Source of the DNA: Rhodococcus aetherivorans
Lineage (GTDB): Bacteria > Actinomycetota > Actinomycetes > Mycobacteriales > Mycobacteriaceae
Direction: 5' to 3'
Length of the DNA: 64,000 nucleotides
NCBI RefSeq assembly: GCF_011058165.1
Contig: NZ_JAALEG010000006.1
Span: 62,001 to 126,000 of the forward strand
A model generated the notes under the pieces. That model saw only the letters and a program-made list of their open reading frames with translations. It was not told where the DNA came from and searched no databases. Both the position numbers and the translations under genes were made by a program. Positions within the stretch are counted from its first letter, which is position 1, and the number at the start of each line of letters is the position of its first letter. Below, in pieces: positions 1 through 64,000 of this stretch.

Positions 1-206
1 ATCGAGGCCACCTCACCCGCCGACCGGTATCACCGTCGTACAGGAAAGTGAGCGTCACCGACCGCGGAGAAGGCGGCCGGACAACACAGTCGACAAGGCC
101 GCTAGAAGTACGGCCACCAGGGCTGTGTCAGGGTCATCACCGCTCTATGACAACACGGCCGAAGACCGAACCCGAATCGGACCGCCCGTCCGATCGATCA
201 ACGAAA

Positions 207-240
207 CGAGGCCACGACCTCTTTCGAGTTCGTGACCTCG
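207..240 (-). terminator. hairpin downstream of tRNA-Leu
   Basis: Arms of 11 bp (207-217 and 230-240) pair with a single G-T type mismatch around a 12-nt loop. The hairpin lies 26 nt beyond the 3' end of the leftward tRNA-Leu, where a factor-independent terminator would be expected. No long U tract is visible, as is common in actinobacteria. The rest of 1-206 shows no convincing gene. Confidence 0.55.
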
Positions 241-266
241 TCCGTCGCAGTTCGTGGAACTGCTCA

Positions 267-352
267 TGGTGGGCGAAGGGGGACTTGAACCCCCACGTCC
301 CGAAGGACACTGGCACCTGAAGCCAGCGCGTCTGCCATTCCGCCACTCGCCC
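267..352 (-). tRNA. tRNA-Leu (anticodon CAG)
   Basis: Read on the minus strand, the 7-bp acceptor stem pairs GGGCGAG with TTCGCCC (one G-T pair). The anticodon stem GCTGGC/GCCAGT encloses a loop with anticodon CAG, and a long variable arm typical of class II leucine tRNAs precedes the T arm with GGTTCAAGTCC. The terminal CCA is encoded (267-269). It decodes CTG, a very common codon here. It is divergent from fhaA. Confidence 0.95.
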
Positions 353-541
353 GAGCGACTGGAGAACAGTAACACACCCTCCCGCCGAACAACGATTCGC
401 CTGCACAGAGGCCCTTTGCCGGCGCTGCACCGGCCCGCCGGGGCAGCGCCGCCCCCTCCACCGGGCCGGATCGGACGAAAAGTCGATACCATGCAGAAGC
501 GAGCTCTGCATTGCGACACGCAGACCGGAAAGGGGGTCGCC

Positions 542-1852
542 GTGGGTATCGCGCAGCGATTCGAGCGCAAGCTGCAGGCTGCCGTCAGCGACGTGTTCGC
601 GCGCGTCTTCGGTGGCGGTGTAGTTCCGCAGGAAGTGGAGGCCGCGCTCCAGCGCGAGGCCACCGACGGCGTCCAGCAGCTCGACCGGGGCCACATGCTG
701 GCTCCCAACCGGTACGTGATCACGATCAGCGAATCCGATCACGAAGCCCTCGCCGCGGATCGGGACTTGACGGTGAAGGCGTTCGCGCGTCACCTTGAGG
801 ACTTCATCCGCGAGCAGGGGTGGCAGACCTACGGTCAGATCCAGGTCGCATTCGAGTCGTCGGCGGCACTGCACACCGGGCAGTTCCGCACGCACGGGTC
901 GGTCGACCCCGACGTCGGGCGCTCACCGGTGCGCGCCCCGGCCTCGCGGACACCGCACAACCGTTCAACCGTGACCCCCGACCCAGGAGTTGGCTCGATG
1001 ACGCAGAATCCAGGCTACGACCCAAGCCGTGACCCCGCCGAGAGCGCCGAACCGCAGTACGCGCGGAACGGTCACGCGCACGTAGGCCAGGATCAGCGCT
1101 ACCAGCAGGGCCAGCGGAACGGCGGGGCGTATCCCGCCGCGCAGGCGCCCTACGGCGGCGAGCAGCAGGGCGGTTACGACGCCGGCGGCTACGACCAGCA
1201 GGACTACGGCCGGGCCGGCGGCCACGAGGACCGGGGCTACGGCGAGGAGCGGGGCTACGGCGGCCACTCCGGACAGGCGTACAGCCAGGACTACGGGCGC
1301 GACTACTCCCCGCAGTACCCGTCGCAGCAGGCCTACGGCGACGACCGCTACCAGGGCGGGTACGCCCAGCCCGGCGGCTACGACCAGGGCTACGCCGACC
1401 AGGCTTACGGCCAGCAGGGCTACGCCGGACAGGGTTACCCCGACCAGGGCTACGCGGAGCAGGGTTACGGCCAGCAGGGCTACCCCGACCAGGGGTACGC
1501 GGATCAGGGCTATGCGGATCAGGGCTACGGCGCCGGCGCGTACCAGCCCCCGCAGGCCGGCCGGGTGCTGACCGCGACGCTCCAGCTCGAGGACGGCAGC
1601 GGGCGCTACTACCAGCTCCGGGAGGGCAGCAACATCGTCGGACGCGGGCAGGACGCCCAGTTCCGGCTGCCGGACACCGGTGTCTCCCGGCGCCACATCG
1701 ACATTCGCTGGGACGGGCAGGTGGCCATGCTCTCGGATCTCGGTTCCACCAACGGCACCACCGTCAACGGCGCGCCCGTGCAGGACTGGCAGCTCGCCGA
1801 CGGCGACGTGATCCGGGCGGGACACTCGGAGATCCTGGTGCGCATTCTCTGA
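542..1852 (+). CDS. fhaA: FHA domain protein FhaA (DUF3662 + FHA)
   Basis: A 436-residue protein. The GTG start follows an AAGGGGG ribosome site at the usual spacing, and its first residues (MGIAQRFERKLQAAV) match the start of the DUF3662 family. Residues about 1-120 form DUF3662. About 150-330 is a low-complexity linker of repeated GYxxQGY units, and about 340-435 is an FHA domain with the GRG, SRRH and LGSTNGT signatures that bind phosphothreonine. In mycobacteria FhaA (Rv0020c) is a substrate of PknB and docks phosphorylated MviN/MurJ and CwlM at the cell pole. It is the first gene of the cluster running to pknB. The Tyr/Gln/Gly linker is long and probably disordered. Confidence 0.93.
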   Translation: MGIAQRFERKLQAAVSDVFARVFGGGVVPQEVEAALQREATDGVQQLDRGHMLAPNRYVITISESDHEALAADRDLTVKAFARHLEDFIREQGWQTYGQIQVAFESSAALHTGQFRTHGSVDPDVGRSPVRAPASRTPHNRSTVTPDPGVGSMTQNPGYDPSRDPAESAEPQYARNGHAHVGQDQRYQQGQRNGGAYPAAQAPYGGEQQGGYDAGGYDQQDYGRAGGHEDRGYGEERGYGGHSGQAYSQDYGRDYSPQYPSQQAYGDDRYQGGYAQPGGYDQGYADQAYGQQGYAGQGYPDQGYAEQGYGQQGYPDQGYADQGYADQGYGAGAYQPPQAGRVLTATLQLEDGSGRYYQLREGSNIVGRGQDAQFRLPDTGVSRRHIDIRWDGQVAMLSDLGSTNGTTVNGAPVQDWQLADGDVIRAGHSEILVRIL

Positions 1853-2012
1853 ACGCCGGGGACCGAGACCCGATCGGAACCGGCACGAGACCCATCCGAC
1901 GCGTCGGCAACGCGCCGGACGATGCGTCTCGTCGCCCGGGGTCCGTATTGTGGGTGACCGCAGCGCACCGGACGACACCGCACCGGGCCGATACGCAGAA
2001 GGAGGGCGAGCC

Positions 2013-2477
2013 GTGCAGGGGCTGATTCTGCAGCTGACCCGGGCGGGGTTCCTGCTCCTGCTGTGGTTGTTCATCTGGGCGATCCTGCGCACGCTGCGGT
2101 CGGACATCTACGCCGGTGCCGCGCGTCCGGTCCCGCGTTACTCGCCGCGCAACCAGTCGGTGCTGCCCTCGCTGGGCCGCGGCAAGTCCGCGAAGTTCCT
2201 GGTGGTGACCCAGGGCGCGCTTGCGGGCACCCGCATCACGCTCGGCACCCAACCCGTCCTGATCGGCCGGGCCGACGACTCGACCCTCGTCCTCACCGAC
2301 GACTACGCCTCCACCCGGCACGCCCGCCTGTCGCCGCGCGGGTCGGACTGGTACGTCGAGGACCTGGGCTCGACCAACGGCACGTACCTGGACCGTGCCA
2401 AGGTCACCACCGCCGTCCGCGTACCCCTGGGCACACCTGTCCGGGTCGGGAAGACCGTGATCGAGCTCCGCCCGTGA
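2013..2477 (+). CDS. fhaB: FHA domain protein FhaB (FipA)
   Basis: A 154-residue protein. The GTG start is preceded by AAGGAGGG. The N-terminus has one membrane helix (about residues 3-26), followed by a linker and an FHA domain (about 60-150) with GRADDS, STRHARL and GSTNGTYLD. It is homologous in order and length to Rv0019c, a 155-residue protein reported to link phosphorylation by PknA with cell division proteins. Its stop overlaps the GTG of pstP by four bases, so the two are probably translationally coupled. It lies 160 bp after fhaA and may have its own promoter in that gap. Confidence 0.92.
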   Translation: MQGLILQLTRAGFLLLLWLFIWAILRTLRSDIYAGAARPVPRYSPRNQSVLPSLGRGKSAKFLVVTQGALAGTRITLGTQPVLIGRADDSTLVLTDDYASTRHARLSPRGSDWYVEDLGSTNGTYLDRAKVTTAVRVPLGTPVRVGKTVIELRP

Positions 2478-3925
2478 CCCTCGTACTGCGTTACGCCGCC
2501 CGCAGCGACCGCGGCTTGGTTCGTTCCAACAACGAAGATTCCGTGTACGCGGGGGCCCGCCTGCTCGCCCTCGCCGACGGAATGGGGGGCCACGCCGCCG
2601 GCGAGGTCGCCTCGCAGCTGATGATCGCGGCGCTCGCCCACCTCGACGACGACGAACCCGGCGGGGACCTGCTCGGCAAGCTCGCCGCCGCCGTGCGCGA
2701 GGGCAACGCCGCCATCGCCGATCAGGTCGAGGAGGAACCCGAACTCGACGGCATGGGCACCACGCTCACCGCCATCCTCTTCGCCGGCAGCAAGCTCGGC
2801 CTCGCCCACATCGGCGATTCGCGCGCCTACCTGCTGCGCGACGGCCAGCTCACCCAGATCACCCGCGACGACACCTTCGTGCAGTCCCTCGTCGACGAGG
2901 GCCGCATCACGCCCGAGCAGGCGCACAGCCACCCGCAGCGATCGCTGATCATGCGCGCCCTCACCGGCAGCGAGGTCGAACCGACCCTCACCGTGCGCGA
3001 GGCGCGCGCCGGCGACCGCTACCTCATCTGCTCCGACGGCCTGTCCGACGTCGTCAGCGACGAGACCATCGCCAACACCCTGAGCGAGGGCACGCAGGAC
3101 GAGTGCGCCGACCGGCTCATCGAACTCGCGCTGCGCAGCGGCGGCCCCGACAACGTCACCGTCGTCGTCGCCGACGTCATCGACCTCGACTACGGCCAGA
3201 GCCACCCGATCGTCGCCGGCGCCGCGTCCGGGGACGACGAGGACACCCCGCCGCCCAACACCGCCGCGGGCCGCGCCGCCGCGATGCGTCCGCCGCGGGC
3301 CACGCCCAAGCGCGTCGTCGTGCAGAACGAACCCGAGCCCAAGCGCAAGCGCAGCCGGATGTGGTGGCCGCTCGTCGCGGTCGTGGTGCTCGGACTGCTC
3401 GTCGCCGGGGCAGCCGTGGGCCGCACGATGATCCGCAGCTACTACTACGTCGGCGACGACGACGGCCGCGTCACGGTGCTGCGCGGCGTACCCGGCAACA
3501 TCCTCGGCTACTCGCTGCAGGAACAGTCCCTCGTCGGCTGCCTCGCCGACGACGGAACCTTGACCCTGACCTCCCCACAGGAGGCCGACTGCCGCGTCAT
3601 GCTGGTCGACGACCTGCAGCCGACCGCCCGCGAGCAGGTGCGGGCGGGCCTGCCCTCCGGATCCCTCGACGACGCGCGCACCCAGATGAACCGTCTCGCC
3701 GAGAACGACCTGCTCCCGGTGTGCGTCGAGGAACAGCCGGCGCCCGCACCGGCTCCGGCTCCGGCGCCAGAACCGGCGCCCGCACCGGCCCCGACGACCC
3801 CGCCGGCAGCTCCCGCGTCGGAGCCCGCACCCGCCGCGGCACCGGCCCCCGCACCGACCCCGACACCCGAGCCGACGCCGGCGGTTCCGCAGGTGCCGGG
3901 CCAGAACTGCCGGGTGGGCGCCTGA
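2474..3925 (+). CDS. pstP: membrane Ser/Thr protein phosphatase PstP (PP2C)
   Basis: A 483-residue protein. The cytosolic PP2C domain (about 1-240) carries DGMGGHAAGE, GDSRAYLLRDG, SDGLSD and PDNVTVVVAD, which hold the metal-binding aspartates. A juxtamembrane linker, one membrane helix (about 297-316) and an extracellular domain follow, ending in a Pro/Ala tail of repeated PAPAP units. It dephosphorylates PknA, PknB and their targets such as FhaA, CwlM and PbpA. The GTG start overlaps the fhaB stop and the TGA overlaps the rodA ATG. The extended Pro-rich tail probably spans the cell wall; its length is expected to vary between species. Confidence 0.95.
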   Translation: MTLVLRYAARSDRGLVRSNNEDSVYAGARLLALADGMGGHAAGEVASQLMIAALAHLDDDEPGGDLLGKLAAAVREGNAAIADQVEEEPELDGMGTTLTAILFAGSKLGLAHIGDSRAYLLRDGQLTQITRDDTFVQSLVDEGRITPEQAHSHPQRSLIMRALTGSEVEPTLTVREARAGDRYLICSDGLSDVVSDETIANTLSEGTQDECADRLIELALRSGGPDNVTVVVADVIDLDYGQSHPIVAGAASGDDEDTPPPNTAAGRAAAMRPPRATPKRVVVQNEPEPKRKRSRMWWPLVAVVVLGLLVAGAAVGRTMIRSYYYVGDDDGRVTVLRGVPGNILGYSLQEQSLVGCLADDGTLTLTSPQEADCRVMLVDDLQPTAREQVRAGLPSGSLDDARTQMNRLAENDLLPVCVEEQPAPAPAPAPAPEPAPAPAPTTPPAAPASEPAPAAAPAPAPTPTPEPTPAVPQVPGQNCRVGA

Positions 3926-5376
3926 TGTCGGTGTCCCACGCACCCGGAGCTTCCTTCCCCAGTCCTCCCGGAGGTTTCGCCCCGGCTCCCGCCGTGTCCA
4001 CCCGGCGCGGCACGGAGCTGCTGCTCATCGTCGCCGCCATCGCGATCACCACGGTGTCGCTGATGCTGGTCGAGGCGAGCCAGGAACAGACCGTGACCCT
4101 GGATCTGGCCAAGTACGGGCTGACGTATGCGGTGCTGTTCCTCGCCGCGCACCTGGCGGTGCGCCGGTTCGCGCCGTACGCCGACCCGCTGCTGCTGCCG
4201 ATCGTCGCGCTGCTCAACGGCCTCGGACTGGTCCTGATCCACCGGCTCGACCTCGCCGACGAGGAGAACGCGCTCTACCTCGGGCAGCCGATCCCCTCCC
4301 CCGACGCCAACCAGCAGGTGCTGTGGACGGCGCTCGCCATCGCCGGCTTCGTCGCGGTGCTCGCGCTGCTGCACGACTACCGGCTCCTCGCCCGGTTCAG
4401 CTACACGCTGGGCCTGATCGGCCTCGTCGCCCTCGCCGTCCCGGCCCTGCTGCCGTCCCGCTTCTCCGAGGTCAACGGCGCCAAGATCTGGATCCGGCTG
4501 CCCGGGTTCAGCATCCAGCCCGGCGAGTTCGCCAAGATCCTGCTCATCATCTTCTTCGCCTCCGTGCTGGTGGCCAAGCGCGACCTGTTCACCACCGCCG
4601 GCAAACACGTGCTCGGCATGGACTTCCCCCGCGCCCGCGACCTGGGCCCGATCCTGGCCGCGTGGATCCTCTCGATCGGCGTCATGGTGTTCGAGAAGGA
4701 CCTCGGCACGTCGCTGCTGCTGTTCAGCACGGTGCTGGTGATGCTGTACATCGCGACCGAGCGGGTGGGCTGGCTGCTCATCGGCGGTGCCCTGCTCGTC
4801 GTCGGCTTCTACTTCGCCTACCAGATGTTCGGGCACGTGCGGGTGCGGGTGGAGACGTGGCTCGACCCGCTGGCCGACTACAACAACACCGGCTACCAGA
4901 TCTCGCAGTCGCTGTTCGGTCTCGCCACCGGCGGCGTCGCCGGCACCGGGCTCGGCAGCGGACGTCCCGCGCAGGTGCCGTTCGCCAAGACCGACTTCAT
5001 CGTCGCCGCGATCGGTGAGGAACTCGGGCTCATCGGCCTCAGCGCCATCCTCCTCCTGTTCCTGATCCTGATCATGCGGGGAATGCGCACCGCGATCGCC
5101 GTCCGCGACAGCTTCGGCAAGCTGCTGGCCGCCGGCCTGTCGTTCACCATCGCGATCCAGTTGTTCGTCGTCGTCGGCGGCGTCACCAAGCTGATCCCCC
5201 TCACCGGGCTCACCACGCCGTTCATGTCCTACGGCGGCTCGTCGCTGCTGGCGAACTACCTCCTGCTGGCACTGCTGGTGAAGATCTCCAACGCGGCCCG
5301 CGAACCCGCCGCCCCACGCAAGAAGGCACCGCCACCGATCGCGGACGCGCCGACGGAAATGCTGGGGCGCGGATGA
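3925..5376 (+). CDS. rodA: SEDS peptidoglycan glycosyltransferase RodA
   Basis: A 483-residue polytopic membrane protein of the FtsW/RodA/SpoVE family with about twelve hydrophobic segments. The family end motif PFMSYGGSSLL is present near residue 435, and the large extracellular loop contains the conserved EKDLGTSLLLF region. It polymerises lipid II into glycan strands for elongation together with the adjacent class B PBP. Its ATG overlaps the pstP TGA and its end overlaps the pbpA start by four bases. The cluster position distinguishes RodA from FtsW, which lies in the dcw cluster. Confidence 0.94.
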   Translation: MSVSHAPGASFPSPPGGFAPAPAVSTRRGTELLLIVAAIAITTVSLMLVEASQEQTVTLDLAKYGLTYAVLFLAAHLAVRRFAPYADPLLLPIVALLNGLGLVLIHRLDLADEENALYLGQPIPSPDANQQVLWTALAIAGFVAVLALLHDYRLLARFSYTLGLIGLVALAVPALLPSRFSEVNGAKIWIRLPGFSIQPGEFAKILLIIFFASVLVAKRDLFTTAGKHVLGMDFPRARDLGPILAAWILSIGVMVFEKDLGTSLLLFSTVLVMLYIATERVGWLLIGGALLVVGFYFAYQMFGHVRVRVETWLDPLADYNNTGYQISQSLFGLATGGVAGTGLGSGRPAQVPFAKTDFIVAAIGEELGLIGLSAILLLFLILIMRGMRTAIAVRDSFGKLLAAGLSFTIAIQLFVVVGGVTKLIPLTGLTTPFMSYGGSSLLANYLLLALLVKISNAAREPAAPRKKAPPPIADAPTEMLGRG

Positions 5377-6857
5377 ACGCACCGCTCCGCAAGGTCGCGA
5401 TGGCGGTGATGTTCATGGTCGTCGCGCTGCTCGCAAACGCCACCTACGTGCAGGTCATCAAGGCCGACGACCTGCGCACCGACCCGCGCAACTCCCGGGT
5501 GCTCATCGACGAGTACTCACGCCAGCGCGGCCAGATCTCCGCGAGCGGACAGGTCCTGGCGGTGTCGGTCCCCACCGACAGCCGCTACAAGTACCTGCGC
5601 ACGTACCCGGCCGCGCCCGAGCAGCCGATGAGCCCGCTCGCGTATGCACCCGTGACCGGGTTCTACTCGATGCAGTACGGCAGCACCGGGCTCGAGCGCA
5701 CCGAGGACGAGGTCCTCAACGGCTCCGACAGCCGACTGTTCGGCCGGCGCTTCTTCGATCTGGTCTCCGGGCGGGACCCGCGCGGCGGGAACGTGGTCAC
5801 CACCGTCGACCCGGTCATGCAGCAGGTGGCCTACGACGAGCTCACGTCCAAGGGCTACACCGGCTCGGTCGTGGCCATCGAGCCGAGCACCGGCCGCATC
5901 CTGGCGATGGTGAGCACCCCGAGCTACGACCCCAACCGGCTCTCGGGTCACGACGGTGCCGCCACCTCGCAGGCGTGGGAGGAACTCAACGCCGACCCCG
6001 ACAAGCCCATGCTCAACCGCGCCATCTCGCAGACCTACCCGCCCGGCTCGACGTTCAAGGTCGTGGTGACCGCCGCGGCCCTCGCCGCGGGCACCACTCC
6101 CGACGACCAGTTCACCGCCGCGCCGAACATCACCCTCCCCGACACCGCGACCACGCTGGAGAACTACGGCGGCGCGACGTGCGGCGGCGGCCCCACCGCC
6201 ACCCTGCGCGAGGCCTTCGCCCGCTCCTGCAACACCGCCTTCGTCGAGATGGGCCTGAAGACCGGCAAGGACGCCCTCGCCGAGCAGGCCGAGGCGCTGG
6301 GCGTCGGCGAGTCCGTGGACATCCCCGTCCCCGTCGCGGCGAGCACGATCGGGCCGATCCCCGACGGCGCCGCGCTCGGCCAGTCCAGCATCGGTCAGCG
6401 TGACGTCGCACTCACCCCGCTGCAGAACGCCGTGATTGCCGCCACAGTCGCCAACGGCGGCGTCCGGATGCAGCCGCATCTGGTGTCGCAGTTGCAGTCG
6501 CCGGACCTGTCGGTGCTGGCGGAGACCACGCCGGTGTCGGCAGGACAGGCGATGTCGCCGCAGGTCGCGGCCACCCTGACCGACCTGATGATCGGATCCG
6601 AGAACTTCTCCGGCGGCGAGGGGAAGATCCCGGGGGTCCAGATCGCGTCGAAGACCGGTACCGCCGAGCACGGCGACGACCCCCGTAACACTCCCCCGCA
6701 CACGTGGTATATCGCCTTTGCGCCCGCCCAGCAGCCGACAGTTGCCGTGGCGGTCATCGTGGAGGACGGCGGCGACCGCGCACTCGCCGCCACGGGAGGC
6801 TCGGTTGCCGCGCCGATCGGACGTGCCGTGATCGCGGCGGGAATGCAGAGAGGCTGA
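5373..6857 (+). CDS. pbpA: class B penicillin-binding protein PbpA
   Basis: A 494-residue class B PBP with an N-terminal membrane anchor (about 8-25). The transpeptidase motifs are STFK near residue 226, SCN near 285 and KTGT near 427. It cross-links peptidoglycan with RodA; in mycobacteria PbpA is needed for septation and is a PknB substrate. The start overlaps the rodA stop. Length and motif order match Rv0016c. Confidence 0.95.
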
Positions 6858-6859
6858 TT

Positions 6860-8383
6860 ATGGCTTTGCACAGCGGCGCCATGATCGCCGACCGTTACCG
6901 GCTGCAACGGCTCATCGCCACCGGCGGCATGGGACAGGTGTGGGAGGGGCTCGACACCCGTCTCGACCGCCGGGTGGCGGTGAAGGTCCTCAAGGCCGAG
7001 CTCTCCGGCGACGCGGACTTCCTGACCCGTTTCCGGTTCGAGGCGCGCACCACCGCGCAGCTCAACCACCCCGGCATCGCCGGCGTGTTCGACTACGGCG
7101 AGACCACCGACGCCGAGGGCCAGTCCATCGCGTACCTCGTGATGGAACTCGTGCACGGCGAGCCCCTCAACGCCGTCCTCGCCCGGGTGGGCCGGCTGTC
7201 GCTGCCGCACACCCTGGACATGCTCGAGCAGACCGGGCGGGCGCTGCAGGCTGCCCACGACGCCGGGGTCGTGCACCGCGACGTCAAACCCGGCAACATC
7301 CTCATCACCCCCACCGGCCAGGTGAAGATCACCGACTTCGGCATCGCCAAGGCCGTCGACGCGTCGCCGGTGACGCGCACCGGCATGGTCATGGGCACCG
7401 CTCAGTACATCGCGCCCGAGCAGGCTCTCGGCCAGGAGGCGACGTCGGCGAGCGACGTGTACTCGCTCGGCGTCGTCGGGTACGAGGCCCTCGCCGGCCG
7501 GCGACCGTTCCTCGGCGACAGCGTCGTCACCGTCGCGATGAAGCACGTGCAGGAGACGCCCGCGCCGCTGCCCACCGACCTGCCGGCGGGGGTGCGTGAA
7601 CTCATCGAGATCGCCATGACGAAGGATCCGGCGTACCGGTACACCAGCGGCGGCGAGTTCGCCGACGCCGTCTCCGCGGTGCGCGCCGGGCGGCCGGTGC
7701 CACCGCCGGGCAACGTGCCGCCGGTCACCGGTGCCACGCGGATCCTGCCGCCCGGGGTGCCGGGCACCACCGCGCCCACCGCCGCGACCCGCGCGCTCGG
7801 TCCGACCCCCCCTCCGCCGTCGCGGCCGTACTACGCCCCGACGTACGCGAACGGCGGCGACCAGCCGCCCACCGGACCCACCCCGTCCGGCGACAAGCGC
7901 TCCCCCAGCCCGAAGACCCTCGCCTGGGCGGCCGGGGCGGCGGTGGCCCTGGCGCTCGTCGCGTTGGCGCTGGTGCTGCTGGGCGGCGACAATTCGGGTG
8001 ACGCGGGCCCCGCGCGGTCCACGACGACCACGCAGGCCCCGACGACCACCACCCGCGCGACGACGACCACGCGGCCGCCGCGGACCACCACCACGACGGA
8101 GGAACCGACCACCACGGCTCCTCCCACCACGACGCAGGCGCCCACCACGACCCCCGAGCCGACGACGACCACCCCGCCGCCGCCGACGACGACGGAGGCG
8201 CCGACGACCACCGCGCCGCCGACCACGACGACGGCCACGACGACCACAGCCGCCACCACGACGACGGCCGAGACGACCACCACCACGGTCTCGTTGCCGG
8301 ATGGCGGCGACGGCGGTCTCGAACCCGGAGCCATAGACAACCCGTTCACCCCGATCGAGCCAGTCACCCGAGGACAGTCATGA
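6860..8383 (+). CDS. pknA: Ser/Thr protein kinase PknA
   Basis: A 507-residue receptor kinase. The kinase domain (about 10-270) shows GGMGQVWEG, the VAVKVLK lysine, HRDVKPGNI and DFGIAK, and an activation loop with VTRTG threonines. A Pro-rich linker, one membrane helix (about 354-376) and an external tail follow. The tail is an unusually long threonine tract (TTT, PTTT, TTTA blocks over about 100 residues), likely disordered and perhaps O-mannosylated. The ATG lies two bases after the pbpA stop. PknA phosphorylates division and elongation factors and activates PknB. Confidence 0.94.
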
Positions 8384-10293
8384 CCACACCCCGCAAGCTC
8401 TCTTCCCGCTACGAGTTGGGTGAGATCCTCGGCTTCGGTGGCATGTCGGAGGTGCACCTGGCCCGGGATCTGCGGCTCGACCGCGACGTGGCGATCAAGG
8501 TGCTGCGCGCCGACCTCGCCCGCGACCCCACGTTCTATCTCCGGTTCCGCCGCGAAGCCCAGAACGCGGCCGCGCTGAACCATCCGGCGATCGTCGCCGT
8601 GTACGACACCGGCGAGGCGGAGACCGAGGCCGGCCCGCTGCCGTACATCGTCATGGAGTACGTCGAGGGCGATACGCTGCGCGACATCGTGCGCTCCCAG
8701 GGGCCGATGACCCCGAAGCGGGCCATGGAGGTCGTGGCCGACGTGTGCGCCGCCCTGGACTTCAGCCACCGCAACATGATCGTCCACCGCGACGTCAAGC
8801 CCGCGAACGTCATGATCACCCGTTCCGGCGCGGTCAAGGTGATGGACTTCGGCATCGCCCGGGCCATCTCCGACGCCGCGAGCCCGATGACGCAGACGGC
8901 CGCGGTGATCGGCACCGCCCAGTACCTGTCGCCGGAGCAGGCCCGCGGCGAGCAGGTCGACGCCCGCTCCGACGTGTACTCGGTGGGCTGTGTGCTGTTC
9001 GAGATCCTCACCGGCAAGCCGCCGTTCCAGGGCGACTCCCCGGTGGCCGTCGCGTACCAGCATGTCCGGGAGGATCCGCCGCTGCCCTCGTCGGTGAACT
9101 CCGCCGTCCCGCCGGAGCTGGACTCGGTGATCCTCAAGGCGATGGCGAAGAACCCCGCCAACCGCTACCAGAGCGCCGCCGAGATGCGCAGCGACCTGAT
9201 CCGCGTGCTCAGCGGCCAGAAGCCCAGCGCGCCGATGGTGATGACCGACGAGGACCGCACCACCATCCTCGGGGCCGTCGACGGCGCCGGGACACCGCGC
9301 AACGGCGCGGACCGCGGGGCCGCCGGAGTCGTCGCGGGTGGGACCGCGGCCGCGCCGCAACGTTCCCGGGCACTGCGCAACACGCTGCTGGGCCTGGCCG
9401 CGGTCGTGATCGTCGGCATCGTCGGCGTGTTCCTGTGGACCTCGGGCCCCGGCTCGAGCGCCGCGCAGATCCCCGTCCCCGACGTGCGCAACCTCGCCGC
9501 GGAGATCGCGGAGAGCAGGCTGCAGGATGCCGGGTTCGAGGTGTCGGTGCAGATGAAGCCCGACGCGGTGGTCGCCAGCGGCAACGTCGTCAACACCCGG
9601 CCGGTCGCCGGGGTCCAGGCCGAGGAGGGCAGCACCGTCACCCTCGAGGTCTCGAGCGGGCCCGAGCAGGTGCAGATCCCGCGGCTCGCGGGCATGAACC
9701 AGCAGGAGGCGCTGCAGACCCTGGCCGAGGCCGGGCTGCGGCTCGATCCGAATGTGGCGCGGGCGCCGTCGTCGGCGGCCGAACGCGACACCGTCGTCGA
9801 CCAGAGTCCCGCCGCGGGAGCGGACGCCGACCGCGACAGCGCGGTGAGCGTGACGCTCGGCAGCGGCCCCGAGCAGATCCGCGTGCCCAACGTCGTGGGT
9901 CAGGCCACCGAGGTGGCGCGCGACAACATCGAGGCCGCGGGCTTCACCGTCGTGGTCGACGAGATCGACTCCAGCCAGCCGGCCGGGACGGTCGTGTCGA
10001 GCAGCCCGGCGGGCGGAACCAGCGCCACGAAGGGCGACACGGTCACCATCCAGGTGTCCAACGGGAACCGCATCGAGATGCCGGCGTTGACGAACAGGAC
10101 GGTGTCCGAGGCGCTGACGGCGCTGCGGGCGGCCGGCTGGACGGGTTCGCCGGCGCAGCTCGTGCAGAACCGTGAGGCCACCCTCGACCCGGAGCTCGTG
10201 GGCAAGGTCATCGCCCAGCAGCAGCCCCCGGGGTCGGAGATCTCCAACTCGGAGACCATCACCGTGGGCGTGGGCGTGCTGGGTATCCGCTGA
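8380..10293 (+). CDS. pknB: Ser/Thr protein kinase PknB with four PASTA domains
   Basis: A 637-residue receptor kinase. The kinase domain (about 11-275) carries [16 protein letters not shown] and an activation loop [12 protein letters not shown] equivalent to the Thr171/Thr173 autophosphorylation segment of M. tuberculosis PknB. A membrane helix (about 332-354) leads to four extracellular PASTA repeats (about 364-637), which sense muropeptides or lipid II. The ATG overlaps the pknA stop by four bases, closing the operon. PknB controls cell-wall synthesis through CwlM, FhaA and MurJ. Confidence 0.96.
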
Positions 10294-10310
10294 GCTGCGC
10301 TCGGATATCG

Positions 10311-10325
10311 GTCCGCGGAGCGGAC
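10311..10325. terminator. short hairpin between pknB and pabA
   Basis: A perfect 6-bp stem (GTCCGC/GCGGAC, loop GGA) lies in the 35-bp gap between the convergent ends of pknB and the amidotransferase gene. It could end transcription from both sides but is short and has no U tract. Confidence 0.3.
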
Positions 10326-10328
10326 GGC

Positions 10329-10991
10329 TCAGGCGGCGCCGCCCGCGAGCGCCTTCGCCATCTCCGCCTCCAGCCGGGCCACCAGCTGCTCGTCCGGCGC
10401 CTCGCCGCACACGGCCAGCCAGTTCGCCAGCATCCGGTGACCGCCCTGGGTGAGGACCGACTCGGGGTGGAACTGGACGCCGTGGATCGGCAGCTCGCGA
10501 TGCCGCAGGGCCATGACGATGCCGCTCTCGGTGTATCCGGTCGGCACGAGCTCGTCGGGCATCGTCTGCGGCAGCACCGTGAGCGAGTGGTAGCGCGTCG
10601 CGGTGAACGGATCCGGCAGGCCGGCCAGCACACCGGTGCCGTCGTGCCACACCGAGCTGGTCTTGCCGTGCAGCAGCTCCGGGGCACGGTCGACCGTCGC
10701 GCCGAAGGCGGCACCGATCGCCTGATGGCCCAGGCAGACGCCGAGCAGCGGTGTGCTCGCGGCGGCGCAGGCACGCACGAGGTCCATGCTGGCGCCGGCC
10801 CGCTGCGGGGTGCCCGGACCGGGGCTGAGGAGGATCCCGTCGAACTCGGCCGCGATCCGGTCCGCGGCGCCGGGGCCGGTGAGCCGCTCGTCGTCGTTGC
10901 GCCACACCTCGGCGCGGGTACCGAGCTGCCCCAGGTACTGCACGAGATTGAAGACGAAGCTGTCGTAGTTGTCGACGACGAGGATGCGCAT
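10329..10991 (-). CDS. pabA: glutamine amidotransferase, PabA/TrpG type
   Basis: A 220-residue class I glutamine amidotransferase. It has VDNYDSFVFNL at the start, SPGPGTP, the nucleophile cysteine in GVCLGHQ, and the His/Glu pair in GVQFHPES. It supplies ammonia from glutamine to aminodeoxychorismate synthase (folate) or anthranilate synthase (tryptophan); sequence alone does not settle which. The same position next to pknB is occupied by Rv0013 (trpG/pabA) in M. tuberculosis. It is convergent with pknB and lies 20 bp after the DUF881 gene, so the two are probably cotranscribed. Confidence 0.9.
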   Translation of the reverse strand: MRILVVDNYDSFVFNLVQYLGQLGTRAEVWRNDDERLTGPGAADRIAAEFDGILLSPGPGTPQRAGASMDLVRACAAASTPLLGVCLGHQAIGAAFGATVDRAPELLHGKTSSVWHDGTGVLAGLPDPFTATRYHSLTVLPQTMPDELVPTGYTESGIVMALRHRELPIHGVQFHPESVLTQGGHRMLANWLAVCGEAPDEQLVARLEAEMAKALAGGAA

Positions 10992-11011
10992 GCGGAAAGG
11001 GTACCGACCCG

Positions 11012-11737
11012 TCAGCGCAGCGTCGTTCCGCCCGTGTAGGCGGGTACCGACAGGGCATCCGACGCCTGCTGCGTGTAGCCCAGCCCGTAGCGGGCCGCGT
11101 ACTGCCTGTACACGCGGATGCCCGGCTCGGCGGCCAGCGCCGCCTCGAGCCGGGCGGGGTCGCCCAGCGCGGTGATCACGTACGGCGGGGAGTAGGTGCG
11201 GCCGTGCAGCAGCAGGGTGTTGCCGATGCAGCGCGGCGCCGACGTCGCGACGATCCGCTGATCCTGCATGGCGATCGCCTCCGCCCCGCCGGCCCACATC
11301 GCGTTGAGCACGCTCTGCACGTCCTGCTGGTGCACCACGAGATCGTCGGGCGACGCGTCCGCCGGATACCGGCCGTCGGCGCCGCGCGGGGCATCGGTGA
11401 GGCTGACGGTGACGCCCGGGCCACGCCGTGCGGTCAGCCCGGCGGGGTCCTCGAGGGCGGCGGTGTCGGCGAGCACCGCGGCGACGTCGTCGTCGGTGGC
11501 CGCGGCCTGCGCCTGCAGCTCGGCGACGCGTCCCGCGAGGTCGTCGCGGGTGGCGGCGAGCTCGTCGGCCTTGGCCTGCGCCGCCCGCACGAGATCGGAC
11601 AGCCGCGCGGAGTCGCTCACGCGCAGTTCCGCGCCGTCGGAGACCCCGCGGGTGGTGCCGAGCAGCAACCCGGCGAGCAGGCACACGGCCAGCGCGGCGG
11701 CAGTCCACCCGAGCGCGCGGGCCCGGCCGTCCGACAC
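11012..11737 (-). CDS. DUF881 family membrane-anchored protein
   Basis: A 241-residue protein. The GTG start is chosen because CGGAGGG precedes it; an upstream in-frame ATG at 11791 lacks a good ribosome site. One membrane helix (about 9-27) is followed by a heptad-rich stretch (SDLVRAAQAKADEL onward, about 40-80) likely to form a coiled coil, then the DUF881 domain (about 90-240). The family is widespread in actinobacteria near division genes, and Rv0012 holds the same place beside crgA. The molecular role is unknown. Confidence 0.88.
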   Translation of the reverse strand: MSDGRARALGWTAAALAVCLLAGLLLGTTRGVSDGAELRVSDSARLSDLVRAAQAKADELAATRDDLAGRVAELQAQAAATDDDVAAVLADTAALEDPAGLTARRGPGVTVSLTDAPRGADGRYPADASPDDLVVHQQDVQSVLNAMWAGGAEAIAMQDQRIVATSAPRCIGNTLLLHGRTYSPPYVITALGDPARLEAALAAEPGIRVYRQYAARYGLGYTQQASDALSVPAYTGGTTLR

Positions 11738-11851
11738 GTGGACCCTCCGTTCCGGATTCTGCGTTAGCGTGTACTCACACTGGCAGTACACATCAGGTAG
11801 CTGCCCAACCTACCTGTCCGCCCCGCGCGGTACCGCACGAACGAGGACGTC

Positions 11852-12115
11852 ATGCCCAAGTCGAAGGTCCGGAAGAAGACCGACTACACGATCAACCCGG
11901 TGAGCCGAACCCCCGTGAAGGTGAAGGCGGGCCCGTCGAGCACCTGGTACGTCGCGCTGATGCTCGGCTTCATGCTCGTCGGCCTGGCCTGGCTGGTGGT
12001 GTACTACCTCGCGGCCGAGCAGATCTCGTGGATGAACGACCTCGGTGCGTACAACTTCCTCATCGGCTTCGGGTTCATGATCGTCGGCCTGATCATGACC
12101 ATGAGATGGCGGTGA
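11852..12115 (+). CDS. crgA: cell division protein CrgA
   Basis: An 87-residue protein beginning MPKSKVRKK, with two membrane helices (about 32-53 and 66-84) separated by a short outer loop. Length and topology match CrgA (Rv0011c). CrgA bridges FtsZ-, FtsQ- and FtsI-type proteins and PbpA at the septum. It diverges from the DUF881 gene, leaving about 114 bp for two promoters. Confidence 0.95.
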
Positions 12116-12143
12116 GGTTACAGGGATGTAGTTCATCCCCACC

Positions 12144-12164
12144 TGTGGACAAACCTGTGGATGA
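12144..12164 (-). promoter_or_regulatory. pair of DnaA-box-like sites after crgA
   Basis: TGTGGACAA at 12144-12152 is the exact complement of the consensus box TTGTCCACA. TGTGGATGA at 12156-12164 differs from a TTATCCACA complement at one position. They share orientation and start 12 bp apart. The pair also sits inside a hairpin with arms GTTCATCC (about 12131-12138) and GGATGAAC, so a terminator role is possible. The site is about 35 kb from oriC. Confidence 0.5.
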
Positions 12165-12631
12165 ACTGGGGAAAGCTCCCCGTGGCGACTGAATCGCTCC
12201 GCTGGTCCACACCCCCGCTCGCGATCGCCGCGCTCACGGCGGGCGGCATCGTGCTCGCCGTCGCCGCGGCGACGACGGCCGATGCCGCCGGTCGCACGCT
12301 CGTCGGGCTCGCGGCCGTGGTGGCGTTCGCGGTCGCGGCCCTCGCGGTCCGTCAGCGTCCGCGGCTCGAGGTGCTTCCGGACGGCGCCGGGCTGGCCGTC
12401 ACCCGTCTGTCGGGACGACGCGAGCTGCCCCGCGCGGCCCTGATGCGGGTGCGGATCGTCGCGTATCCGCGGCTCGGCCGTCGCGTGCCGATGCTGGAGA
12501 TCGACGTGCGCGATCCCCGCGGCGACGAGCAGCTGCTGATCTTCGGGCGCTGGGACCTGGGCACCGACCCCCGCACGGTGTACGACGCGCTCGCGGTGCG
12601 GGGGCTGGCGCCGGATCAGACGCCGAGCTGA
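12161..12631 (+). CDS. PH-domain membrane protein
   Basis: A protein of 156 residues from the ATG, or 149 from an in-frame GTG at 12182 preceded by GGGGAAAG. Two adjacent membrane helices (about 17-40 and 42-62) are followed by a PH-like beta domain (about 65-150) with RPRLEVLPDGAGLAV and RRELPRA. Rv0010c, a membrane protein, occupies the same position. Function unknown. Its 3' end overlaps the convergent rhomboid gene by 16 bp. Confidence 0.8.
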   Translation: MNWGKLPVATESLRWSTPPLAIAALTAGGIVLAVAAATTADAAGRTLVGLAAVVAFAVAALAVRQRPRLEVLPDGAGLAVTRLSGRRELPRAALMRVRIVAYPRLGRRVPMLEIDVRDPRGDEQLLIFGRWDLGTDPRTVYDALAVRGLAPDQTPS

Positions 12632-13542
12632 GCCCGCAGGCGCAGGACCGCCAGCACGAGGACCAGCACGGTGACCACCGTGACGGCTGCCAGCGCGAGC
12701 CAGCCCGTCCGGACGAAGCGGGCACGGTCGTCGCCCGCGCCCAGCGCCCGCGGCGCGAACAACAGCGCCGCCGTCGCCGCCGCACCCGCGGCCAGGCCGC
12801 CGAGGTGTCCCCACAGGGAGATGCCCGGGATGGTGATGCTGATGACGACGTTGAGGACGACGATCATCAGCACCGGCGCGGGGCTGCGCCGCAGCCGCAT
12901 CAGGATCACCGCCTGCGCGCCCAGCAGGCCGAACACGGCGCCGGAGGCACCGGCGGTCACGGCGTCGGTCTGGAGCAGCATCACCGCGGCGGATCCGCCG
13001 AGGATGGACACCAGGTATACGGCCAGGTACCGGAGCCGGCCGAGGACGAGTTCGGTGTCACGCCCGATCACGTACAGCGCGAACATGTTGACCGCGAGGT
13101 GCAGCACACCGAAGTGCAGGAACCCGCTGCCGAGCACGCGGATGTACTCGTCGCGCACCGCGATCATCGGCGGCCACAGCGCCCACTCGAAGAACAGGCT
13201 CGACGAGCGCTCGTTGTTCATCACGCTGCCGGACTGGGCGGCGGTGATCGCGAAGATCGCGGTGTTCAGCGCGATCAGGATGTAGGTCACGAGGGGGGTG
13301 TTCGTCTGCGCCCGCATGGGCGCCCCCGCGACGGTGCGGGCCTGCGGGACATCGCGCTGGGCGGCCGCGACGCAGTCGACGCACTGCTGACCCACCGCGG
13401 CGGGCCGCAGGCAGTCGGGGCAGGCCGGTCGCCCGCATCGGCTGCACGAGAGCAGGGTCGGGCGATCGGGATGCCGGACGCACCGCGGCTGGGGCGGGTG
13501 GCCGCCCCCGCCGGCCGCGTGGCCCCAGCCGGGGTTCGTCAT
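12616..13542 (-). CDS. rhomboid family intramembrane serine protease with N-terminal zinc ribbon
   Basis: A 308-residue protein. Residues about 20-60 hold CxxC and CxxC pairs (CSRC, CPDC, CVDC) that look like a zinc-binding B-box or ribbon. Six or seven membrane helices follow. The catalytic serine lies in GASGAVFG and the histidine in GHLGGLAAG. It would cleave membrane proteins within the lipid bilayer; the substrate is unknown. It starts 19 bp after ppiA and is probably cotranscribed with it. M. tuberculosis encodes its rhomboids elsewhere, so its presence beside ppiA marks this lineage. Confidence 0.9.
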   Translation of the reverse strand: MTNPGWGHAAGGGGHPPQPRCVRHPDRPTLLSCSRCGRPACPDCLRPAAVGQQCVDCVAAAQRDVPQARTVAGAPMRAQTNTPLVTYILIALNTAIFAITAAQSGSVMNNERSSSLFFEWALWPPMIAVRDEYIRVLGSGFLHFGVLHLAVNMFALYVIGRDTELVLGRLRYLAVYLVSILGGSAAVMLLQTDAVTAGASGAVFGLLGAQAVILMRLRRSPAPVLMIVVLNVVISITIPGISLWGHLGGLAAGAAATAALLFAPRALGAGDDRARFVRTGWLALAAVTVVTVLVLVLAVLRLRAQLGV

Positions 13543-13561
13543 ATCGGTCTCTTCCGGAGAT

Positions 13562-14089
13562 TCAGGAGATGGTGATGCTCTCGATGACGACGGGCTCGAC
13601 CGGGCGGTCCGCGCGGTCCGTCGCCGTCGTGGCGATCGCGTCGACGACCTTCTTCGACGCCTCGTCGGCGACCTCACCGAAGATGGTGTGGCGTCGGTTC
13701 AGGTGGGGGGTCGGCCCGACGGTGATGAAGAACTGCGAACCGTTGGTGCCCGGGCCGGCGTTGGCCATGGCCAGCAGGTAGCTGCGGTCGAACTGCAGCT
13801 CGGGGTGGAACTCGTCGGCGAACTGGTAGCCCGGGCCGCCACGACCGGTGCCGGTCGGGTCGCCGCCCTGGATCATGAAGCCGTCGATGACGCGGTGGAA
13901 AACCGCACCGTCGTAGAACGGGCCACTGGTCTCCCCCTTGGCGTTCTGGGTCTTGTACTCCTTGGTGCCGTTCGCGAGGCCGACGAAGTTCTCGACCGTC
14001 TTCGGAGCGTGGTTGCCGAAGAGCGAGATCACGATGTCGCCGCGGTTGGTGTGCAGAGTCGCGGTTGCGGTCTTTTGAGGTGAAGTCAC
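13562..14089 (-). CDS. ppiA: cyclophilin-type peptidyl-prolyl isomerase
   Basis: A 175-residue protein. The GTG start is preceded by GGAGGGG. The cyclophilin core is complete: [36 protein letters not shown]. No signal peptide is present, so it is cytosolic. It catalyses proline cis/trans isomerisation during folding. The place matches Rv0009 (ppiA). It diverges from the cwsA-like gene with 89 bp between starts. Confidence 0.95.
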
Positions 14090-14178
14090 CCCTCCATCGT
14101 GCCATCCGGGTCTGCGACACCGGGGCGGTCCGTCTCGCGAACCCCGGCCGCGGGGGTCCGCTGTGCAAAAGTGGGTAC

Positions 14179-15072
14179 ATGACGAGTGTGAGCGAGTCCA
14201 GAACCAAGATCGGGTCCGGCGCCGGCAGCGAACTCGTGCGCCCCCCGAAGAAGTCCGAGGGCGCCGGTGGCTACCTGAAGCTCGCAGGGCAGGGCGCTAC
14301 GGCCCTCGCGCGGGGGCCGCTCTTCACCGGCCTGCTGGTCGCCCGCAAGGGTCTCGACCTCGCCCGGAACATGGCAGGAAGCCGGGAGTGCCGCCGCGCG
14401 CGAGCCGCGGCGACGATCGAGGCAGCACCCCGCGGGCGGGGCCGCAGGATCCTGGTGACGGTCGGCGCGCTCGGCGTCGTCGCCGCCGGCGGAGTTGTGT
14501 TCTACCGCAGCCGTCTCGGGGATCATCCGCCGGTCGCGCCGGAGCCGCCGCGGATCGAGCCGGTCACCCCCGAGCCCGGCCCGGTCGCGACACCGGAGGC
14601 TGCCACACCGAAGCCGGAGGCTGCCGCCCCGAAGCCGGAGGCTGCCGCCCCGAAGCCGGAGGCTGCCGCACCGAAGCCGGAGGCTGCCGCACCCGAGGCG
14701 AAGCCCGGGCCGGCCGCGACGCCCGAGGCCGTGGCCCCGAAGCCCGAATCGGCCGCGACGAGGAAGGCCGCACCTCGGCCCGAGGGCGGGACGGCTGCCC
14801 CCGCGGTGCCCGCGCCGACGCCGAAGGCGACCCCGACGGCAGCCGCGACGCCGAAGGCCGAGCCCACCACCGTCCCGAAGGGGACGGCCGAGCCCACCAC
14901 CGTCCCGAAGGGGACGGCCGAGGCGCCCCCGACCGGAAAGCACGCGGCCAAGGAGGAAACGGCTCCGAAGCCGGCCGCCGAGCCGAAGAGCGAGGCCGCC
15001 GGCAGCAAGGGAACCGCGGCGAAGCCGAAGCCGTCGGCCGGTCCCGCGGGGGGCCCGAAGAAGCAGGACTGA
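14179..15072 (+). CDS. CwsA-like membrane protein with Ala/Pro/Lys-rich tail
   Basis: A 297-residue protein. A basic N-terminal region (about 1-95) ends in one membrane helix (about 96-113, [18 protein letters not shown]). The remaining about 180 residues are low-complexity Ala, Pro, Lys, Glu and Thr, with five PEAAAPK-type heptads and a repeated [10 protein letters not shown] decamer. The location between ppiA and gyrA is that of cwsA (Rv0008c), which interacts with Wag31 and CrgA in polar growth. Sequence similarity is limited to the N-terminal part, so the assignment rests mainly on position and topology. The external tail may reach into the cell wall. Confidence 0.6.
14593..14697 (+). repeat. 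five 21-bp tandem repeats in the cwsA-like gene
   Basis: Units start at 14593, 14614, 14635, 14656 and 14677, encode [14 protein letters not shown] and differ by few bases. The copy number is likely to vary between strains by slippage without changing frame. Confidence 0.85.
14861..14920 (+). repeat. two identical 30-bp repeats in the cwsA-like gene
   Basis: A 30-bp unit at 14861-14890 is repeated exactly at 14891-14920 and adds one copy of a ten-residue [10 protein letters not shown] segment in frame. Confidence 0.85.
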
Positions 15073-15085
15073 GTTCCGCCCGGGG

Positions 15086-15253
15086 TCACGGGACGGAATC
15101 GGATCCGGGGCAGGTCGCGTCGATCGCGGCCTGCCCTTCCTTCTGCAGTTGTCGTTCGGTGACGCGCACTTCCAGGTCGACGATCCGGCCGGCCACGACA
15201 TAGATCAGGACGGTCAACAGCAGCACAACAGGTACGGACGCGAGGAATTCCAT
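15086..15253 (-). CDS. small single-pass membrane protein
   Basis: A 55-residue protein. The ATG is preceded by GGAGG at six bases, which favours it over longer in-frame starts. One membrane helix (about 3-22) is followed by a charged helical segment (VDLEVRVTERQLQKEG). The family is not recognised. It is convergent with the cwsA-like gene and starts 242 bp from the divergent acyl-CoA dehydrogenase. Confidence 0.65.
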   Translation of the reverse strand: MEFLASVPVVLLLTVLIYVVAGRIVDLEVRVTERQLQKEGQAAIDATCPGSDSVP

Positions 15254-15495
15254 GTCGGCCTCCAGCGGTGGTCCGCGCGAGCGGGAAGGTGGAGGTGCTC
15301 GGGTACGTCGTCGATGACATGTCCAGCCTACGGACACGGGCGGGGGCTCTGTCGCGACGGCAGCCCCGTCGGACCGTGATCCGCTCCACCCCCGCGCCGT
15401 CGGTTACTCATGGGTACCGATCCGCCGAATCGCGTGATGTGCATCACAGAACAGGTGGATACTCGCCGGTAGCAGTCCTATCGGGGAGGCATCAC

Positions 15496-17439
15496 ATGGC
15501 ACAACAGGTACACGCCAGCGAGGAACAGTCGCGCGCGCTCGCAGAGGAGTCCCGCGAGACCACCTGGCACAAGCCGTCGTTCGCAAAGGAGTTGTTTCTC
15601 GGACGTCTGACCCTCGACCTCATCCATCCGTTCCCGCGGCCCACCCCCAACGAGGAGGCTCGTACCGAAGGGTTCCTGGCAGAGCTTCGCCGCTTCTGCG
15701 AGGGTGTGGACGGCAGCCGCATCGAGCGCGAGGCCCGGATCCCCGACGAATACGTCGCCGGATTGGCCGAGCTCGGCTGCTTCGGCATGAAGATCTCCCA
15801 GGAGTACGGCGGCCTGGGACTGTCGCAGGTGGCCTACAACCGCGCGCTGATGCTCGTGGCCAGCGCCCACCCGAGCCTGGGCGTTCTGTTGTCGGCGCAT
15901 CAATCCATCGGAGTGCCCGAACCCCTGAAGCTGGCCGGGACACCCGAACAGAAACGCGCTTTCCTCCCGCGGTGTGCGCGAGGGGCGATCTCGGCCTTCC
16001 TGCTGACCGAACCCGACGTGGGTTCCGATCCCGCCCGTCTCGCCTCGACGGCGGTGCCGGTGGAGAACGGCGACGCGTACGAACTCGACGGCCTGAAGCT
16101 GTGGACCACCAACGGAGTGGTCGCCGAACTGCTGGTGGTGATGGCGCGGGTGCCGCGCAGCGAGGGCCACCGCGGTGGCATCTCGGCGTTCGTCGTCGAG
16201 GCGAACACCCCGGGCATCACCGTCGAACGCCGCAACTCGTTCCTGGGCCTGAAGGGGATCGAGAACGGCCTCACCCGGCTGTACAAGGTGCGGGTGCCGA
16301 AGGAGAACCTCATCGGCCGCGAGGGCGACGGCCTGAAGATCGCCCTGACCACCCTCAACGCCGGCCGGCTCGCGATCCCGTCGATGTGCGCCGGTGCCGG
16401 CAAGTGGGCGCTCAAGATCGCCCGGGAATGGTCCGGCACCCGCGTCCAGTGGGGTCGGCCGGTGGGCCGGCACGATGCGATCGCCGGCAAGATCGGATAC
16501 ATCGCCGCCACCACGTTCGCCCTCGAGGCCGTGGTGGAACTGACCGGCCAGATGTGCGACGAGGACCGCAACGACATCCGCATCGAGGCGGCCCTGGCCA
16601 AGCTGTGGTCCAGCGAGGTGGCCTGCGAGATCGCCGACGAGTTGATGCAGATCCGAGGGGGACGCGGCTACGAGACGGCGGCGTCGCTTGCGGCCCGGGG
16701 TGAGCGGATGGTGCCCGCCGAGCAGCTCCTGCGGGACCTGCGGATCAACCGGATCTTCGAGGGCTCGAGCGAGATCATGCGGCTCTTCGTCGCCCGCGAA
16801 GCCGTCGACGCCCACCTGCGGGTGGCGGGTGAGCTGGCGGATCCGAAAGCCACTCTGGACACGAAGGCCCGGGCCGCCGCCAAGGCGAGCGGCTTCTACG
16901 CCAAGTGGCTGCCCCAGTTGGTGGCGGGCAGGGGCCAGCTACCCACCTCGTACGGCGAATTCGGTCCCCTGGCACACCATCTGCGCTACGTGGAGCGGTG
17001 TTCACGCAAGCTCGCTCGGTCCACGTTCTACGGCATGGCCCGGTGGCAGGGCGGTCTGGAGAAGCGGCAGAATTTCCTGGGGCGGCTCGTCGATATCGGC
17101 GCGGAGCTGTTCGCCATGTCGGCGAGTTGCGTGCGGGCGCAGATGTACCACACCGACGGCCACCCCGATACGGACGCGGCCTACGAACTCGCCGACGTCT
17201 TCTGCCTCCAGGCGAAGCTCCGCGTGGACTCGCTGTTCGCCGCGTTGTGGACGCACACCGACGATGCCGACCGGCAGCTCACGGCCGACGTCCTCGACGG
17301 GCGCTACACCTGGCTGGAGAAGGGCGTGATCGATCCCAGCGAGGGTACGGGCCCGTGGATCGCCGAATGGTCGCCCGGGCCGTCGGTGGAGCAGAACCTC
17401 GCCCGCAGATTCCTCGGCGCCGACCATCCGGTGGTGTGA
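15496..17439 (+). CDS. acyl-CoA dehydrogenase, FadE10-like
   Basis: A 647-residue enzyme. The ATG follows GGGGAGG. The FAD-binding core spans about 80-470, with FLLTEPDVGSDP for flavin contacts, GLKLWTTNG, and RINRIFEGSSEIMRLF, which contains the glutamate expected to act as catalytic base (as in VLCAD and ACAD9). A C-terminal extension of about 170 residues follows. Length and motifs match Rv0873 (FadE10, about 650 residues). It oxidises a fatty acyl-CoA or related thioester to the enoyl-CoA; the chain length is not predictable. No electron-transfer partner lies nearby. Confidence 0.9.
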   Translation: MAQQVHASEEQSRALAEESRETTWHKPSFAKELFLGRLTLDLIHPFPRPTPNEEARTEGFLAELRRFCEGVDGSRIEREARIPDEYVAGLAELGCFGMKISQEYGGLGLSQVAYNRALMLVASAHPSLGVLLSAHQSIGVPEPLKLAGTPEQKRAFLPRCARGAISAFLLTEPDVGSDPARLASTAVPVENGDAYELDGLKLWTTNGVVAELLVVMARVPRSEGHRGGISAFVVEANTPGITVERRNSFLGLKGIENGLTRLYKVRVPKENLIGREGDGLKIALTTLNAGRLAIPSMCAGAGKWALKIAREWSGTRVQWGRPVGRHDAIAGKIGYIAATTFALEAVVELTGQMCDEDRNDIRIEAALAKLWSSEVACEIADELMQIRGGRGYETAASLAARGERMVPAEQLLRDLRINRIFEGSSEIMRLFVAREAVDAHLRVAGELADPKATLDTKARAAAKASGFYAKWLPQLVAGRGQLPTSYGEFGPLAHHLRYVERCSRKLARSTFYGMARWQGGLEKRQNFLGRLVDIGAELFAMSASCVRAQMYHTDGHPDTDAAYELADVFCLQAKLRVDSLFAALWTHTDDADRQLTADVLDGRYTWLEKGVIDPSEGTGPWIAEWSPGPSVEQNLARRFLGADHPVV

Positions 17440-17464
17440 ACGGGCCGCCGGCCGCGCGGGCTCC

Positions 17465-17500
17465 GGTCAGCCGCGACAGCAATCGCTGTCGCGGCTGACC
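17465..17500. terminator. strong bidirectional terminator
   Basis: A perfect 16-bp stem (17465-17480 with 17485-17500) with an AATC loop lies between the convergent acyl-CoA dehydrogenase and lipase genes. The rightward arm ends before CCCCTTG; no long T tract is seen. Confidence 0.85.
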
Positions 17501-17532
17501 GCCCCTTGCGGCGGATCCGACGCCGTCGTGGG

Positions 17533-18825
17533 TCAGAAGGCGCCGCAGTTGGACGGGGCGGGCCGATTCGCGAACCGGTCGTTCAGGTAGGCGACCGCCT
17601 CGGGCATCCCCGCGACCAGAGGAAGCGCGTGATTGACGGCCAGGCCCGGCAGGACGGGCGGGGTGGTGTTCGGGGAGAACTGGACGGTGGCGCCGAGGGC
17701 GCACCAGTCCGCCGCGAGCTGGCGACCCTGTCCGTAGGGCACGATGTCGTCCATCGTCCCGTGCTGCACGAGTACCGGCACCGACGGCTGCAGACGTCCG
17801 ATCCGCTGCGCGGCGATGGCATCCTTCGCCTCCGGCAACCGATCGACGACCACGCTCAGCGGCTCACCCGTGCGGGTGTAGTCGCTCGTGCGCTGGAAGC
17901 CGTAACGGAAGATCGTCTCCGGCGCGCACTGGTTCGCCACCGAATGCAGCATCTCGCGTCCACGGTCGTTGACCTCGGCGTCGACGAGATCCCGGAGCTC
18001 GGGGTAGGCCTCGCCGAGGCCGTTGATCGTGTAGCCGATCACGCCGGTGAGCGCCGTTCCGTCTACCTGGCTGAGCGTGGCCTCGAGGTCCGCGGGCGGC
18101 GCGCCGGCATAGGCCCCCACGACGTTCAGCTCGGGCGCGTAGGTCGGCTGCAGTTCTGCGGCCGCAGCCACGGCACCGCCGCCCTGGGAGTACCCCCACA
18201 GGCCGACAGGACCGTCGGGGGTGATGGACGTGGCGGGCAGGCTCTGCGCCGCCCGGACCGCATCCAGCACCGCGTGCGCCTCGGCGAGCCGGTTGACGTA
18301 CGTGTGGTGCCCCGGTGTGCCGAGCCCGTCGTAGTCGGTGACGACGACGGCGATGCCCTGCAGCAGCATGGTGTTGATCGAGAGCAGTTCGTACTCGGTG
18401 AACAGGTCGAGCGGCGGGGTGTAGGACACGAGCGAGTTCAGCTGCTTGGACGGTGCACACTGGTCGCCCTGGCCCTGGGTGCCCGGCGCGATGGCGACGA
18501 GCGGTCGCGGCCCCGGCCCGTTCCACGGCAGCGACGGCTCGAGGTAGGTGCCGCCGACGGCGCTGGGTTCGCCGGTGGCGTCGAGGCTGCGGTACAGCAG
18601 CCGGGTGCCCTGCGCGGGGAACACGCCCTGCGGCGACGGGACGCGAATGGAGAGGTCGGACGGCCCGCTGCGGAGGACGTCGCCGGAGGCTCCGACCAGG
18701 TCGAGCGGAGGATCGTAGAAGTTCGCATCCGCGCTCGCCGTCGCCGGCGTGGCAAGCATCGCTCCTGTCAGGGCCGCGGCCGTCGCCGCAGCGCCGATCC
18801 ACCGTCTGGTGATCCCCATCCCCAT
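17533..18825 (-). CDS. secreted triacylglycerol lipase / alpha-beta hydrolase (LIP family)
   Basis: A 430-residue exported protein with a signal peptide (RR near residue 6, hydrophobic core, cut near ATASA). The hydrolase fold has the nucleophile elbow GYSQGGG (about residue 220), an aspartate in TMDDIVPY and a histidine in AVNHALP. It resembles the secretory lipase family (PF03583) common in mycolic-acid bacteria. It would hydrolyse lipids or esters outside the membrane. Two ATGs six bases apart (18825, 18819) follow GAAGGGA; the upstream one is used here. It is convergent with the acyl-CoA dehydrogenase, which could act on its products. Confidence 0.88.
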   Translation of the reverse strand: MGMGITRRWIGAAATAAALTGAMLATPATASADANFYDPPLDLVGASGDVLRSGPSDLSIRVPSPQGVFPAQGTRLLYRSLDATGEPSAVGGTYLEPSLPWNGPGPRPLVAIAPGTQGQGDQCAPSKQLNSLVSYTPPLDLFTEYELLSINTMLLQGIAVVVTDYDGLGTPGHHTYVNRLAEAHAVLDAVRAAQSLPATSITPDGPVGLWGYSQGGGAVAAAAELQPTYAPELNVVGAYAGAPPADLEATLSQVDGTALTGVIGYTINGLGEAYPELRDLVDAEVNDRGREMLHSVANQCAPETIFRYGFQRTSDYTRTGEPLSVVVDRLPEAKDAIAAQRIGRLQPSVPVLVQHGTMDDIVPYGQGRQLAADWCALGATVQFSPNTTPPVLPGLAVNHALPLVAGMPEAVAYLNDRFANRPAPSNCGAF

Positions 18826-18994
18826 GGTCCCTTCACAGGTAGCTGTCCGTGTGTCGGACGACACAAGCGGTACGCACTGTAACACCTAACTTACCGGCGC
18901 GTAAGTACGTGATCCGGGGGCTCGCGAACCCCGATTCGAACCGCGGTCCGTCGTTCGCCCCCGGGCATCGCCGCTGGTCGGGGACAATCCGGTC

Positions 18995-19675
18995 ATGACC
19001 GGGGAGCGCAGCGAACCGCAACTGCACCGACTGACCACACCGCACACCGCCGCCGTCGTCGGGATCGTGTTCGCCGTCCTGTTCGCGACGAGCATCGTCC
19101 TGATCCGTCAGGCGATCCCCGCCGATCCCTTCGGCAGCACCGAGTGGCTGGACGCCGGCCGCTCACGGCTCACCGTGGCGCTGACGCTGGCCCAGTTCGC
19201 CTGCATCGCGTTCCTGTGGTTCATCGGTGCGCTCCGGCACCGGCTGGGAGACCTCGAGGACCAGTTCTTCTCGACGGTCTTCGTCGGTAGCGGCCTGTTG
19301 TTCCTGGCGCTGATCCTCGTCACGATGGCCAGCGCCGGCGGGCTGCTCCTGGCGGACCGGGCGGAGGCGGTGCCCGCCCAGGAATCCGCCGCCTTCGCGC
19401 ACGCGCTGATCCTGCAGATCAGCAACGTCTATTCGATCCGCATGGCCGCGGTCTTCATGATCTCGCTGGCCACCATCTGGCTGCGCACCGGACTCATGCC
19501 CCGATGGCTGGTCCTACCCACGTACCTGCTCGCCCTGGTTCTGCTGTTCGCGGTGACCGAGGCGCTGTGGCTCACGCTCGTCTTCCCGGCGTGGGTGATC
19601 GTGATCAGCGTGTTCCTGCTGACCCACGCCCGGCAGGCGTTCCCGCCCCGGCGGGCGTTCCGGCCGAGAACCTGA
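18995..19675 (+). CDS. polytopic membrane protein of unknown function
   Basis: A 226-residue protein with six predicted membrane helices (about 20-38, 60-82, 96-116, 137-157, 166-186, 189-208). It has no recognised motif. The start ATG gives a short charged N-terminus. It is divergent from the lipase gene, whose promoter shares the 169-bp gap. The family could not be named from sequence reading. Confidence 0.75.
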   Translation: MTGERSEPQLHRLTTPHTAAVVGIVFAVLFATSIVLIRQAIPADPFGSTEWLDAGRSRLTVALTLAQFACIAFLWFIGALRHRLGDLEDQFFSTVFVGSGLLFLALILVTMASAGGLLLADRAEAVPAQESAAFAHALILQISNVYSIRMAAVFMISLATIWLRTGLMPRWLVLPTYLLALVLLFAVTEALWLTLVFPAWVIVISVFLLTHARQAFPPRRAFRPRT

Positions 19676-19699
19676 CGGTGCCACGGCGACGGAGCGGCG

Positions 19700-20020
19700 T
19701 CACTCGTCGCCGGGCTGGGCGGACAGGGCGTTCTGCACCCAGTGGGTGACCGCGTCGTCCCAGCCGTCGGGGGCGAGGATGTCCGCCCACAACTGCGCGG
19801 CCTCCGGCCCGTAGGCGTGGCCGAACCCGGACGGGACGTCGGCGGAGAACACCATGTCGAGCGTGACCTGCCAGAACGTGCCGAAGGGCAGCCACCGCAT
19901 GCCCGGATCCACATCCGGGCCGAGCGGCTCCCGCAACCAGTCCGGCTCCCGCAGCAGCAGCGCGAACGACCACCGGGTGATCGGCCTGGTAACCGCAGGG
20001 GCATACGGGCTGTGCTTACG
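19700..20020 (-). pseudogene. C-terminal relic of an alpha/beta-hydrolase (Abhydrolase_9 type)
   Basis: Minus-strand codons from an in-frame stop (20021-20023) to TGA at 19700 encode a segment resembling the last about 95 residues of the Abhydrolase_9 family (PF10081). The recognisable part is DWLREPLGPDVDPGMRW, PFGTFWQVTLDM and GFGHAYG. No ATG or GTG lies upstream in frame; the only initiator-like codon is TTG at 19936, inside the conserved part. The roughly 400 N-terminal residues with the active site are missing, and the next gene begins 120 bp away. This looks like a deletion remnant, though the family call is from memory of its end motif. Confidence 0.6.
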
Positions 20021-20139
20021 TCACGCGCGGATCCTAGTGGGCACGGCAATCTCCCGCGCGGTCCTACGGCGCGGCTTCCCCGGACGTGGCCGAGTCGGTA
20101 GCAAGATGTACGCCGATCGTTGTCTACGGGAGGTGTGAC

Positions 20140-21321
20140 ATGGCTGTGGGAGTCGGTCTCCGGATCGGGAGCGTGGTGTCCACCGCGGTGCTCGCCTCCA
20201 ACGACCCCGGCAGCCCCGATCCCGTCGTCATAGCCCGTGACACCGTCCTGCACATCGACTCCGACGGCACCACCGTCCTCGGCGGCGCCCCGCATCCCGC
20301 CGGCGAGGCCCGCTACCTGTCGGGCTTCCTCGGCCGCGTCGGCGATCCCGCCGGCGTCACCGCCAGTGACGGGCGCATCTACCGGGCCGAGGACTCGATG
20401 GCCACGGCGATCGCCTGCCTGTTGCACGAGTGCCAGCCGCTGCCGCCGGACGGCGGGCCCGACGGGGGTCTGCCCGCTGTCACCGCCACCTACCCGTCGC
20501 GGTGGGACCAGTCCACGGTGGCCGCGCTGCGGGCCGCGCTCGACTACGCGGATCTGCGGCACATCGCCCTCGTCTCGGACGCCGAGGCCGCGGCCACCTG
20601 GTACGCGTCGGAGATCTCGGAGACCCCCGGACAACTCGTCGGCATCTTCCACGTCGACGACGGCGGCTCGACCGTCAATCTCGTGCGCTCCGGTGTGTCG
20701 GCCGGCAAGGCGTTCCGCTTCGCCGCCAAGAGCGCCCCGTCTCCCGCGGCCCAGCTGGCTACCGCGCTCGGCGCGTTCGGCTGGCTTTCGCACAACCTCG
20801 ACGCCGTGGTGGTGATGGGCGACGGGTTCGTCGCGCGCGACCGCTCGCATGTGCAGTCCATCGCGGACAGCCTCGCCGCGAAACTCGGCGTGCGCACTCT
20901 CGTCGGCCCCGGCCCCGAGCAGACCGCCGCCCTCGGTGCCGCCATCCTGGCGGCGGGTTTCACGCCCGCGCGCGTGGTCAAGGCGCGGATCGGACTGCCA
21001 CCGTCGTACGACGTCACCGACGTCCTCACCGGTGGCATCCCACGTATCCGGGAACTCGAAGCGGCCGAACGAGCGAGGGCCGAGGCGGCCGCGGAACGAG
21101 ACAGGGCGGCCGGCGCACCGGGGAGCCCCGCTCCCGTCCCGGCGACGACCGCCTCCGACTCCCGGTCCGGCGACGCCCGGTCCGATGACAACAGCGCCGA
21201 CGAGGCCTTCGGGGCGACGGTCACCACCGTCACCACGCGGCCGAGCAGGAACTACTCCGCGATCGGGGCCGTGGTGGCAGTGATCCTGCTGCTGGCCGTC
21301 GCGGCCGTCGCGCTGCTCTGA
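20140..21321 (+). CDS. membrane-anchored Hsp70-like ATPase-fold protein
   Basis: A 393-residue protein. The ATG follows GGGAGG. The first about 290 residues resemble the Hsp70/actin nucleotide-binding fold: an N-terminal VGLRIGSVVSTAVLA strand pair, a DAEAAATWYA segment like the DnaK EPTAAALAYG motif, VDDGGSTVNL as the second phosphate loop, and GPEQTAALGAAILA near the end of the fold. There is no substrate-binding domain. Instead a charged helix (about 305-330), a disordered Ser/Asp region and a C-terminal membrane helix (about 373-393) follow. It may be a membrane-linked sensor or chaperone; no function is known. Confidence 0.7.
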   Translation: MAVGVGLRIGSVVSTAVLASNDPGSPDPVVIARDTVLHIDSDGTTVLGGAPHPAGEARYLSGFLGRVGDPAGVTASDGRIYRAEDSMATAIACLLHECQPLPPDGGPDGGLPAVTATYPSRWDQSTVAALRAALDYADLRHIALVSDAEAAATWYASEISETPGQLVGIFHVDDGGSTVNLVRSGVSAGKAFRFAAKSAPSPAAQLATALGAFGWLSHNLDAVVVMGDGFVARDRSHVQSIADSLAAKLGVRTLVGPGPEQTAALGAAILAAGFTPARVVKARIGLPPSYDVTDVLTGGIPRIRELEAAERARAEAAAERDRAAGAPGSPAPVPATTASDSRSGDARSDDNSADEAFGATVTTVTTRPSRNYSAIGAVVAVILLLAVAAVALL

Positions 21322-21348
21322 CCGTTCGGGTTGCTACTACCGCGGAGT

Positions 21349-22308
21349 TCAGCCCTCCGTGAGCGAGTTCAGCTCCGCGGCGTCCTCCGCGCCGAACTTG
21401 TCCTCGAGCACCTCGGGGCTGTAGTCGAGGTCGATCTCCTCGACCGGCCGGCCGCGCGCGGATTCGATGGCCCCGAGCCGCCGCTGGGCCCGGTCGGCCG
21501 CGTAGGCGACGAACTCGTCGGGGTCGAGGCCGAAGGGCTGCTCCTCGAACTGGTCGTTGACCCACTGGATCATGCCGAGCGCCAGCGGCAGCAACTCCCC
21601 CATGCGCTGCTGCACGACATCCCAGTTCGAGTCGTCGGCTGCGACGTGGCGGCGGCACGTGAACGTGCCCCACGCCATGTGCCGGCGTTCGTCGTCGCCG
21701 ATCCGGCGCACGAGTTCCTGCATGCCGGGCAGGATTCCGCGTTTCGTGCACACCTTCTGCCAGGCGTAGTACCCGGTGAGGGCGAGACTGCCCTCGATGA
21801 CGTGGTTGTAGGTGACGCTGGCGCGGACCTGATTGGCAGGACTCGGATCGGTCTCGAGGACGCGCAACGAATGGGGCAGTTCCTCGTAGAACAGCTGCCG
21901 GTAGTACGGATTGTCCGCGACGTAGGAGTGCAGGTCCGCGGTCAGGCCCACCGCGTCCATCCACAGGCGGAAGACCTGGGTGTGCTTGGCCTCCTCGAAG
22001 CAGAACTGGGTCAGGTACATCTCGTCGCCGAGCCGGCCCTCGGCGGCCATCGCCCGTAGGAAGGGCTGGATGTCCTGTGTGACGGCCTCCTCGCCGGCCA
22101 CGAACTGCGCGACGAGATAGGTGGCGCTGCGGTGCTGTTCGCTGTTGAGCTCGTTCCAGTCGGCCGCGTCCCGGCTGAAGTCCAGCTCGAGCGGATCCCA
22201 GAACTTCGCGTTACCCTTCGCGAACAGCCGCAGCGGGAAGGCGTCCCAGTGCAGACCTCCCGCGCGCAGCGTTCCGAAGCCCTGACGTTCCGGCAGTGCT
22301 GTGGTCAT
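21349..22308 (-). CDS. R2-like ligand-binding oxidase (R2lox)
   Basis: A 319-residue ferritin-like protein similar to Rv0233. The dimetal ligands lie in [22 protein letters not shown] and DDERRH. The valine in EEAV and the tyrosine in YNHVIE occupy positions that form the Val-Tyr ether cross-link in characterised R2lox, so this is the Mn/Fe oxidase group rather than a ribonucleotide reductase subunit. The physiological substrate of the family is unknown. It lies 152 bp after the DyP gene on the same strand, with a possible operator in the gap. Confidence 0.88.
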
Positions 22309-22389
22309 GAGTGTGCCCGCCTTCCCTCGCCCGGATGGACGCGTGTCCATCTCGACGGTAGCGCCATTTCGGCGGGGCGTGACGGGAAC

Positions 22390-22408
22390 CATACAAACTG
22401 TAGGTATG
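22390..22408. promoter_or_regulatory. inverted repeat upstream of R2lox
   Basis: CATAC and GTATG arms (22390-22394, 22404-22408) flank a 9-bp spacer in the 152-bp gap upstream of the leftward R2lox gene. It could be a repressor site; no regulator is adjacent. Confidence 0.3.
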
Positions 22409-22460
22409 ACGGACCCCCGGCCGGGATCGTCGAGCAGATCCCGGCCGGGAGCGCTGCCCG

Positions 22461-23645
22461 TCAGCCCTCGAGCAGGGTGTCCCCCGGATATCCGCCGGGG
22501 CCGAATCCGGGTGGGACGGCGAACACCGCCGACCCGATCGGCGTGATCCACGGGTTCAGCGCGTCGTGCTCGGCGAGCCGCTGCTGCACCGGAACGAACT
22601 GGGCGTCCACGTCGGCCTGGTACGACGCGAACAGCAGCCCGGCGCCGTCCGGGTCGTCGTAGTTGTAGCCGCGCCGCAGGAACCGCTCGTTCGCGTTCCG
22701 GGGCCGCGCCCGCGCGACGTGCGATTCCGGGGGGATCACCGGAATGCCGTGCACGTCGGTGGCGGCGAAGTCCGGATCGTCGTGCTCCCGGTTGCCGGTC
22801 AACGGCGCCCCCGAGGCCAGGTCCCGGCCCACGGCGAGTTCACGGGCCGGCCGGTCCAGCTCGTCCCACGTGTCGAGTTCCATGCGGATACGCCGCACCA
22901 CCACGGACGTGCCCCCGGCCAGCCAGGCCGGGGTTCCGGGATTCCACACCTGCCGGTCGAAGTCCGTGCTTCCCGCGGCCGGGTTGACCGTGCCGTCGAC
23001 CTGGCCCATGAGGTTGCGCATCGTGGTGCCGGCGGGCTTGGTGCCCGCCGCGTTGCGGAACCCGCGCTGGACCCAGCGCACGGTGGCCAGCGACCGCACG
23101 CTCTTGGCGAGCGTGCGGGTCGCGTGCGAGACGGTGACCGGGTCGTCGGCGCAGACCTGCACCAGCAGATCACCGCCCGACCAGCGCTCCTCGAGGCGAT
23201 CGATCGAGAACGCGGGCAGCGGCCGCAGCCACTCGGGCCGCTGCGCCGCCAGGCCGGCCGCGTCGAACACGGCGGGACCGAATCCGACGGTCACGGTCAG
23301 CCGCGCGGGATCGTGGGCGAGTTCGGGCTCGGTGTCGCCGAGGGCAGGGCTGCCCTCGGTGAGCCGGCGGCCGTCCTCGGCCCACACCTTCATGATCCCG
23401 ACGAGCGCCCGCCGGTCGAGGCCCGGGCGCAGATCCAGGGCGACGAATGCGGCGAAGGCCTGCGGTTCGGTGTCGATGCCCGCCTGGTGCACGCCGTGGA
23501 AGGCGACGGTGCGCCCGCCGGTGGGCTCGGGCTCCCGCGTGGCGGCATAGCCGAGGCCCGTCCCGATCCCGGCCGCGCCGATGCCCGCGACGCCGAGGAC
23601 GGCGGCGCCGCCCCCGAGGAGGCGCCGCCGGCTCAGCTCAGCCAC
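22461..23645 (-). CDS. Tat-exported DyP-type haem peroxidase (EfeB-like)
   Basis: A 394-residue protein with a Tat signal (SRRRLLGG then a hydrophobic Ala/Gly stretch). The DyP signature GxxDG appears as GQVDGT, the likely proximal haem histidine as ESHVARARP, and the distal arginine region as VVRRIRMEL. It is a dye-decolorising peroxidase of the EfeB group, acting outside the membrane on peroxide and organic substrates or on haem. No EfeO or EfeU gene adjoins it. The GTG start overlaps the end of the copper chaperone gene by eight bases. Confidence 0.9.
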
Positions 23646-24147
23646 CGTGGTTCGCCCCCATGCCGGCGCTCGGCTGGTAGTTCTCCCGTGCGCCGGAGAA
23701 GTCGCGGACCTGCGCGGTGAACTCGGTGGTCGAGCCGTCCTCGAAGGTCAGCTCGAAGGTCACCTCGGTGCCGGGCAGGACGGGCTCGACGAGGTCCATC
23801 AGCATCAGGTGGTCGTTGCCGGGCGCGAGGGAGTGGGTGCTGTGCGCGGGAATGACCAGGCCGTCCTCCTTTTCGCGCATCACCATGGCGCCGCCGTCGC
23901 CGGCCGCCATCTCGTGGATCTCGGTGCGGGCCGAGCTGGGGCTGGCGGCGGAGACGATGTGGATGTCGGAGTCGCCGGTGTTCTCGAGCTCGGCGAAAGC
24001 ACCGGTCATGCCGGATTCGGCGGCCTTCGCCCACGCCGAGGAGACGGTGAGCGAGTCCGCGGAGGCGGCGGCCGGCTCGTCGGACGAGCATCCGGCGGCG
24101 AACAGGGTCGCGGCCGCGGCGGCAGCGAGGAACAGGGTCTTCTTCAT
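23638..24147 (-). CDS. PCu(A)C copper chaperone lipoprotein
   Basis: A 169-residue lipoprotein with signal MKKTLFLAAAA and lipobox AAGC. The copper site of PCu(A)C proteins is present as IHEM, then MVM, and HLMLM (H-M-x-M-H-M spacing). It binds Cu(I) outside the membrane and delivers it, classically to cytochrome c oxidase. A His at the very end (ANHGG) could add a ligand. It lies between a membrane protein and the DyP peroxidase in one leftward operon. Confidence 0.9.
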   Translation of the reverse strand: MKKTLFLAAAAAATLFAAGCSSDEPAAASADSLTVSSAWAKAAESGMTGAFAELENTGDSDIHIVSAASPSSARTEIHEMAAGDGGAMVMREKEDGLVIPAHSTHSLAPGNDHLMLMDLVEPVLPGTEVTFELTFEDGSTTEFTAQVRDFSGARENYQPSAGMGANHGG

Positions 24148-24224
24148 GAGGTTCTCCGAAATCGGTCCGGGTGCGCACGCGTGCGCGCGGTCCCGCGTAG
24201 CGGTGACCGTGAGGTGGGCTGGGA

Positions 24225-24725
24225 TCAGACCGTGTGGGGAGGACCTCGGGTGCCGAGACCTGCGGCGACGAGCAGGCCGCGCCGCACCCGGGGATGGTGT
24301 GCGACGGGCGTCCAGCCGGGAACGGCGACGGGCGCCGGCGCGAACGGCGGCACACTCGCGCGCCGCACCGCGGTGAGCCCGACGCGGCAGCCGTGTTCGG
24401 CGCCGCGGACGAGCAGCGCCGCGACGACGATCGCGGCCGTGTGGGCGGCCAGCATGCCCGCGCCGGGGACGTGGACGTGTCCCGTGTCGAGGGAGAGGAC
24501 ACCGTGGCCCACCACCTGCCCGGCGGCCAGCACGCCGACGATCGGCAGGCGCGTGCCCGCGGCGAGCAGACCCACCGCGGCCGCGGCGGCGAGCAGCAAC
24601 ACCGCGGATGCCTGTCCCGGCGCGGCCCCGCCGGCGAGCGCATGGGCGGCGATGCTCACCGCCCCCGACATGCCGCCGACGAAGGCGCCGCGCACGCGTG
24701 CGGCGAAGTCCTTCTCGGCAGACAT
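24225..24725 (-). CDS. polytopic membrane protein next to copper chaperone
   Basis: A 166-residue protein with four or five predicted membrane helices (about 12-32, 36-58, 63-82, 88-108). Histidine-bearing segments (GHGVLSLDTGHVHVPG) could bind metal. The family is not named here. Genomic partners are PCu(A)C and DyP on the same strand, 77 bp downstream, which suggests a role in copper or iron handling. Its promoter region carries a TACTAC-N5-GTAGTA palindrome. Confidence 0.7.
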   Translation of the reverse strand: MSAEKDFAARVRGAFVGGMSGAVSIAAHALAGGAAPGQASAVLLLAAAAAVGLLAAGTRLPIVGVLAAGQVVGHGVLSLDTGHVHVPGAGMLAAHTAAIVVAALLVRGAEHGCRVGLTAVRRASVPPFAPAPVAVPGWTPVAHHPRVRRGLLVAAGLGTRGPPHTV

Positions 24726-24746
24726 GCAGCCAGGATACGCGCCTCC

Positions 24747-24763
24747 TACTACCGGAAGTAGTA
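24747..24763. promoter_or_regulatory. TACTAC-N5-GTAGTA palindrome (possible repressor operator)
   Basis: A perfect 6-bp inverted repeat with a 5-bp spacer lies 22 bp upstream of the leftward membrane protein gene, in the 116-bp gap it shares with the ABC operon. Its form recalls BlaI/CopY-type operators. The repressor is not in the window. Confidence 0.5.
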
Positions 24764-24783
24764 ACCGGCCTCACAGAACTTGC

Positions 24784-24796
24784 CGACACATTGTCG
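24784..24796. promoter_or_regulatory. CGACA-CAT-TGTCG palindrome upstream of the ABC operon
   Basis: A perfect 5-bp inverted repeat with a 3-bp spacer lies 45 bp before the permease ATG, with a further TGTCGAC ten bases later. It is a candidate site for the TetR regulator encoded at the end of this operon. Confidence 0.45.
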
Positions 24797-24841
24797 ATAA
24801 GATGTCGACTGTCCGTCGGTAAATCTTCCTCAGGAGCCCAC

Positions 24842-25972
24842 ATGTTCCTCGCGCTGCGCGAACTATGGTTCGCGCGCACCCGCTTCCTCCTCATGGGAAC
24901 CGTCGTAGCCCTGGTGGCGGTGCTGATGGTCATCCTGTCCGGCCTGTCCTCCGGCCTCGTGGCAGACGGCGTCTCGGCCCTCCAGCGCACCCCGGTCCAG
25001 GCCTTCGCCTTCGCCGAGGGCACCCGCACCGACTCGGCGTTCTCGCGATCCGTCGTCACCGAGGACCAGGCCGCCGCGTGGCGCGCCCGGCCGGACGTCG
25101 CCGACGCCGCGCTGCTCGGCAACGCCATCGTCAACGCCCGGACCGCGTCCGGCACACCGGTCGACCTCACCCTCTTCGGCGTCGAACCCGGCTCGTTCCT
25201 CGAACCGGCGCCCGCCGAGGGGCGTCCCCTCACCGGCGACACCGACATCCTGGTCAGCGACACCGTGCGCGAGGCGGGCATCGCCGTCGGCGACACCATC
25301 GTCCTCGAGCGCCTCGGCACCGAACTCACGGTCGCCGGCTTCACCGCCGACAAGCGCACCTTCGGCCACGTCGACGTCGCCTACCTGCCGCTGCGAACCT
25401 GGCAGGCGATCCACGCCGGCACGCGGGCCGGCGAGCTACCCGATCCGCGCGTCTACACCGAGGCGAGCGTCGTCGCCGTCCGGGGTGTCGACGACCGGCT
25501 GCCCGACCTCGCCGCGGGCGATGCCGCCGCCGGCACCGCCGCCAAGACCCTCGAGGAATCCTTCGACGCCTCCCCCGGCTACTCCGCCGAGATGATGACG
25601 ATGTCCCTCATCAAGGGCTTCCTGTACGCGATCTCCGCCCTCGTCGTCGGCGCCTTCTTCAGCATCTGGACCGTCCAGCGCTCCCGGGAACTGGCCGTGC
25701 TGCGGGCCATGGGCGCCTCCACGGGTTTCCTCCTGCGCGACGGCCTGGCACAGGCGACGGTCGTGCTCCTCGCGTCGGTGACCGTCGGAGTCCTCCTCGG
25801 CCTCGGCCTCGGGTCGGGCCTCGAGGGCAGCGGCATGCCGTTCGCGCTCGAGACCGGCCCCGTCGCGTCCGGCGCCGCGATCCTGGTCCTGCTGGGACTG
25901 CTGGGCGCGGCCGTTGCCGTCGTCCGCGTCACCCGCGTCGATCCCCTCACCGCCCTCGGAGAGAACCGATGA
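24842..25972 (+). CDS. ABC transporter permease, FtsX/MacB type
   Basis: A 376-residue permease with a first membrane helix (about 15-38), a large extracytoplasmic MacB-PCD-like domain (about 40-245), and three C-terminal helices (about 258-282, 298-325, 335-360) making the FtsX domain. AGGAG precedes the ATG. With the ATPase it resembles exporters of lipoproteins, peptides or haem. The substrate is unknown. The stop overlaps the ATPase ATG. Confidence 0.88.
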   Translation: MFLALRELWFARTRFLLMGTVVALVAVLMVILSGLSSGLVADGVSALQRTPVQAFAFAEGTRTDSAFSRSVVTEDQAAAWRARPDVADAALLGNAIVNARTASGTPVDLTLFGVEPGSFLEPAPAEGRPLTGDTDILVSDTVREAGIAVGDTIVLERLGTELTVAGFTADKRTFGHVDVAYLPLRTWQAIHAGTRAGELPDPRVYTEASVVAVRGVDDRLPDLAAGDAAAGTAAKTLEESFDASPGYSAEMMTMSLIKGFLYAISALVVGAFFSIWTVQRSRELAVLRAMGASTGFLLRDGLAQATVVLLASVTVGVLLGLGLGSGLEGSGMPFALETGPVASGAAILVLLGLLGAAVAVVRVTRVDPLTALGENR

Positions 25973-26655
25973 CCACCTCGACCATCCCCACCACCGGCCT
26001 GGCCCTGTCCGGCGTCACCCTCCGCTTCGGCGACGGCGACAACACCGTCGTGGCACTGGACGACGTGAACCTGCACGTCGCCGCCGGTGAGCTCGTCGCG
26101 ATCGTCGGGCCCTCCGGCGCCGGCAAGTCGAGTCTGCTGGCCGTCGCCGGCGGTCTCACCCGCCCCACCACGGGTGTCGTCACGCTGGCGGGGATCGACG
26201 TCTCCGCCCTGCCGAATCGGGCGCTGACCCGGCTGCGGCGAGAGCGGGTGGGCTTCGTCTTCCAGTCCGGGAACCTCGTTCCCGCCCTGACCGCCCGCGA
26301 CCAGCTCCGGCTGGTCCCGAAGATCACCGGTCGCCCCGGACGTGATCCGGACGAGCTGCTCGGGGCGGTCGGGATGAGCCATCGCGCCGACCGGCGACCC
26401 GGACAGCTCTCCGGCGGCGAACGCCAGCGGGTCGGCATCGCCCGGGCCCTTGTCTCGCGGCCGGCGCTGCTGCTCGTCGACGAACCGACCGCCGCCCTCG
26501 ACCGCACCCGCAGCCACGAGGTGGTCGAGTTGCTTGCCCGGGAAACCCACGATGCGGGGGTGGCTGGCATCATGGTCACCCACGACCACGACGTGCTGGA
26601 GCATTGCGACCGCACCCTGGAGATGGTGGACGGCAGGCTGCACGCCCGCGGCTGA
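25969..26655 (+). CDS. ABC transporter ATP-binding protein, LolD/MacB type
   Basis: A 228-residue ATPase with all motifs: Walker A GPSGAGKSS, Q-loop FVFQSGNLVP, signature LSGGERQRVG, Walker B LLLVDEPTAALD and the switch histidine MVTHD. It couples ATP hydrolysis to the upstream permease, with which it overlaps by four bases. The tetR gene follows at 17 bp. Confidence 0.93.
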   Translation: MTTSTIPTTGLALSGVTLRFGDGDNTVVALDDVNLHVAAGELVAIVGPSGAGKSSLLAVAGGLTRPTTGVVTLAGIDVSALPNRALTRLRRERVGFVFQSGNLVPALTARDQLRLVPKITGRPGRDPDELLGAVGMSHRADRRPGQLSGGERQRVGIARALVSRPALLLVDEPTAALDRTRSHEVVELLARETHDAGVAGIMVTHDHDVLEHCDRTLEMVDGRLHARG

Positions 26656-26672
26656 CCGCACGAGGAGGGCCC

Positions 26673-27260
26673 GTGCCGAAGATCTCTGCGGCTACCGTCG
26701 CCGAGCATCGCGCAACCCAACTACGGGCACTCCTCGATGCGGCTCACGCACTGTTGACCGAGTCGCCGGAGCGCCCGCCGAGCCTGGGCGAGGTCGCGGC
26801 CCGGGCCGGGCTCGCCCGCTCCAGCGTCTACCACTACTTCCGGTCGCGGGAGGATCTGCTGCGCGCGGTCGTCGAGGACATGTTCCCGCGCTGGAACGCG
26901 AAGGTGATCGCCGCCATGGACGAGGCCGGCGATCCGGCCGGCCGGGTACTCGCGTACGTCGACGCCAACCTCCGGCTCGTCGCCGAGGGCGAGCACGCGC
27001 TCGTCGGAGCGCTCGCCACGGTCACGCCGCAGGCCTTCACCGACGAACGCATGCAGACGCTGCACCGCGAGCTCGTGCTCCCCCTCGTCGAGGCCCTGCG
27101 TGAGCACGGGACCACGCATCCGGAACTGGCCGCCGAACTGGTCGGCGCCGTGGTCCACAAGGGCACCGAACTCATCGAATCCGGCCGGAACCTGGAGGAG
27201 GTCCGCCGGGCGGTCCGCGATCTGCTCGAGCTCATCGACGTTTCACGTGAAACGGGCTGA
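26673..27260 (+). CDS. TetR family transcriptional regulator
   Basis: A 195-residue protein. The GTG start is preceded by GAGGAGGG. The N-terminal helix-turn-helix (about 30-65) reads SLGEVAARAGLARSSVYHYF, followed by a ligand-binding helical domain. It is cotranscribed with the ABC exporter and probably represses it in response to an exported compound. The last codons (VSRETG) are written by a parS site, GTTTCACGTGAAAC, so the end of this gene doubles as a centromere element. Confidence 0.9.
   Translation: MPKISAATVAEHRATQLRALLDAAHALLTESPERPPSLGEVAARAGLARSSVYHYFRSREDLLRAVVEDMFPRWNAKVIAAMDEAGDPAGRVLAYVDANLRLVAEGEHALVGALATVTPQAFTDERMQTLHRELVLPLVEALREHGTTHPELAAELVGAVVHKGTELIESGRNLEEVRRAVRDLLELIDVSRETG
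27240..27253. other. parS site inside the end of tetR
   Basis: GTTTCACGTGAAAC is a perfect 14-bp palindrome equal to the core of the consensus ParB site TGTTTCACGTGAAACA. It is 20 kb from oriC, far from the main cluster at 53-54.6 kb. Confidence 0.85.
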
Positions 27261-27280
27261 GATCTTCCGGGTGCCCCCTA

Positions 27281-27315
27281 TTGACAACAGGCTGTCAAAT
27301 CGACAGCATATTGTC
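27281..27315. promoter_or_regulatory. tandem GACA-N6-TGTC operators before the DJ-1/MarR pair
   Basis: Two dyads of the same design lie 19 bp apart: TTGACA-N6-TGTCAA (27281-27298) and GACA-N6-TGTC (27302-27315). The second ends directly at the ATG of the DJ-1 gene. They fit a MarR dimer bound twice on one face; the marR gene is second in this operon. Confidence 0.7.
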
Positions 27316-27927
27316 ATGGCTGAGACAGTGCATGTCGCCGTGTACGACACCTTCGCCGACTGGGAGGTCGGTCATGCGATCGCCCACATCAACAAGCCCC
27401 TCTGGCACAAGCATCCCGGCCGCTACGCCGTCGCCACCGTCGGCGCCACGCGCGAACCCGTCACCACCATGGGCGGAATCCGCATCCTCCCCGACACCAC
27501 CCTGGACGAGGTGCGGCCGGAGAACAGCGCGATGCTCGTCCTGGCGGGCAACGACATCTGGAACACCGAGCAGTTCACCCCCTTCGCCGAACGGGCGCGC
27601 GACTTCCTCGAGGCCGGGGTCCCGGTGGCCGCGATCTGCGGGGCCACGGGCGGGCTCGCCCTCGCCGGCCTGCTCGACGATCGCGCGCACACGAGCAACG
27701 CCGCCGAGTTCCTGGCGAGTGTGGGCTACGCGGGCGGGGATCTCTACCGCGACGAACCGGCCGTCACCGACCGGAATCTGATCACCGCGAGTGCCACCGC
27801 CCCGGTCGAGTTCGCCCGCGCGATCCTCGAACGCCTCGAGGTGTTCGAGCCGCACGTCCTCGAATCCTGGTTCAAGCTCTACGGCCGACGCGACCCCGCC
27901 GGCTTCTACGAACTCATGGCCGGATGA
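27316..27927 (+). CDS. DJ-1/PfpI family protein
   Basis: A 203-residue class I glutamine-amidotransferase-like protein. The nucleophile cysteine lies in AAICGATGGLALAG, and FADWEVGH holds the conserved acidic residue near the start. The family includes glyoxalases, stress chaperones and regulators; the activity cannot be chosen from sequence. The coding frame begins right after the tandem operators, so the leader is very short and the ribosome site weak. The stop overlaps the marR start. Confidence 0.85.
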   Translation: MAETVHVAVYDTFADWEVGHAIAHINKPLWHKHPGRYAVATVGATREPVTTMGGIRILPDTTLDEVRPENSAMLVLAGNDIWNTEQFTPFAERARDFLEAGVPVAAICGATGGLALAGLLDDRAHTSNAAEFLASVGYAGGDLYRDEPAVTDRNLITASATAPVEFARAILERLEVFEPHVLESWFKLYGRRDPAGFYELMAG

Positions 27928-28376
27928 GCGAGCGCCCGGAACAGGAACTGCTCAGCGGCCTCGCTCTGACGTCGTTCCGGCTCAACGGACAGTTCCTCGA
28001 GGTCGCCGAATCCCTCGCGCGCCCGGCCGGGCTCACCGCGGCGTGGTGGCAGGTCCTCGGGGCCGTGCTGCGCGAACCCCTGCCGGTCGCCGGCATCGCC
28101 CGCGCGATGGGGATCACCCGCCAGAGCGTGCAGCGGATCGCCGACCTGCTGGTCGAGCGAGGCCTCGCCGAGTACCTGCCCAACCCGGCCCACCGGCGCG
28201 CCAAGCTCGTCGCGCCGACCCCGGCGGGACGCGAGGCGGTGTCCGGGATCGATCCGGCGCATGCCGCCTTCGCCCGTCGCCTGGCCGACGCCGTGGGCGA
28301 GGAAGACCTGGCCGGCGCACTGGCCGCGATGCGCCGGCTCTCGGCGGTCCTCGACGAGCTCGCCGAGGAGAAGTGA
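27924..28376 (+). CDS. MarR family transcriptional regulator
   Basis: A 150-residue winged-helix protein. The recognition region is PVAGIARAMGITRQSVQRIADLL (split: AGIARAMGITRQSVQRIADL, about 55-75), followed by a wing with NPAHRRAKLVAPT. Its ATG overlaps the DJ-1 stop. It most likely represses its own operon through the tandem dyads upstream. Neither the inducer nor any other target is evident. Confidence 0.9.
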   Translation: MSERPEQELLSGLALTSFRLNGQFLEVAESLARPAGLTAAWWQVLGAVLREPLPVAGIARAMGITRQSVQRIADLLVERGLAEYLPNPAHRRAKLVAPTPAGREAVSGIDPAHAAFARRLADAVGEEDLAGALAAMRRLSAVLDELAEEK

Positions 28377-28383
28377 CCGGGCA

Positions 28384-28426
28384 CGACGACAGGCCCGGAC
28401 ATCCGTGATGTCCGGGCCTGTCGTCG
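28384..28426. terminator. strong hairpin after marR
   Basis: A perfect 19-bp inverted repeat (28384-28402, 28408-28426) with a 5-nt loop lies between marR and the convergent tRNA-Ala. It can end transcription from both directions. Confidence 0.85.
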
Positions 28427-28444
28427 ATATTCGAGTGTGCGTTG

Positions 28445-28517
28445 TGGAGCCTAGGAGATTCGAACTCCTGACATCTGCCTTGCAAAGGCAGCGCTCTACC
28501 AACTGAGCTAAGGCCCC
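28445..28517 (-). tRNA. tRNA-Ala (anticodon TGC)
   Basis: On the minus strand GGGGCCT pairs with AGGCTCC. D arm AGCTCAGTTGGTAGAGC, anticodon TGC in loop TTTGCAA, T loop TTCGAAT. CCA is not encoded. With tRNA-Ile it follows the gyrase genes as in other Mycobacteriales. Confidence 0.96.
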
Positions 28518-28527
28518 GTCTGCCGCC

Positions 28528-28629
28528 TCAGCGGCCGGTAACCTCGTGCCATTCGTCCTCGCTCCGCAACATCCGAGCGAGTCCGACGGCCACCAGCACC
28601 ACGGTTCCCACAGTGAGAAGAACCTTCAT
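28528..28629 (-). CDS. 33-residue membrane peptide between two tRNA genes
   Basis: The ATG at 28629 follows AAAGGG at nine bases. The product starts MKVLLTVGTVVLVAVGLARM (one membrane helix) and ends in the charged SEDEWHEVTGR. It fills most of the 138-bp gap between tRNA-Ile and tRNA-Ala and is read in their direction. Conservation was not tested; the hydrophobic/charged pattern and ribosome site make it a credible small gene. Confidence 0.5.
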   Translation of the reverse strand: MKVLLTVGTVVLVAVGLARMLRSEDEWHEVTGR

Positions 28630-28655
28630 GCTCGCTGCCCTTTCGGCACGGGGAG

Positions 28656-28729
28656 TGGGCCTAGGAGGACTTGAACCTCCGACCTCTTCGTTATCAGCGA
28701 AGCGCTCTAACCGCCTGAGCTATAGGCCC
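28656..28729 (-). tRNA. tRNA-Ile (anticodon GAT)
   Basis: On the minus strand GGGCCTA pairs with TAGGCCC. D arm AGCTCAGGCGGTTAGAGC, anticodon GAT in loop CTGATAA, T arm GGAGGTTCAAGTCCTCC. CCA is not encoded. Confidence 0.96.
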
Positions 28730-28749
28730 TCGAACCGAGTTGGAACACT

Positions 28750-28790
28750 ACCCCACCGAGCCGCGAAGTCCAAAATCGGCTCGGCGGGGT
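28750..28790 (-). terminator. hairpin after the gyrA-DUF3566 unit
   Basis: Arms ACCCCaCCGAGCCG and CGGCTCGGcGGGGT (28750-28763, 28777-28790) pair with one mismatch around a 13-nt loop, 14 bp beyond the DUF3566 stop. Confidence 0.7.
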
Positions 28791-28804
28791 CACGTTTTCC
28801 CAGC

Positions 28805-30001
28805 TCAGTCGGGGTCTGCGAGGGTGACCTGCACGCCCCCGACGAGGTCGGTGCACAGGTTGTAGATGAACGCCCCCAGGGTGGCCAGAGCGGTCAGCAG
28901 GATCGTGTTGACCAGCCCGATCACCGTCGCGTACCCGAAGACCTGGCCGGCGGTGATGAGGCCACCCCCACCGGTGTCGGACACCATGTCGGTGAAGGCG
29001 CTGTTGAGCCGTTCCCACACGCCCATGCCCGCGAGCACGCCGTACAGCAGACCCACGGCGACCATCCACACGAAGAACAACGAGACGGAGATCACCGAGG
29101 AGATCTTCAGCATCGACCACGGATCGATGCGGCGCAGCTGCACGGTCGCCCGCAGCGGCTCACCCGGGACCCGGGCCGCGGCCGCCACCACGGCAGCCGG
29201 TTGCGCAGCTGCGGATTCCTCGGCCGGCGCGGACGGCAGCGGATGCTTCACCGTCGACAGGTCCGGCAGGTCCTTCGCCAGGTCCTTGCGTTCGATGTGC
29301 CGCGTCGGACCGTCGATGACGGCCGCCTTCGTCTTGGCCGCCGACCGGTCCGCACCCGGCATCCCCGTCGTGGGCGCGTTCATCGAGGCGGCCGCCGTGC
29401 CGGTGACCACCGGGCGGGTCGGCGGCGTCGCGGCACCGGACCGGCCGCCGGCCGGATTCACGCCGGGGCGAGCCGCCGCCGGCTTCGCCGGGCCCGGCTG
29501 CTGTCCTGCGGGCTGCGCCGATCCGGTCGGGGCCGCGCCGCCGGGCCGCGTGGCGGTCTTGTCACCCCCGGGCCGCGTGGCGGTCTTGTCACCCACAGCG
29601 CCGCCCGAGGTGGGCACCGCGGGACGCCCGGTCGAGGACGACGTCTGACCCGGGCGGGCCAGATTCGTCTGCGGCACGTTCTGCGGCGCCTCCTGCTGAC
29701 TCCCGCGCTGCCACGGCGGCGTGGGAGGCCCACCCGGCCGTTGCTGCCCGGGACGCCCCGCCGGCGACGTCCCGCTCTCCGGCGTGGCGGGACCCTGCTT
29801 CGCCGCGCCGTCGGCCGGCGCTCCCGGGTTCGCTCCCGCGGCGGGGTTCCGGGCGGCACCCGGCGCGTCCGACGGCGCCGCAGCGCCCTCCGGCTTCACC
29901 TCGGGAGCCTGCTTCCCGGGCACCTCTCGTCCGTTCTGTCCCTTCGGCGGCTGAGCGGGCGGCCCCTGCTCGGCCCCGTTCGGTCCCTGGGGAGTGCTCA
30001 C
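28805..30001 (-). CDS. DUF3566 family membrane protein
   Basis: A 398-residue protein with a long N-terminal low-complexity part (about 1-270, rich in Pro, Gly, Ala, Gln), then the DUF3566 domain (about 280-398) with two membrane helices (SLFFVWMVAVGLLYGVLAG and the GLVNTILLTALATLGAFIY segment). It starts at GTG immediately beside the gyrA TAA, so the pair is cotranscribed. Rv0007 holds the same place. The family may act in envelope or division processes; no biochemical role is known. Confidence 0.88.
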   Translation of the reverse strand: MSTPQGPNGAEQGPPAQPPKGQNGREVPGKQAPEVKPEGAAAPSDAPGAARNPAAGANPGAPADGAAKQGPATPESGTSPAGRPGQQRPGGPPTPPWQRGSQQEAPQNVPQTNLARPGQTSSSTGRPAVPTSGGAVGDKTATRPGGDKTATRPGGAAPTGSAQPAGQQPGPAKPAAARPGVNPAGGRSGAATPPTRPVVTGTAAASMNAPTTGMPGADRSAAKTKAAVIDGPTRHIERKDLAKDLPDLSTVKHPLPSAPAEESAAAQPAAVVAAAARVPGEPLRATVQLRRIDPWSMLKISSVISVSLFFVWMVAVGLLYGVLAGMGVWERLNSAFTDMVSDTGGGGLITAGQVFGYATVIGLVNTILLTALATLGAFIYNLCTDLVGGVQVTLADPD

Positions 30002-32506
<2,505 letters not shown>

Positions 32507-32656
32507 GAGCTCCTTCTTCTACTCGGCTCGAACGCCGCGGGCTTCCGCCCGGCGCGCGTCTCGCAACCACACGAGTCTATAGGTGCAGGTCAGCTCGCAC
32601 ACCGACCGATGCGGCGATTCCGCTCGACCGACCCTGCACGTCGCCCGGAATTCGCG

Positions 32657-33490
32657 TCACGATCGCGCCGGAACGGTCCGCGACGAGTCGGTGCCGTCGT
32701 CGTCGGTGGTCCAGCGGGCGAACTCCTGTTCCAGTGCCAGATCCCTCCGGCTGGGCGCGAGCAGCAGCGCCGCGATGGGCACGGTGAGAACGACGATGCC
32801 GAGCACGAAGGAGGGGAACAGCAGGGCGGTGACGGTCTGGCCCGCCGGCAGCGGGACGGTCGGGTCGACCTGGACGCGCACACCGGCCATGCCGGTGTAG
32901 TGCAGCGCCACGACCGCGCAGCCCATGAGCAGGGCGGCCGGTACCCGGAGCGTCCACCGGTCCGCGGCCTGCGCGAGCCACAGGGCGACCGTGGCCGCGA
33001 CGACACCGATGGCCACCGAGGCCACGACGAACGCCGTGTCGTGCTCGAGCGAGCCCTGGATCCGGATGGCCCACATGCCGCTGTAGTGCATGAGGCTGAC
33101 CGCCAGGCCCATCCCGACGCCGCCGACGAACAGGCGGACGAGAGACGGGACGCGGTTCACCCACGCGGCGCGGGAGCTCACGAGCCAGAGCCCGAACCAG
33201 GTGGCGGCCACCGACAGCGCGACGGAGAAGACGGTCGGTCCCAGCGCGTAACGGACCGCGGTACCCGGGACGTCGAAGCCCATCATCCCGATGAAGTGCA
33301 TGAGCCAGACGGCCACACCGCCGACGGACAGGGCGGCCATGGCCATCCAGCGGCGGTGGCCGCGGCCGGTCGGGGCGATCAGCGCCTGGCGAGCGCAGGA
33401 GAGCCCGACGAACGATCCGACGACGGAGGTGGCATAGGCGAGGAAGAACACCCACATCCCCATGGAGAAGTGGTGCATTTCGTGCGACAT
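32657..33490 (-). CDS. MHYT-domain membrane protein (paralogue 1)
   Basis: A 277-residue protein. The ATG follows AAGGT. Seven predicted helices carry three MHYT-type motifs: LMHFIGM (about residue 66), LMHYSGM (about 138) and LHYTGM (about 208). The family is proposed to bind copper or sense oxygen, CO or NO through these Met/His residues. The C-terminal about 30 residues are cytosolic and charged; no GGDEF or other output domain is present. It lies 157 bp after the second MHYT gene on the same strand. Confidence 0.85.
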   Translation of the reverse strand: MSHEMHHFSMGMWVFFLAYATSVVGSFVGLSCARQALIAPTGRGHRRWMAMAALSVGGVAVWLMHFIGMMGFDVPGTAVRYALGPTVFSVALSVAATWFGLWLVSSRAAWVNRVPSLVRLFVGGVGMGLAVSLMHYSGMWAIRIQGSLEHDTAFVVASVAIGVVAATVALWLAQAADRWTLRVPAALLMGCAVVALHYTGMAGVRVQVDPTVPLPAGQTVTALLFPSFVLGIVVLTVPIAALLLAPSRRDLALEQEFARWTTDDDGTDSSRTVPARS

Positions 33491-33647
33491 CGTGACCTTC
33501 TGAGCGTGGCACGCGGAAGTCGGTCCGCACTCGTGCGGTGGCGCGCCACACCGAATCGATACGGGCTGCGACTTCGCCCCCTCGACAGCGATCGGAGCGT
33601 ATCGCATCGATGTAATTCGCACGGGGGCAGGTCCCGCCCCCGTGCGC

Positions 33648-34484
33648 TCAGGTGGCCGGACGCCGGGGATCGGCCGGGCTGTGCTGCTGCGCCCACGCCT
33701 CGGCCTCGGCCTCCAGTGCGGCCGCCACCCGGTCGGGAGCCATGAGCAACGCCATGATCGGGACCGTCAGGATCAGCATGCCGAGCACGAACACCGGGAA
33801 GAGGACGGCGAACACCTCGACCCCCGACGGGGCCGCGGTCGCCGGATCCACCGTCACCTGCACCGCCGCCATCGCGAGGAAGTGCACGCCGATCACCGCC
33901 GCGCCGGCGAAGATGCTGCCGCCGATCCGCATCCACCTGCTGTCGGCGACCGTGACCAGCCACAGGACCACCACCGCGGTAAGGCAAGCCGCCACCACGG
34001 ACGCCGCCACGTAGGTCAGGTCGTATGCGACGGTGCCCTGCAGTTCCATCGCCCACATGATCGAGTAGTGCACGCCGGCGATCCCGGCGCCGAGGACCAG
34101 CGACCCGCCCAGCAGCCGTGCCGCCACGGCACCGCGCGACGGCCGGGCCCGGCGCGACACCCGCTTCGGCTGCACGACCACCATGGCGACGAAGGCGGAC
34201 ACCAGCGCCACCGCCATCGAGAAGACGATGCCGAGCAGGTCGTATCGGATGATGCTGCCGTCCACCGTGAAACCCGCCATCGGCAGGAAGTGCGCCAGCC
34301 ACACCCCGACGCCCCCGGTCGAGAGCGCGGCTCGCATCAGCCAGTACAGCCGCGCCCGTTCCGAACCGGCGGACAGCGACTTGCGGGCACTGGCCAGTCC
34401 CACGAGCAACCCGATCGCCGACGTCGCGTACGCCAGGACGATCACCCACGTGCCCATGCCGAACAGGTGCACGTGCGTGTCCAT
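33648..34484 (-). CDS. MHYT-domain membrane protein (paralogue 2, changed motifs)
   Basis: A 278-residue paralogue of the neighbouring MHYT protein with the same seven-helix layout. The motif histidines remain but the leading methionines are lost: LAHFLPM, VHYSIM, VHFLAM. Ligand binding may differ. Its ATG overlaps the TGA of the conservon GTPase gene, so its translation is coupled to that system, which suggests it is the membrane sensor or partner of the GTPase. Confidence 0.83.
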   Translation of the reverse strand: MDTHVHLFGMGTWVIVLAYATSAIGLLVGLASARKSLSAGSERARLYWLMRAALSTGGVGVWLAHFLPMAGFTVDGSIIRYDLLGIVFSMAVALVSAFVAMVVVQPKRVSRRARPSRGAVAARLLGGSLVLGAGIAGVHYSIMWAMELQGTVAYDLTYVAASVVAACLTAVVVLWLVTVADSRWMRIGGSIFAGAAVIGVHFLAMAAVQVTVDPATAAPSGVEVFAVLFPVFVLGMLILTVPIMALLMAPDRVAAALEAEAEAWAQQHSPADPRRPAT

Positions 34485-35071
34485 CAGGGCGCTACCGGCT
34501 GATGCAGCTTGCGCAGCGCGTACTCGGTGACCGTCACGAGCGCCGACTTGGCGGACTCGCGCTGCCGAGCGTCGATCGAGACGATCGGCACGTCCGCCGA
34601 GACCGCGAGGGCCTGACGGATGTCCTCGGTCGGGTACCGCGGGGCGTCGTCGAATTCGTTGATCGCGACGATGAACGGCAGGTTCCGGGCCTCGAAGAAG
34701 TCGACCGCCGCGAAACTCTCGTCCAGACGCCGGGTGTCGATGAGCACGATGGCACCGATCGCACCTCGGATCAGGTCGTCCCACATGAACCAGAACCGGT
34801 GCTGCCCCGGCGTACCGAACAGGTACAGCACGAGATCCTCGGCGAGGCTGATCCGGCCGAAGTCCATCGCGACGGTCGTGGTGGCCTTCTGCGGCGTCGC
34901 GCTCAGGTTGTCGACGCCGTCGCTGGCGTTGGTGACCAGCGCTTCGGTGCGCAGCGGAACGATCTCCGAGACCGCCCCCACCAACGTGGTCTTGCCGACA
35001 CCGAAGCCCCCGGCGATCACGATCTTCGTCGAGGTCACCCGCTTCGGGGAGTTAGAGTTCGCGAAGTCCAC
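34484..35071 (-). CDS. conservon small GTPase (CvnD-like)
   Basis: A 195-residue protein. The GTG start is preceded by AAAGGG; a TTG 15 bases upstream is possible. The P-loop is GGFGVGKTTL, the third motif is LFGTPGQHRF, close to MglA and Rab GTPases, and the base-recognition loop is AINEFD. In Streptomyces conservons, CvnD works with the kinase, roadblock and DUF742 proteins in a membrane complex resembling eukaryotic G-protein systems. It overlaps the DUF742 gene by 20 bp. Confidence 0.9.
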   Translation of the reverse strand: MDFANSNSPKRVTSTKIVIAGGFGVGKTTLVGAVSEIVPLRTEALVTNASDGVDNLSATPQKATTTVAMDFGRISLAEDLVLYLFGTPGQHRFWFMWDDLIRGAIGAIVLIDTRRLDESFAAVDFFEARNLPFIVAINEFDDAPRYPTEDIRQALAVSADVPIVSIDARQRESAKSALVTVTEYALRKLHQPVAP

Positions 35072-35426
35072 TGAGGACCCTTTCAATCAGCTCACGACGC
35101 TCCGCGTCGCTCGAATCGTCTTTCAGGGTGGCCAGGATCCGTACGTGCCCGGCTTCGACGAGATCCGCCACGAGTACGCGCGCCACCCCGATCGGCACAC
35201 CCACCCGCGCCGCGATCTCGGCGACCGACGGGGACTCTCTGCACAAAGCCACGATCGTGGCATTGATGTTGTCCAGGTCCCGGGCACGGTCGTCCGTGCC
35301 CGGGAGGACCTGGATCAGTGCCTCCAACGCCAGCTCGACCGCGGGGCTGGTCCGTCCCGAAGTCAGTGAGTACGGCCGGACCAGACTGGGCTGGGCCGGC
35401 GGCGACTCCGGCTTGCGTTCTTCCAT
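35052..35426 (-). CDS. DUF742 family protein (CvnC-like)
   Basis: A 124-residue protein. A disordered start is followed by VRPYSLTSGRT and a winged-helix-like part with SPSVAEIAARVGVPIGVARVLV (core AEIAARVGVPIGVARVL, about 66-83). The family occurs almost only next to roadblock and GTPase genes of conservons. It lies 13 bp after the roadblock stop. Confidence 0.9.
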   Translation of the reverse strand: MEERKPESPPAQPSLVRPYSLTSGRTSPAVELALEALIQVLPGTDDRARDLDNINATIVALCRESPSVAEIAARVGVPIGVARVLVADLVEAGHVRILATLKDDSSDAERRELIERVLSGLREL

Positions 35427-35439
35427 GGCCACCTCGACG

Positions 35440-35856
35440 TCAGGACCCCAGACCGATGCGCGGAGTGGCCTCGACCGACGCCCCCACACGATCGACCAGG
35501 AGTGCCATCTCGTAACCGACCTGTCCGATGTCGCATTCCGAGGCGGTCAGGGTCGCAAGGTGCGAGCCGTCACCCACGCTCATCAGCAGCAGGTAACCGT
35601 GCTGCATCTCCACGACGGACTGGAGCACTCCGCCGCCCTCGAAGAGCTGGGACACGCCGTTGGACAGGCTGGCCAGGCCGGACGTGACGGCAGCGAGCTG
35701 CTCGGCACGGTCGACAGGCAGGTGTGCGCTGGCCGCCATCAGGAGGCCGTCCGCGGACACGAGCACGGCGTGCGAGACGCCGGGAACCTCGCGCGCGAAG
35801 TTCGACACCAACCAGTCCAGAGGACGAGTTACGTCGGATCCATGGTCAATGTTCAT
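35440..35856 (-). CDS. roadblock/LC7 domain protein (CvnB-like)
   Basis: A 138-residue protein, mostly one roadblock domain: [20 protein letters not shown] then [11 protein letters not shown] and a helix-rich C-terminal part. Bacterial roadblock proteins act as regulators of MglA-type GTPases; here the GTPase is two genes downstream. The ATG overlaps the stop of the kinase gene. Confidence 0.92.
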
Positions 35857-38800
35857 CGAACTCCCTGTTCGTCGGTCTGGGTGGACGCGTGCGCGGAGGC
35901 CCGCCCGTTGCGAACCCCTTGCTGGTGACGGCTCAGGTTGGCCCGGATGGCCTCCGGGTCGCGCCGCCGAACAGCCGGCACAGATCCGGTCGCCGGGGAG
36001 GCGACCGCACCGGGCACCAGCCTATGACCGGGTGCACGTCGCGGAAGACCCGCGGTGGTGAGTTGCTCCACCGGGGCTTGCGCCGCCTCCTGGGCGGCCC
36101 TCCAACCGACGTCCGCCCGCGAGTTCCACTCCGGCCGACGGTCCTCCGGCAGGCTCGTCGGATCGACGAGCCAGCTCGACATCATGTCGGCGAAGATCGG
36201 CGTGCCGGCACCCGGACGCAGCGTGTTGACGTCGGGCCGCGGCTGGAAGAACGCGGCCGTCTTGGCCGGGTTCGTCCGGTACCGATGCCGTGCGGCGCGG
36301 CCCGGCTGCCCGTCGGCTGCTGCGCTGCCGTGGCCGGCGGACGCGGCGGCCGGGTCTGCGGACTGCTCGGAATGCTGCTGCGGCAGGGAGGAATCGGCGG
36401 CGGCCGGCGGCGTCGGCAGCCCGGGAGTGCTCCCGGGGCGGCGCTGCGGCAGACCGTTGCCCGACGCACCGCTGCCCGACGCACCGTTCCCCGACGCACC
36501 GCTGCCCGGCACAGCAGCGGACGGCTGCGGCGACAGACCCGGCGTGGCACCCGGCCGGCGCTGCGGCAGACCATTGCCCGCGGACGACGGAGCCGGCTGC
36601 GGCGACAGACCCGGCGTGGCACCCGGCCGGCGCTGCGGCAGACCATTGCCCGCGGTGGCCGGAGCCGGCTGCGGCGACAGACCCGGCGTGGCACCCGGCC
36701 GGCGCTGCGGCAGACCGCTGCCCGCGGACGACGGAGCCGACTCGGGCGAGGCCGGAGCGGCCGCGGCGGGAGCAGGAGCAGACGAGACCGTCTCCGAGCG
36801 GCGCGGCGGCAGGACCGGCGTCGGACCGGGTTGCCGTCGGGGCAGTTCCGACAGCGGCGTGGGCTGGCGCGGCACAGGACCCGGGGTGACACCCGGCTGA
36901 CGCTGCGGCAGACCGGGAGTCGAGCCGGGGCGGCGCTGCGGCAGACCGGGAGTGGTCCCCGGCTGGCGCTGCGGCAGACCCGCGGATGGCTCCGGAGGAA
37001 CGGGTGCCGGCTGGCGCTGCGGCAGCGGCGATTCCGGCGCGGGGGTGCGTTCCGGCAGGGCCGGGGCCGCGACGTCGCGCGGCGGCCGCGGAGCCAGGGC
37101 CTCGGCCGGACGGCCGTCCTCGCCCATGCGCGGCTGCGGCCCGGTCTGCGACAGGGCGAGCGGCGAGACGAGGAGCACGTCGGGAATGTGGACGCTGGCG
37201 GTGATGCCCGGGTTGCGTGCGGTGTCGAACGTCGGGCGCAGCCGCACGGTGAGGCCGTGCCGCGCCGCGAGGCGCGAGACCACGAACAGACCCATGTGGC
37301 GGGCGGTGTCGGGACCGACCTCGCCACCGAGAGCAAGCCGCTCGTTGATCGCGTCGAGTTCCTCGGCCGGGATCCCGATACCGCGGTCGGCGATCTCGAC
37401 GAGCAGGCCACCGTCGACGGCCCGGGCGAAGCTGAACGTCACGGTGCTGTCCGGCGGGGACGCCCGCAGCGAGTTGTCGACGAGCTCGGCGAGCAGGTGG
37501 ACGATGTCCGTGGCGACCGTGCCGCTGAGTGCGCCTTCCGGCGTCGAGCCGATCTGGACGCGCTGGTAGTCCTCCACCTCGGACATCGCGGCACGCAGGA
37601 TGTCACCGAGCTGTACGGGCGCGGAGTGGCCGCGCCGCATCCGGGTGCCCGAGAGGATCAGCAGGTTGTCGCCGTTACGGCGCATGCGCGCCGCGAGGTG
37701 GTCGAGTCGGAACAGGCTCTCGAGCCGGGCCGGATCCTTCTCCTCGTACTCGAGTCGTTCGATGAGGCCGAGCTGCTGCTCGACGAGCGACTTGCTGCGC
37801 CGGGCGAGGGTCTCGAACATGTCGTTGATCTGCAGGCGGAGGTGGGCCTGCTCGCCGGCGAGGCGCAGGGCCTGCCCGTGCATGTCGTCGACGGCGCGGG
37901 CGAGCTGGCCGACCTCCTCGGTCGTGTGCACCGGGACCCGCGTGAACTCGATGTCCTCGACGTTGTCACCCACCTTGATGCGGTCGATGGCGTCGGGGAG
38001 TTCCTGCCGGGCGACCTTGAGAGCGCCGTAGCGCAGGCGGCGGATCGGGCCGACGAGCGACCGCGACACGAGAAGCGCCAGGACGAGCGCGGCGAGCAGG
38101 GCACCGAGCACGATCGCGGTGTCGCGGAGGGCGGCGGAGCGGGTGTCGGAGGCGCGGGCGAGAACGGTCTCGCTGATCGCGTCGGACGCCTCGTCGATGA
38201 GGGTGCCGTAGACCTCGACGCTCTGCAGCAGCGACGAGCGCAGGTTCAGGATGGGCAGCGGCCCGTCGCCGGCGGCGTCGATCATCGCGGTGCGCTCGGC
38301 GACGCCGTTGCGCAGCTCCTGGATCTGGGCGTCGGACGCCGGATACGACCGGGCGAGCGTCTCGAGCATGGCGAGCTCGGAGCCGGACGCGGACACCAGG
38401 GTGGTGCCCGGCTGGTCCGGGTCCCGCAGGATCGCCACGATGCCCATCACCTGATCGAACAGGTAGCGCTGCGACGCCCAGGCGTCGACGAGCCGGGTGC
38501 CCTCGGCGAGCACGGACGGATCCTCGATCGGCTCGACGATCGCCTCGACGATGCGGATCAGGTCCTTGCGGATGGCATTGGTCTGCTCGTTGAGCTCGGG
38601 GAGCGGGATGTTGCCGGCCGCGATACGGTCTCGCAGCGCCTCGGCGGCGGCCACGGTGCGGGTGAGGTCCGCGGCGATGACCGGATCCAGCTCCGGATTC
38701 TGGGACACCGCCCGGACGCGTTCCAGTGTCGCGTCGAGGTTCTCGATCTCGTTCGTGATGCCGGTGCCGGCGGCCAGCGTCGCGGAGGCGGTACCGAAGG

Positions 38801-39017
38801 CGGTACCGAAGTCGACGAGGTCGGGCACGACGGCCACCTGGTCGGCAGCGGACGAGAAGTGGACGGCGTTGGAGAGCTCCTGCTGCACGCGCAGGCCGCC
38901 CAGCACCATTGCCACGGTCACGGGAACGGCGAGAACGGCGGTCACCTTCCAGCGAAGGCCCCACCCTTCGATGTTCCACCACCGCTGCCGAGGTGGCGAT
39001 TCGTCACTCATCTTCAC
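35853..39017 (-). CDS. conservon sensor histidine kinase with nitrate-sensor-like domain (CvnA-like)
   Basis: A 1054-residue protein. Membrane helix 1 (about 24-42), an extracellular helical sensor of the NIT type (about 50-300), membrane helix 2 (about 303-323), HAMP (about 323-400), a dimerisation region with [13 protein letters not shown], and a HATPase domain with [17 protein letters not shown] and MGLFVVSRL (about 505-625). The last about 400 residues are Pro/Gln/Arg-rich with repeated [12 protein letters not shown] units, likely disordered. A true phosphoacceptor site is uncertain. The start could be the GTG used here or an ATG six bases inside. It heads the conservon. Confidence 0.88.
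36523..36738 (-). repeat. three 72-bp tandem repeats in the kinase gene
   Basis: Copies at 36523-36594, 36595-36666 and 36667-36738 are nearly identical and encode a 24-residue Pro-rich unit; shorter related units flank them. Array length is likely variable. Confidence 0.85.
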
Positions 39018-39349
39018 AGCTCACTTTCCACCCGGTTTCCGCCGCCGACCCACACCCGCGCCACACCGCTCGGTGTCGAGGAGGTGCGGCTGCGGGTGGA
39101 GTGGTCGGAAGAGACGTTCCTGAGTGCACGCACCATATCCGTCCGAGTGCGGATAACGAAAGGAGCACGACCACTCCCGGAACCGGCGGGAGTCGCGCCC
39201 CGAGCCGGTCACCGAGCCGAAAACTCTACCGACCAGTAACATTCGCGGCCCGGGAACGCGCACCCGACGCGCCGAAGGGCAGCGAAAGCGGTGGTGTGAA
39301 CCTCGTCACACACCCCTTCCGCCGCCCTCTCCGGCGCCGCGGAACCCGG
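39018..39349 (-). other. 332-bp gap between gyrB and the conservon kinase
   Basis: No convincing gene is present; the open frame at 39021-39263 is Arg-rich with no good ribosome site. GTGTGA-N6-TCACAC (39294-39311) is a weak inverted repeat. The stretch probably holds the gyrB end and the promoter of the conservon. Confidence 0.5.
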
Positions 39350-41503
<2,154 letters not shown>

Positions 41504-41549
41504 TCACCGGCCCGCAGGCGCGGCGTCGCGAGTACGGGAGGGTGAATCG

Positions 41550-42452
41550 CTAGGGCGACGAGGTTCGGACAGTGTGCCGCGCCTCGACGTCGCGCACGAA
41601 GCGCGCGGTCGCGGCCGCGAGCTCCCCGGCATGCGAGCGCGGCGACCAGTGCCCGGCGTCGAGCGGTTCCCGGCGCAGATCGGTGACCCACTTCTCGGTG
41701 TCCTCGTACCCGACCGGCCGCACCGCCCGGTCCCGCAGGCCCTGGATCAGCTGAACGGGGACGTCGGTGCGCCGCTCGCGCGGCGCGCGGAGCCGCCGGC
41801 GCAGGTTCGCCCGGTACAGCTTCAGGCCGTGCACCATGTCGTCGGCGAGCGTGGGCGCGACGGGTCCGATCAGGGCCGGGTCGGAGCGGTCGAAGAACCC
41901 GACGAATCGGGGCCAGTGCCGGGAGAACCACCACCGCAGCGCGGGCACGGGCAGGCCGGGGGTCTGGAACAGCACCGTGTAGGACGACGCCACGGCCTGC
42001 TCGAGCGGGCCGAGCGGGCGCCGCTCCCCCAGCCGGCGACGCATCCACAGCGCGAGGTGGTCGAGGTTCGGCCCGGACACCGAGGTGTACGACGCGATCC
42101 GCTCCGCCGCCCCGGGTTCGCACACGGCCTCCCAGCCCAGCACCGACCCCCAGTCGTGCCCGAGCAGGTGCACCGGCGCGTCCGGGCTCACCGCGTCGAT
42201 CACCGCGAACAGGTCCGCGGCGAGCAGTTCGAGCCGGTAGGCCGCGACGTCGCGCGGCACGGTCGACGCGCCGGCACCGCGGTTGTCGAACCGGACGATC
42301 CGGAAGTCGCCGGCCAGCGCGGGCACCACGCGGTCCCACAGGGCATGCGTGTCGGGCCAGCCGTGGACCAGCACGAGGGTCGGCCCCTGCGGGTTGCCCT
42401 CCTCGACGACGTGGAGGCGGACGGCTCCGTTCGTGACGGTACGAGTGGTCAT
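41550..42452 (-). CDS. alpha/beta hydrolase, epoxide hydrolase/dehalogenase-like
   Basis: A 300-residue protein. The oxyanion segment is HGWPDT and the nucleophile elbow is GHDWGS, an aspartate nucleophile as in epoxide hydrolases and haloalkane dehalogenases. DAGHWSP carries the catalytic histidine. A cap region (about 130-220) is Arg- and Trp-rich. It follows the ferredoxin reductase by eight bases and belongs to its operon. Confidence 0.83.
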   Translation of the reverse strand: MTTRTVTNGAVRLHVVEEGNPQGPTLVLVHGWPDTHALWDRVVPALAGDFRIVRFDNRGAGASTVPRDVAAYRLELLAADLFAVIDAVSPDAPVHLLGHDWGSVLGWEAVCEPGAAERIASYTSVSGPNLDHLALWMRRRLGERRPLGPLEQAVASSYTVLFQTPGLPVPALRWWFSRHWPRFVGFFDRSDPALIGPVAPTLADDMVHGLKLYRANLRRRLRAPRERRTDVPVQLIQGLRDRAVRPVGYEDTEKWVTDLRREPLDAGHWSPRSHAGELAAATARFVRDVEARHTVRTSSP

Positions 42453-42460
42453 GTTCTCCC

Positions 42461-43549
42461 TCAGAGGTCGAGTACGAGCCGGCCACCGTCGGCGCGCGAG
42501 ACACAGACGAGCATCTCCTCGCGACGTTCCTCGGGGGTGAGCCGGTTCTCGCGGTGGTCGGGGGTGCCGGACAGGACCCGCACCCGGCAGGTTCCGCAGA
42601 ACCCCTGCCGGCACGAGTAGCCGATGCCGGGCCGGCGCCGGCGGATCACTTCGAGCGCCGATTCGTCGGCTGGGACGGCGAGCACCTCTCCGGTGCTCGC
42701 CAGTTGGACCTCGAAGGCCCGGCCGTCGACGACGGGTGGGGCACCGAACCGCTCGAAGTGCAGGGCCGACGCCCCCGTGGCGTCGATGCCGGCACGCACC
42801 GCGTCCAGCATCGGGGTGGGCCCACAACAGTAGACGGCCCCGCCGGCGGGGGCGCCGGCGAGCAGGTCGGCGCCCGTCGGCGTGCCGTACTCGTCGTCCG
42901 GACGTACGAAAACCCTTGACGGATCCCATGTTCCGATCTCGTTGAGGAACGGCATCGCGGCCCGGGTGCGTCCGGTGTAGACGAGCCGCCAGTCCATTCC
43001 GGCACGGTCCGCGGCGCGGGTCATCGCCAGGACGGGAGTGATGCCGATCCCGCCGGCGACGAACAGGGCCGCACCCTCGGCGACGAACGGGAACCCGTTG
43101 CGCGGACCGCGCACGGCCACCGGGTCGCCCGGTTCGAGGGCATGCATCTCGAGCGACCCGCCCCCGCCGCCGGGGATCCGGCGAACCGCGACGGTGTAGC
43201 GGGTGCGGTCCTCGTGATCGCCGCACAGCGAGTACTGCCGTCGCCGCCCGGAGGGCAGATGGAAGTCGAGGTGGGCACCCGGGTGCCACGCCGGCAGCTC
43301 GGCGCCGCCGGGGGCACGCAGCGTCAACCGCACCACGTCGCCGTCGGCCGTCACCGGGTCCTTTTCGGTGACAACCAGATTCAGCTGCAGATCGGGGTCC
43401 CCGGCACCGGCGGCGCCGTCGTAGCCGAGAGCCGTGACGAGACGCAGGTAGCTCTCCACGACGGATCCGAGCAGGCCCATCGCACGGTCGGTCCGGTTCC
43501 GCCCGTGCAGGTCCGACGGGCGACGGTGCCGCGGCAGCACCCCGGTCAT
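42461..43549 (-). CDS. ferredoxin-type oxidoreductase (FAD/NAD + [2Fe-2S])
   Basis: A 362-residue electron-transfer protein. The flavin domain has RQYSLCGD, the NAD(P) domain GGIGITPVL and CCGPTPML, and a C-terminal plant-type [2Fe-2S] domain has CRQGFCGTCRV with a fourth cysteine in LVCVSR. This order is that of phthalate dioxygenase reductases and VanB. It would pass electrons from NAD(P)H to an oxygenase, perhaps the adjacent di-metal protein. ATG overlaps the upstream stop. Confidence 0.9.
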   Translation of the reverse strand: MTGVLPRHRRPSDLHGRNRTDRAMGLLGSVVESYLRLVTALGYDGAAGAGDPDLQLNLVVTEKDPVTADGDVVRLTLRAPGGAELPAWHPGAHLDFHLPSGRRRQYSLCGDHEDRTRYTVAVRRIPGGGGGSLEMHALEPGDPVAVRGPRNGFPFVAEGAALFVAGGIGITPVLAMTRAADRAGMDWRLVYTGRTRAAMPFLNEIGTWDPSRVFVRPDDEYGTPTGADLLAGAPAGGAVYCCGPTPMLDAVRAGIDATGASALHFERFGAPPVVDGRAFEVQLASTGEVLAVPADESALEVIRRRRPGIGYSCRQGFCGTCRVRVLSGTPDHRENRLTPEERREEMLVCVSRADGGRLVLDL

Positions 43550-44436
43550 CGGGCTGCCGCCCGGGCCGCGGGGGAGGACGCCAGATAGCGGACCGCCTGA
43601 CCGGTCGAGCCCTCGTGGCTCGGGTGGTACGAGCGGTGGAAGTACCGCGACATGCGCCTGCCGAGGTCCACCGGGCCGGGTAGCGTGCCGCGGCGACTCG
43701 CCGCCAGCCAGTCCGAAAGATGGGGTGCACGCACATGTTTCGATGCACGCGCCAGGTCCGGGTCGTGGGCCATGAGGAATCGGGCACCGCGGATCCACAA
43801 CCACACGAGGACCGGGGTGACGAGGAGCTGGGTGCGGATCCGCCGGGCCTCCCCGGGGTCGAAATAGCGCATCACGTCGTAGGCGACGCTGCGATGCTCG
43901 ACCTCCTCGGCGCCGTGCCAGCGCAGCAGGTCGAGCATGGTCGGATCGGTGCCCGCGGCGTCGAGGCCCTTCGCATTGAGGACCCAGTCCCCGAGGAACG
44001 CGGTGACGTGCTCGACGGCGGCGATGATGGCGAGCCGCTCGACGAGGTAGTTCTCCGCGCGCAGTCCGGTCAGCGGTCGCCGGCCGAGCAACCGGCCGAA
44101 CAGCCACCGCATCTGGTCCGTGAACGGGGTGGGATCGAGACCCTTCGACTCGAGTTGCTCGAGTACCCCCTGGTGAGCGTGGGAGTGCACCGATTCCTGG
44201 CCGATGAATCCCACGACGTCTTCGCGCAGTTGTTCGTCCTCGATGAGCGGCAGCGCCTCCTTGAACGTCTCGACGAACCACTCCTCCCCCGCCGGCAGCA
44301 ACAGATGCAGGACGTTGAGCACGTGGGTGCTGAACGGATCGCCCGGCACCCAGTGCAGGGGCAGCGTGCTCCAGTCGAACTCGACGTTGCGGGCCTGGAG
44401 CAGGACGCGGTCCGGTTCGATGAGTGGTGTGGACAT
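43546..44436 (-). CDS. PF10118-type predicted metal-dependent hydrolase (ferritin-like)
   Basis: A 296-residue protein. The ATG follows GGAGG. Conserved Glu/His clusters (GQESVHSHAHQ, AVEHVTAFLGD, HGAEEVEHRS) repeat the ExxH pattern of ferritin-like dimetal proteins. It is annotated as a hydrolase in databases, but an oxygenase or desaturase role fits the neighbouring reductase. It is the first gene of the three-gene cassette; a GTAAC-N5-GTTAC dyad lies 56 bp upstream. Confidence 0.82.
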   Translation of the reverse strand: MSTPLIEPDRVLLQARNVEFDWSTLPLHWVPGDPFSTHVLNVLHLLLPAGEEWFVETFKEALPLIEDEQLREDVVGFIGQESVHSHAHQGVLEQLESKGLDPTPFTDQMRWLFGRLLGRRPLTGLRAENYLVERLAIIAAVEHVTAFLGDWVLNAKGLDAAGTDPTMLDLLRWHGAEEVEHRSVAYDVMRYFDPGEARRIRTQLLVTPVLVWLWIRGARFLMAHDPDLARASKHVRAPHLSDWLAASRRGTLPGPVDLGRRMSRYFHRSYHPSHEGSTGQAVRYLASSPAARAAAR

Positions 44437-44491
44437 GGACGTACCTCCCGATGCGGACGTGTGCGGCAGCGCACAACCGGCTGATTTCAAC

Positions 44492-44506
44492 GTAACATCG
44501 GGTTAC
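44492..44506. promoter_or_regulatory. GTAAC-N5-GTTAC palindrome before the hydrolase cassette
   Basis: A perfect inverted repeat in the 89-bp gap upstream of the leftward PF10118 gene, beside an AT-rich ATATAAAT stretch that may be the promoter. It resembles TetR-family operators of lipid genes; the regulator is not adjacent. Confidence 0.45.
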
Positions 44507-44525
44507 ATATAAATCCAGGGTCGGA

Positions 44526-45074
44526 TCAGCCGTACGTGTCCCGCGGTCCGCGGCCGCGGACGTGCCGCTCCCCCTTACGCCAGCTCGGCGCCGTCGGCCC
44601 GGTGATCCGCAGCTCCTTGACCACCCCGTGCCCGACCGCGGCGGCGATCTTCGCGAGGATCTGCGCCTGCATCATGCGCAGCTGGGTCGCCCACGCGGTC
44701 GACTCCGCCGACACGTGCAGCACCCCGTCGCGCAGCGTCGTCGGCGACGCGTGCGAGGCGATATCGTCGCCGACCACGCGCGCCCAACTGCCCAGCACCG
44801 TGCCCTCCGACACGCGCCCCGACCATCCCCGCTGCTTGGCCAGCGAGTTCGCCAGCGCGCCGAGCGGCTGCGGGTCCCGCTCGTCGGGGCCCGGGCCCGA
44901 CCAGCCGCGACGGCGGCGCCGTGGTCGCAGCGCCCCGCGTGACGCGCGCCCCTGCCCCACCGACTTCCCGCTCGCCTTCGCGGCCGCACGGGCCTCCTCC
45001 AGCGCGCGACGGGCCAGGTCGATCCCGCGCAGCGGCGGCTCGGGGGGTTGTTCGCCCGGATTCTCGGTGCTCAT
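44526..45074 (-). CDS. DUF721 family protein
   Basis: A 182-residue protein. A basic disordered start leads to the DUF721 domain (about 70-165) with [15 protein letters not shown] and [12 protein letters not shown]. The family sits beside recF or dnaN across actinobacteria and is called DciA-like; actinobacterial members are proposed to help load the replicative helicase. Its ATG overlaps the recF stop. Confidence 0.9.
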
Positions 45075-46324
45075 CGCAGTGCTCCGTCCACGGTTCCGTC
45101 CAGATCCGGCTGCGAGGGATCGCCGCCGTCGAGCCGGGTCAGCACCGAGAGCCGTCCCCGGTCGGTGTCCTCGGCCCGCACCCCGAACCGGACCGCGGAC
45201 AGCTCCGCCGGCACGTCCTCGGGGACCGCGGCGGTGATGAGTACCTGCTCGGCCGAGGCCGCGACGGCGGCGAGCGCGGTGCGACGACGCCGATCCAGCT
45301 CGGCGAACACATCGTCCAGCATGAGGACCGGGTCGGTGCCGTCGGCCCGCAGGAGCGAGAAGGCGCCCAGGCGCAGCGCCAGCGCGAACGACCAGGACTC
45401 CCCGTGGCTGGCGAATCCCTTGGCCGGCTGATCACCCAGGATCAGGTCGAGTTCGTCGCGGTGGGGGCCCACCAGGCACACGCCCCGCTCGATCTCCTTC
45501 GTCCGCGCCTGCGCCAGCCGGGTCAGGAACGCGGCCTCGAGCACCTCACGGTCGTCGGATCGCGGCGCGCGGGCCGGGTCGGCGAACTCCGGCGGCAGCG
45601 CCTCGCCCACCGTGCTGCGGTAACGGAGCAGCGCCGGTCGTGACTCGGGGGCGATCGATCGGTACGCCTCGGCGACGTGCGGGGCGAGCTCGTGCAGCAG
45701 CGCGACGCGGGCCGCGAGCAGCTCGGACCCGTGTGCCGCGAGATGGCCGTCCCACACGTCGAGCGTCGCCAGGGCGCTCGCCCCGTCGCCGGACCGGCTG
45801 CCGCGGCGCAGCGCACCCCCGGCCGTCTTCAGCAGGGCCGAGCGCTGTCGCAGCACCTTGTCGTAGTCGGCGCGGACCCCGCTCATCCGCGGGATGCGGG
45901 TGGCGAGCAGCTCGTCGAGGAACCGGCGCCGGTCGCCCGGGTCGCCCCGCACCAGCGACAGGTCCTCCGGCGCGAACAACACCGTCCGCAGGATGCCGAG
46001 GATCTCGCGCGGCCGCCGGGTCGGGGACTGGTTGATCCGGCCCCGGTTGGGCCGGCCCTCGTTGAGTTCGACGTCGATACCCAGTTCCCGGCCGCCGTTG
46101 ACGACGACCGCACCCACCTGGGCGCGCGACGTCCCGCTCCGGAACAGCGGGGCATCGCCGGACACCCGGTGCGAGGTCAGCGTCGACAGGTAGCCGAGCG
46201 CCTCGAGCAGGTTGGTCTTGCCGTGCCCGTTGCGACCGAGGAACACCGTCGGCCCCGGCGCCAGATTCAGCGAAACGGCTTCCCAGGAACGGAAGTCGCG
46301 CAACGAGAAGGTGCGAACGTACAC
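45071..46324 (-). CDS. recF: DNA replication and repair protein RecF
   Basis: A 417-residue SMC-like ATPase. The GTG start reads [14 protein letters not shown]. Walker A is [10 protein letters not shown] and Walker B is [12 protein letters not shown]. It promotes RecA loading at gaps and restart of replication. It lies 27 bp after dnaN and overlaps the DUF721 gene. Confidence 0.96.
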
Positions 46325-46351
46325 GGGCTCCGACCGTTTCCTGCCCCCGGG

Positions 46352-47536
46352 TCAGCCCGGCAGGCGCACCGGCATCAGCAGATAGGTGTAGTCGCTGTCC
46401 GGGGCGGCGAACGTACCGGAGGCGTCGGGCTCGGGCGCTTCCTCGAGCGCCGGTCGCAGCACCGCGGGACGGCTCGGCGTCGTGAAGCCGAACGACACCT
46501 TCTCGCTGTGCAGCGAGCCGAGACCGTCGAGCAGGTACCCGGGGTTGAACGCGATGATCAGCGGCTCACCCTGGAACTCCGCGGCGAGGGACTCCTCCGC
46601 GCGCCCGGCGTCGTCGCCACCGGCCGACAACAGCAGACCGCCATCGGTGAACTCGAGTCGCACCTGCGCCCCGCGCTCGGCGACGAGCGCGACGCGCTTG
46701 ATCGCGTCCACGAGCGGCGCGATGTCGACGGTCGCCATCGCGGTGTGCTCGGTCGGCAGCAACTGGCGGAACTTGGGGAATTCGGCGTCGAGGAGGCGGG
46801 TGGTGGTGCGCCGGCCGTCCGCAACGATGCCGAGCAGGCCCTCGGCGCCGACCGACGAACCGGCACCCAGTGCGAGCTGGACGGGCGAATTAGAAGATCC
46901 GCCAACGGTTTTCGCCGACTCGGAGAGAGTCTTGGCCGGCACGAGGACCGCGGCGGTCGCGGTGTCGGCGGTGGGCATCCACTCGATCTTGCGGACCGCG
47001 AGGCGGAACCGGTCGGTGGCCGCAAGCACCATGTGGGTGCCGTCGATCTCCACACGGATACCGGTCAGCATCGGCAGGGTGTCGTCCTTGCCGGCCGCGA
47101 CCGCGACCTGGCTGATCGCCTCGGCGAACACCTCCACGGGCAGCGAACCGGTCTGCTGCGGCAACTCGGGCAGCTGCGGGTAGTCCTCGACCGGCATGGT
47201 CGGCAGGGAGAACTTCGCGCTACCGCAGTTGATGAGCACCCGCGTTCCGTCGAGCACCACGTCGACGGGCTTGTTGGGCAGCGCGCGGGTGATGTCGGCG
47301 AGCAGGCGGCCCGACACGAGCACCTGCCCGGGGGTGATGACCTCTGCGGAGACATGGACCTGCGCGGAGACCTCGTAGTCGAACCCGGAGACGGTCAGTC
47401 CCTGCTCGTCGGCGCCGAGGAGGACGCCGCCGAGCACCGGCACCGGCGGCCGCGACGGAAGACTGCGCGCAACCCACGCGACGGAGTCGGCGAAGTCCTC
47501 GCGAGCGACACGAAACTTCATGCTTCCAAGCTCCAT
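46352..47536 (-). CDS. dnaN: DNA polymerase III beta sliding clamp
   Basis: A 394-residue clamp with three repeated domains: [20 protein letters not shown], the middle domain with [12 protein letters not shown] and DRFRLAV, and an end with [13 protein letters not shown] at 47536 has AAAGGA 11 bases upstream; an in-frame ATG at 47521 (GGAAGC before it) is also possible. It tethers the polymerase to DNA. Confidence 0.97.
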
Positions 47537-48071
47537 CGCCCGGCGGATCCTTTCGCTCTGATGGCTGTCGATCGATTCAACGAAGTCTGGCACAGGACCC
47601 CGACACCGAGGTCGGCAGCGGGGACGTCGCTCCACGGTATGCGCTCGTGGAGCACTTGGAAAGCCGGAGGCTCGAGGGGGACGCGGCTCTCGAGACCCTG
47701 TGCACTCGAGTCCTCCACAAGCCTGTTTTGAAAGAGGAATCTTCGAGAGAAAACACAGAAGTAGTAATAGGGGTTGTGGAATCTGTGGACGAACGACCGT
47801 CTACGCTGGTGGGGCGGGCTTCTCGAGCCCCGCACTCTCGAGGATGAACTCGAGGAATTCTCGAGGACGGATGTGGACATCTCGAGAGTGTTCAACATCG
47901 GTACACCGCCCGTCCACAAAGATCCCACGTTGTACACACGGTTGTCCACAGGTGTGAGTCACTGCCCATCCGTCTCGAGAATCACACTCACCGCCTACCG
48001 CCGGCCCGTCCCCGGATACGACGAAGGGCCCGGACGCGATCGTCCGGGCCCCTGCCACAGGGCGGTACGGC
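47537..48071. other. oriC: dnaA-dnaN intergenic region
   Basis: No gene in 535 bp. DnaA boxes: TTGTCCACA at 47942-47950 (perfect), TTGTACACA at 47930-47938, TGTGGACAT at 47872-47880 and TGTGGACGA at 47784-47792 (one mismatch each), and weaker CCGTCCACA at 47910 and TCCTCCACA at 47711. The least GC-rich part, about 47723-47775, is a candidate unwinding element. Nine CTCGAG hexamers fall between 47671 and 47979. The dnaN promoter must also lie here. Confidence 0.9.
48026..48051 (-). terminator. dnaA terminator hairpin
   Basis: Perfect 11-bp stem GGGCCCGGACG/CGTCCGGGCCC with a CGAT loop, 20 bp after the dnaA stop, insulating oriC from dnaA transcription. Confidence 0.8.
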
Positions 48072-49703
48072 TCAGCGCTTGGAGCGCTGCTTGATGCGCG
48101 CAGTCAGCTCCTGCACCTGGTCGTAGACCTTCCGCCGCTCGGTCATCTCCTTGCGAATCTTCTTGTCCGCGTACATGACCGTCGTGTGGTCCCGGCCGAA
48201 GGTCTGCCCGATCTTGGGCAGCGAGAGGTCGGTGAGCTCGCGGCACAGATACATCGCGATCTGTCGTGCCTGGGCCAGCGGCCGCGCCTTGCCGGGCCCG
48301 CACAGGTCGTCGATCGAGGTGCCGAAGTACTCGGCGGTCACCGCCATGATGGTGGCCGAGTTGATCTCGAGAGCCGTCGAGTCGGGGATGAGGTCCCGCA
48401 GCACCACCTCCGCCAGCGTCAGGTCCAGCGGTTGCCGGTTGAGGGACGCGAAGGCCGTCACCCGGATCAGCGCACCCTCGAGTTCGCGGATGTTGCGTTC
48501 GATCCTGCTGGCGATCAACTCGAGGACGTCGTGCGGCACGTCCAGCCGGTCCATCCGCGCCTTCTTGCTGAGGATCGCGATGCGGGTCTCGAGTTCGGGC
48601 GGCTGGACGTCGGTGATCAGGCCCCACTCGAACCGGGTCCGCAGGCGCTCCTCGAGCGTCGCGAGCTGCTTCGGGGGACGGTCGGACGACACCACGATCT
48701 GCTTGTTCGCGTTGTGCAGGGTGTTGAAGGTGTGGAAGAACTCCTCCTGGATACCTTCCTTGCCCTCGATGAACTGGATGTCGTCGACGAGGAGGATGTC
48801 CGTCTCGCGGTACCTGCGCTTGAACGCCACCTTGCGGTCGTCGCGGAGGCTGTTGATGAAGTCGTTCGTGAACTCCTCGGTGGAGACGTACTTGACCCGC
48901 ATGCCCGGGAACAGGCGCTGCGCATAGTGCCCGGCGGCATGCAGCAGGTGCGTCTTGCCCAGGCCGGAGGCACCCCAGATGAACAGCGGGTTGTACGCGC
49001 GGGCGGGCGCCTCGGCGATCGCCACCGCGGCCGCGTGGGCGAACCGGTTCGACGCTCCGATGACGAACGTGTCGAACGTGTACTTCGCGTTGAGGCTGCT
49101 GCTGCCGGTCGGTGCCGCGGCGGCGGGCGGCGGCGGCTGGGTGAAGTAGGACGGCCACGACTCCCGGACCGCGGTCATGGCCTCCCGGTCGTCGTCGACC
49201 TCCTCGAGTTCGCCCGTGTCGACCTCGAGCATGCCGTGGTCGAGGGAGGAGGGGCGGCGCCGCCGGAACGGATGCACCATGTCGCGGGGGTCGGGCTCGC
49301 GCGGTCCGGTGGGAATCGGCCGCGTATCGAACGCGTGGGGCTCGGGCGCGCGGGGGTCCGGCGGCAGGCCCTCGAGGGGCAGCGTGTCCCGGGGCACGGC
49401 GTAGGGGTCCTCGGCGGGATCGTCGACGGCCGCCGAGGGTTCGATGCGCACGCCGAGTCCCTCGACGCGATGGCCGAGGGTGCGGTGGAGCGCGCGGAGG
49501 ATCGGCTCGCGCAGATCCCGCTCGATGGCCTCCTGCGCGAACGAGGACGGAACCGACAGGAGGGCGAAACCCTGCGCCAGGGTGATCGGCCTGACCAGGG
49601 CGAGCCACGCCTTCTGGCCCTTGCTGAGGCCCTCGCCGTCGGCGGTCAGCTCCGCGACGACGTCCGGCCACACGTCGGCCAGCGCGTTCGGCTCGTCGTT
49701 CAC
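48072..49703 (-). CDS. dnaA: chromosomal replication initiator DnaA
   Basis: A 543-residue protein. The GTG start ([12 protein letters not shown]) follows GGGGAGGA. Domain I about 1-90, a long Pro/Asp/Arg-rich domain II about 90-215, AAA+ domain III with [13 protein letters not shown] and ILLVDDIQF, and domain IV with [14 protein letters not shown] that reads DnaA boxes. Two DnaA boxes lie in its own upstream region, indicating autoregulation. Confidence 0.98.
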
Positions 49704-50311
49704 GTCGCGTCCTCCCCAGTTCTCTCGATCCGAATTCCACACGATTATCCACAGATGTGGACAACCACAGGGTGGCGGCCTGTGGGATGTGGATTGGGAG
49801 TTGTAGAGAGCGGGGCACGCCGAGGACGAGACGCGAGGTCCGGCTCGGACACGAAGTGCCCAGTGTGACATGTCTCGAGAAGCCCGGCGCGCGCGGCCCG
49901 GGCTAGCGACTGCGCGTGCCGGCCCGCGCGCAGACCGGCGGCCGGGCGCAGCGCCGGTGCCCGCGCGGCGGAAGCGAGTGGCCCCGCTCACCGCGGTGGT
50001 GGGCGACGAGGAACAACCCCGGCGAAACCATGAACGGGAGCGTACCGGAATGTGAACGGAGTCACACGACTTCGTGTTGCGAACGTGACGCACGGGAAAA
50101 TGGGTGTGCGGCGTGTCGTCTTGCGTGTGCCGAGCCGGCGCGGTTTGATTTCGTGCTTGCCGCCGAGTAGCCTCGAACAGTCACTCATACAGCAGTGACG
50201 GATCCGTGCTGCCACGCAGTATTTTTCGCGTACGGCACGTGTCATGCGATTTCCGTACACGTTGGACCGAGGACGCCGACCGGCGTCATAGAACTTCGAG
50301 GAGTGTTGACC
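49704..50311. promoter_or_regulatory. dnaA-rpmH intergenic region with DnaA boxes
   Basis: A 608-bp divergent gap without a supported gene. TTATCCACA (49745-49753) and TGTGGACAA (49756-49764) are perfect DnaA boxes in opposite orientation, and TGTGGATTG at 49788-49796 is a near match. They lie 40-95 bp before the dnaA start and suit autoregulation or a secondary origin element. The rpmH promoter should be in about 50150-50290. Confidence 0.8.
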
Positions 50312-50455
50312 GTGGCCAAGGGCAAGCGGACGTTCCAGCCGAACAACCGACGCCGCGCGCGCGTTCACGGCTTCCGTCTCCGGATGCGGACCCGTGCGGG
50401 TCGTGCGATCGTGTCGGCGCGTCGCCGCAAGGGCCGCACCTCGCTCACCGCCTGA
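50312..50455 (+). CDS. rpmH: 50S ribosomal protein L34
   Basis: A 47-residue protein, [20 protein letters not shown] and an Arg/Lys-rich end, the standard L34. GTG start after GAGGAG. First gene of the rightward origin cluster. Confidence 0.98.
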
Positions 50456-50477
50456 TCCCCGATTCCGGGAGCTCGGG

Positions 50478-50855
50478 GTGCTACCTGAGCCGTATCGCCT
50501 GCGGCGCCGCGCGGACTTCTCCGAGACCGTTCGTCGTGGCCGCCGACAGGGGCGGCGAGATCTGGTCGTTCACGCGATCGAGCGGGAGCAGGCCGAGCTG
50601 GTGGTGAGTTTCGGCGGTCCGCGGTTCGGATTCGTCGTGAGCAAGGCTGTCGGGCCGGCGGTGATTCGACATCGAGTCGCACGCCGGCTTCGTCATATCT
50701 GTGCGACTCTCGTCGACGAGGTTCCCGCCGGCGCAGACGTCGTCGTCCGGGCGCTTCCGGGTGCCGCCTCGGCCTCCTCGCAGGAACTCGACCGGCAGGT
50801 TCGCTCCGGCCTCGCCCGACTGGGTCTGGTCGCGACGGCGCGGCGGCCGGGATGA
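50478..50855 (+). CDS. rnpA: ribonuclease P protein component
   Basis: A 125-residue basic protein. GTG start (VLPEPYRLRRR) 22 bp after rpmH. Core RRRADFSETVRRGRR and the RNR-type region FGFVVSKAVGPAVIRHRVAR that binds P RNA. Together with RNase P RNA it matures tRNA 5' ends. The stop overlaps the yidD ATG. Confidence 0.96.
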   Translation: MLPEPYRLRRRADFSETVRRGRRQGRRDLVVHAIEREQAELVVSFGGPRFGFVVSKAVGPAVIRHRVARRLRHICATLVDEVPAGADVVVRALPGAASASSQELDRQVRSGLARLGLVATARRPG

Positions 50856-51148
50856 ACACGGACGGGATGAACGCGGACGGCGTGCTGCGGTCGGTGCGCT
50901 CCGCACCGGCCCGGATGTTGATCTTCTGCATCGAGCTCTATCGCACGTACGTGTCTCCGACACGCATGCCGACCTGCCGTTTCACCCCCACCTGCAGCGA
51001 ATACGCCGTCGAGGCGCTGCGAACCCGGGGGTTCGTGGTCGGCTCCGTGCTGACGGTCGTCCGCCTGCTCAAATGTGCGCCCTGGCACCCTGGGGGTTGG
51101 GATCCGGTGCCCGAGCGGCGGCATCGATCGGTCGACCGGGGTCCCTGA
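50852..51148 (+). CDS. yidD: membrane protein insertion efficiency factor YidD
   Basis: A 98-residue protein with the family core LYRTYVSPTRMPTCRFTPTC then SEYAVEAL and the cysteine in LLKCAPWHPGG. It has an amphipathic start and associates with the inner membrane beside YidC. ATG overlaps rnpA. Confidence 0.95.
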   Translation: MNTDGMNADGVLRSVRSAPARMLIFCIELYRTYVSPTRMPTCRFTPTCSEYAVEALRTRGFVVGSVLTVVRLLKCAPWHPGGWDPVPERRHRSVDRGP

Positions 51149-51218
51149 CCGGCACTGAAGACTTCGGACCGACGCCGCTGGGTGGCGACCTTGGACGACC
51201 TGAGGAGTACATAGAGCC

Positions 51219-52337
51219 GTGCTCGACTTCATCTACTATCCCGTGTCCTGGATCCTCTGGGTCTGGCACAACGCCTTCACGGCCCTGCCCGGACTGGAGC
51301 CCGACGACGGCGCGACGTGGGCGCTGTCCGTGGTGTTCCTCGTCTTCACGCTGCGCGCGATCCTGTACAAGCCGTTCGTCAAGCAGGTCCGGACGACGCG
51401 GCAGATGCAGGAACTGCAACCGCAGATCAAGGCGCTGCAGAAGAAGTACTCCAACGACCGGCAGCGGCAGGCCGTCGAACTCCAGAAGCTGCAGAAGGAA
51501 CATGGCTTCAACCCGCTGATGGGTTGCCTCCCGGTCCTGTTGCAGGCGCCGGTGTTCATCGGTCTGTTCCACGTGCTGCGCTCGTTCAACCGCACCGGTG
51601 AAGGATTCGGTCAGCTCGGCCTGTCACCGGAGGAGAACGCCCAGCTCGGAAACTATGCGTTCAGCCCGGAGGACGTGCAGTCCTTCCTCAGTGCGCGCCT
51701 GTTCGGCGCGCCGATCTCGGCGTGGATCACCCAGCCCGAGGCGTCGCTGGTGGCGTTCGAGCCGTTCGGCGGCATCCCCTCCCGCCTCGACATCGCGCTC
51801 GTGGCGATTCCGCTGATGATCGTCGCGGGCATCGCGACCCACTTCAACTCCCGCGCCTCCGTCGCGCGGCAGAGCGCGCAGGCCGCGGCGAATCCGCAGG
51901 CCGCGATCATGAACAAGCTGGCGCTGTGGGTGTTCCCGCTCGGCGTCATCGTCGGCGGCCCGTTCCTGCCGATCGCCATCCTCCTGTACTGGGTGAGCAA
52001 CAACATCTGGACCTACGCCCAGCAGCACATCGTCTTCCGCAAGATCGACCAGGAGGAAGAGGCCAAGAAGCAGGCCGCGATCGCACGCCGCAGCGACAAC
52101 GCCCCCAAGCCGGGTGCCCGTCCCGATCGGGCCGCGAAGAAGAAGGCTCCGTCCACCACCGGGGAGGACGCTGTCGCCGGTGCCGCGGACGCTTCGGAGA
52201 TCTCGCTGGAGAAGCCGGCCGCGGACGACACCTCCGGCGGTGCCGGGCCGTCCGCCCCGCCGGCCGGAGGCCCGAAGAACGTCGCCGGATCGAAACGCCC
52301 CAGCGGCTCGAAGAACTCCAAGCGCAAGCGGCGCTGA
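51219..52337 (+). CDS. yidC: membrane protein insertase YidC
   Basis: A 372-residue polytopic protein. GTG start with GAGGAG upstream. Helices near 2-20, 30-52, 100-120, 190-215 and 240-262 form the insertase fold with [13 protein letters not shown] in the conserved hairpin region. A Lys/Ala-rich cytosolic tail (about 275-372) follows, typical of actinobacteria and likely ribosome-binding. Confidence 0.96.
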
Positions 52338-52358
52338 CCGAAGAAGAGAGAGCGAATC

Positions 52359-52904
52359 ATGGCCAGTGACCTGGACAAGGCACAGGAGGATGCCGACGTG
52401 ACCACCGAGACGCCGGATCTCGATGCGGATTCCGACTCCGAGGACGATCTCCTGATCGAGGAGGGCGAAATCGCCGGCGACTACCTCGAGCAGCTGCTCG
52501 ACGTCCTGGACTTCGACGGCGACATCGATCTCGACGTGGAGGGCGACCGTGCGGTCGTGAGTATCGACGGCGGCAAGGATCTGTCCAAGCTCGTCGGCCG
52601 CGACGGCGAGGTACTCGATGCCCTGCAGGAGCTCACCCGCCTCGCGGTGCAGCAGGTCACCGGCGAGCGCAGCAAGCTGATGCTCGACATCGCGGGGTGG
52701 CGGGCGGGCAAGCGCGCAGAGCTCAGCCAGCTTGGTACGGCCGCCGCGAAGCGGGTACTCGAGACCGGGGAGCGCGAGGAGCTGACCCCGATGACGCCCT
52801 TCGAGCGCAAGATCGTCCACGACGCCGTGGCCAAGATCGAGGGTGTGTCCAGCGAGAGCGAGGGCGCCGAGCCGCAGCGCCGGGTCGTCGTCGTCAAGAA
52901 CTGA
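52359..52904 (+). CDS. jag: Jag/KhpB RNA-binding protein (KH + R3H)
   Basis: A 181-residue protein. Acidic start (about 1-40), KH domain with SKLVGRDGEVLDALQELTRL (about 70-120) and R3H domain with MTPFERKIVHDAVAKI (about 140-165). It binds RNA and affects cell shape in related bacteria. A 17-bp repeat array begins one base after its stop. Confidence 0.93.
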   Translation: MASDLDKAQEDADVTTETPDLDADSDSEDDLLIEEGEIAGDYLEQLLDVLDFDGDIDLDVEGDRAVVSIDGGKDLSKLVGRDGEVLDALQELTRLAVQQVTGERSKLMLDIAGWRAGKRAELSQLGTAAAKRVLETGEREELTPMTPFERKIVHDAVAKIEGVSSESEGAEPQRRVVVVKN

Positions 52905-52905
52905 C

Positions 52906-52968
52906 CGGACAGCAGTATCGATCGGACAGCAGTATCGATCGGACAGCAGTATCGATCGGACAGCAGTG
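52906..52968 (+). repeat. 17-bp tandem repeat, 3.7 copies, between jag and rsmG
   Basis: CGGACAGCAGTATCGAT is repeated exactly at 52906, 52923 and 52940, with a fourth copy broken after 12 bases at 52957. It is noncoding and directly follows the jag stop. Confidence 0.95.
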
Positions 52969-53036
52969 CGTGGGAGGGATCTCGGCGGGTGCGTCGGGAT
53001 CCCTCCTTTCTTCGAGGCCAGTGTCGTCGGGAGAGG

Positions 53037-53717
53037 ATGTTTCACGTGGAACAGGACGAGGCGCGCATCCACGAGATCGCCGTTCGCGTCTTCGGTGAGC
53101 GACTCGGTCTTGCCGAGCAGTACCGGGATTCCCTCGCTACCGACGGTGTGGAGCGCGGTCTCATCGGTCCGCGCGAGGTCCCCCGCCTGTGGGACCGCCA
53201 CCTGCTCAACTGCGCAGTGCTGGGTGAACTGATCGACGAAGGCGAACGTGTCGTCGATGTGGGCAGCGGTGCCGGGCTTCCGGGTATCCCGTTGGCGATC
53301 GCCCGCCCCGATCTGCATGTGACCCTCGTCGAACCCCTGCTGCGACGGTCGGTGTATCTGGCCGAGTTCGTCGAAACGCACGGCCTGACCAACGTGCTCG
53401 TCATCCGCGGCCGTGCGGAGCAGCCCGGCGTCGTGAAGGAAGCCGGCGGATCCGACGTCGTCACCTCGCGTGCGGTGGCGCCGCTGGCGAAGCTCGCCAA
53501 GTGGTCGCTGCCGCTCGTGCACGAGGGCGGACGGATGCTGGCGCTCAAGGGCTCCAGCGCGGCGGAGGAGATCGAACGCGATCGCGACGAACTCGCCCGT
53601 CTCGGTGCCGGCAACCTCGAGGTCCTCGAGTGCGGCGTGGGTCTGCTCGAGACCCCCACCCTCGTTGTGAAGGCGGAGCGGATGCCGCGGCCGGTGCGAC
53701 GGCGCAAGAAGCGCTGA
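53037..53717 (+). CDS. rsmG: 16S rRNA m7G527 methyltransferase RsmG
   Basis: A 226-residue methyltransferase with SAM loop [16 protein letters not shown] (about 80) and [12 protein letters not shown]. Its loss gives low-level streptomycin resistance in actinobacteria. The ATG follows GGGAGAGG; the codons after it (MFHVEQ) are formed by a parS site, so initiation and ParB binding overlap. Confidence 0.95.
53038..53053. other. parS site overlapping the rsmG start
   Basis: TGTTTCACGTGGAACA matches the 16-bp consensus with a single change (A to G at position 11). Confidence 0.85.
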
Positions 53718-53721
53718 TCAG

Positions 53722-53735
53722 GTTTCACGTGAAAC
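53722..53735. other. parS site after rsmG
   Basis: GTTTCACGTGAAAC, perfect 14-bp core, five bases after the rsmG stop. Confidence 0.9.
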
Positions 53736-54204
53736 CCCCCACTCGAGCGGTCCCCCGCCTCGAGTGCGCCGACTCGAGATGTGCGCGACTCGAGACTCTC
53801 GAGCTGAACGATTCTCTCGAGCAGGCGCCACTGTTGTCGCTGCAACCCGCGCGAGCCGCCCCTCGCGTCCCGATGGCGTGACGCGGAAGGCCGCATCCTG
53901 ACGGCACCTGCATCGCCCGCCGCTCACCGCGTGCGCCGCGTCCGGAAATCCCCTCCTCGACTGCGAACTCCGGTTCTGCGCCGCCGAGACCGCGTGGAAG
54001 TCCGCCGTCTGCCGTTCCTTTGATCCCAGTTTCGCCCGAAGTTGTTGCTTGCCTTGTCTTTTGGGATCACGAACGGAATTCGTCCGGGAGTGCGGATCTT
54101 TCGCGGCAACCGCCCATCCATCCACTCGATGGCATTTCGTCACTGTGACAGATAATTTCCCGCCCGCTCGGATGGCGCCCGGTCCGCCGCCGCCACCCGG
54201 TGGC

Positions 54205-54270
54205 GTTTCACGTGAAACGACACCGGCGGGGATCTCTGTTTCACGTGAAACGTCAGGTTTCACGTGAAAC
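54205..54270. other. cluster of three parS sites
   Basis: Perfect GTTTCACGTGAAAC cores at 54205-54218, 54238-54251 and 54257-54270; centre spacings are 33 and 19 bp. The last two are nearly adjacent, which favours cooperative ParB loading. Confidence 0.92.
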
Positions 54271-54545
54271 ATCATCTTCGTCGGCGACGTCGTCGCACTC
54301 CTCCGGAAGGTGGATGGGATACTGGTCGAAACGAGGAAACGGAGTGGGCCGGCAGGGTCGCCAACCTGCGCCGGCGCAACCCGCTTTCCGAGTTCACGCA
54401 TCAGCCACTACGCCTCGGCTCACTCCGCCCGGTCGCGGGACCGAAACGGTGGCCGGCCGGGGTGGCCGGTCGTGGACCACCGGCGTGGTTTCGCGAGGGG
54501 GATGTACCGTGCCAACCGGGTGTGTCGACAACAAAGGAGCGGTCA

Positions 54546-55550
54546 ATGTCGGGTGGATCTGAATCCGCTGTTTCACGTGAAACCGAGGCGCAGAGGCCGA
54601 CGGGAGCCGAGTCCGAGTCCGTCGAGGACGAGTTCTCTCCGATTCCGTACGAGGGGCTCTCGCCGTTGGACACACCGATCGGCGCCGCCGCGCACCGAGC
54701 CAGCCAGGTACTTCACCCGAGTTCCGTGAACGCACTCCCCAAGCCGGCTCGCCGCCGCGTCATCACGATCGCGAACCAGAAGGGTGGCGTCGGCAAGACC
54801 ACGTCCACGGTGAACCTGGCGTCGGCCCTCGCCGTTCAGGGGTTGACCGTCCTCGTCGTCGATCTCGACCCCCAGGGCAATGCCAGCACCGCCCTCGGGG
54901 TGCCGCACCACTCCGGCGTCCCGTCGAGCTACGAGGTGCTCCTCGGGGAGGTGAAGGCCGCCGAAGCCATCCAGCAGAGCCCGCACAGCGAGCGCCTGTT
55001 CTGTATCCCGGCCACCATCGACCTCGCCGGCGCCGAGATCGAGCTCGTCTCGATGGTCGCGCGGGAGAACCGTCTCAAGAACGCTCTCTCCCCCGCCGCG
55101 CTCGGCGATGAGGACTTCGACTACGTCATCATCGACTGCCCGCCGTCGCTGGGTCTCCTCACCGTCAACGCGCTCGTGGCGGCGAAGGAGGTGCTCATCC
55201 CCATCCAGTGCGAGTACTACGCGCTGGAGGGGGTCGGCCAGCTGCTGCGCAACATCGAACTCGTCCAGTCGCACCTCAATCCCGAACTGCACGTCTCGAC
55301 CGTGCTGCTCACCATGTACGACGCCCGCACCAAGCTCGCCGATCAGGTCGCGGAGGAGGTTCGCGCCCACTTCGGCAGCGCGGTGCTGCGGTCCGTCATC
55401 CCCCGCAGCGTGAAGGTCTCGGAAGCTCCCGGTTACGGGATGACTGTTCTCGACTACGATCCAGGTTCGCGCGGTGCGATGAGCTACCTCGACGCGGGAC
55501 GCGAACTGGCGGCACGCGGATACCGGAACGAGAAGCAGGGGAACGAATGA
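54546..55550 (+). CDS. parA: chromosome partitioning ATPase ParA (Soj)
   Basis: A 334-residue ATPase. The ATG follows AAAGGAG at eight bases. A 70-residue variable start precedes the deviant Walker [10 protein letters not shown] (about 80-90), [11 protein letters not shown] and [10 protein letters not shown]. It binds DNA nonspecifically and moves ParB-parS complexes. Residues VSRET near position 10 are encoded by a parS site. Confidence 0.96.
54570..54583. other. parS site within parA codons
   Basis: Perfect GTTTCACGTGAAAC, 24 bases into parA, read as VSRET. Confidence 0.88.
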
Positions 55551-56605
55551 GCGCGACACGCAAAGGCGGGTTGGGGCGGGGTCTGGCATCGCTGATTCCG
55601 ACCGGCCCGGCGGCCGCTCCCGGCCTCGGTAACGCTGCGGCCGACGTGATCATCGGCGACAACCGCAAGAACGCCGCTCCGAAAACCACGTCGAACAAGG
55701 CCACCGCCACCGAACAGGCGACTCCCCCGGCCGCGAAGGCCGCGGGCAACGGCGCCCCGGCGCCGGCGGACACGCCCCTCCCCTCCCCCGCCGGAGCGGT
55801 CTACCTCGAGATCGAGGCGGACAAGATCGAGCCGAACCCGCGCCAGCCGCGGCAGGTCTTCGACGAGGAGGCGCTCGCCGAACTCGTCCACTCCATCCGT
55901 GAGTTCGGGCTCATGCAGCCCATCGTCGTGCGCAGGCTCGACGGAGAGCGGTACCAGCTCGTCATGGGCGAGCGCCGGTGGCGTGCCGGCCAGGAGGCCG
56001 GTCTCGCCACGATCCCGGCGATCGTCCGTGAGACCGACGACCAGTCCCTCCTGCGTGACGCGCTGCTGGAGAACATCCACCGGGTCCAGCTCAACCCGCT
56101 CGAGGAGGCGGCGGCGTATCAGCAGTTGCTCGAGGAGTTCGGCGTCACCCACGAGGAACTGGCGGCCCGCATCGGCCGATCCCGGCCGGTGGTCACCAAC
56201 ATGATCCGTCTGCTCAAGCTGCCGATCCCCGTCCAGCGGCGGGTGGCGGCGGGTGTGCTCTCCGCCGGGCACGCTCGCGCGCTGCTGTCGCTCGAGGCCG
56301 GACCCGACGCCCAGGAGGTGCTCGCCGCGCGCATCGTCGCCGAGGGCCTCTCGGTGCGGGCCACCGAGGAGGCGGTCATGCTGGCGAACCGCGGCGACGG
56401 GAAGGACCCCGCACCGCAGCAGCGCCGCAAGCCCATCCAGATGCCCGGCCTCCAGGACGTCGCGGAGCGCCTGTCCAATTCCTTCGACACCCGTGTCACA
56501 GTCAGCCTGGGCAAGCGCAAGGGCAAGATCGTTGTGGAGTTCGGCTCGGTCGACGACCTGGAGCGGATCGTGGCGATGATGGAATCTCAGGCCAACCCCT
56601 CTTGA
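55547..56605 (+). CDS. parB: chromosome partitioning CTPase ParB
   Basis: A 352-residue protein. The N-terminus [14 protein letters not shown] is the ParA-stimulating motif, a disordered linker follows, then the CTP-binding box GERRWRA and [14 protein letters not shown] (about 140-200), the parS-reading HTH ([19 protein letters not shown]), and a dimerisation end. It loads on parS as a sliding clamp. ATG overlaps the parA stop. Confidence 0.97.
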
Positions 56606-56663
56606 CGCCTCGGCACGTCAGGACGACAGTCGAGGATACGGACTTGGAGGCTGAGTAACCCAG

Positions 56664-57353
56664 ATGTCGACTCGAGTCACAACACTCACCCTGGGCGGAA
56701 TGGATCAGCTGTCGGCACACGCCCGGCGCTGTGTGTTCTGGGAGATGGACCCCGCGGCGGTACACGACGCGGGCGGGTTCTACGATCCGGAGTTCGAGAA
56801 GGAGGCATGGCTGTCGATGGTCATGCTCCAGTGGGGCTCCTGCGCCCAGGTCGCCACGCTCGACGACAAGCCCGCCGGTAGCGCGTTCTACGCCCCGCCG
56901 AACATGGTGCCGCGCGCTCAGCTGTTCCCGACGTCCCCGGTGAGCGCGGATGCCATCCTGCTGACCACCGTCCGGATCGAGCCGCTCGCGGAGGGCAGCG
57001 ATCTCGGGGCGGCACTGATCCGCGCGGTGATCTCCGATCTGGTCCGCCGCAACGTGCGCGCGATCGAGGCGTTCGGGTATCGGACTGCCGGCGAGGACGA
57101 GAGCGACGTTCCCGGGGCAACGGCCGCACGGGACTGCTCCCCCGCCGAGTGCATGGTCGAGGCCGGCTTCCTCGAGGACATGGGTTTCGAGGTCGTCGCT
57201 CCCCACCACCGCTTCCCGAGGTTGCGGCTCGAACTCGATCGCGACCACGAATGGAAGGTGGGGGTCGAGGCGGCGCTGGATCGACTGCTCGAGGAGGCCG
57301 CGCTCACCGTCGCGGGCATGTCGGGGCGTACCCCGGTGGGGGCGGCCCGCTGA
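56664..57353 (+). CDS. GNAT-like protein next to parB
   Basis: A 229-residue protein with an acetyltransferase-like core: GSDLGAALIRAVISDL as the acetyl-CoA loop region and VRAIEAFGYRT. The place matches Rv3916c beside parB in M. tuberculosis. Whether it is active and what it acts on are unknown. It is convergent with cwlM. Confidence 0.78.
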   Translation: MSTRVTTLTLGGMDQLSAHARRCVFWEMDPAAVHDAGGFYDPEFEKEAWLSMVMLQWGSCAQVATLDDKPAGSAFYAPPNMVPRAQLFPTSPVSADAILLTTVRIEPLAEGSDLGAALIRAVISDLVRRNVRAIEAFGYRTAGEDESDVPGATAARDCSPAECMVEAGFLEDMGFEVVAPHHRFPRLRLELDRDHEWKVGVEAALDRLLEEAALTVAGMSGRTPVGAAR

Positions 57354-57370
57354 GCGAACCGCTCAGCGGG
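57346..57370. terminator. hairpin overlapping both stop codons of GNAT gene and cwlM
   Basis: A perfect 11-bp stem CCCGCTGAGCG/CGCTCAGCGGG with an AAC loop contains the TGA of the GNAT gene and the TGA of the convergent cwlM. One element ends both transcripts in the 9-bp gap. Confidence 0.75.
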
Positions 57371-58547
57371 TCTCGGTGATCGACAGTTCCTCGGCGAGCA
57401 GTTCTGCGAAGGTGTAGGTGCCGGTGGGCTGGTCGTCCTGACCGAGCAGGTACAGCCGCTTGACCGAGATGAGGATGGCTTCGGCGATGATGTCGCGCGA
57501 ACGCGGGGTGGCGAGGACTGCGGCGTCCTGCGTGTTCGTGAGGTAGCCGAGGTCGATCTGCACGGTCGGCATGTTCGTCAGGCGCAGCAGATCCCAGGTG
57601 CGACCGTGGCTACGGCAGTCCCGCAGCGGCGTGCGGGCCGTCACCTCGCGCTGGATGAATCCGGTGAGCACCTGACCGATCATCGACTCGGAGCCGTGCG
57701 CGTTGCCGTAATGGAAGCTCGCGATGCCGCTCGCGGCCGGATTGGGGCTGCTGTCGCAGCGCAGGGAGATCATCAGGTCCGCGCCGAACGCGTTGGAGGT
57801 GCCGGCCCGCTCGATGTTCGACGGATTCGCGTGGTACGGCCGGGAGAGGAAGGTCTCCATTCCGGTCGCGGCCATGCGGCCCTCGAGGCGACGAGCGAGG
57901 TCCCACAGGATGTCGGCCTCGGAGATGTCGCCGTGCGGGCTGCGCACGATGATGCCGTGGTCGCGGCCACCGAGGCCGGGATCGATGACGATGCGCTTGC
58001 CGCTCAGGTGCGGACCGGACCGGCGGACGATCTCCTCCTCGCTGATGGCGTGCGGCGATCCGCCGGTGACCCGGGTCCCGAGCAGTTCCAGCGACCGGAG
58101 GGTCTCCGCGCCGCAGATGCCGTCGGGTGCGAGGCCGATCTCCCGCTGGAAGGAGCTCAGGGCCTCGTGGGTGCGCGGCCCGAAGTAGCCGTCGACCCGG
58201 TCCACGTAGAACCCGAGATCCTGCAGGCGCCGCTGCAACGTCGCGACGTCGTCGCCGTAGAGCGGTGCGGAGAGCTGATAGATGAGGGTGCGGGCGCCGA
58301 GCCGATACGAGGCTTCCTTCAGCGACCGGTAGGTGGCGGGACCGACGACGCCGTCGACGAGCAGACCGCGCTGCTGCTGGAACGCACGCACCGCGCTGTC
58401 GAGCTCACGGTCGAACACCGCATCGGAGCCCACCCAGCTGTCGCCGGCGGAGACGTCGGACTCGCCGTGCAGAAATCCGAGGCCGGTGAGGGTGCTCCGG
58501 ATTTCGGCGACGGCAGGGCCATGGTCGCCGTAGCGCAGTCGGTGCAT
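57363..58547 (-). CDS. cwlM: CwlM, inactive-looking N-acetylmuramoyl-L-alanine amidase homologue
   Basis: A 394-residue protein with two peptidoglycan-binding domains (about 5-75 and 90-150) and an Amidase_3 domain (about 185-375). No signal peptide, so it stays in the cytosol. The zinc-ligand positions are altered: DPGLGG where active enzymes have DPGHGG, and ISLRCDSS where they have IHADS. In mycobacteria CwlM phosphorylated by PknB activates MurA and binds FhaA and MurJ. Those partners PknB and FhaA are in this window. Confidence 0.9.
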   Translation of the reverse strand: MHRLRYGDHGPAVAEIRSTLTGLGFLHGESDVSAGDSWVGSDAVFDRELDSAVRAFQQQRGLLVDGVVGPATYRSLKEASYRLGARTLIYQLSAPLYGDDVATLQRRLQDLGFYVDRVDGYFGPRTHEALSSFQREIGLAPDGICGAETLRSLELLGTRVTGGSPHAISEEEIVRRSGPHLSGKRIVIDPGLGGRDHGIIVRSPHGDISEADILWDLARRLEGRMAATGMETFLSRPYHANPSNIERAGTSNAFGADLMISLRCDSSPNPAASGIASFHYGNAHGSESMIGQVLTGFIQREVTARTPLRDCRSHGRTWDLLRLTNMPTVQIDLGYLTNTQDAAVLATPRSRDIIAEAILISVKRLYLLGQDDQPTGTYTFAELLAEELSITETR

Positions 58548-58618
58548 GTCTCGGCCCTTTCCGTGCTGCTGACCTGCTGTGCCCGGTGTGACACCAGACC
58601 ATCGTTCGATTGTCGCAG

Positions 58619-58650
58619 ATGCGCCCGGATCACGAATAATCCGGGCGCAT
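58619..58650 (-). terminator. terminator after trxA
   Basis: Perfect 12-bp stem ATGCGCCCGGAT/ATCCGGGCGCAT with an 8-nt loop between trxA and cwlM. Confidence 0.8.
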
Positions 58651-58674
58651 CCGTGTCGACGGGGAAACGGTGAC

Positions 58675-59004
58675 TCAGAGCACGTCGGCGAGGTCGCGGA
58701 GGAGAGCCGCCTTGCCCTTCGCACCGACGATCGTCTTCACCGGCTTGCCACCGGAGAACAGGATCATCGTCGGGATCGACATGACCTTGTAGTCGCGCGC
58801 CGCGGCGGGGTTGGCGTCGATGTCGAGCTTGGCGATCTTGAGCTTCTCGGAGTGCTCCCCGGCGATCTCCTCGAGAACGGGAGCCACCATCTTGCACGGG
58901 CCGCACCAGGTCGCCCAGAAATCGACCAGTACCGGCTTGTCGGACTGCAGGACGTCCTCGACGAACGAGGCGTCGGAGATGGTGACGGTGTTCTTCTCGG
59001 CCAC
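58675..59004 (-). CDS. trxA: thioredoxin
   Basis: A 109-residue protein with active site FWATWCGPCKM (about residues 29-39) and the cis-proline segment SIPTMILF. GTG start after AGGAG. Reduced by the thioredoxin reductase encoded just upstream; also called trxC in M. tuberculosis. Confidence 0.97.
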   Translation of the reverse strand: MAEKNTVTISDASFVEDVLQSDKPVLVDFWATWCGPCKMVAPVLEEIAGEHSEKLKIAKLDIDANPAAARDYKVMSIPTMILFSGGKPVKTIVGAKGKAALLRDLADVL

Positions 59005-59035
59005 GATGGCTCCTACTCGATGGGTGTGGAAGGGG

Positions 59036-60004
59036 TCAGTATCCGGCGTTGACGGTGATCGGGTGGCGGTCTTCCTGCTCGGCGAGCCAGCGTTCGGCGT
59101 CGAGCGAGGCGGAGCAGCCGGTGCCGGCGGCGGTGATGGCCTGGCGGTAGAGGTGGTCGACGAGGTCGCCGGCGGCGAAGACGCCCGGCAGGTTGGTGGC
59201 GGTGGTCGGGGTCTGCACCTGGACGTAGCCGGCGTCGTCGAGGTCGATCTGGCCGCGGACGAGTTCGCTGCGCGGGTCGTGGCCGATCGCGACGAACATG
59301 CCGGTCACCGGGAGGGTGCTGCGCTCGCCGGTGACGGTGTCCTCGAGGACCAGGCCGGTGACGGCGGTGTCGCCGAGCACCTCGACGGGCTTGGCGTTGG
59401 TGACGATGCGGATCTTCTCGTTCGCGCGGGCGCGGTCGAGCATGATCTTCGAGGCGCGGAATTCCTCGCGGCGGTGGATGAGGGTGACGCTGCGGGCGAA
59501 GCGGGTCAGGAAGGTGGCTTCCTCCATGGCGGAGTCGCCGCCGCCGACGACGGCGATGTCCTGGTCACGGAAGAAGAAGCCGTCGCAGGTGGCGCAGGCG
59601 GACACGCCGCGGCCGAGGAGCTGCTCCTCGCCGGGGATGCCGAGGTAGCGCGCGGCGGCACCCATCGCCAGGATGACGGCGCGGGCGTGGTAGGTCTGTC
59701 CGTTGGCGACGACCTTCTTGACCGGGCCGGTCAGGTCGAGTTCGTCGACGTCCTCGGTGCGGATGTCGGCGCCGAAGCGCAGGGCCTGCTCGCGCATCTG
59801 GTCCATCAGGTCCGGTCCCGTGATGCCCTCGCGGAAGCCGGGGAAATTCTCGACTTCGGTGGTGGTCATCAGGGCGCCGCCGAACTGGGTTCCCTCGAAC
59901 AGCAGCGGGGACAGCTCGGCGCGGGCGGCGTAGATCCCGGCGGTGTATCCGGCCGGGCCCGAACCGACGATGATCAGGTCGTGGATCGTGGATTCAGTGG
60001 TCAT
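59036..60004 (-). CDS. trxB: thioredoxin reductase
   Basis: A 322-residue flavoprotein with FAD loop [14 protein letters not shown] loop [10 protein letters not shown] and the redox pair CATC. It recycles thioredoxin with NADPH. It lies 31 bp before trxA, forming one operon with a SigR/SigH-type promoter about 126 bp upstream. Confidence 0.97.
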
Positions 60005-60017
60005 GCGAGCCTTCCGG

Positions 60018-60121
60018 TGTCTGCTGGTACTTCTGTCTGCTGGTACTTCGATACGGGACGGTCGAGCCTGGAGGCCCGTGACCGGGACGTCAGTGGTCCA
60101 CAAGACGTCAGTGGTCCACAA
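60018..60121 (-). repeat. two tandem duplications in the trxB leader
   Basis: A 16-bp unit at 60018-60033 is repeated exactly at 60034-60049, and an 18-bp unit at 60086-60103 is repeated exactly at 60104-60121. Both lie in the predicted untranslated leader. Confidence 0.95.
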
Positions 60122-60129
60122 CATGGGTC

Positions 60130-60155
60130 AACAACAGGGTAAGGGGTGTTGTTCC
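60130..60155 (-). promoter_or_regulatory. SigR/SigH-type promoter of trxBA
   Basis: On the minus strand GGAAC (60155-60151) is followed after 18 bases by GTT (60132-60130). This matches the GGAAT/C-N18-19-GTT pattern of redox-stress sigma factors, which control trxBA in Streptomyces and M. tuberculosis. Confidence 0.65.
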
Positions 60156-60255
60156 TCGAGTGCCGTGCGTCACGCCACACCGAGGCGTACCCTGCCCACC
60201 CGGACGGCAAGCGGACGGCAAGGGAACCGCAAGGCCGAATCGTCACGCTGACGGT

Positions 60256-60951
60256 ATGACCGTAACTCCCGCACTGCTGTACCGCCTCGGCGCGGTGTCC
60301 GTCGTCGCCGCGTTCCCGTTGAACCTCGCCGGCGGCCTCCTGCATCCCGTCGTCGACGGCGCCGCGCATTCGGTGCCGGCGCTGTCCGCTCCGATCAATC
60401 CCCTCCCCCACGTCCTCCTGCTGTCGGGAACGCTGCTGTTGATGCTCGGTGTGCCCGCGCTGTACGCCTGGGTCGCCGCCGGAACCGGAATGCTCGGTCT
60501 CGTCGCGTACGTCACATACTTCCTGTCCTCGGTGCTGGTGGCGTTCTCGCACCTGGTGATCGAAGCCTTCGTCTCCGTGCCGTTCTCGCGCGATCCGGCG
60601 ACGGCAGGGGCGATCTCCGGGTCGGATACCCTCCTCGACTACGAGCCCTATGTGCTCCTGCAGACCGTCAGCGGACTCGTCTTCATGGGCAGCATGATCC
60701 TGTTCGGCATCGCGCTGATCCGTTCGCGTGCGGTACCGGTGTGGATCGGCGCCCTCATGGCGGCGGGCGGTGTCGTTCTCCTGCTGCCGATTCCGGCGAT
60801 GCCGGGCGTGACCGGACTGGTCGTCGAAATTCCACGCGGTTGCGCGTTCGCGGCGATCGGGCTGTGCGTCCTGTCCGCGACACGACGGAACGGGCTCAAC
60901 GCCACGCCGCCCACGCCGGGTCGTGCAGTTGTGCCGACACCGTCGCGGTGA
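60256..60951 (+). CDS. polytopic membrane protein of unknown function
   Basis: A 231-residue protein with six predicted helices (about 7-27, 52-72, 80-105, 140-160, 168-188, 195-212). No family motif recognised; resembles DUF4386-like proteins in layout only. It diverges from trxB and its end overlaps the convergent regulator gene by 56 bp. Confidence 0.7.
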   Translation: MTVTPALLYRLGAVSVVAAFPLNLAGGLLHPVVDGAAHSVPALSAPINPLPHVLLLSGTLLLMLGVPALYAWVAAGTGMLGLVAYVTYFLSSVLVAFSHLVIEAFVSVPFSRDPATAGAISGSDTLLDYEPYVLLQTVSGLVFMGSMILFGIALIRSRAVPVWIGALMAAGGVVLLLPIPAMPGVTGLVVEIPRGCAFAAIGLCVLSATRRNGLNATPPTPGRAVVPTPSR

Positions 60952-63900
60952 GTGTCTCGGCCGCATCGTGGAATCGGTGTGCCGAGTCCGCATCGCCGAG
61001 CAGCGCCGCGGTCTCGGCGAGGGCAGCGTCCACGGGGCCGGCGTGGAACGAGCCGGAATCCAGGCCGGCGATGCGGCCGCTGAACGGCAGCAACTGCGCA
61101 TGGCAGTCCCGGGCCGTCGCCGTGTCCGCGAGCCGGGCCGCGGCACGGGCGCGCAGGCATGTCATGGCCAGCCAGTAGTAGTCGCGCCGGAACGGCCGCT
61201 GGGCGCGCCACAACTGCCGCGCCCGTTCGTGTTCACCGCTGTCGAGCAGGGCGAGGATCAACGGGAACCGGACACTGTGCGGCCGTGCCGATTCGAGTGC
61301 GGACAACTCGGCGACGAGCGGAGCGAAGTCGTCGCGCGCCGTGGCCACACCGATGCGTCCGACGGTACCGATCCACCGGGCCGAGGCGGTGCCCTCCGCC
61401 TCGAGTTGTGCTGCGACGGTGTCATATCCGCGCTGTGCGCCGTCCTCGTCGCCGGCGAGGAGGCGCACCAGGGCGCGGAACAGTTCGACCACGCCGAGCA
61501 ACTGGGAGAGCTGCCGGCCGGCCGCGTACCGCACGGCGAGTTCGGCGTGGCGACGGGCCTCGTCGAGTTCGGTGTCTGCGGCGGCGGCGAGGAACCACTG
61601 GAAGTGTGCCTGCGCCTGATACGCGGCGTCTCCCGCGTCGCCGGCGACGGTGAGGAGTTCCGCGGCGATGTCACGCCGCTGCGCCACGAGGTCCGGGCCG
61701 TACGCGACGAATCCGAGGGCGTTGAGCGCACGGCAGCGCAGCCCGGCGTCGGCGGTTCCCCGCGCGAGGGCGTGCGCGCGGCGGGCCGCGGCGAGGGCGG
61801 CCACCGAGTCGGCGCCCTCGAGTTCGAAGACGGCGGTGACGAGCAGCAGGACCCGGTCGTGGTCGCCGAGGGCGGTGGTGGCGAGGAGTGACTGCACGGG
61901 GTCGAGGATGCGCCGGTCCGGTTCGTCGTCGACCCGGACGGTCCAGGTGACCGGCGCGGACCACGAAGTGAGCGCCGCAACGAGGGCCGGCGGGTCACCG
62001 ATCCGCCGGGCGAGGTCCACGGCGCGTTGGCGCACGACGCGTGCGGTGACCACGTCGCCGGTGTGGGCGAGCGCTCCGACGTATCCGGTGAGCAGCGGCA
62101 GCAGGCCGTCTTCCGGTACGACGGTGGACATCTCGTGTGCCGACACCGCAGCGCCCCACAGGGTGACCGCATCGGCTCGGGCGCCGAGAGCGTCGGCGCG
62201 ACGGGCCGCCGCGGTGAGGTGCGCGACGGCGTGGTGGGCGGTGGACGGGGTGGCCGCGAGCGCCGCATGGTGTGCCGTCGCGGCCACCTCGGCCGGCCGC
62301 AGGGCGGACAACGCCGCGAGGGCCGCGCCGTGCAGACGGGTGCGCCGGAGGCGTGACTGCCCCGCGTACAGGGTTTCCCGGACGAGATTGTGGGTGAACC
62401 GGATCCGCTCGGGTGCGGGTTCCTCGAGCAGGCGGGCGCGCAGGGCCGGCTCGAGTGGCTCGAGGAGGGACTCGAGGTCGGTTCCGCACATCGCGGCGAG
62501 CACGTCCAGGTCGGCTTCGCGTCCGAGGACGGCGGCCGCGGACAGCACGGCGACGGTGGCCTCGGGCAGCGTGTGGATGCGGTGGTGCAGTACGTCGGCG
62601 ATCCCGGCCGGCACGTCGTGATGGAGTGCCCGGACGCCCCGGTCGGCGATCAGCAGAGCAAATTCTCTGACGAACAACGGATTTCGGTCGGTCCGGGCGA
62701 CGAGCAACGCCATGTCCTCGGGCGCCAGGGCGACGACGCCGCATTCGCGGACGAGGCGGGCGATGCCGTCGTCGGTCAGCGGGGCGAGGCGGATCTGCCG
62801 GCCGGGGCATGCGTTCGTCGCCGCGCGGACGGCGGCGAGTTCGCTCCCCGCCTCGGTGGGCCGATAGGTGGCGACGGCGAGCAGCGGCCGGGTTCGCAGG
62901 GCGGCGAGGGTGAGGCGCAGCAGGTGCAGGGTCGGTTCGTCGGCGCGGTGCATGTCGTCGAAGACGAGCAGCAGCGGACGGTCGGCGGCGATGCGGCCGA
63001 GGTGCCGCGTGAGCGAACGGGCGAGCCCGAACGTGTCGAGGCCGGTGCCGGGCACGGCCAGCCGGGACGTCATCGTGGCCGTGCCGTCGGGGTCGGTGTG
63101 GGCGAGGGCGTCGAGGATCTCGATCCAGGGCCACCCCGGTGGCGCTCCGTCCACCTCGGGGCAGTTGCCGCGGGCAACCTGCCAGCCGTCGCCCTCGAGG
63201 GCGCCGGCGAGCAGCGTGGTGAGATGGGTCTTGCCCGCCCCGGGTTCCCCGGCCAGCCACGTCAGACGCGTCTCACCGCGGGCGGCGCGTCCGGCCTCGT
63301 CCAGCAGGACGCCGAGTTCGGCGGGGCGGACGTGGTCGGCGATCGGCGCTCGGTCCCGGGCAGGACCGGCCGTACCGGTGAGGATCTCGTGCTCGGCGGC
63401 CCGTAGTGCCGGACCGGGGTCGAGGCCCAGTTCGGTGGCCAGGTACTGCCGCGAGCGGCGGATGACGGCGAGGGCGTCGGCCGGGCCGTCGGCGCGGTAC
63501 CGGGCGCGCGCCAGGAGCCCGACGGCGCGTTCGCGGCCGGGGTCCGCCGCGACGATGTCGCTCAGCGACGCGATCAGCGGCGCGACGGGAGCACCGAGTT
63601 CGAGCGCGGTCTCGGCGTACTGTTCCACCGCCGTGCGGCGCAGTTCCCCGAGCCGGTCGGATTCGATTGCCGCCCAGGGATATCGATCGATGTCGGGCAG
63701 CGGATCCCGCCACCGCTCGAGGGCCTGCCCGAGGTGCCGGAGCCGGTCGTGGGGTGCGGTGACGGTGCGGGTGACGGCGTCCTCGAACGCCCACGCGTCC
63801 ACCGCGGCGACAGGCAGGTTCAGCGCGTACCCGGCGGCGCTCCGTGGCAGCGGGTCGTGGCCCGGACCGAGCACCCGGCGCAGGTGGGAGATGTGCGCCT

Positions 63901-64000
63901 GCAGCGCCGCCACCGGTTTGGCCGGCGGTGCCCCGCCCCACAGGTCCCCGACGAGCCGGTCGGCGGAGACCGGGTGCCCGCGTGCCGCCACCAGCCGGGC
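60896..64000 (-). CDS. BTAD/AAA-ATPase transcriptional regulator (AfsR/SARP-like), cut by window end
   Basis: At least 1034 residues; the frame remains open at 64000, and the residues there (ARLVAARGHPVSADRLV) fit the middle of an OmpR-type winged helix, so the true start lies outside. A bacterial transcriptional activation domain (about 60-200) follows, then an ATPase with Walker A GEPGAGKTHL and Walker B LLLVFDDMH, and a long TPR-like helical tail. No LuxR HTH at the C-terminus. Such proteins activate secondary metabolism or catabolic genes; the target is unknown. Confidence 0.87.
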   Translation of the reverse strand, partial: ARLVAARGHPVSADRLVGDLWGGAPPAKPVAALQAHISHLRRVLGPGHDPLPRSAAGYALNLPVAAVDAWAFEDAVTRTVTAPHDRLRHLGQALERWRDPLPDIDRYPWAAIESDRLGELRRTAVEQYAETALELGAPVAPLIASLSDIVAADPGRERAVGLLARARYRADGPADALAVIRRSRQYLATELGLDPGPALRAAEHEILTGTAGPARDRAPIADHVRPAELGVLLDEAGRAARGETRLTWLAGEPGAGKTHLTTLLAGALEGDGWQVARGNCPEVDGAPPGWPWIEILDALAHTDPDGTATMTSRLAVPGTGLDTFGLARSLTRHLGRIAADRPLLLVFDDMHRADEPTLHLLRLTLAALRTRPLLAVATYRPTEAGSELAAVRAATNACPGRQIRLAPLTDDGIARLVRECGVVALAPEDMALLVARTDRNPLFVREFALLIADRGVRALHHDVPAGIADVLHHRIHTLPEATVAVLSAAAVLGREADLDVLAAMCGTDLESLLEPLEPALRARLLEEPAPERIRFTHNLVRETLYAGQSRLRRTRLHGAALAALSALRPAEVAATAHHAALAATPSTAHHAVAHLTAAARRADALGARADAVTLWGAAVSAHEMSTVVPEDGLLPLLTGYVGALAHTGDVVTARVVRQRAVDLARRIGDPPALVAALTSWSAPVTWTVRVDDEPDRRILDPVQSLLATTALGDHDRVLLLVTAVFELEGADSVAALAAARRAHALARGTADAGLRCRALNALGFVAYGPDLVAQRRDIAAELLTVAGDAGDAAYQAQAHFQWFLAAAADTELDEARRHAELAVRYAAGRQLSQLLGVVELFRALVRLLAGDEDGAQRGYDTVAAQLEAEGTASARWIGTVGRIGVATARDDFAPLVAELSALESARPHSVRFPLILALLDSGEHERARQLWRAQRPFRRDYYWLAMTCLRARAAARLADTATARDCHAQLLPFSGRIAGLDSGSFHAGPVDAALAETAALLGDADSAHRFHDAAETLTATVSAQLHDPAWAAWR

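What the first reader, a model, noticed from the sequence alone, without database searches (positions are those of the whole stretch)
32657..39017. Conservon extended by two MHYT membrane proteins between gyrA and gyrB
The order kinase-roadblock-DUF742-GTPase is a standard conservon, but the GTPase stop overlaps the start of an MHYT membrane protein, with a second MHYT gene following. MHYT proteins are proposed metal or gas sensors and usually carry GGDEF/EAL outputs; here they have none. A candidate signalling module is a membrane MHYT sensor coupled to an MglA-like GTPase. Its insertion splits gyrB from gyrA by 6.8 kb, although these genes are usually adjacent in relatives.
Basis: partly seen in the sequence, partly recalled or inferred. 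Interest (0 to 1): 0.75.

Follow-up and report, generated by a model that had tools for sequence, protein, structure and literature searches.

The report
Bacterial G-protein operon carrying seven-helix proteins
A bacterial G-protein signalling operon sits between two gyrase genes and carries two seven-helix membrane proteins of a gas/metal-sensor family; relatives suggest the pairing is old, arose more than once, and that the copy touching the G-protein gene tends to lose its presumed sensing residues.

Summary
On the minus strand of a Rhodococcus genome (R. ruber relative) the order is gyrB, CvnA-like kinase, roadblock, DUF742, GTPase, MHYT1, MHYT2, gyrA; the GTPase stop and MHYT1 start share one base. 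It is not strain-specific: 18 of 18 genus genomes have conservon plus one to three MHYT genes before gyrA. The link is also independent of gyr: elsewhere in the family MHYT adjoins conservon genes at 32 of 35 loci examined, and in a class sample a different MHYT clade lies 5' of cvnA at 16 of 40 loci examined. The pairing probably arose at least twice.

MHYT2 keeps every MHYT histidine and methionine. The MHYT1 lineage has repeatedly lost them (all three repeat histidines in 4 of 23, the window's included, versus 90 of 93 other MHYTs) while staying open, under purifying selection and keeping a cytoplasmic P-D-R tail. I read the MHYTs as membrane inputs of the conservon: MHYT2 a probable copper/gas sensor, MHYT1 a relay or anchor. 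Physical interaction and copper binding are inferred. No paper in the searched library held both 'MHYT' and 'conservon'.

The parts
39350..41482 (-). gyrB, upstream neighbour
   Evidence: Pfam DNA_gyraseB 3.4e-63
35853..39017 (-). CvnA-like sensor kinase, 1054 aa; hydrophobic segments at about 25-43 and 301-319 with about 258 residues between; HAMP, HATPase, Pro-rich tail with 12 LPxR motifs
35440..35856 (-). CvnB-like roadblock/LC7 protein, overlaps the cvnA stop by 4 nt
   Evidence: Pfam Robl_LC7 1.9e-23; gap -4
35052..35426 (-). CvnC-like DUF742 protein
   Evidence: Pfam DUF742 4.5e-33
34484..35086 (-). CvnD-like (MglA group) small GTPase; likely start at GTG 35071
   Evidence: Pfam ATP_bind_1 2e-31; start inferred from the 20-nt overlap with DUF742 seen in relatives
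33648..34484 (-). MHYT1, 278 aa, seven predicted TM helices, start shares one base with the GTPase stop; cytoplasmic tail with PDR
32657..33490 (-). MHYT2, 277 aa, seven predicted TM helices, complete MHYT His/Met set
32507..32656 (-). MHYT2-gyrA intergenic stretch with an invariant block including CTATAGACTCG, a probable gyrA promoter
   Evidence: alignment A5, 9 sequences; the promoter reading is inference, the consensus scan found none
30002..32506 (-). gyrA, uninterrupted, downstream neighbour
   Evidence: Pfam DNA_topoisoIV 5.4e-156

Best explanation
A conservon (actinobacterial G-protein system) has taken on MHYT seven-helix proteins as dedicated membrane inputs. MHYT2 is the likely sensor: its His/Met set would hold copper near the outer face of the membrane and respond to a diatomic gas or to redox. 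MHYT1, made by translational coupling right after the GTPase, would sit in the same membrane complex and use its cytoplasmic P-D-R tail to pass the state to, or hold in place, CvnA and/or the GTPase. CvnB and CvnC would then set the GTPase's nucleotide state, which is the output. Shown: gene order, one-base stop/start overlap, intact frames, purifying selection, recurrent linkage in two clades, motif retention in MHYT2 and loss in MHYT1 relatives, conserved tail. Inferred: translational coupling itself, copper, ligand, protein contacts, direction of signalling. In the window's own species MHYT1 still has all its repeat histidines, so it may still bind metal there.
For: 18 of 18 genus genomes carry conservon plus MHYT before gyrA. 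The stop/start overlap is exactly one base in 15 of 15 genus genomes with an intact MHYT1 (where start choice favoured starts near the stop; 14 of these loci, L006 and L044 being one genome, gave the same under another rule); the other three (G009, G010, G011) keep MHYT1 remnants in the gap. Linkage in other genera of the family: 32 of 35 loci examined. A separate MHYT clade lies 5' of cvnA in 16 of 40 class loci, from 14 genomes of g48 and 2 of f19; the tree separates the two linked clades. These are the only MHYT genes found in the genome by Pfam and by the MHYT1 profile, and the only DUF742 gene with conservon partners. dN/dS of MHYT1 is 0.145-0.31 in 9 pairs and of MHYT2 0.125-0.29 in 7 pairs. 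A PDR/PNR tail is in 22 of 23 gyr-type MHYT1 and 8 of 10 other 3' MHYTs, 0 of 23 MHYT2/3, 0 of 17 5' MHYTs, 2 of 43 solos (solo tails were partly cut). CoxC, an MHYT regulator, responds to CO with copper (PMC11347149, abstract).
Against: No interaction, metal or gas data. All 51 linked CvnA proteins measured already have an extracytoplasmic region (the method forces two segments), so they need not have lacked a sensor. MHYTs change much faster than the conservon core (core dN/dS 0-0.061 with one DUF742 pair at 0.36), which also fits looser constraint. Unlinked MHYT genes are common: 24 of 40 class loci, 3 of 35 family loci, 18 of 18 solo loci of the genus. Conservons lie at gyr without any MHYT in G087 and G061, so MHYT is not obligatory.
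Confidence: 0.6

Rival explanations
1. The MHYT proteins are membrane anchors or scaffolds for the conservon complex and sense nothing in this setting; the sensor is the extracytoplasmic part of CvnA.
For: His/Met loss in MHYT1 (4 of 23 keep all three repeat His) with frames intact and dN/dS well under 1; CvnA has 248-302 residues between its two strongest N-terminal hydrophobic segments (51 of 51).
Against: MHYT2/3 keep all three repeat His in 23 of 23 and 5'-placed MHYTs in 15 of 17, hard to explain without ligand binding in those copies.
Confidence: 0.2
2. MHYT genes are co-transcribed neighbours with their own copper or gas function and no role in the conservon.
For: Many stand-alone unlinked MHYT genes (24 of 40 class loci; 18 of 18 genus solo loci); MHYT absent from some gyr conservons; gaps of about 150 nt separate MHYT1, MHYT2 and gyrA in the window.
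Against: One-base overlap in 15 of 15; recurrence in two clades and two positions; MHYT kept with a gyr-type conservon that sits away from gyr (L205); the tail motif is mostly confined to copies 3' of the GTPase.
Confidence: 0.13
3. The location matters: the module senses a stress and adjusts gyrase, as the mfp conservon does through the pentapeptide protein MfpA in mycobacteria, and MHYT is an input to gyrase control.
For: The conservon precedes gyrA in 18 of 18 genus genomes (gyrB seen on the other side in 17) and in some genomes of three further genera; an MfpB-MfpA-gyrase link is described in PMC4316618 (passages).
Against: Pfam pentapeptide matches in the genome lie on other contigs; gyrA has its own conserved upstream block; MHYT-conservons also occur away from gyr.
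Confidence: 0.07

Closest known systems
Conservon / actinobacterial G-protein system (CvnA-D)
   Same: Four core genes, order, strand and domains; LPxR motifs in the CvnA tail (LPxR named in PMC4316618, passage)
   Different: Followed by MHYT seven-helix genes; 12 LPxR motifs in the tail versus 1-2 in the class loci counted the same way
Accessory proteins CvnE (P450) and CvnF (GAF) of conservons
   Same: Fifth gene of the operon, proposed input to CvnA (PMC13343842, abstract, passages and sections 5-6)
   Different: Different domain, membrane-embedded; accompanies CvnA proteins that keep an extracytoplasmic region, whereas the paper finds CvnE/CvnF with CvnA lacking a sensory domain
MHYT regulator CoxC and MHYT-GGDEF/EAL proteins
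   Same: MHYT membrane domain with His/Met repeats (MHYT2); copper-dependent CO response reported for CoxC (PMC11347149, abstract)
   Different: No output domain on the chain; the proposed output is a separate G-protein system
mfp conservon of mycobacteria
   Same: A conservon tied to gyrase, there by function (PMC4316618, passages), here by position
   Different: It has pentapeptide MfpA after the conservon; here MHYT1 is in that place and the operon lies between gyrB and gyrA

Membership tests
Conservon (CvnA-D) | Kinase, roadblock, DUF742, GTPase in this order on one strand | tested here: met
Conservon (CvnA-D) | CvnA C-terminal LPxR motif | tested here: met
   12 copies; motif named in PMC4316618 (passage)
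Conservon (CvnA-D) | Proteins interact and the GTPase switches | not testable with these tools
   needs bench work
MHYT family (PF03707) | Motif repeats with conserved Met/His, in the window proteins | tested here: met
   MHYT2: three stretches, 116.5 bits against a cut-off of 21, all His/Met. MHYT1: two stretches, 76.2 bits, three repeat His and Met present but the motif letters are altered
MHYT family (PF03707) | The same motif residues across the MHYT1 lineage | tested here: not met
   4 of 23 keep all three repeat His; they remain MHYT-like over the whole length
MHYT family (PF03707) | Seven transmembrane segments, C terminus inside | tested here: inconclusive
MHYT family (PF03707) | Copper and diatomic gas binding | not testable with these tools
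   reported for CoxC (PMC11347149 abstract)
CvnE/CvnF accessory proteins | P450 or GAF domain | tested here: not met
   MHYT matches only, plus a marginal Srg match in MHYT1 (22.5 bits, cut-off 22) that I take as membrane-helix similarity
CvnE/CvnF accessory proteins | Partner CvnA lacks an extracytoplasmic sensory domain | tested here: not met
   51 of 51 linked CvnA have 248-302 residues between hydrophobic segments; but Pfam gave no NIT match in the window protein at 0.01, so that region's fold is unassigned
mfp conservon | Pentapeptide MfpA gene directly after the conservon | tested here: not met
   MHYT1 is there; the genome's pentapeptide matches lie on other contigs

The most novel reading that the evidence does not exclude
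A bacterial analogue of a seven-helix receptor working with a G protein: MHYT2 is the ligand-binding receptor, and MHYT1 is a former sensor turned into a non-sensing partner subunit whose conserved P-D-R tail acts directly on the GTPase made from the overlapping gene (anchor, exchange stimulation, or an arginine supplied to the active site). Streptomyces-like bacteria would have recruited the same protein family separately, on the kinase side of the system.
Probability: 0.22. Interest if true: 0.85.

Novelty: new variant of a known kind. Interest (0 to 1): 0.62.

Why it matters
What conservons sense is largely open, and the 2026 paper read in part here names only P450 and GAF accessory types (PMC13343842). 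A third, membrane-embedded accessory type from a family with a copper/CO precedent gives a concrete ligand hypothesis for a group of G-protein systems. The repeated loss of presumed ligand residues in the copy next to the GTPase is a natural experiment that could separate sensing from relay.

Tried and rejected
Window-specific insertion: rejected, 18 of 18 genus genomes have the block. Pseudogene for MHYT1: rejected where the frame is intact (dN/dS 0.145-0.31 in 9 pairs), but G009-G011 keep only remnants. Pfam as the only detector: it missed MHYT1 of G014, found later with the A1 profile, because the motif is worn. Second conservon in this genome: the other DUF742 gene above cut-off (contig C205) has no roadblock, GTPase or kinase match in the 19.9 kb fetched, and the third, sub-threshold match (C161) has none in 11 kb; GTPase or roadblock genes without DUF742 were not searched for. 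Solved MHYT structure: none found by profile (two matches at E about 0.7 to a riboflavin transporter, taken as chance). Promoter and terminator consensus scans were uninformative (0 promoter-like sites, 2 terminator-like against 1.6 expected). The genome-contig scan with MHYT1 found one relative only, R. ruber. The plasmid search gave matches over gyrA only. One search translated MHYT1 out of frame; the protein it stored (P0001) was not used.

Bias: the family and class loci examined were chosen by me, mostly the best matches and, partly because they resembled linked ones: 35 of 75 match rows outside the genus in the family search, and 40 loci covering 42 of 125 rows outside the family in the class search. 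The fractions are therefore not frequencies. One search looked at only 1.5 kb of flank by BLAST and missed linkages that one search then showed, so its further unlinked-looking loci are not counted either way. Independent origin of the two linked clades is the simplest reading of a midpoint-rooted FastTree tree; one ancient linkage with many losses and a change of side is not excluded. Dropped rows: L044 (same genome as L006) and L060 (broken frame) were left out of the tree and motif counts; L095 was fetched on the wrong side; L057 and L195 had no CvnA in the stretch, so are not among the 51. L201 (G190) counts as a 5' MHYT by position but groups with the 3' clade in the tree; its distance to the CvnA start could not be set.
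Full report
WHAT IS THERE. The window lies in a 6.43-Mb Rhodococcus genome (G000). The named relative found is R. ruber NBRC 15591 (92% identity over MHYT1); G006 of the genus set has a contig of the same length, 283,824 bases, as that record. On the minus strand the order is gyrB 39350-41482, CvnA-like kinase 35853-39017, roadblock 35440-35856, DUF742 35052-35426, GTPase 34484-35086, MHYT1 33648-34484, MHYT2 32657-33490, gyrA 30002-32506, with matching Pfam domains. The GTPase stop and MHYT1 start share one base (TGATG). 6,843 bp lie between gyrB and gyrA. No other MHYT gene was found in the genome with Pfam or with the MHYT1 profile. Its only other DUF742 gene above the Pfam cut-off stands without conservon partners in the 19.9 kb fetched.

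NOT A STRAIN ODDITY. In 18 of 18 genomes of the genus held here a conservon with one to three MHYT genes precedes gyrA (gyrB is off the contig in G009). MHYT1, the copy right after the GTPase, is intact in 15 of 18, and in 15 of 15 of these the GTPase stop and MHYT1 start overlap by exactly one base, with ATG or GTG as start (with another start rule agrees for the 14 rows, 13 genomes, it covered). The other three (G009, G010, G011) have a 335-426-nt gap there with remnants of the MHYT1 N-terminus, so the loss is secondary. Six genomes have three MHYT genes at the locus (G002, G004, G005, G008, G013, G015); G014 has MHYT1 only. The genus also has 18 solo MHYT loci with no conservon gene in the stretch fetched.

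THE gyr LOCATION. In 39 informative loci from other genera of the family, gyrB and gyrA are adjacent (gap 402 bp or less) in 33, separated by a conservon in 3 (G087 and G061 without MHYT, G039 with one), and separated by something else in 3. Targeted fetching added conservons with MHYT between gyrB and gyrA in G199, G122, G063, G181 and G120, and conservon-MHYT-gyrA order, gyrB not in view, in G144, G154, G079 and G108. gyrA has an invariant upstream block including CTATAGACTCG in 9 of 9 sequences aligned, which I read as its own promoter although the consensus scan found none.

LINKAGE IS GENERAL. A profile of MHYT1 found matches in 58 of 201 family genomes. Outside the genus I examined the surroundings of 35 of the 75 match rows: 32 adjoin conservon genes (17 of 17, L132 being confirmed as L201; 3 of 3; 5 of 5; 7 of 10, one of these with only kinase and roadblock left). 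Several lie away from gyr, including G041, whose GTPase is 88% identical to the window's (L205). In a class sample 86 of 296 genomes had matches. Of 40 class loci examined with about 18 kb each, 16 have MHYT directly 5' of cvnA-B-C-D: 14 genomes of g48, which I take to be Streptomyces from genome size and number, and 2 of family f19; 24 have no conservon beside them. In those 16 the first CvnA start codon is -1 to 83 nt from the MHYT stop. In a FastTree tree of 116 MHYT proteins the 16 form one clade (support 0.93) nested among unlinked MHYTs, apart from the 3' clade of the window's family. The simplest reading is two recruitments, in opposite positions; one ancient linkage with many losses is not excluded.

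MHYT1 VERSUS MHYT2. All three repeat histidines are kept in 23 of 23 MHYT2/3 proteins, 43 of 43 unlinked ones, 15 of 17 of the 5'-placed type and 9 of 10 of the other 3' type, but in only 4 of 23 gyr-type MHYT1 (window, R. ruber, G122, G079). On the tree this is 6 losses if regain is excluded, 3 changes by Fitch parsimony. Yet MHYT1 frames are open and dN/dS is 0.145-0.31 in 9 pairs (MHYT2 0.125-0.29 in 7 pairs, MHYT3 0.07-0.11 in 4; core genes 0-0.061 with one DUF742 pair at 0.36 on few changes). A tail with P-D/N-R is kept in 22 of 23 MHYT1 and 8 of 10 other 3' MHYTs against 0 of 23 MHYT2/3, 0 of 17 5' types and 2 of 43 solos (the solo sequences were cut at the profile's end, so that last comparison is weak). 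Hydropathy gives seven segments for both window proteins, with positive charges placing the C-terminus inside; of seven proteins tested, two gave eight.

KNOWN CONTEXT. PMC13343842 (abstract, passages and sections 5 and 6 seen) names two conservon accessory types, P450 (CvnE) and GAF (CvnF), found with CvnA proteins lacking a sensory domain. Here 51 of 51 MHYT-linked CvnA proteins have 248-302 residues between their two strongest N-terminal hydrophobic segments (the method always picks two), so the MHYT type seems to follow another rule. That paper's synteny rule looked for cvnE or cvnF four genes from cvnA. PMC11347149 (abstract and two passages) reports copper-dependent CO response by an MHYT regulator. 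Paper searches: MHYT with conservon 0; conservon with Rhodococcus 3 (listing only); MHYT domain with actinobacteria 0; MHYT with Streptomyces 1 and MHYT with GTPase 3, unrelated by title and start of abstract; conservon with gyrB 3 (listing only). None showed this pairing, but the library holds open-licence papers only.

MECHANISM. Most likely the MHYT proteins are dedicated membrane inputs of the conservon: MHYT2 senses (copper/gas by family precedent), MHYT1 relays or anchors next to the GTPase. Two loci that lost the GTPase gene but kept MHYT (L200 with kinase, roadblock and DUF742; L239 with kinase and roadblock and an 18-residue GTPase-like remnant) and the cvnA-side placement in the second clade argue that the partner may be CvnA as much as the GTPase. 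Interaction, ligand and output remain unproven. A gyrase-directed role is possible but not required.

Noticed in passing
L006:12353-13632 and L044; similar breaks in L084, L104, L107; shorter in L071: gyrA of R. ruber NBRC 15591 and some other family members is interrupted after about residue 131 by roughly 1.2-1.3 kb (about 0.5 kb in L071), which looks like an intein at the gyrase active-site tyrosine (intein reading recalled, not tested). The window's gyrA is uninterrupted.
   Followed up: no
35853-39017: The CvnA tail carries 12 LPxR motifs in a Pro-rich repeat; genus relatives have 10-16, other genera of the family 1-6 and the class loci 1-2, counted after frame position 620. Copy number varies like a repeat array.
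   Followed up: partly
L200:8250-10001 and L239:2150-3635: Conservons that have lost the GTPase gene (L239 also DUF742; an 18-residue GTPase-like remnant is left there) but keep MHYT directly after the remaining genes.
   Followed up: partly
L172, L174-L178, L216-L221: 12 of the 14 Streptomyces-like MHYT-conservons carry a second roadblock gene after the GTPase.
   Followed up: no
L084 (G055), L072 (G067), L073 (G020): Non-conservon material of about 10.3 kb, 4.6 kb and 1.5 kb separates gyrB from gyrA in three other genera.
   Followed up: no
G000:C205:67417-67740 (L231): Orphan DUF742 gene without conservon partners; a weak pentapeptide-repeat match (1.2e-5) lies directly next to it on the opposite strand.
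   Followed up: partly
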